The notes under the pieces were generated by a model. The model made no database searches. It had not been told where the DNA came from and saw only the letters and a list, made by a program, of their open reading frames with translations. Source: an uncultured Clostridia bacterium (GTDB lineage: Bacteria; Bacillota; Clostridia; TANB77; CAG-465). Taken from it: a DNA stretch of 35,180 nucleotides. Positions 1-35,180 of the stretch are shown piece after piece. The stretch lies in assembly GCA_947632635.1 (NCBI GenBank), contig CANRQA010000014.1, forward strand, positions 1-35,180, given 5' to 3'. Position 1 is the stretch's first letter. Each line of letters starts with the position of its first letter. The position numbers were made by a program, and so were the translations under genes.

Positions 1-140
1 ACTATAAATAATGCTAGTAGTTTATAATCTTTTTTATCCATTTTTTAAATCACATCCTATTATTATTTTATCCAATTATTCAAAAATTATTATTAAATTA
101 GAAAAAAATGTAGATATTTGTTAAAAATTTACTTAAAACT

Positions 141-169
141 TTGAAGTTTTAAAAAATATATGTTATTAT
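141..169 (+). promoter_or_regulatory. Sigma-A-type promoter for the APH-fold gene
   Basis: TTGAAG at 141-146 and TATTAT at 164-169 are separated by 17 bases. They lie just upstream of the GTG start at 199. Upstream of this (1-140) I see only AT-rich sequence without a supportable gene. Confidence 0.55.
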
Positions 170-198
170 ATCAATATATAAAAATGTGAGGTAAAGCA

Positions 199-1017
199 GT
201 GGAAGTGCAAGGATTACAAAACGAAAAAGATAAAGAAATAGTTATAACAGTATTAAAAAAATTAAATGAAGAGTATGAAAATCATGAATATTTTAATGAC
301 GGAGCTTCAAGTCGTGTAATATTACTAAATAACAAATATTTGATAAAACAAAATGAAAAGAATGTATTAATGGCAGAAGTTGAATTTTTAAGATTAAATA
401 AATCTAAATTTTTTCAAAATATTATATATGTTGATGAAGATTATGAATTTGTAGTATATGAATATATTGAGGGCGAAATAATGAAATCTGTGGATAATGT
501 GGATGATTTGATAAGCAAAATATATAATATAACTAAAAATTACAAAAAATATAATCATAGTGGATTTGGATATTTAAATGAAGAGGTAGATACATGGGCA
601 GATTTTTTAGAGCAAGAGATTGAATATAGCAAGAAATATTTAAGTGGATATGTAAATAACGATGATATTTTAAAAAAGTGTATTAAAAATTTAGCTAAAT
701 ATGATTTTGAAACTAAACTAATACATGGAGATTTTGGTACACATAATTTTATAAAAAAAGATAAAAAGTTAGTTGGCGTTATAGATCCTATGCCTGTTAT
801 TGGAGATCCGTTATATGATTTTTTGTTTGCAATTGTAAGTAATGTGCAGATTTTAACAAAAGTTACTTTAGATAAAATATATGATATAGTAAAAGAACCT
901 AAAGAAAAAGTGCTTTCAATGTTTATTATTGTAATATATTGCAGAATGGCAAGATGTATAAAATATCATCCACAAGATATGAATACATATATGAAAGTGT
1001 GGTACAATTTGACATAA
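199..1017 (+). CDS. Aminoglycoside phosphotransferase-fold (APH/choline kinase-like) protein
   Basis: This 272-residue protein has the APH-family kinase core. The catalytic-loop motif LIHGDFGTHNFI (HGDxxxxN) lies near residue 176, and the metal-binding Asp lies in GVIDPMPVIGDPLYDF shortly after. The N-terminal lobe has a lysine in YLIKQ as the likely ATP-binding residue. The start is GTG at 199, preceded by GAGGT six bases upstream. The substrate cannot be told from sequence: the family includes antibiotic, choline, homoserine and sugar kinases, and nothing nearby indicates resistance. It stands alone, because a new promoter begins at its stop codon. Family call is confident; the substrate is unknown. 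Confidence 0.8.
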   Translation: MEVQGLQNEKDKEIVITVLKKLNEEYENHEYFNDGASSRVILLNNKYLIKQNEKNVLMAEVEFLRLNKSKFFQNIIYVDEDYEFVVYEYIEGEIMKSVDNVDDLISKIYNITKNYKKYNHSGFGYLNEEVDTWADFLEQEIEYSKKYLSGYVNNDDILKKCIKNLAKYDFETKLIHGDFGTHNFIKKDKKLVGVIDPMPVIGDPLYDFLFAIVSNVQILTKVTLDKIYDIVKEPKEKVLSMFIIVIYCRMARCIKYHPQDMNTYMKVWYNLT

Positions 1018-1037
1018 ATTAAAAAATATGATATACT
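1009..1037 (+). promoter_or_regulatory. Strong sigma-A-type promoter
   Basis: A perfect TTGACA (1009-1014), 17-base spacer and TATACT (1032-1037). The -35 box overlaps the end of the preceding gene. It drives the small gene at 1083. Confidence 0.75.
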
Positions 1038-1082
1038 ATTAATGGCAAAATTTTAAAATAATTTACAAATGGAGGTTATGTT

Positions 1083-1478
1083 ATGGAAAATTTGCGTGTT
1101 AAGGATGTAAGGCTTAGAGGACGGGGATTTACTTTGTACCCGGCTACTGAAGAGGCAGGTGAAAGTGTTGAGGCTATGGATAATCTTTTATTGATTCTTC
1201 ATCACAAAGTAGGTACTATAAATGATGAGGGACTTACTTATGAGCAAGAAGAAGAAGTAAAAAATCAAAATCCTGAGCTTCCGCTTGAATTTACAGAAGA
1301 AGACGCAATGTGGAGCGGAGTGCCACTTGATAATGCGATTAATAGTGCTCTTATCGAGAAAAAGGGAGATGTTTATTCTTTAACTAAAAAGGCAATAGAT
1401 ATTCTCCTTGATACTGCAAAAAAACAAAAAGAACTTGATAAAAGTGGTTTTTATTTTTGTCCATGCAATATGTTTTAA
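1083..1478 (+). CDS. Small protein of unknown function, C-terminus FCPCNMF
   Basis: A 131-residue soluble, acidic protein that I do not recognise. It has its own strong promoter, a GGAGG site seven bases before the ATG, and a terminator right after it, so it is probably a well-expressed single gene. It ends in a Cys-Pro-Cys motif four residues before the C-terminus, which could bind metal or be redox active; that is inference. Its codon use is unlike its neighbours: CGT, CCG, GCG, CAC and TAC occur, and codon 14 is the only uninterrupted in-frame CGG I found in the window (1122-1124). It may have been acquired from a lineage that reads CGG normally. No transmembrane segment or signal peptide is seen. 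Confidence 0.7.
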   Translation: MENLRVKDVRLRGRGFTLYPATEEAGESVEAMDNLLLILHHKVGTINDEGLTYEQEEEVKNQNPELPLEFTEEDAMWSGVPLDNAINSALIEKKGDVYSLTKKAIDILLDTAKKQKELDKSGFYFCPCNMF

Positions 1479-1487
1479 AAAAAGTTG

Positions 1488-1517
1488 GGGTGTAAGAAAT
1501 TACACCTCAATTTTTTG
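1488..1517. terminator. Rho-independent terminator, probably bidirectional
   Basis: The hairpin GGTGTAA-gaaa-TTACACC is followed by a run of T on the plus strand. It lies between the convergent genes at 1083 and 1507; the minus gene ends within it. Confidence 0.75.
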
Positions 1518-2031
1518 CATTTCGTATAAAAAATATAAAAAACGGTTGTAGAATAGGCAAAATAATACTAAAAATTAAAAGAACTGTTGCATAGTTTGGA
1601 ACTTGTTTTTGATAAAGCCTATAAAGTACGCCAAAATATGCAAGTATAAATAGCATAGAAATTAAGCATTTTGTAAATGGTAAAAACATACAAAGTACAA
1701 GTAGTGGTAACAAAATAGCTGTGTTATTTATCTCTATACCATATAACTTAGTATTTCCAACAATTGCACCTTTTGTATATAAACAGCCATATGGTATAAA
1801 TGCAAGAAATGCATATTTATCGCCACTATTTTTAGCCATAGTATAAAGTCCAATAGCTTTAATTAACCATAAAAAAATTATTGCTACAATAACTAAAAAA
1901 GTAATTGATAAAATTTGACTAGTAAGTTTAGAAAAATCAATATTATTTAGGTTGTTGATATTTAACATTTCTAATATTTTTTTAAAAGTCATCTCTAACA
2001 TATCCATAAGGCCAAGATTTGACATTTCCAT
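1507..2031 (-). CDS. Small integral membrane protein, unknown function
   Basis: This 174-residue protein has an amphipathic N-terminus rich in Met, Asn and Leu, then about four hydrophobic segments (around residues 42-65, 100-117, 119-138 and 145-170). Between the first two is a loop containing KNSGDKYAFLAFIPYG. That pattern (charged/Gly, then Ala-Phe-Ile-Pro, then a second hydrophobic stretch) resembles DUF5684-like membrane proteins of Firmicutes, which have no assigned function. It converges on the gene at 1083 and shares its terminator. I assign no function beyond membrane location. Confidence 0.65.
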   Translation of the reverse strand: MEMSNLGLMDMLEMTFKKILEMLNINNLNNIDFSKLTSQILSITFLVIVAIIFLWLIKAIGLYTMAKNSGDKYAFLAFIPYGCLYTKGAIVGNTKLYGIEINNTAILLPLLVLCMFLPFTKCLISMLFILAYFGVLYRLYQKQVPNYATVLLIFSIILPILQPFFIFFIRNAKN

Positions 2032-2126
2032 AATATAACATATCCTTTCACTAGTTATATTATTTGATATAATTTATAAAATAATGCAAAAAAATTAAAA
2101 AAAATATAAAAAAAAGAGTAATACTA

Positions 2127-2155
2127 TTGACAATGTTGAGTAAATATTAGATAAT
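2127..2155 (+). promoter_or_regulatory. acpP promoter
   Basis: TTGACA at 2127-2132, a 17-base spacer, and GATAAT at 2150-2155, just before the ACP gene. Confidence 0.75.
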
Positions 2156-2184
2156 AGGTATAGTGATATCGAGGAGGTGCAGAT

Positions 2185-2421
2185 ATGGAAGCAATTTTAG
2201 AAAGAGTAAAAGAGGTAATAGGAGATCAACTAGGAATTGAAGACTTAGATACAATTACTATGGAAACAACATTCATAGATGATTTAGGTGCAGATTCTTT
2301 AGATATTGTAGAATTAATTATGGCATTAGAGGAAGAATTTGACATGGAGATACCAGAAGTAGAGGCAGAAAAAATAGCATCAGTTGGAGATGTAGTAGAA
2401 TATATACAAAAAAATCAATAA
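2185..2421 (+). CDS. acpP: Acyl carrier protein
   Basis: A 78-residue acidic protein with the canonical ACP signature [10 protein letters not shown]. Ser38 is the site of 4'-phosphopantetheine attachment. The following helix ([13 protein letters not shown]) is the usual partner-docking surface of type II fatty acid synthesis. A GAGGAGG site precedes the ATG. It has its own promoter and terminator, so it is transcribed apart from rnc, and no fab or plsX genes are seen in the window. The acpP-rnc order is common in Firmicutes. The length is exactly typical. Confidence 0.97.
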
Positions 2422-2446
2422 TATTAAGTTAGTAAAGTAATTAAAT

Positions 2447-2485
2447 AGCACTAGAAAGTAAAAAAATTTTTAGTGCTGTTTTCTA
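2447..2485 (+). terminator. acpP terminator
   Basis: AGCACTA (2447-2453) pairs with TAGTGCT (2471-2477) and is followed by GTTTTCT. Confidence 0.65.
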
Positions 2486-2509
2486 TTATAAATAAAAAAT
2501 ACATATTAC

Positions 2510-2538
2510 TTGAAAATACATAAGATTTTAGGTATAAT
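2510..2538 (+). promoter_or_regulatory. rnc operon promoter
   Basis: TTGAAA (2510-2515), a 17-base spacer and TATAAT (2533-2538), about 20 bases upstream of the rnc ATG. Confidence 0.75.
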
Positions 2539-2558
2539 ATTACAAGGGTGATTAACAA

Positions 2559-3266
2559 ATGAAAGACATACAAATGATAGAAAAACTTCAAGAAAAATTA
2601 GGATACAAATTTAAAGATATATCACTTTTAAAATTAGCCTTAACACATAAATCTTATGCATATGAATATACGGGTATACAGACAAAAGAATATAACGAAA
2701 GGATAGAATTTTTAGGAGATGCTATTTTAGAGCATATAATATCAGATGAACTATACAATAGTAAAGAACAATTTGCAGAGGGAGAAATGACTAAAAAAAG
2801 AGCAGCAATTGTATGTGAAGCTTCTCTATCTCAAGCAATGAAAAGAATAAATGGACAAGAATATATATATCTTGGAAAATGTGAAAAGATAACAAATGGA
2901 AGAAAAAAGGACGCTATAATAGCAGATGCTTTTGAAGCAGTGCTTGGCGCAATATATATAGATGGTGGATATGATATTGCAAGAAAGGTTTGCTTATCAT
3001 TATTAAAAGAGGAAATTAATATTGTACTTTCAGGTAAAAGTTTAAATACAGATTACAAAACAAAATTACAAGAAATTTTACAAGTAAATGGAAACGTTGA
3101 TATACATTATGAAACTATAAGTGACTTTGGCCCTGAACATGATAAAACTTTTAAAGTAGAGTTAACTTGTAATAATAAAAAGATAGGAGAAGGCATTGGA
3201 AAGTCAAAAAAACAAGCAGAACAACAAGCAGCAAAAAATGCACTTGAAAACGGAAAATATGATTAG
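2559..3266 (+). CDS. rnc: Ribonuclease III
   Basis: This 235-residue double-strand-specific endoribonuclease acts in rRNA and mRNA processing. The signature NERIEFLGDAILE is at residues 46-58, carrying the catalytic Glu/Asp. A second acidic cluster is in IADAFEAVLGAIYID. A C-terminal double-stranded RNA-binding domain covers about residues 160-233, ending in the basic GKSKKQAEQQAAKNAL helix. The length is typical. The last codons overlap the ATG of the next gene, implying translational coupling. In many clostridia rnc and a radical SAM gene are followed by smc and ftsY; here they are followed by a glycosyltransferase pair. Confidence 0.97.
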   Translation: MKDIQMIEKLQEKLGYKFKDISLLKLALTHKSYAYEYTGIQTKEYNERIEFLGDAILEHIISDELYNSKEQFAEGEMTKKRAAIVCEASLSQAMKRINGQEYIYLGKCEKITNGRKKDAIIADAFEAVLGAIYIDGGYDIARKVCLSLLKEEINIVLSGKSLNTDYKTKLQEILQVNGNVDIHYETISDFGPEHDKTFKVELTCNNKKIGEGIGKSKKQAEQQAAKNALENGKYD

Positions 3267-4305
3267 TATAAAACTAGATATAAATAAAGTTTTAAGAAAT
3301 GTTATAAATAAAAAAAATCAATATACCATACCAATATTTATACCACATGAGGGATGTAAGAATGAATGCGTATTTTGCAATCAAAGAAAAATAAGTGGGA
3401 AAACAACAAGTGCTACAAAAGAAGATGTTCATAATACAATAGAAGAATATTTAACATATTTTAAGGATAAAGGTAAAGATATTGAAATAGCATTTTTTGG
3501 TGGAAGTTTTACAGGAATAGATAGTAAAAAGCAAGAAGAATTTTTAAAAATTGCAAATGAATATGTAAGACTTAAAAGAGTTAGTGGAATAAGATTGTCT
3601 ACAAGACCTGATTATATTTCACCCAAAATATTGAAAATGCTAAAAAAATATAACGTAAAGACAATAGAGCTAGGCATACAGTCTATGGATAATGAAGTTC
3701 TAAACATATCAAAAAGAGGACATGACATTTTATCTGTTATACGTGCATCTAGGTTAATAAGATTATATGGCTTTAATCTAGGTCATCAAATAATGGTAGG
3801 ACTTCCTGGAAGTGATAAAGAAAAAGAGTTATTATCAATAAAAAGGGTAATTAGTTTAAAGCCACAAGAACTTCGCATATACCCAGTTTATGTTATAAAA
3901 CCTAGCAAACTTTATGATATGTATATGGAGGGAAGCTATATACCACTTACCGTTAAAGAGGCAGTAGATAGAGTATATTATATAATGAAAGAATTACAAA
4001 ATACTAATATTAGAGTAATTCGTTTAGGACTACAGTCTACTGATGAAATAACCGTAGGAAATGCAGAATTGATAGGACCAGTATGTGATAATTTTGCTGA
4101 ATATGTATTTGCAAAAATGACAAGAGATGAAATTGAAAATAAACTTAAAGAAAAAAAGAAAAATATAGATAAATATGGATGTATATTAAAAGTTATTACT
4201 AATAAAAAATATACTTCTGTAATTATTGGACCAAATAGAATAAATAAAAAATATTTTAAAGAAAAATATAATGTAGAAATGGTACTAGAAGATAAAGGTG
4301 AATAA
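3259..4305 (+). CDS. Elp3-like radical SAM protein without acetyltransferase domain
   Basis: A 348-residue radical SAM enzyme. The 4Fe-4S/SAM-binding motif GCKNECVFC gives C33, C37 and C40 (CxxxCxxC). It is followed by AFFGGSFTGID (the GGE-like SAM motif) and LGIQSMDNEVL. The spacing and the IPIFIPHEGC lead-in match the COG1243/Elp3-related proteins that follow rnc in Clostridia. There is no room for the GNAT domain of full Elp3, so tRNA uridine modification is only inference. I use the ATG at 3259, which overlaps the rnc stop; an open frame reaches back to 3196 inside rnc but lacks a better start. There is no clear Shine-Dalgarno site, consistent with coupling to rnc. Confidence 0.88.
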   Translation: MISIKLDINKVLRNVINKKNQYTIPIFIPHEGCKNECVFCNQRKISGKTTSATKEDVHNTIEEYLTYFKDKGKDIEIAFFGGSFTGIDSKKQEEFLKIANEYVRLKRVSGIRLSTRPDYISPKILKMLKKYNVKTIELGIQSMDNEVLNISKRGHDILSVIRASRLIRLYGFNLGHQIMVGLPGSDKEKELLSIKRVISLKPQELRIYPVYVIKPSKLYDMYMEGSYIPLTVKEAVDRVYYIMKELQNTNIRVIRLGLQSTDEITVGNAELIGPVCDNFAEYVFAKMTRDEIENKLKEKKKNIDKYGCILKVITNKKYTSVIIGPNRINKKYFKEKYNVEMVLEDKGE

Positions 4306-4310
4306 AATTA

Positions 4311-4775
4311 ATGAAAAAAGTAATTTTTGTATCAAGCTCGGGAGGGCATTTAACGGAAATATTAAGTTTAAGTGAATTATTTAAAGAATATGAATATCTG
4401 CTTGTAACAGAAAAAATAGATATAACTAAATCATTGCAAGGGCAGTATAATATTGATTATTTAGTTTATGGACCAAATAGGAATATATTTAAGTATTTAG
4501 TAAATTTTTTTAAGAATATAGTAAGATGTATAAAAATTGTAAGAAAATTTAAGCCGGATACTATTGTTACAACAGGTGCACAGGTTGGTGGAATTATGTG
4601 CACTATTGGAAAAATATTTGGAGCTAAAATTATATATATTGAATCTGTTGCAAGAATTAATACACTATCAAAGACAGGAAAATTAGTATATAAATTTGCA
4701 GATAAATTTTATGTACAATGGGATGCATTAACAAAAAAATATAAAAAGTGTGAATATATAGGGAGGCTTATATGA
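4311..4775 (+). CDS. PssD/Cps14F-like glycosyltransferase subunit (Alg14 type)
   Basis: This 154-residue protein begins MKKVIFVSSSGGHLTEIL, the SGGHL loop typical of the Alg14/PssD/Cps14F family. Such proteins are membrane-anchoring, activating partners of a separate catalytic subunit in exopolysaccharide or capsule synthesis. The central segment TTGAQVGGIMCTIGKIFGAKIIYIES matches the family's hydrophobic strand-loop. It overlaps the next gene by four bases (ATGA), as expected for a two-subunit enzyme. The sugar is not determinable, though several characterised pairs transfer glucuronate or galactose. It probably belongs to the rnc transcription unit, because no promoter or terminator is evident between them. 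Confidence 0.85.
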   Translation: MKKVIFVSSSGGHLTEILSLSELFKEYEYLLVTEKIDITKSLQGQYNIDYLVYGPNRNIFKYLVNFFKNIVRCIKIVRKFKPDTIVTTGAQVGGIMCTIGKIFGAKIIYIESVARINTLSKTGKLVYKFADKFYVQWDALTKKYKKCEYIGRLI

Positions 4776-5239
4776 TATTTGTTACTATTGGTACGCAAAA
4801 GCAACAATTTACAAGGCTTTTTGATTTAATAGAAAAATCGAATTATTTAAAAGATAAGCAGGTAATTGCCCAAACTGGTAATACAAATTATACTAGTAAT
4901 AATGATAGAATTAAAGCAGTTAGTTTTTTAGATGATGAACTTTTACAAAAGTATCTTAATGAATGTGACTTTGTTATTTCTCATGGTGGTGTTGGTACAA
5001 TATTTACAGCATTAAATTTGCATAAAAAAATTTTAGTTGTGCCTAGATTAAAAAAATATAAAGAACATAAAGATAATCATCAATTAGAAATATGCAAAGA
5101 GTTGCAAAAAGAAAATTATTTATTGTATTTATCTGAAAATGAAAATCTTGATGATAAAATTAATGAACTTTTAGCAACAGATTTTAAAGAATATAAAAAA
5201 GATAATAAGTTTTTAGATGTTTTAAGGAAAAATATTTAA
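4772..5239 (+). CDS. PssE/Cps14G-like glycosyltransferase catalytic subunit (Alg13 type)
   Basis: This 155-residue protein begins MIFVTIGTQKQQFTRLFDLI, the GT28 C-domain start (VTxGTxxxxF). It carries the nucleotide-sugar-binding segment DFVISHGGVGTIFTAL, then KILVVPRLKKYKEHKDNHQ, as in the Alg13/PssE/Cps14G family. It presumably forms a heterodimer with the Alg14-like protein encoded just upstream and transfers a sugar to a lipid-linked acceptor at the inner membrane face. No other polysaccharide genes are in the window, so this pair is isolated from any capsule cluster. Confidence 0.87.
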   Translation: MIFVTIGTQKQQFTRLFDLIEKSNYLKDKQVIAQTGNTNYTSNNDRIKAVSFLDDELLQKYLNECDFVISHGGVGTIFTALNLHKKILVVPRLKKYKEHKDNHQLEICKELQKENYLLYLSENENLDDKINELLATDFKEYKKDNKFLDVLRKNI

Positions 5240-5305
5240 ATAAAAAACAAAATTTATAAAAAACATTAATTTTCACATAATATATGTAACGGGAGTTATA
5301 TTATT

Positions 5306-6214
5306 ATGAAAGAAAATGTTAAATATAGTATAAAAGAAAAGGCAAATAAAATAAGAATGCATAAAGTATATATTTTTTCAAAAGATATTATACTAATTAT
5401 ATTAGGCTCGTATATTATAAGTTTAGGGATAAATATGTTTTTATTGCCACATAAAATGACAACAGGTGGTGCAAGTGGTGTTGCAACTATTTTATACTAT
5501 ATATCTAATATGCCAATGGGTGTAACAATACTTTTAATAAATTTACCTTTGTTTATAATATCTCTTTTAAAACTTGGTGTAAAATTTAGTGCAAAAACAA
5601 TACTTTCAACTGTACTACTTTCTGCATTTCTTGAAATGTTTACATATGATTCAATAATAGCAGAAAATACAACTGACTTGTTTACAGCGTGTATTTTTGG
5701 TGGACTATTATCAGGACTTGGACTATCTCTTACATTTAAGGCAGGAGCAAGTTCTGGAGGCTCTGATTTACTTGCACAGATTATATATAAACTTACAAAT
5801 ATACAAAGTTTAAGTCAAATTTTACTAATTATTGAAGTTGTTATTATATCTGCTGTAATACTTGTATTTAAAGATTTAAACTTAGGGCTTTATTCAATTA
5901 TTGCACTTTTCATTTCTACAAAGGTTATTGATGTTATATTTGAGGGCGTATATTATACTAAAGAGGTTACTATAATAACTAAAAAAACAGATAAAGTAAT
6001 TGAAGCAATACTTAACGACTTGAAAAGAGGTGCAACAGTTACAAATAGTATAGGTGCACACTCTGGCGAAGAAATTACAACTATAACTTGTATAATAACA
6101 AGACCACAGATTGCAAAATTAAAAAGTATTATTCGTGAAAATGATAGCAAGGCACTTATGTATATAACCACAGTAAATGAGGCTGTTGGAAAAGGTTTTA
6201 AAAGTATTGTATAA
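5306..6214 (+). CDS. YitT family membrane protein
   Basis: A 302-residue protein with five or six hydrophobic segments in the first ~200 residues (DUF161 type: GINMFLLPHKMTTGGASGVATIL, and later GGLLSGLGLSLTFKAGASSGGSDLLAQI). A C-terminal cytosolic DUF2179 domain covers about residues 215-300, with TGRGAT-like RGATVTNSIGAHSGEEITTI. The two Gly/Ser-rich TGGASG and AGASSGGSD segments are the hallmark of the family. The physiological substrate is not established. The start follows CGGGAG by about ten bases. It lies 20 bases ahead of the transketolase pair and is likely co-transcribed with it. Confidence 0.92.
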   Translation: MKENVKYSIKEKANKIRMHKVYIFSKDIILIILGSYIISLGINMFLLPHKMTTGGASGVATILYYISNMPMGVTILLINLPLFIISLLKLGVKFSAKTILSTVLLSAFLEMFTYDSIIAENTTDLFTACIFGGLLSGLGLSLTFKAGASSGGSDLLAQIIYKLTNIQSLSQILLIIEVVIISAVILVFKDLNLGLYSIIALFISTKVIDVIFEGVYYTKEVTIITKKTDKVIEAILNDLKRGATVTNSIGAHSGEEITTITCIITRPQIAKLKSIIRENDSKALMYITTVNEAVGKGFKSIV

Positions 6215-6233
6215 AAATATGGGGGAAGATTAT

Positions 6234-7038
6234 ATGGAAGATATAAAAAAGTTAGAGGAAATTGCAAAAAATACAAGAATTGATATTGTTAATATGATAC
6301 ATAATTCAAAATCAGGACATTTAGGTCGGAAGCCTTTCATGTGTAGAAATACTTGTAGCACTATATCATGGAATAATGGATTTAAATGTTGATGAGAGTG
6401 GTAATAGAATTGATAAGTTTGTGCTTTCAAAGGGTCATGCTGCTCCTGCATATTATTCAATTCTTTCAAGCAAGGGATATATACCACATGAAGATTTAAA
6501 CACACTTAGAAAATATGACAGTTATTTAGAGGGTCATCCGTCAAATAAGATAAAAGGCGTAGATGTATCAAGTGGTTCATTAGGACAAGGAATATCTGTT
6601 GCTGGAGGTATGGCTATTGCAAAAAAACTAGATAACAAAAAAGGATTTGTCTATTGTTTACTTGGCGATGGTGAAATACAAGAAGGACAGTTTTATGAGG
6701 CTCTAATGACAATAAATAAATATAATTTATCTAATATGATAATTATAATTGATAAAAATGGACTTCAAATTGATGGTAAGACACAAGAAATAAAACCTTG
6801 TGAAAATTTGAAACTTAAGATAGCGTCATTTGGACTTAATGTAGAAGAGGTAGATGGGCATAATATATATGAATTAATAACTAGTATAAAAAGTGCACAA
6901 AATGCTAATGTACCTACTTGTATAATTGCAAATACTATAAAAGGAAAAGGCATATCATTTATGGAAAATCAAGTTTCATGGCATGGAAAAGCAATGTCTG
7001 AAGAAGAATATATAAAAGCTATGGAAGAATTAAAGTAA
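6234..7038 (+). CDS. Transketolase N-terminal subunit, requiring a +1 frameshift at CGG 6327
   Basis: This is the thiamine-diphosphate-binding half of a two-subunit transketolase (pentose phosphate pathway). ATG at 6234 follows GGGGGAAG. The first 31 codons read to SGHLG, then the zero frame meets CGG (6327-6329) and runs to a TGA at 6390. Skipping C6327 gives GGA-AGC-CTT..., restoring the conserved GHLGGSLS motif and an open frame to 7038 (267 residues in all, typical length). Downstream are SKGHAAPA, SLGQGISVAGG and the ThDP motif GDGEIQEG...N, all intact. No other lesion is seen, so I treat it as functional by frameshifting rather than as a pseudogene. The C-terminal subunit follows 12 bases later. 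Confidence 0.88.
6327..6330 (+). other. Putative +1 frameshift site CGGA (transketolase)
   Basis: The zero frame is ...TTA GGT CGG AAG. The protein family requires Leu-Gly-Gly-Ser, that is TTA GGT (C) GGA AGC. The single extra C forms an in-frame CGG codon, and the overlapping GGA supplies the glycine. Confidence 0.8.
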
Positions 7039-7050
7039 GGGGTAGTGATT

Positions 7051-7962
7051 ATGAAATCAACTAGAAAAGCATATGGAGAATTTTTAGTAAATTTAGGTAG
7101 AGAAAATGAAAATGTTGTTGTTTTTGATGCTGATCTTGCAAAAGCAACTTGTACAGAAAACTTTAAAAATGAATTCCCAGAAAGACACTTTGATTTAGGA
7201 ATTGCAGAACAAGACATGGTTGGAACTGCTTGTGGAGTTGCCTTATCACAAAAAACAGTTTTTGCTTCATCTTTTGCAATGTTTCTTTGTGGTAGAGCAT
7301 ATGAGCAAGTTAGGAATACGGCTGCATATTCAAATGTAAATATAAACTTATGTGCTACTCATACAGGACTTGCAGTAGGAGAAGACGGGCCAACACATCA
7401 ATGTATTGAAGATATTGCACTTATGAATGTAATACCTAATATGAAAGTATTTTGCCCATGTGATGATATGAGTACAAATAAAATACTTAAATTTTGTATA
7501 AATGAAAAAGGACCAAAATATATAAGGCTTGGAAGAAACGATTTACCTTTTATTTATGATGAAACATATGAATTTAAAGTAGGTGGCAGTAATACATTTG
7601 GTGATGGCTGTGGCGGAACAGTATTTGCTATTGGAAGTACAGTAAATATAGCATTAGAAGCAAAAGAAGAGTTAAGTAAAAAAGGTGTTAATATTAGAGT
7701 AGTAGATTTATATAGTATAAAGCCTATAGATAAAGATACAATTATAGAATGTGCAAAAAAGACAGATAAATTAATTTCTATTGAAGATCATAGTGTAATA
7801 GGTGGAATTGGAAGTATTATTTCAAATGTTTTATGTGAAAGTTATCCTAAAAGGTTGATAAAGCTAGGAGTACAAGATAAATTTGGTAAATCAGGAGATA
7901 TTAAACATCTATATGAAATGTATGGTATAACTAAAGAAAATATTATTAAAGAGTTCATATAA
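7051..7962 (+). CDS. Transketolase C-terminal subunit
   Basis: This 303-residue protein carries the pyrimidine-binding and C-terminal domains of transketolase. It has FDADLAKAT, the catalytic-Glu segment FDLGIAEQDMVGTACGVA, the THTGLAVGEDGPTHQCIED loop, and the C-terminal swivel domain with KLISIEDHSVIGGIGS. Together with the preceding gene it forms the split transketolase common in Clostridia and archaea. An alternative GTG at 7045 is too close to the AAGGGG site, so ATG 7051 is preferred (eight-base spacing). This subunit has no frameshift. A strong terminator follows. Confidence 0.93.
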   Translation: MKSTRKAYGEFLVNLGRENENVVVFDADLAKATCTENFKNEFPERHFDLGIAEQDMVGTACGVALSQKTVFASSFAMFLCGRAYEQVRNTAAYSNVNINLCATHTGLAVGEDGPTHQCIEDIALMNVIPNMKVFCPCDDMSTNKILKFCINEKGPKYIRLGRNDLPFIYDETYEFKVGGSNTFGDGCGGTVFAIGSTVNIALEAKEELSKKGVNIRVVDLYSIKPIDKDTIIECAKKTDKLISIEDHSVIGGIGSIISNVLCESYPKRLIKLGVQDKFGKSGDIKHLYEMYGITKENIIKEFI

Positions 7963-7970
7963 GAATAAAA

Positions 7971-8008
7971 AGGTAAGATTGAATAAATCAATCTTACCTA
8001 AATTTTTT
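7971..8008. terminator. Bidirectional rho-independent terminator
   Basis: AGGTAAGATTGA (7971-7982) pairs perfectly with TCAATCTTACCT (7988-7999) across a five-base loop, followed by AAATTTTTTT. It separates the transketolase operon from the convergent gene. Confidence 0.9.
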
Positions 8009-16964: not shown

Positions 16965-18380
16965 TTATAAATTAAAAAGCGAATATGGAATAAAATAAAT
17001 ATTATCTTGCTTTTTTAGTATATTTTTTGTAATTATAATACCATAATTTACTTTACCTAAAATTTTGTCTTTATATGAGTCACAAAAGTTTTTTATCGTT
17101 TTAGTATCTTCTGTTTCTATTTTATTTTTATATTTTACTTCTATCGGGATAATATCAATCTTTCTATCGACTATAATATCTATTTCTTCTTTTTTTGTAT
17201 TTTTATAATAATATTCATTATAATTTTCTTTTTCTGAAAGTAATCTAATATCAAATGCTAACATTGACTCTATTATATGACCTATATCATCATCACTTAA
17301 AGTTTTTTTCTTTAATAAACTATTTTGTATGCCATTATCTAATATACTAAGTTTTTTATTTGCCCTTATTACTTTGCCAACATTTGTAGAATAATTTTCT
17401 AGTACATTTATTAAAAAGGCTTGTTTTAAATATCCAACGTAGGATATTAAAGTGATAGTATCAATATTAAAGTTAGAAGTCATACCAGCATAAGAAAATG
17501 TTTGAGAATTATTTGCTGCTATATAGTATAGTAATTTCTCTAAAACTTCAGGACTTCTTATGTTATACATAGTTAAAATATCTTTGTATATTCCTCTGGT
17601 TATAATATCGTCTAATAAAAGTTTTTGCCAAACGTCAATATCTCTATTTTCAAAATATTCTGGGTAGCCACCTACTAAAACATACTCATTTAGTATTTCA
17701 TTTATAGTTAACTGTAGATTTTTATTTTCATATAATTGCTCAAGTTTAGTAAAACTTTCTTCAGGGTTATCTAAATCAAATTTTGGAATTATAATATCAT
17801 CTTTTTTTGCAACATATGCTCTATGAAAATTTAAAAATTGTTGAAATGTTAAAGGGAGAACATATATATTTTCAATTCTGCCAAGTAATGACTCGTTTGC
17901 ATCTTTAAATAAATGCAAAGAAGAAGACCCTGTAATAATAAATTTAACATTGTATTTTCTATCAAAATATATTTTTAAATAATTTTGCCAGTTTTTTATA
18001 AAATGAATTTCATCTATGAAAATATATACTTTTGATTTTAAATTTGTAAAGCTCTCTTTTAATATTTCATCAAAATATACTTCTAAAACATTTGATAATT
18101 TGTCATTTTCATTAAAAAACAAAGTAGGGTCATCGCCACTAAAAAACAAAATTCTTTTTTTATCTATTTTTAAGGTATTTAATAAGTAATCTATTGCTTG
18201 ATATATTAAAGTCGACTTCCCAACCCTTCTAGGTCCTATAATGCTTAATATTCTTTTTTCATCTAATTTTTGTATTATTGTATTAAACTCATCTCTTTTT
18301 TTATTTAACAAAAATTCAGGATTAATTTTTTTATCTTGCCACCATACATTATTTAATATTAGACTTTGCTTTATATCCAA
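16965..18380 (-). CDS. AAA_14 ATPase with DUF4143 domain
   Basis: A 471-residue AAA+-like ATPase. Walker A is IIGPRRVGKST (about residues 48-57), Walker B is VYIFIDEIHF, and the sensor is FIITGSSSLHLF. The C-terminal DUF4143 domain has a PD-(D/E)xK-like signature (EIDIIVDRKIDIIPIEVKYK). Members are common, often mobile, and of unsettled role. The frame opens at GTG 18389, but AAAGG abuts that codon; TTG 18380, with AAAGGTGAT about seven bases upstream, is a better start. The promoter carries a large palindrome, so it is probably repressed under some condition. Confidence 0.85.
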   Translation of the reverse strand: MDIKQSLILNNVWWQDKKINPEFLLNKKRDEFNTIIQKLDEKRILSIIGPRRVGKSTLIYQAIDYLLNTLKIDKKRILFFSGDDPTLFFNENDKLSNVLEVYFDEILKESFTNLKSKVYIFIDEIHFIKNWQNYLKIYFDRKYNVKFIITGSSSLHLFKDANESLLGRIENIYVLPLTFQQFLNFHRAYVAKKDDIIIPKFDLDNPEESFTKLEQLYENKNLQLTINEILNEYVLVGGYPEYFENRDIDVWQKLLLDDIITRGIYKDILTMYNIRSPEVLEKLLYYIAANNSQTFSYAGMTSNFNIDTITLISYVGYLKQAFLINVLENYSTNVGKVIRANKKLSILDNGIQNSLLKKKTLSDDDIGHIIESMLAFDIRLLSEKENYNEYYYKNTKKEEIDIIVDRKIDIIPIEVKYKNKIETEDTKTIKNFCDSYKDKILGKVNYGIIITKNILKKQDNIYFIPYSLFNL

Positions 18381-18418
18381 TGTTATCACCTTTCTTTATT
18401 ATACGTTTTATTAATATA

Positions 18419-18447
18419 ATTATAACATATATATTGAATATATTCAA
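18419..18447 (-). promoter_or_regulatory. Promoter of the DUF4143 ATPase
   Basis: On the minus strand, TTGAAT (18447-18442), a 17-base spacer and TATAAT (18424-18419). The -35 box lies within the palindrome described next. Confidence 0.75.
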
Positions 18448-18480
18448 TATAATTTTGAAAATTTGTTGAATATATTCAAT
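18430..18480. promoter_or_regulatory. Tandem palindromic operators
   Basis: A 22-base perfect palindrome at 18430-18451 has the core TTGAATATATTCAA. The same 14-base core recurs at 18466-18479. Centres are 32 bp apart, about three helical turns. The first overlaps the -35 box of the ATPase promoter, as for a repressor site bound cooperatively. No dedicated regulator gene is adjacent. Confidence 0.75.
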
Positions 18481-18525
18481 AAAATAAAAAGTGACATAAA
18501 AATCAATTATATCACTTCATATTTG

Positions 18526-19539
18526 TTATATTCCCAATATTTCTTTTATATCTTGCATATTTTCATTTACCATTTCTATAAATTTGCTACCTAGTTCTTT
18601 GTCAAATTGAGTATTTAAGCCTTGTCTAATTTGTTCTAATCCCTCTTCAATAGTTGCTGCCTCTTTATATGGTCTTTTAGAAATAATTGCGTCAAAACTA
18701 TCACATACAGTAAGAAGTCTAGCAAGATAAGGAATTTCATCACCTTTTAAATGGTCTGGATAGCCTTTACCATCTATTCTTTCATGATGACCTTTAATTA
18801 TAGGGCAAACTTTTAAAAATATATCAGAAACACCCAAAATATTTGCACCAATTACTGGGTGTAATTTAATTGTTTCAAATTCTTCATCAGTAAGTTTTCC
18901 TTGTTTTAAAAGTATATGGTCAGGAATACCTATTTTGCCAATATCGTGAAATGATGCGGCAAGTTTAATGTCATCTATAGTATTTTTATCAAGTCCTAAA
19001 AAATTTGCAAAATATACACAAAGATTACAAACTCTTTTAGAATGCTCTTCTGTATAATGGTCTTTGGCACTTACAGTATTTAACAAAATTTTTGCAAAGT
19101 CAACAAGATATTTTTCTATTTGTAAATTCATATTTTTTATTTTTCTAACTTGCTCTAAGTATTTAATACCACTTTGTATAAACATAATTAGTTGTTCAAA
19201 ATGTGTACTCTTTTCAAAATATGCTTGAATATCTAAGTTTTGCATTGTTTCAATAGATGGTGCAAGTTCTTTGTGCATAGACATAAGGATAATATATATT
19301 TCTTTATCGAACTCTCTAACTAGCTCAACTATTCTGTCACCATTTACTGGAGTCATTAAATAATTAACAATTAGTATATCATATTTAGTTTTCTTAAGTT
19401 CTTCTATCGCTGAAACTGGCTCAGTAAAACTATTTACAGTATGCCCATATTTATTTAATACGACAGTTAAAATGTCCATCATATTTACATCATCATCTAT
19501 TATTAATATTTTAGCATTTGTTATTTCTTCAGGTTCCAC
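18526..19539 (-). CDS. Response regulator with HD-GYP domain (probable c-di-GMP phosphodiesterase)
   Basis: A 337-residue cytosolic protein. The N-terminal receiver has the acidic pocket IDDD and YDILIVNYLMTP; the usual phospho-acceptor Asp appears replaced by Asn in LIVNYL, so phosphorylation is doubtful. The C-terminal HD-GYP domain has HSKRVCNL, HDIGKIGIPDHIL, HPVIGANIL, HHERIDGKGYPD and the LLTVCDSFDAI segment. Start GTG 19539 follows AAGGTGGTGG; a promoter at 19565-19593 rules out the longer frame. It is divergent from a Tad-pilus-like operon, where c-di-GMP control would make sense, but that link is inference. Confidence 0.9.
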   Translation of the reverse strand: MEPEEITNAKILIIDDDVNMMDILTVVLNKYGHTVNSFTEPVSAIEELKKTKYDILIVNYLMTPVNGDRIVELVREFDKEIYIILMSMHKELAPSIETMQNLDIQAYFEKSTHFEQLIMFIQSGIKYLEQVRKIKNMNLQIEKYLVDFAKILLNTVSAKDHYTEEHSKRVCNLCVYFANFLGLDKNTIDDIKLAASFHDIGKIGIPDHILLKQGKLTDEEFETIKLHPVIGANILGVSDIFLKVCPIIKGHHERIDGKGYPDHLKGDEIPYLARLLTVCDSFDAIISKRPYKEAATIEEGLEQIRQGLNTQFDKELGSKFIEMVNENMQDIKEILGI

Positions 19540-19564
19540 ATTTACCACCACCTTAGATATATTC

Positions 19565-19593
19565 AGTATATCAAATATGGTAAAAATAATCAA
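19565..19593 (-). promoter_or_regulatory. Promoter of the HD-GYP gene
   Basis: On the minus strand, TTGATT (19593-19588), a 17-base spacer and TATACT (19570-19565). It sets transcription to begin near 19558, between this promoter and the GTG start. Confidence 0.65.
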
Positions 19594-19690
19594 TAGTAAA
19601 GTTTAATTAAATTATATTTGGTTAAACTAAAGTGTTATGTATTATCAAATATACTTGACATAATATAAAAGTATAATGTAATTATGACTT

Positions 19691-19780
19691 TATCACGAAA
19701 TCGAAGATTTTGCGCATGTAAAATATCACGAAATCAAAGATTTTATATAATTTATGTCGATTTTTGAAATACGATTTTTG
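19691..19780 (+). repeat. Two sets of direct repeats upstream of the tad-like promoter
   Basis: A 21-base sequence starting TATCACGAAATC occurs at 19691-19711 and 19724-19744 with one mismatch, 33 bp apart. A 9-base sequence, CGATTTTTG, occurs at 19758-19766 and 19772-19780, 14 bp apart, ending directly at the -35 box. These look like regulator-binding sites. Confidence 0.7.
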
Positions 19781-19809
19781 TTGACTTTTCTAAAATAGCA
19801 TGGTATAGT
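19781..19809 (+). promoter_or_regulatory. Promoter of the tad-like operon
   Basis: TTGACT (19781-19786), a 17-base spacer, TATAGT (19804-19809), followed by AGGAGGTGAT at 19818-19827. Confidence 0.75.
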
Positions 19810-19833
19810 ATTAGTATAGGAGGTGATAATCAT

Positions 19834-20646
19834 GTGGTAATAATAATAATTTTTTCCTTTATAACATCATATTATTTTATATCATATTATTTAGTTAAAC
19901 TTAAATCACAAAAAATTAGTAATAAAAAAGCATTAATTCTAAAATCTTTTAGTCATTTTAAATTTGTTAATAGATATATATTAGACGTAAATGAAAAACT
20001 AGCAAATTTAAATTTTCCATATGGCTTAAGTTTAAAAAGTTATTTAATTATAAAATATGTTTTAAGTATATCAATATTTTTTATAGCATTTTTTCAAAAT
20101 ATTAATTTATTAACATCAATAATTTTATTTCTAATTATCTTTTATTTACCAAATATTTTAATTTATATTTTCAAAAAAAGAGAAAAGCAAAAAGTTATAA
20201 ATGATATTTCAAACATTGTTCAAAATCTTATACTTTCACTTGCGTGTAAAACATCTTTGTATAATTCATTAATTTTAAGTAGCAATAGTATAACATATGA
20301 TAGATTAAAATATGAAATAAATGAATTTATAAATAACTATCGACTATATAATTTTAATGTAAAAAAAGCAAGTTACAATTTAACAAAAAAGATGGACATA
20401 GTAGAGCTTAAATTATTTATAAATATAATTGAAGAAGTGCAACAAAAAGGTAATGATGAAAAAATACTTATTGGTTTTTTAGATTATCTTGATGAATTTA
20501 AAATAAAAAATAGTTCTTTAAAAGTAAGTTCTAATACTTTTTTAATAATATTTATAACTTTCTTACTAATAATTAACAGTTTTTTAATAGTAATTTATCC
20601 AATATCAATACAAATTATTAATAATCTAAATAATATCTTAAATTAA
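19834..20646 (+). CDS. TadC/GspF-like pilus inner-membrane platform protein
   Basis: A 270-residue membrane protein with hydrophobic segments at about 2-20, 70-110 (two) and 235-265. Between the second pair and the last is a cytosolic helical domain (KREKQKVINDISNIVQNLILSLA...NLTKKMDIVELKLFINII) of the T2SSF type that contacts the assembly ATPase. It heads an operon with a Flp-type prepilin and a CpaB-like gene, supporting a TadC role. The start is GTG 19834, six bases after AGGAGGTGAT. An overlapping ATG at 19832 encodes only Met-Trp-stop. TadA and TadB are not in the window. Confidence 0.75.
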   Translation: MVIIIIFSFITSYYFISYYLVKLKSQKISNKKALILKSFSHFKFVNRYILDVNEKLANLNFPYGLSLKSYLIIKYVLSISIFFIAFFQNINLLTSIILFLIIFYLPNILIYIFKKREKQKVINDISNIVQNLILSLACKTSLYNSLILSSNSITYDRLKYEINEFINNYRLYNFNVKKASYNLTKKMDIVELKLFINIIEEVQQKGNDEKILIGFLDYLDEFKIKNSSLKVSSNTFLIIFITFLLIINSFLIVIYPISIQIINNLNNILN

Positions 20647-20664
20647 GAAAGGATGTGATAAGTA

Positions 20665-20838
20665 ATGAAAAATAAAAGAAATGGCTCTGCACTTGCAGAA
20701 TCTATTTTACTTATTGCTATATCTTTAGTTCTTGTTGTAGTATTATTTTATCCACAGATAGTTAAATTATTTAATACTGTAATGGAAAGTTTAAATACAT
20801 GGTTTTCAAATTCACTTGAAATAATAGGTATAACGTAA
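20665..20838 (+). CDS. Flp-type prepilin
   Basis: A 57-residue protein. It starts with a short basic leader (MKNKRNG), then SALAE followed by a hydrophobic helix (SILLIAISLVLVVVLFY). This fits prepilin peptidase cleavage after Gly7, with the conserved Glu at +5 of the mature protein. A GAAAGGATGTG site precedes the ATG. It lies between the TadC-like and CpaB-like genes with no gap to the latter (TAA then ATG). It is presumably the major pilin or a minor pilin of this locus. Confidence 0.82.
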   Translation: MKNKRNGSALAESILLIAISLVLVVVLFYPQIVKLFNTVMESLNTWFSNSLEIIGIT

Positions 20839-21507
20839 ATGTTAAGACTAAAAAAGAAAATATATATACTAGTTCTTGCAATAATTATTTATTTTTTTCT
20901 AAATTTTATATATAATATTGTTATAGTAAAAAAAGATTATTCACAGGTATATATTTTAAACGAAGATATTTTACAAGGAGAACAAATTGTTAAAGATAAA
21001 TTAAAACTTGTTAATATAAAAAATAGTGATAATAAATATATAACATCACTTAAAGAGGAATATATAGCAACTACTAATATATATTCTGGTGAAATTTTAA
21101 CATATAACAATGTAAAAGAAAAAGCAGAATATTTAGAATTAAACAAGGATAAAGAGATTATTTCAATAAAACTTGAAAATTTAGATGATACTGTTTCAAA
21201 TAAAATAACAAGAGGAAGTATAGTAAATATTTATTATACGGGTATGACAAATCAATTAAATGAAACTGAATTAAAAACTATACAAAAAAAGATTACAAGC
21301 ACTAAAAAAAGCGAGGGTTATACAACATTTAAATTTTTAGAAAATATAAGTATAATTGGAGCTTATGATACATATGGAAATATATTAGAAAAAAATAGTA
21401 ACTCATTAATTAGTTATATAAATATTGAGGTGGATTCAACGCTTGCAGAGATTATCAATAATTTAAAAAAGTATGGTGAGTTTAGTTTAACTCTTAAGGA
21501 GGGATAA
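20839..21507 (+). CDS. CpaB/RcpC-like pilus assembly protein (SAF domain)
   Basis: A 222-residue protein with an N-terminal transmembrane helix (about 7-30), then a SAF-type domain (VYILNEDILQGEQIVKDKLKLV...ATTNIYSGEILTYNNV). A CpaB C-terminal region follows, with ISIKLENLDDTVSNKITRGSIVNIYY. CpaB/RcpC acts outside the membrane in Flp pilus assembly. It sits immediately after the Flp prepilin. The family match is good in the first 140 residues and weaker beyond. Confidence 0.8.
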   Translation: MLRLKKKIYILVLAIIIYFFLNFIYNIVIVKKDYSQVYILNEDILQGEQIVKDKLKLVNIKNSDNKYITSLKEEYIATTNIYSGEILTYNNVKEKAEYLELNKDKEIISIKLENLDDTVSNKITRGSIVNIYYTGMTNQLNETELKTIQKKITSTKKSEGYTTFKFLENISIIGAYDTYGNILEKNSNSLISYINIEVDSTLAEIINNLKKYGEFSLTLKEG

Positions 21508-21509
21508 AA

Positions 21510-21875
21510 TTGAATTTGTTAATTTTAAAAGAAGATGTGGATACAAGAATTACAAATTATTATGATAATCTAAAAAGTGAATTAAATAGTATTGATAATG
21601 TAAATATAATAGAAGAAGAAAATTTTAAAGATTTTGAAACTGAAGAAATAGGAACTGTTGTAGTTATAGCAAATAATATTTTTAAGTTTAGTGATTTATT
21701 AGAAGAATTTAAAAATAAGAGGATACCTATATATATTGTATTAACAAGTACAAAAAGTAATGTTATAGCAAGAAGTATTAATATAACTAACTATGTATTT
21801 TATATTTCAAAGTCACCTAAAAAATTAATTGAGAGGATATTTTTAAAAAAATATAATGAAAAAAAGGATAATTAA
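21510..21875 (+). CDS. Small receiver-like protein of the pilus operon (possible TadZ/CpaE N-domain)
   Basis: A 121-residue soluble protein starting at TTG 21510, seven bases after AAGGAGGG. It has a Rossmann/receiver-like beta-alpha pattern (MNLLILKEDV..., GTVVVIANNIFKF, IPIYIVLTSTKS, YVFYISKSPKKLIERIF) with no clear phospho-acceptor Asp. Atypical receiver domains form the N-terminus of TadZ/CpaE, but the ParA-like ATPase half is absent here. Its last 20 bases overlap the next gene. The TadZ relation is tentative. Confidence 0.55.
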   Translation: MNLLILKEDVDTRITNYYDNLKSELNSIDNVNIIEEENFKDFETEEIGTVVVIANNIFKFSDLLEEFKNKRIPIYIVLTSTKSNVIARSINITNYVFYISKSPKKLIERIFLKKYNEKKDN

Positions 21876-23418
21876 ACTTGTTATAATAATTATTTTTGTA
21901 TTAATTATATTTCCTTTTAAAGAAAAAGTAAATGCAAGTTATATTGACTTTAAGTTCATAATAGATACAATAGGAATACCAGAATATAATGTAAAAGGCG
22001 AAAAAATAAATGAATTTATTTATTACACATATAATGTTTTTGTCTATTCTGACCCTATAAGTATAAAAAATAAAAGTTATCTTCAAAGATTTAAAGAGGT
22101 AAAGGACAAAGGAAAATTTACTCAAAATGGAGTTAAGGGAGAATATTATATTCTAGGTACTGATTATAACGGTAATTTTGTATATAATGTGTATTTTCCT
22201 GTTGATGAAGTTCCATTAAGTTTACCTGACAGTTGGATTTTTTTATCAAGTAATGAGAATTTGGCTTCGTGGAATGATAATATGAAGTATAAATATGAAG
22301 AGCAACTTTATTATATGAAATCAAGCAGATTATTATTTGATAGAATTGATATAAAAAATCATACGGCAGATTCATATGATTTAGTTGAGTACAATATATC
22401 ACCAATAAAAAATGGACTTGATAAATTTAAATTAAATACATCTGCAACATGGAAAACTATGGGTATTGTTACAGCAAAAAGATATGTAAATGGTAAAACT
22501 ATGGATGCTATATTTGCAACATCGCCTATGTGTGCTAGTGCAGATATTGTATCAACAGTTTTAACTCAAGATAGTTTAGTAATTGGAGAAGAAGATGATG
22601 AGGTAGACTTAAATATAACATTTGGCTGTAAAGCTGTTAATCTTAATGAATATGCAAAAGTAGAACATATTAAGGGCATAAAGTCAATTATATATATTAA
22701 TGGAAAAGAAGTAGATGTGATTAGTTCTACAAAAACAGATTTATTATCTAAAGAAATATCATATACAGTATCAAGAGAAGATGAAAATAAAAAAGAGTTT
22801 CCTTTGAAAATTTCAATTTTTAGCTTTTTATATACAGAATTTGCAGAAGATGGAATTTTGCAAAATACTGTAGAAAAAGAAGTTACCATATACCAAGAAG
22901 AAAAACTTATTAATGCTGTAGAAAGCATAGATGCTGGAATGATAAAAAAATTAAATGAAAAACTATATTTTAAACCATTAATGCTTACATCAGTTTGTAG
23001 AGATTATAATTCAGCAGGTATTGCACCAAAAGGTATTAATATGTGCTTACGATTACTATTAAACACAAAAAATGTTGAAAGTGTGGATATCTATATAAAT
23101 GATATAAAACAAGATGTGGAAATCTTAAAGCAAGATGAAATGTATATGTTTGTTACTTTTAAATTAGATGTTACACTTAAAACTACAATTTATGATGTTT
23201 ATTCATTAAGAGAAGATACGAAAAATTATTATAATATAGATAGAACTAAAATAGGTACAAGAAAGAATTTGCCAAATAATATGAGTATTAATGTATATAC
23301 TAAAAATAGCAGATTTGATTATGATATAAAATTTGATACAATATCACATTATATTTTTAATATAAATGAGGAATTAGATGTGGATGATTATAACAAATCG
23401 CAATTATTTGAAATTTAA
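21856..23418 (+). CDS. Secreted protein of the pilus operon, unknown function
   Basis: A 520-residue protein with a signal peptide (about 1-28, basic then IIKLVIIIIFVLIIF, probable cut after NAS). A long extracellular part follows with mostly beta-type sequence and no transmembrane helix at the C-terminus. I recognise no domain. Two cysteines (MCASAD and FGCKAV) and two later ones (SVCRDY, NMCLRL) could form disulfides. It overlaps both neighbours, so it is translated with the pilus genes. It may be a tip, anchoring or adhesive component, but that is only positional inference. Confidence 0.7.
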   Translation: MKKRIIKLVIIIIFVLIIFPFKEKVNASYIDFKFIIDTIGIPEYNVKGEKINEFIYYTYNVFVYSDPISIKNKSYLQRFKEVKDKGKFTQNGVKGEYYILGTDYNGNFVYNVYFPVDEVPLSLPDSWIFLSSNENLASWNDNMKYKYEEQLYYMKSSRLLFDRIDIKNHTADSYDLVEYNISPIKNGLDKFKLNTSATWKTMGIVTAKRYVNGKTMDAIFATSPMCASADIVSTVLTQDSLVIGEEDDEVDLNITFGCKAVNLNEYAKVEHIKGIKSIIYINGKEVDVISSTKTDLLSKEISYTVSREDENKKEFPLKISIFSFLYTEFAEDGILQNTVEKEVTIYQEEKLINAVESIDAGMIKKLNEKLYFKPLMLTSVCRDYNSAGIAPKGINMCLRLLLNTKNVESVDIYINDIKQDVEILKQDEMYMFVTFKLDVTLKTTIYDVYSLREDTKNYYNIDRTKIGTRKNLPNNMSINVYTKNSRFDYDIKFDTISHYIFNINEELDVDDYNKSQLFEI

Positions 23419-23821
23419 AAATAAAGGAAGCATTTTAATTTTTAGTATATATTTAGGAATGCTAATAATTATTTTACTTATTTCATTTCTAATAATATTA
23501 TATATTCAGTCAAATATGCAAGTTTTTACCCTAAAAGAAGATATATATTATATTTTTCAAGATGTAATAAGCTATGAATATTTTGATGATTTTTCATATT
23601 TTGAATTTGATATTGATAATCAAAAGTTAAAAAATGATATAAATGATGTTTTAAAGGAAAGAAATGTAAATGCTAAAGTTTTAAATATGATATATGATAA
23701 AAAAGAAAATGTGTTTTTATTAGACATAGAATTAAGTCTAAAATCAATTGTATTTGAAAATTACATTAAAGATTATAAATGTAATATAAAAGAAAAAATA
23801 AAATTTAAAATAATGGAGTAA
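23378..23821 (+). CDS. TadE-like pseudopilin
   Basis: A 147-residue protein with NKGSILIFSIYLGMLIIILLISFLIILY near the N-terminus (one transmembrane helix) and a small polar outer domain. The arrangement matches TadE-type pseudopilins, but the conserved Glu is missing. The frame starts inside the previous gene; ATG 23378 lies four bases after GAGGAA, and ATG 23384 (ten bases) is also possible. Length and position support a minor component of the pilus operon. Confidence 0.6.
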   Translation: MWMIITNRNYLKFKNKGSILIFSIYLGMLIIILLISFLIILYIQSNMQVFTLKEDIYYIFQDVISYEYFDDFSYFEFDIDNQKLKNDINDVLKERNVNAKVLNMIYDKKENVFLLDIELSLKSIVFENYIKDYKCNIKEKIKFKIME

Positions 23822-23828
23822 ATTAAAT

Positions 23829-24254
23829 TTGAAAAATTTGCAAATAATAAATAATAAAAGAGGCGAAACTTTAATAGCTGTAGTTTTTGTTACCTTTGTT
23901 TGTATTATGATAACAGTTTATATATTTTATTATCTATTTAATATTATAAATGTATTTATATGTTATGAAAAATTAAATAATATAGCCTTAAAATATATGT
24001 TTATATTAGAAAGATTTGGATATATAACGGCAGAGGAAAAAAAAGAAATGGTGAATGATTTAACTTCAAATGGTTTTGATGAAGAAAATATAACAATAAA
24101 TGTACCAACACTAAAGAGTAAATTTGGAGAAAAACTTGAATTAAGTATAGAATACAAATTTAGATTAGATAGTATTATAGTAAATAATGTATTTAGCAAG
24201 GAAACTGAGTATATTAACTTAAAGGTCAAAAAGGCTTGTTATAATAAAATATAA
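23829..24254 (+). CDS. TadE/TadF-like pseudopilin
   Basis: A 141-residue protein starting at TTG 23829. Its N-terminus NNKRGETLIAVVFVTFVCIMITVYIFYYLF resembles a prepilin: basic residues, Gly, then Glu and a hydrophobic helix. The Glu lies at +1 after Gly rather than +5, so it is atypical. A globular outer domain follows, ending KKACYNKI. It is the last gene of the operon, seven bases after the previous stop and just ahead of a terminator. Confidence 0.65.
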   Translation: MKNLQIINNKRGETLIAVVFVTFVCIMITVYIFYYLFNIINVFICYEKLNNIALKYMFILERFGYITAEEKKEMVNDLTSNGFDEENITINVPTLKSKFGEKLELSIEYKFRLDSIIVNNVFSKETEYINLKVKKACYNKI

Positions 24255-24278
24255 GCCTAATAAAAAAATTAGGCTTAT
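24251..24278. terminator. Bidirectional hairpin terminator
   Basis: ATAAGCCTAAT (24251-24261) pairs perfectly with ATTAGGCTTAT (24268-24278). It lies between the end of the pilus operon and the convergent mecA. Confidence 0.75.
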
Positions 24279-24285
24279 ATAAAAA

Positions 24286-24918
24286 CTATATTTTAGATAA
24301 TTTTTGTAAGGCATTATCTTTTATAATAAGTTTTGATTTTTCTTTGATAGATACTTTATATATTTCATAAGCATAATAACGTTCGCAATATTCAGAAAGT
24401 ATTGAAAATGTTTTTAAAAATCTAGGATTTTTTACGGAAGTTTCGTTAAATATTAAAAAGTATATATTTCTATATTTATATAAACTATTTCTTCCACAAA
24501 ACAATTTTTCTTTTCTTAATATTTCAGAAAGTTTTAATAGAGTGTTTAAAGATGTAAATGAATATATATTACTTTCAACTGTATAGTTAATTATTCTTTT
24601 TGTAGTATCTTTTCTTTTATAACCTTTTTTTTGAGCACTTTCTATTAATGCATATTTACGTAGTTCAGGAAAATTATCAACCTTAGTTATTGTAACGATA
24701 AATAAATCATTGTTATCGTAACAGGCTTCGATAAATAACTGGGCATCATCTATTATGAAGTCTTCATCTAAGTTTGATTCTTCTATTAAATCTATAAATA
24801 AATTTTTTGCGACTGAATTATTAGTTTCAAGGTCGGTAAGAGAAATTTGTCTTCTTTCAAGTTCTTCAAAAGTCAGTGTGATTTTTATTTTATTTTCGTT
24901 TATTTTCTCGACTTTCAT
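24286..24918 (-). CDS. mecA: MecA-type adaptor protein
   Basis: A 210-residue cytosolic protein. The N-terminus MKVEKINENKIKITLTFEEL is the classic MecA opening, followed by an acidic linker region. The C-terminal half (LFIVTITKVDNF..., IYSFTSLNTLLKLSEIL..., YRNIYFLIF) fits the ClpC-binding domain. MecA hands substrates, including the competence regulator ComK in Bacillus, to ClpCP. GGAGG precedes the ATG. It has its own promoter and converges on the pilus operon. The target in this organism is unknown. Confidence 0.87.
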   Translation of the reverse strand: MKVEKINENKIKITLTFEELERRQISLTDLETNNSVAKNLFIDLIEESNLDEDFIIDDAQLFIEACYDNNDLFIVTITKVDNFPELRKYALIESAQKKGYKRKDTTKRIINYTVESNIYSFTSLNTLLKLSEILRKEKLFCGRNSLYKYRNIYFLIFNETSVKNPRFLKTFSILSEYCERYYAYEIYKVSIKEKSKLIIKDNALQKLSKI

Positions 24919-24970
24919 AAAGTATTACCTCCAGTGATTTTATATATAAAAATCTTACTTTAGTATATGT

Positions 24971-24999
24971 ATTATATACTTAAATGGTTACAAAGTCAA
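24971..24999 (-). promoter_or_regulatory. mecA promoter
   Basis: On the minus strand, TTGACT (24999-24994), a 17-base spacer and TATAAT (24976-24971). Confidence 0.75.
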
Positions 25000-25107
25000 C
25001 TACTAGATTAAATTAAATGTTATAGAAATATTATTTGCAAAAAATGGTGTAAATATTAGTTATATTAATAAAAATACTTGAAAATTTAAAAAAAATATTA
25101 AAAAAAT

Positions 25108-25136
25108 TTGCTTATAAGGAATAAATATGATATAAT
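25108..25136 (+). promoter_or_regulatory. rpsF operon promoter
   Basis: TTGCTT (25108-25113), a 17-base spacer and TATAAT (25131-25136). Confidence 0.7.
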
Positions 25137-25155
25137 ACTTATTGTTAAATTCCTT

Positions 25156-25200
25156 ACTCTACATAAATTGTAGAGTCAGATGTCCAAGAGGAGGTGAGTT
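25156..25200 (+). promoter_or_regulatory. rpsF leader hairpin, possible S6:S18 autoregulatory site
   Basis: ACTCTAC (25156-25162) pairs with GTAGAGT (25170-25176) in the short leader, ahead of CAGATGTCCAAGAGGAGG. S6 operons often carry an S6:S18-binding leader. The position fits, but I could not match the conserved bulge reliably. Confidence 0.4.
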
Positions 25201-25206
25201 TAAGTC

Positions 25207-25488
25207 ATGAATAATTATGAATCAGTTATAATCCTTTCAGCAAATGCACCAGAAGAAGTAACAGTAGCTTTTGGCGAAAAAATGAAAGATTTGATTTCAA
25301 AAAATGGCGAACTTACAAATGTAGAAGAGTGGGGTAGAAAAACTCTTGCTTATGAAATTAATAAGCAAAAAGAGGGAGTTTATATTCTATTTACATTTGT
25401 AGCAAAACCAGAATTTATCGCAGAATTTGAAAGAGTTCTTAGATTAGATGAAATTGTTTTAAAACATATAGTTATAAAGAAAGACTAA
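25207..25488 (+). CDS. rpsF: 30S ribosomal protein S6
   Basis: A 93-residue protein with S6 hallmarks: NNYESVIILS at the start, VEEWGRKTLAYEINKQKEGVYILFTF in the middle and LRLDEIVLKHIVIKK at the end. It binds 16S rRNA with S18 in the platform of the small subunit. GAGGAGGTG precedes the ATG. It is the first gene of the widely conserved rpsF-ssb-rpsR operon. Confidence 0.97.
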   Translation: MNNYESVIILSANAPEEVTVAFGEKMKDLISKNGELTNVEEWGRKTLAYEINKQKEGVYILFTFVAKPEFIAEFERVLRLDEIVLKHIVIKKD

Positions 25489-25526
25489 TTGTAGTTTAAA
25501 TGTAAAAATTAAAGGAGGAATTAATA

Positions 25527-25955
25527 ATGAATAAGTTTCAATTTATGGGAAGATTAACCAAAGACCCTGAAGCAAGATTTACTCCAAATACAAATACACC
25601 TGTTACAACATTTTCTATAGCTGTAAACAGAAGATTTGCAGATGCAAATGGAGAAAGAAAGGCTGACTTTTTTAATATTACTGCATATGGAAAAGTAGCT
25701 GAATTTTGCGCAAAATATTATAGAAAAGGACAACAGGTATTAGTTGAAGGAAGAATACAAAATAGAACTTGGGACGACCAAAATGGTCAAAGAAGATATG
25801 CAACTGATTATATAGTTGACAATGCATATTTTGCTGACTCAAGAAGAGATACAGGTTCTGACTTTAATGCAAACGATGGTATGGCAGCTGCTCCATCATC
25901 TAGTGTAGATGGTGAATTTATAACAATAGATGAAACAGAGGAACTACCATTCTAA
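25527..25955 (+). CDS. ssb: Single-stranded DNA-binding protein
   Basis: A 142-residue OB-fold protein beginning MNKFQFMGRLTKDPEARFTPN. It contains ADFFNITAYGKVAEFCAKYYRKGQQVLVEGRIQ, a flexible linker, and the acidic tip ETEELPF that binds partner proteins. It lies between rpsF and rpsR, the usual place. AAAGGAGG precedes the ATG. RarA, also in this window, is an SSB-interacting protein in other bacteria. Confidence 0.97.
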   Translation: MNKFQFMGRLTKDPEARFTPNTNTPVTTFSIAVNRRFADANGERKADFFNITAYGKVAEFCAKYYRKGQQVLVEGRIQNRTWDDQNGQRRYATDYIVDNAYFADSRRDTGSDFNANDGMAAAPSSSVDGEFITIDETEELPF

Positions 25956-25987
25956 TTAATTTAGATTAATTGAAGGGAGGATTATTT

Positions 25988-26245
25988 ATGGCTGATAAAA
26001 ATGCAAAAAAAGCTAAAAATGATAAGGCTTTTAGAAGACCAAGAAAAAAAGTTTGTAATTTTTGTGCTGAAAGAGTTGACGAAGTAGATTACAAAGATAT
26101 AGATAAATTAAAAAAATATGTAAGTGATAAAGGTAAAATATTGCCAAGAAGAGTTACAGGAACTTGTGCTAAACATCAAAGAAAAGTAACTGTAGCTATT
26201 CAAAGAGCAAGACATATTGCGCTTTTACCATATACAGTAAAATAA
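25988..26245 (+). CDS. rpsR: 30S ribosomal protein S18
   Basis: An 85-residue basic protein with the S18 pattern [21 protein letters not shown]...[32 protein letters not shown]. Three cysteines (CNFC and GTC) suggest a partial zinc-binding form. ATG 25988 follows AGGGAGG; an earlier in-frame TTG at 25970 lies before the ribosome site and is not used. It is the last gene of the S6 operon. Confidence 0.97.
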
Positions 26246-26249
26246 TAAT

Positions 26250-26400
26250 AAAAAACACCTATTATTTAAGTTTATATTAAATTTAGTAATTAGGTTAATT
26301 AAAATGTAAAATTCAGTTAGAAATTAAAGTTTTGATAGTGCAAGACTAAATTCCAGTTTTAGAATAAATATGGAATTTGCTTTTGCACTTAAATTTTTAT
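26250..26400 (+). other. rpsR downstream region: split inverted repeat and hairpin
   Basis: AAAAAACACCTA (26250-26261) is the exact inverted complement of TAGGTGTTTTTT at 28940-28951, beyond the LRR gene. A long hairpin (26337-26355 with 26371-26389; 7 and 8 base pairs around a 4x4 internal loop) with a T-rich tail probably terminates the S6 operon. A 15-base segment (26301-26315) and a 25-base segment (26363-26387, one mismatch) recur after the LRR gene. Confidence 0.65.
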
Positions 26401-26410
26401 ATATAAAGTA

Positions 26411-26439
26411 TTGAAAAAAGATTAGATATGATTTAAAAT
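26411..26439 (+). promoter_or_regulatory. Promoter of the LRR gene leader
   Basis: TTGAAA (26411-26416), a 17-base spacer and TAAAAT (26434-26439). The transcript would carry the repeat-containing leader ORF and the hairpin before the LRR gene. Confidence 0.55.
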
Positions 26440-26488
26440 AAGTATGTAAGAGTTAATAAAAACTATGTAAACAGGAGAGTAAAAATAT

Positions 26489-26533
26489 ATGAAAACACTA
26501 TACATACATACATACATACATACTACACATTAA
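26489..26533 (+). CDS. Candidate leader peptide with tetranucleotide repeat
   Basis: A 14-residue ORF (MKTLYIHTYIHTTH) begins at ATG 26489, preceded by AGGAGAG about ten bases upstream. Codons 5-12 are built from about 5.75 copies of TACA (26501-26523). With one more repeat unit the frame would run 48 codons, Lys-rich in its second half, and end at TAA 26629-26631 in the loop of the downstream hairpin. Expression is unproven. Confidence 0.45.
   Translation: MKTLYIHTYIHTTH
26501..26523 (+). repeat. (TACA)n microsatellite
   Basis: Five full TACA units plus TAC, in the 5' leader of the LRR gene. Tetranucleotide repeats of this kind mutate by slipped-strand mispairing and are typical of phase-variable genes. 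Confidence 0.9.
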
Positions 26534-26610
26534 AAAAAGAAGGTAGTGGCAAAATAAAAGAGGAAAAAATTGTAAAAAATGTAAAAAAATTAATAAAAAA
26601 TATAATAAAA

Positions 26611-26655
26611 CCAGTGTTAGGATATGGGTAAAATATTCTAGCACTGGTGTTTTGC
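26611..26655 (+). terminator. Terminator/attenuator in front of the LRR gene
   Basis: CCAGTGTTAG (26611-26620) pairs with CTAGCACTGG (26638-26647), one G-U pair in ten, followed by TGTTTTG. It lies between the leader ORF and the LRR gene, where it could act as an attenuator. Confidence 0.65.
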
Positions 26656-26684
26656 GTTAAAAAAGAAAAAAGAGAGGTAAAAGT

Positions 26685-28829
26685 ATGATAGGAAATAATA
26701 AAAGAAAAAGAGGAATAAGTCTAATAGTGTTAATAATAGTGATAGTAATAATAGTAATACTTACTACTACAGTAATGGTAACAGTAATAAATACAGGAAT
26801 AATAGATAATGCAAAAGAGGCAGTAATATTAAATACAATAGGAAATATAAAAGAGGAAATAGCATTTGAAAATCAAAATATAATATTAAATGGAGGAAAA
26901 GTAGGAACATTAGAAGAAAAATATGTAGAAGGAAAAGTAACAAGAAGTGTACAAGAATTAGAAGAAGGATCAGGAGAGTATTATATATATTATGTATTAT
27001 CACCAAATTCATATAGTGCAATGGGAGATTTAGGAAAGGGAACAGCAGCAAGTAGAAAAGATATATTTGTAATAGATGAATATGGAAATATAAAATACAT
27101 AAATAATAAAGGTAAAGAATATGGAGATAAAGTAGATGAGAAGATATTAGAAGATGAGACACATATAAGATTTAAGAATAAGGCATTTGGAGCATATGTA
27201 TCAAGTGTATCAGGAGCAACAGAGGAAGATATGATATTTCAGTGGATGAAGACGCAAACTTCTCTTACAATAGAAGATAAAACAGTAACAAGTTTAGAAG
27301 ATTTGGTATTTTTTCCAAATTTAACTAATTTAAAATTAGGAAGGTTAACATTAGAAAATTTAGATGGAATAGAAAATTGTACTAAGTTAACATCTTTAAA
27401 TTTTAGTGGAACTAAAATAAAAAATTATGATAAGGTAAAAAATATTTCAAATCTTAACTCTTTAGAATTATATTCAGCTGTTGACGATGAAAGCTTTGGA
27501 AAAGTGATAGAAAGTTTAAAGGATTTAACAAACTTTAAATATCTTAGGTTATGGCATAATGATGAATTAATAAATTTAAAGGAGATAGGAAAGTTAAAAA
27601 ATTTAAATAGACTTGTAATTGAATATAGCAATATTAATATTATGAATATAGATGTAATAGGAGAATTAAAAAGTTTAAAAACTTTAACTATATCACAGAA
27701 CAAAGGAATTAGTTCGATTGAATTTATTAAAAATTTAACAAATTTAGAAACTTTAGAACTTGTGGGAGATAATATAAGTGATATAACTCCTATAAGTTCA
27801 TGTACGAACTTAAAAACTTTAACATTGCAGTATAATAGTATAACAGATATAACGCCACTAAGTAAATGTATAAATTTAACATTTTTAGATTTAAAGGGAA
27901 ATGTAAGTATAGATGGAAATAGAGAAAATTATACACCAGAAAGATTAGAAGCATTAGATAAAATAGGAGAAATATTAGATAGAGATGGAACAATAAATAT
28001 AGACATTGATAAAATAGGATTATTTACTAATTATAAAACTTTAGATTTAAGTGGTCAAAATATGACAAATTTATTACCTTTAAAAGGATTAACTGAGTTA
28101 ACAGATCTAAATTTAACAAATAATCAGATAACACTAGAAGATGAAGAAAGTAAAAATATATTAAGTAGCATGACAAAGCTAAAAAAACTTGACTTATCAA
28201 AAAATAATGTAACAGATATAAGAGCTATAAATAGTTTAAATAATTTGGCATCTTTGAAATTATTTGGAGATTCGAACAAAGTAAATTTAGTAGAGATTGA
28301 AGATATAATATCAAATCTAATTTCTTTACAAGTAAATGAAGAAGATTTACCAACGATACTTGATTGTGATACAAAAAAAATAACTAAATTAATATTAGCG
28401 GGTGATGCATTTTCTTACATTTCAAAATTGCCTGATAATTTTTATAATCTTACGAGTTTAGTTTATTTAGGTTTAAGTGGAAATAAGATTAGTAATTTAA
28501 ATATAATAGAAAATATGAGCCAATTATTAGAGTTAAATCTTAGTAATACAAATTTGCATGATAAAATGATAGATTTTTCAAGATTAACAAATTTAACATA
28601 TTTAAATTTAAATAATAATACATTATGGAGTGACGATCTAGATAATTTGAAAGAATTAAGAAATAATACAAATTTAAAGTTATATTTACAAAATAATGCG
28701 ATAATAGATGCAAGTGCACTACTAGAACTTGATTCACAAACCAAAATATTTCTATCTGGAAATGTAAATTTAAGTGAGAATTCAAAGGAAAAACTAAGAG
28801 AGAGATTTGGTGGAAATATAAGTTTTTAA
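26685..28829 (+). CDS. Leucine-rich repeat surface protein with prepilin-like N-terminus
   Basis: A 714-residue protein. The N-terminus is basic (NNKRKRG), then ISLIVLIIVIVIIVILTTTVM, a prepilin-like Gly/hydrophobic segment with Val in place of the usual Glu5. A spacer of about 150 residues leads to leucine-rich repeats from about residue 195 to the end, in two blocks. The units are ~22 residues and of internalin type (LTNLKLGRLTLENLDGIENC, LKTLTLQYNSITDITPLSKC). Cell-surface recognition or adhesion is likely. GAGAGG precedes the ATG. The gene sits between duplicated flanks and behind a possible phase-variable leader, suggesting an accessory, switchable gene. Confidence 0.83.
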   Translation: MIGNNKRKRGISLIVLIIVIVIIVILTTTVMVTVINTGIIDNAKEAVILNTIGNIKEEIAFENQNIILNGGKVGTLEEKYVEGKVTRSVQELEEGSGEYYIYYVLSPNSYSAMGDLGKGTAASRKDIFVIDEYGNIKYINNKGKEYGDKVDEKILEDETHIRFKNKAFGAYVSSVSGATEEDMIFQWMKTQTSLTIEDKTVTSLEDLVFFPNLTNLKLGRLTLENLDGIENCTKLTSLNFSGTKIKNYDKVKNISNLNSLELYSAVDDESFGKVIESLKDLTNFKYLRLWHNDELINLKEIGKLKNLNRLVIEYSNINIMNIDVIGELKSLKTLTISQNKGISSIEFIKNLTNLETLELVGDNISDITPISSCTNLKTLTLQYNSITDITPLSKCINLTFLDLKGNVSIDGNRENYTPERLEALDKIGEILDRDGTINIDIDKIGLFTNYKTLDLSGQNMTNLLPLKGLTELTDLNLTNNQITLEDEESKNILSSMTKLKKLDLSKNNVTDIRAINSLNNLASLKLFGDSNKVNLVEIEDIISNLISLQVNEEDLPTILDCDTKKITKLILAGDAFSYISKLPDNFYNLTSLVYLGLSGNKISNLNIIENMSQLLELNLSNTNLHDKMIDFSRLTNLTYLNLNNNTLWSDDLDNLKELRNNTNLKLYLQNNAIIDASALLELDSQTKIFLSGNVNLSENSKEKLRERFGGNISF

Positions 28830-28865
28830 TAAATTTTAAATAAGAAAGTAAAAAAAGATTAAATA

Positions 28866-28951
28866 AAAATGTAAAATTCAATTTGAAAAGCAAAAATAAA
28901 TATGGAATTTACTTTTGCAATTAAACAAAATTTTGTAATTAGGTGTTTTTT
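28866..28951 (+). repeat. Right flank copy of the LRR-gene bounding repeat
   Basis: AAAATGTAAAATTCA (28866-28880) matches 26301-26315. The AATAAATATGGAATTT segment at 28895-28910 and its extension match 26363-26387. GTAATTAGGT (28935-28944) matches 26286-26295. All are in direct orientation. Confidence 0.8.
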
Positions 28952-28953
28952 GG

Positions 28954-28982
28954 TTGTAAAAATGATATATATATAGTATAAT
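28954..28982 (+). promoter_or_regulatory. Promoter of the small exporter gene
   Basis: TTGTAA (28954-28959), a 17-base spacer and TATAAT (28977-28982). Confidence 0.7.
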
Positions 28983-29035
28983 ACTACTATTGAAAAATTA
29001 CTTAATAAAATAGTGAATAATAAAAGGAGAATGTT

Positions 29036-29533
29036 ATGTTTAATAGTTTAGTATTTAAATATATTGCAACTATTGTTATTGGTATGACACCTATAATTGA
29101 ATTAAGGGGGGCTATTCCTATTGCTGTTGCAGCTTTTCATTTATCATATTTTGAAGCCTTTATATTAAGCTTTATAGGAAATGTTATTCCAATATATTTT
29201 ATAGTAAAATATATTAGACCATTATTTGATTTTTTTGGTAGATGGAAACCGTTTAAAATAGTTATTGACTGGGCAACTAACAAGGCTACAAAAAAGATTG
29301 AGGAAAGTGAGAAACTTCAAAACTTTACTGCTTTAGGCTTGTTTTTGTTTGTTGCTGTTCCACTTCCAGGAACAGGTGCTTGGGTTGGCTCTTTGATTGC
29401 AAATTTCCTTGATTTACCACCAAAAAAAGCAATACCACCTTTAGTACTTGGTGTTATTACTGCCGGCATTATTGTACTTGCAGTTACTGCTTCTGCAAAT
29501 GGTGGGATACAATATCTATTACAAAGAATGTAA
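29036..29533 (+). CDS. Small multi-drug export protein family (COG2426)
   Basis: A 165-residue membrane protein with the family signature IVIGMTPIIELRGAIPIAVAAFHLSYFEAF. Further hydrophobic segments include FTALGLFLFVAVPLPGTGAWVGSLIANFL and ALVLGVITAGIIVLAVTA-like sequence. The ELRGAIP and PLPGTGAWVGS motifs are diagnostic. The export function is by family name only. AAAGGAG precedes the ATG. Single gene with promoter and terminator. Confidence 0.9.
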   Translation: MFNSLVFKYIATIVIGMTPIIELRGAIPIAVAAFHLSYFEAFILSFIGNVIPIYFIVKYIRPLFDFFGRWKPFKIVIDWATNKATKKIEESEKLQNFTALGLFLFVAVPLPGTGAWVGSLIANFLDLPPKKAIPPLVLGVITAGIIVLAVTASANGGIQYLLQRM

Positions 29534-29589
29534 TAAAGAAAAGTGCGGTTTAAAAATGTATCAATTAAAATAGAACTATTATGATTAAT

Positions 29590-29633
29590 AAAAGACAATG
29601 TTTGAACTTTATTTAGTTAAAGCATTGTCTTTT
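29590..29633. terminator. Bidirectional terminator
   Basis: AAAAGACAATG (29590-29600) pairs perfectly with CATTGTCTTTT (29623-29633), with an inner CTTTA/TAAAG stem. It lies between convergent genes. Confidence 0.85.
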
Positions 29634-29692
29634 AAAATTTATGTATTAATATCTTTTCTATAACTTCAATTTTATAATATTTATATTTAAAT

Positions 29693-29929
29693 TCATTTTT
29701 TATTTGGAACATATTCGATAATATCTGTAATTTTGCAATTTAAGTAATCACATAATCTTGCAACTACAAATATATCAAATCTTACTAATTCTCCTGTCAT
29801 CATTCTTTTTAAAACTTTAAAGTCTGTATTTGTGTCTCTCATTAATTTATTTATACTAATTTTTTCTTTTTTTAGAATATCTTCGAGTTTGAATAAATAC
29901 TCACCCTTCTCTATTTTTAATTTAATCAT
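29693..29929 (-). CDS. Xre/Cro-family helix-turn-helix regulator
   Basis: A 78-residue DNA-binding protein of the small YozG-like Xre group. The HTH is in LEDILKKEKISINKLMRDTNTDFKVLKRMMTGELVRFDIFVVARLCDYLNCKITDIIEYV. There is no extra domain. AAAGAGGTT precedes the ATG. It is divergent from a strong promoter carrying a palindrome about 65 bases away, a likely operator for this protein. A toxin or other partner is not evident. Confidence 0.88.
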   Translation of the reverse strand: MIKLKIEKGEYLFKLEDILKKEKISINKLMRDTNTDFKVLKRMMTGELVRFDIFVVARLCDYLNCKITDIIEYVPNKK

Positions 29930-29986
29930 ATATGGAACCTCTTTCGATAATTTTTACAAAAATATTATATATTTTTTATTAGTTAC

Positions 29987-30015
29987 TTGACTATTGGTTA
30001 TATAACCAGTATAAT
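29987..30015 (+). promoter_or_regulatory. Promoter with palindromic operator in the spacer
   Basis: TTGACT (29987-29992), a 17-base spacer and TATAAT (30010-30015). The perfect palindrome TGGTTATATAACCA fills 29995-30008. A related 16-base palindrome, TTGTTTATATAAACAA, lies at 30181-30196. Both could bind the adjacent Xre protein. Confidence 0.75.
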
Positions 30016-30258
30016 ATGTATAGATGAAATTATGAAACTTTTAACAATTTTCAAAAAATATTACAAGAAAAATAGTAAAATGCTATACTATAAAAAATTA
30101 AGAATAAATTAGTGATTTAAAATGAAGAGGGTCATTGTAAGCTTTGAAGTACTATATATTATGGAATTTAATTTTATAAATTGTTTATATAAACAAATGA
30201 CTATTTTTCCATATATATTTTTGCGTATTTAAAAAATGTATGAGCAAAAATACTCTCT
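30016..30258 (+). other. Transcribed region without a clear gene
   Basis: The strong promoter at 29987 reads into this stretch, but I find no convincing gene. A 26-codon ORF (30032-30112, MKLLTIFKKYYKKNSKMLYY...) lacks a ribosome site and is only weakly supported. It may be a small RNA or a long leader for the LamG gene. Confidence 0.35.
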
Positions 30259-30286
30259 TTGTGGTTTAATTTTATTATTATATTAA
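30259..30286 (+). promoter_or_regulatory. Promoter of the LamG gene
   Basis: TTGTGG (30259-30264), a 16-base spacer and TATTAA (30281-30286). Transcription would start near 30292, which excludes the in-frame ATG at 30290 as the start. Confidence 0.55.
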
Positions 30287-30328
30287 TATATGCCTTATAC
30301 AAAAGACGGAGGAAGGAAGATTTTTCTT

Positions 30329-31630
30329 ATGAAAGTTTTAAAAAGAGATAATAAAGGTATTACACTTATTGTGTTAGTAATAACCATAATTGTTCTATTA
30401 ATTTTAACAACAGCAATTATTCAAGCAATGAACGGGAAAGGAATTATAGATAAAGCAAAAGAAGCAATTAATAAATGGAATATAGAAAATGAAAGAGAAG
30501 TATTACAATTAAATGTAGAAGCATATTTTATATCACGATATAATAATAATGATGAGAAGAAATTAGGAGAAGAACTATATGATAAAGGTTTATATAACGG
30601 AGAAAAATGGAATATGGTATTTGCAAAAAAAAAAAATTATGGAACAGGATGGAATTATGTAGGAAGTGGAACAAAAATAGGAGAATATGGAAAAACAAGA
30701 TACAATTGGGTAGTAAATTATGAGACAGGTGAAATAGAATATTTAGAAAAAGGAACATATCATAAATTAGATTATACAGATAGTATGGCAGTAACAACAG
30801 ATATAGCATTAAATATAGATGCTACGAATTTAAGTGACGAGAGTAGTTGGGAAAATGTAGAAAACTATGGAAAAGAAACAGATGGAACAGGAGGAGTTAC
30901 TTATGATGAAGAAAACATGGCTTTAGTATTTGATGGAAAAGATGATTATTTAAAACTAACTAAACCAGGAGACTTTTCAGATGGATTTACATTTGAAATG
31001 TATATGAACTTGGATAGATTATGCTATAATAATGGTAGTAAATGGGATGCGGCGGGATTCTTTTGTAAAATGCCTACACTTTCCAGTAATCTGCTTCATT
31101 CAATGAGGTTTGGATTTGCTCCACCATCATCAGATAACCCTGATTATATGAATGCTGCTAAGTTTTATGAAAAGAGTGATTGGGTAGGAGATGGATTTAG
31201 ATTGAGAACTGATTATCTTGGAACTGTGTTGGCACCTGCATCTTTAGAAGATAGTTATATTAATTGCGAAAAGTATATTACAATTGTGTATTATAGATAT
31301 GAAAAAAGTAAACCACAAGACGAGTCAATAAGTTCTTTTATGGAAAATTGCAAATGTGATGTATTGGCATATTATTTTGATGGGAAATTATATGGATACA
31401 CTGGCTATGGAAAAACTTCATATGATAAAGGATATGCAATATGGGGAGGAGATAATATTCCAATGTTTATTGGAGTATGCCCTTGGGGAGAAGACAGTAA
31501 TTTATATTATCTTAAGGGTAAAGTATATACGGTAAGGCTTTATACAAGGCCGTTAAGTAGTGATGAGGTATGGAATAACTATGATACAACACTTTCATAT
31601 AGAGATGCACTAAAAGAATTAATGGGATAA
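30329..31630 (+). CDS. LamG/concanavalin A-like surface protein with prepilin-like N-terminus
   Basis: A 433-residue protein beginning MKVLKRDNKGITLIVLVITIIVLLILTT: a basic leader, Gly, then a hydrophobic helix with Val where type IV pilins have Glu5. This is close to the N-terminus of the LRR protein at 26685. A linker with short repeats is followed by a jelly-roll domain (about residues 200-430), with LVFDGKDDYLKL, GFTFEMYMNLDR and the LamG-like ending GKVYTVRLYTRPLSSDEVWNNYD. Carbohydrate or surface binding is likely. GGAGGAAGGA precedes ATG 30329. It may be regulated from the palindromes upstream. Confidence 0.8.
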   Translation: MKVLKRDNKGITLIVLVITIIVLLILTTAIIQAMNGKGIIDKAKEAINKWNIENEREVLQLNVEAYFISRYNNNDEKKLGEELYDKGLYNGEKWNMVFAKKKNYGTGWNYVGSGTKIGEYGKTRYNWVVNYETGEIEYLEKGTYHKLDYTDSMAVTTDIALNIDATNLSDESSWENVENYGKETDGTGGVTYDEENMALVFDGKDDYLKLTKPGDFSDGFTFEMYMNLDRLCYNNGSKWDAAGFFCKMPTLSSNLLHSMRFGFAPPSSDNPDYMNAAKFYEKSDWVGDGFRLRTDYLGTVLAPASLEDSYINCEKYITIVYYRYEKSKPQDESISSFMENCKCDVLAYYFDGKLYGYTGYGKTSYDKGYAIWGGDNIPMFIGVCPWGEDSNLYYLKGKVYTVRLYTRPLSSDEVWNNYDTTLSYRDALKELMG

Positions 31631-31759
31631 TTTATTTATTAAAACTAATAAATTTGTATTGCTCGATTCTCTGGTAGTATATGGTACAATAAAAAAAAAC
31701 TTGCTTTTCAAAACCACTTTTAGTTGAATAGTTAGTTTTACTCTTTTAAATAGATAAAC

Positions 31760-31788
31760 TTGCAAAAATTAGCCTATTAATGTATAAT
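31760..31788 (+). promoter_or_regulatory. Promoter of the membrane-protein/GIY-YIG pair
   Basis: TTGCAA (31760-31765), a 17-base spacer ending in TG, and TATAAT (31783-31788): an extended -10 promoter. Confidence 0.7.
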
Positions 31789-31809
31789 AAAATCAAGGTG
31801 AGATAATAT

Positions 31810-32301
31810 ATGATATATTTCTATTTATTATTAGTTTTTATTGTTATAAATATCACTAATTTTGTGTTTTTACATAGTAAAGAAAAATTTAAAAAAGTAT
31901 CTTTAATTTTAAGCGGAATTTCTTTGATATTTAGCACGTTAATGATAGTATTAATTAACACATCATATTTATCTTTAATAAGTAAAGAATATGCTCAAAA
32001 TGTAGCACAAAGAGATATATATTTTAGCCTTATGAAAGAATTAAATTTAACTTTTCTTATTGTTGCTATAATTGCAATTATTGTATTTTTGTTACTTTCA
32101 CGCAAGTTTAATTATAAATATTTTTATATAGATACAATTATAATTTTAGTTGGGCTAAATCTTGCATTATCTCTTTTTAGAGGAATTATAATTACAAAAG
32201 ATATAATTGATTTTTCAACACTTTCATTTAGTCTTATATATTATTATTTAAACTTTGCAATAGTACCATTAGTATTAAAAAAGGTATCGAAAAAAGAGTA
32301 A
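31810..32301 (+). CDS. Four-helix membrane protein, unknown function
   Basis: A 163-residue protein with four hydrophobic segments (about 1-20, 30-52, 78-98 and 107-155 in part) and little outside the membrane. I recognise no family. AAGGTGAG precedes the ATG. It is six bases before the GIY-YIG gene and shares its transcript. Confidence 0.65.
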   Translation: MIYFYLLLVFIVINITNFVFLHSKEKFKKVSLILSGISLIFSTLMIVLINTSYLSLISKEYAQNVAQRDIYFSLMKELNLTFLIVAIIAIIVFLLLSRKFNYKYFYIDTIIILVGLNLALSLFRGIIITKDIIDFSTLSFSLIYYYLNFAIVPLVLKKVSKKE

Positions 32302-32307
32302 AAGAAA

Positions 32308-32613
32308 ATGTATTATGTTTACATGTTAAGATGTGATGATAATTCAATTTATACAGGAATTACAACAGATATAAATAGAAGAATAAGCGAACATTTAAAA
32401 AAAGATGAAAAGTGTGCAAAATATACAAAACATCATACAGTAAAAAAAGTAGAGTGCTATTGGGAAACAGAAAATAGAGTGCTTGCATCAAAATTAGAAT
32501 TTCATATAAAAAGATTATCTAAGTTAAATAAAGAAAGTTTGATTATAAATAATAATTTAGAGGAATTACTTAATGGTAAGGTTGAAGCTTACAGATATAA
32601 AAGAATAATATAA
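32308..32613 (+). CDS. GIY-YIG nuclease family protein (UPF0213, YhbQ/YazA type)
   Basis: A 101-residue protein with the stand-alone GIY-YIG domain. The first strand is YYVYMLRC, then SIYTGITTDINRRISEHL (YTGIT replaces YIG) with the catalytic Arg, and KLEFHIKRLSKLNK carries the metal-binding Glu. The length fits the UPF0213 family, whose cellular role is poorly known; a DNA repair link is suggested for E. coli YhbQ. It is the last gene before a strong terminator. Confidence 0.92.
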   Translation: MYYVYMLRCDDNSIYTGITTDINRRISEHLKKDEKCAKYTKHHTVKKVECYWETENRVLASKLEFHIKRLSKLNKESLIINNNLEELLNGKVEAYRYKRII

Positions 32614-32662
32614 CCTATAATTTAAACTTAAAAAATATACAGTCTAAATTATAGGTTTTTAT
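32612..32662. terminator. Bidirectional terminator
   Basis: AACCTATAATTTA (32612-32624) pairs perfectly with TAAATTATAGGTT (32645-32657), then TTTATT. It lies between convergent genes. Confidence 0.85.
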
Positions 32663-32667
32663 TATTT

Positions 32668-35180: not shown

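Follow-up and report, generated by a model that had tools for sequence, protein, structure and literature searches.

The locus analysed here lies in a 35,180-nt stretch of DNA (hereafter the window) from an uncultured Clostridia bacterium; the window corresponds to contig C14 of its 1.59 Mb assembly of 98 contigs (genome G000). The leader region described below is situated between a small ribosomal-protein-like gene and the gene for a 714-aa surface protein (Table 1). A first-pass annotation of the window had described a promoter, a 14-codon ORF, a TACA repeat, a hairpin and a leucine-rich-repeat (LRR) gene at this site, all of which were confirmed to be present. Its coordinates and frame arithmetic also held: one additional repeat unit, or two fewer, joins the leader ATG to the frame ending at 26629-26631. 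In the window copy the long frame is out of register with the ATG (offset 2) and the leader ORF stops 76 nt upstream of the hairpin; gain of one TACA unit would produce an ORF of 48 codons, and loss of two units one of 44 codons. Judged from sequence alone, the window copy, with its 5.75 units, is in the OFF state, as had been predicted.

The hairpin (-22.9 kcal/mol; z = -6.2 versus shuffled sequences) is followed by a U-rich tail and is the sole terminator-like site in 3.2 kb, where 0.1 would be expected; termination itself is inferred. Tails resembling TTTTGCGT are found in leader copies of several species. Promoter-like sites are no commoner in the real sequence than after shuffling; most leader copies are preceded by a comparable TTGNAA..TANAAT stretch. 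Phase variation through promoter spacing was rejected, since ~60 nt separate the predicted -10 element from the repeat that follows it. A search of the window against Rfam returned no match at the gathering score, with chance-level microRNA matches only.

Table 1. Features of the leader region and of the downstream surface gene (positions within the window).
Feature	Position (strand)	Description
Predicted sigma-70-type leader promoter	26411-26439 (+)	TTGAAA-17-TAAAAT; consensus match only
Conserved motif, then leader RBS	26464-26479 (+)	TATGTAAAC, then AGGAGAG
Leader ORF, present (inferred OFF) frame	26489-26533 (+)	MKTLYIHTYIHTTH, then stop; 14 codons; ATG 26489, stop 26531-26533
Simple sequence repeat	26501-26523 (+)	(TACA)5.75; translates as Y-I-H-T in all frames
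Long (predicted ON) frame after the repeat	26524-26631 (+)	YTLKKEGSGKIKEEKIVKNVKKLIKNIIKPVLGYG, then stop; TAA 26629-26631 in hairpin loop
Putative terminator hairpin	26610-26648 (+)	16 bp stem, 7-nt loop
U-rich tail	26649-26658 (+)	GTTTTGCGTT
Surface-gene RBS	26672-26678 (+)	AGAGAGG
Prepilin-like LRR surface protein gene	26685-28829 (+)	714 aa; N-terminus RKRGISLIVLIIVIVIIVIL..., then internalin-like LRRs
Second promoter-like sequence, other G000 copies		AAATTTCCAGTGACAATGTATAAA..TATAGT just past the hairpin; L009, L010, L012-L014, L016-L018, L043, L048

The surface protein matched Pfam LRR_4 (8e-30), with NCBIfam internalin models remaining under their cut-off. Partial direct repeats AATGTAAAATTC... 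and AATAAATATGGAATTTRCTTTTGCA, at 26297-26393 and 28862-28925, border the LRR gene and its leader. Arms AAAAAACACCTA / TAATTAGGTGTTTTTT, at 26250 and 28935-28951, resemble one terminator split by an insertion, and more copies of the LRR-gene flank occur at C86:2676 and C75:5035. It is possible that the gene arrived together with its leader as an inserted cassette. A second prepilin-like gene (30290-31630; KGITLIVLVITIIVLLIL...), with a weak laminin-G/concanavalin-like match, is not preceded by a repeat leader. Further upstream, positions 19834-24254 contain a cluster of small membrane proteins, one of which has a weak, below-cut-off match to the Flp pilus assembly protein CpaB; whether this cluster is a Tad-like pilus locus can be raised only as a possibility.

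The first-pass annotation treated a single locus; the leader is in fact a genome-wide family. A DNA search of the organism's own genome retrieved at least 23 further copies, which brings the total to at least 24 with that of the window. Nearly all of them carry a repeat of the unstable type, and nearly all are placed ahead of prepilin-like surface genes, the downstream gene being prepilin-like wherever its sequence was available. Conversely, every (TACA)4+ tract found in this genome falls inside a leader copy. A contig search beyond the own genome found contig CANRKD010000058.1, which carries two leader copies, as the sole relative. Approximately 20 TACA leaders are present in G019, a genome of the same genus (the TACA pattern search was restricted to the family), and no copy of the TACA leader was found in viral contigs.

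The repeat unit differs between species. It is TACA in G000 and G019, and an AC dinucleotide at the equivalent position in G004, G006, G012, G016 and G027; AC leaders occur in 5 of the 385 genomes of the order, all five within this genus. Spacers and hairpins of G000/G019, G006, G016, G004 and G012 are mutually unlike, the hairpin position remaining constant. The strict pattern TATGTAAACWAAAGGAG-ATGA was matched 21 times in G016, 15 times in G019 and once in G000, with near-variants in G000 and G006 and no match in other genomes of the family. No repeat leader was recognized by eye in the sampled upstream regions of G003, G013, G018 and G022, and the device is therefore not universal in the genus. 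Just 5' of the leader RBS, the motif TATGTAAAC (26464-26472 in the window), which contains ATG-TAA, is kept across species whose spacers and hairpins diverge.

Target genes of the leaders are prepilin-like in G000, CANRKD, G019, G006, G016 and G012. The leaders of G004 sit on a surface-protein family other than the prepilin-like one. In G008 (L183, L188, L192, L196, L200, L204 and L208), many AC repeats (8 + 32 pattern matches) stand at the start of short ORFs that precede another surface-protein family (RKVSIFTIFLWLFLIVTMSVITIG..., which G004 has too), and the repeat enters a long stem (ACAACATAGTTTT/AAAACTATGTTGT) without a U tract; these repeats do not follow the leader design described here and were left out of the counts.

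The reading frames were compared in 62 distinct leaders from six genomes (20 from G000, 1 from CANRKD, 11 from G019, 14 from G016, 9 from G006 and 7 from G004), all 62 of which possess an RBS, an ATG and a tandem repeat with a unit that is not a multiple of three. In 61 of the 62 leaders exactly one frame can be read from the repeat into the hairpin without meeting a stop, and in the remaining leader no frame can; among dinucleotide shuffles of the same spacers, 12-34% have one or more frames open. The one-open-frame pattern is far beyond chance. The long frame has its stop within the hairpin in 59 leaders and just past it in three, and in each of the two remaining frames a stop is reached 24-79 nt (median 56) before the hairpin. 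Among four G012 leaders scored apart from this set, three follow the rule and one is without an open frame. Since copies within a genome are related, the 62 leaders do not represent independent tests and the effective sample size is nearer to the number of species.

What is maintained in the long frame appears to be its openness. Among within-genome copies from five genomes, the long-frame pN/pS values were 1.14, 0.90, 1.71, 1.04 and 1.00. The frame nonetheless stays free of stops, and spacer length shifts by whole codons. The first-pass annotation had called the long-frame sequence coding-like and Lys-rich and had suggested a check on its conservation; that check was run and revealed no amino-acid constraint, so that the peptide failed as a conserved product (pN/pS about 1), the open frame being what is kept. 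With pN/pS about 1 and the frame kept open, selection therefore likely acts on translation as such rather than on the peptide sequence. Hairpin pairs covary among G000 and G019 copies in several columns (one pair occurs as G-C, A-T or G-T, another as T-A or A-T).

The same data bear on an alternative, according to which the product of the long frame is a small peptide that has a function and is made in a phase-variable manner, the hairpin being merely the terminator of its gene. Similar peptides do recur within a genome (KIKEEKIVKTVKK..KPVLGYG), as this reading would have it. However, the peptides are unrelated between sister species, the ORF ends within the hairpin and not before it in 59/62 leaders, and the leader precedes a surface gene wherever downstream sequence was available. 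The functional-peptide reading was rejected on the pN/pS values of the five genomes, and we consider it very unlikely.

Repeat number evolves faster than the flanking sequence among paralogues: in pairs with flanks at least 88% identical, tract length differs in 18 of 19 pairs in G019 and in 10 of 19 in G000. One genome was available per species, and repeat variation could thus be observed among paralogues only, without same-locus comparison of strains, reads or RNA data. In 5/62 leaders the ATG is in register with the long frame (predicted ON), namely in L014 of G000, two copies in G019 and one each in G016 and G004, with none in G006; random frames would predict about one third. The ON count is descriptive only, given that the G000 copies share tract lengths, and the surplus of OFF copies fits a repertoire of which few members are expressed at once. 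At L265 (G012:C20:16940-17111) the AC repeat is decayed (CACACATACACA) and the ATG is in the long frame; this may be a switch locked ON, a suggestion that we regard as no more than possible.

One could also imagine that the repeat is an incidental microsatellite and that the leader copies are no more than a cassette for recombination or duplication, dispersed around prepilin genes. The copies are indeed similar enough for recombination, and contig ends often fall within them. However, neither the one-open-frame rule nor in-frame spacer changes would be expected of a passive repeat, and the repeat unit has been swapped between species with the architecture kept. This explanation can be all but excluded.

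A close precedent for the arrangement exists in Streptococcus gallolyticus, where a leader peptide containing GCAGA repeats controls a premature terminator at the pil1 and pil3 loci (Danne et al. 2014, PLoS Pathog, PMC3894217). The evidence for pil1 includes variants, chloramphenicol treatment, deletion of the terminator, and start-codon and stop-codon mutants; terminator deletion or blocked leader translation alters pilus expression as predicted (PMC3894217). OFF leaders of pil1 end at least 28 nt before the terminator and ON leaders in or beside it (PMC3894217). Common to pil1/pil3 and the leaders described here are the promoter (predicted in the present leaders), a short leader ORF with a repeat unit that is not a multiple of three, a short frame stopping well ahead (39-49 bp in PMC3894217) of a stem-loop that is a terminator in pil1/pil3 and a putative one here, longer frames that end within this stem-loop or beside it, and surface appendage genes downstream. 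The systems differ in that S. gallolyticus has two loci with a pentanucleotide GCAGA unit that govern sortase-anchored pili, whereas the uncultured lineage has at least 24 loci in one genome, TACA or AC units, and type-IV-prepilin-like and LRR proteins (in G004, another surface family) as targets. In addition, only one of the three frames is predicted to be ON here, compared with both alternative frames in pil1.

We propose that the leader is a phase-variable transcription attenuator based on ribosome-mediated antitermination that is toggled by the repeat. RNA polymerase would start at the promoter upstream of the leader ORF, and a slipped-strand change in the repeat (TACA in the window) would alter the frame in which the leader is read. 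Two of the three frames would bring the ribosome to a stop 24-79 nt short, allowing the hairpin to form and transcription to end (OFF); in the third, it would enter the hairpin and terminate inside it, thereby keeping it open, and polymerase would reach the surface gene (ON). For the window copy, one extra unit or two fewer would effect the switch to ON. This reading is favoured because of the frame rule, the off-frame stops, the tract variation among paralogues, the exchange of TACA for AC with the architecture kept, and the S. gallolyticus precedent. The anatomy, the one-open-frame rule, paralogue tract variation and the reappearance of the design in sister species that use a different repeat unit are shown; promoter use, termination, read-through and switching within populations are inferred. 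Taken as a whole, we consider the mechanism very likely (probability of roughly 0.86). The original proposal that repeat number toggles transcription of the surface gene is accordingly supported by comparative evidence, its read-through and switching components remaining inferences.

Ribosome-mediated attenuation is well known from the trp and his leaders, in which translation of the leader decides whether the terminator hairpin forms. A histidine-type attenuator, in which stalling at a His-rich repeat would sense charged tRNA-His, might be suspected here, as the repeats translate into His/Thr-rich sequence in all frames (YIHT or HTHT). However, the repeat precedes the hairpin by 50-90 nt, the fold shows no evident pairing that could act as an alternative antiterminator, and the targets are surface proteins rather than histidine genes. 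Nor would such a mechanism need the one-open-frame rule; the amino-acid content is a by-product of the repeat unit. This alternative is virtually ruled out. Unlike in the trp and his leaders, the signal in a repeat-toggled attenuator would be heritable repeat number and not amino-acid supply, and there is no alternative antiterminator stem.

A further alternative holds that a ribosome translating the ON frame protects the leader against Rho or RNase, the hairpin serving RNA stability without being an intrinsic terminator. It predicts the same outcome, i.e. expression in the long frame only, and the U tract of the G000 copies is modest. However, the stem with its U-rich tail is of terminator type, most clearly in G006 (GGTTTTTTTGCG) and G004 (CTTTTTGCGT), and an ordinary gene-end hairpin in G019 (L112) was found by eye to have the same TTTTGCAT tail. 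We therefore hold shielding to be very improbable.

Some features count against repeat-toggled attenuation or would limit its tightness. With 5-6 units, the repeats are on the short side for slippage at very high frequency, and the U tract in G000 is short (TTTTGCG), so that some leak is likely. About ten G000 copies (Table 1), among them L014, the sole copy of this genome predicted to be ON, have a second promoter-like sequence, GTGACA-17-TATAGT, in the stretch from hairpin to gene; the exact core of this sequence, AAATTTCCARTGACNATNTA, occurs eight times in G000, always downstream of a leader hairpin. It might allow transcription of the gene whatever the state of the leader, its promoter activity being inferred. 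At the window locus and in all G019 copies, there is too little room for a promoter between hairpin and gene, and no promoter-like site was found in the 36-nt gap between the hairpin and the ATG (26685) of the window locus.

The mechanism as such is not new, having been demonstrated experimentally in S. gallolyticus (PMC3894217). What is new is the lineage, the number of loci (tens per genome), a repeat unit that can be exchanged, and prepilin-like or LRR proteins as the targets; the literature searched contained no case of phase variation by a repeat within an attenuator leader beyond the two pilus loci of S. gallolyticus. Phase variation through simple sequence repeats within coding regions is familiar from Neisseria and from the lic and mod genes of Haemophilus. 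Frame shifts by slipped-strand repeats, stochastic ON/OFF surface structures and many loci are common to these systems and to the leaders. In contrast to them, the repeat here belongs to a leader ORF ahead of the gene, and its effect would be exerted on transcription, via a terminator, so that the surface protein itself is unaltered.

By analogy with the S. gallolyticus pili, it is likely that the leader family causes pilin-like surface proteins to be switched on or off in individual cells, both switching and expression being inferred. With at least 24 leaders in the genome, the cells of a clone should then express differing subsets of the surface genes. A bolder reading, which we hold to be more likely than not, is that the surface repertoire of the genus is governed by a large set of transcription switches, each of them independent and heritable. 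These switches, tens per genome, would be mostly OFF at any time (5/62 ON) and would operate on two unrelated surface families (the prepilin-like one and that of G004); their spacer, hairpin and repeat unit could all be replaced as long as exactly one frame reaches the terminator. If this is true, what has been a curiosity would become a general design for the random, heritable expression of a surface repertoire. The combination of a strictly open frame with the absence of peptide constraint would provide a signature usable to find similar switches elsewhere and, as the ON/OFF state is readable from DNA, metagenomes of the host could show which surface proteins are expressed in each subpopulation without culturing.
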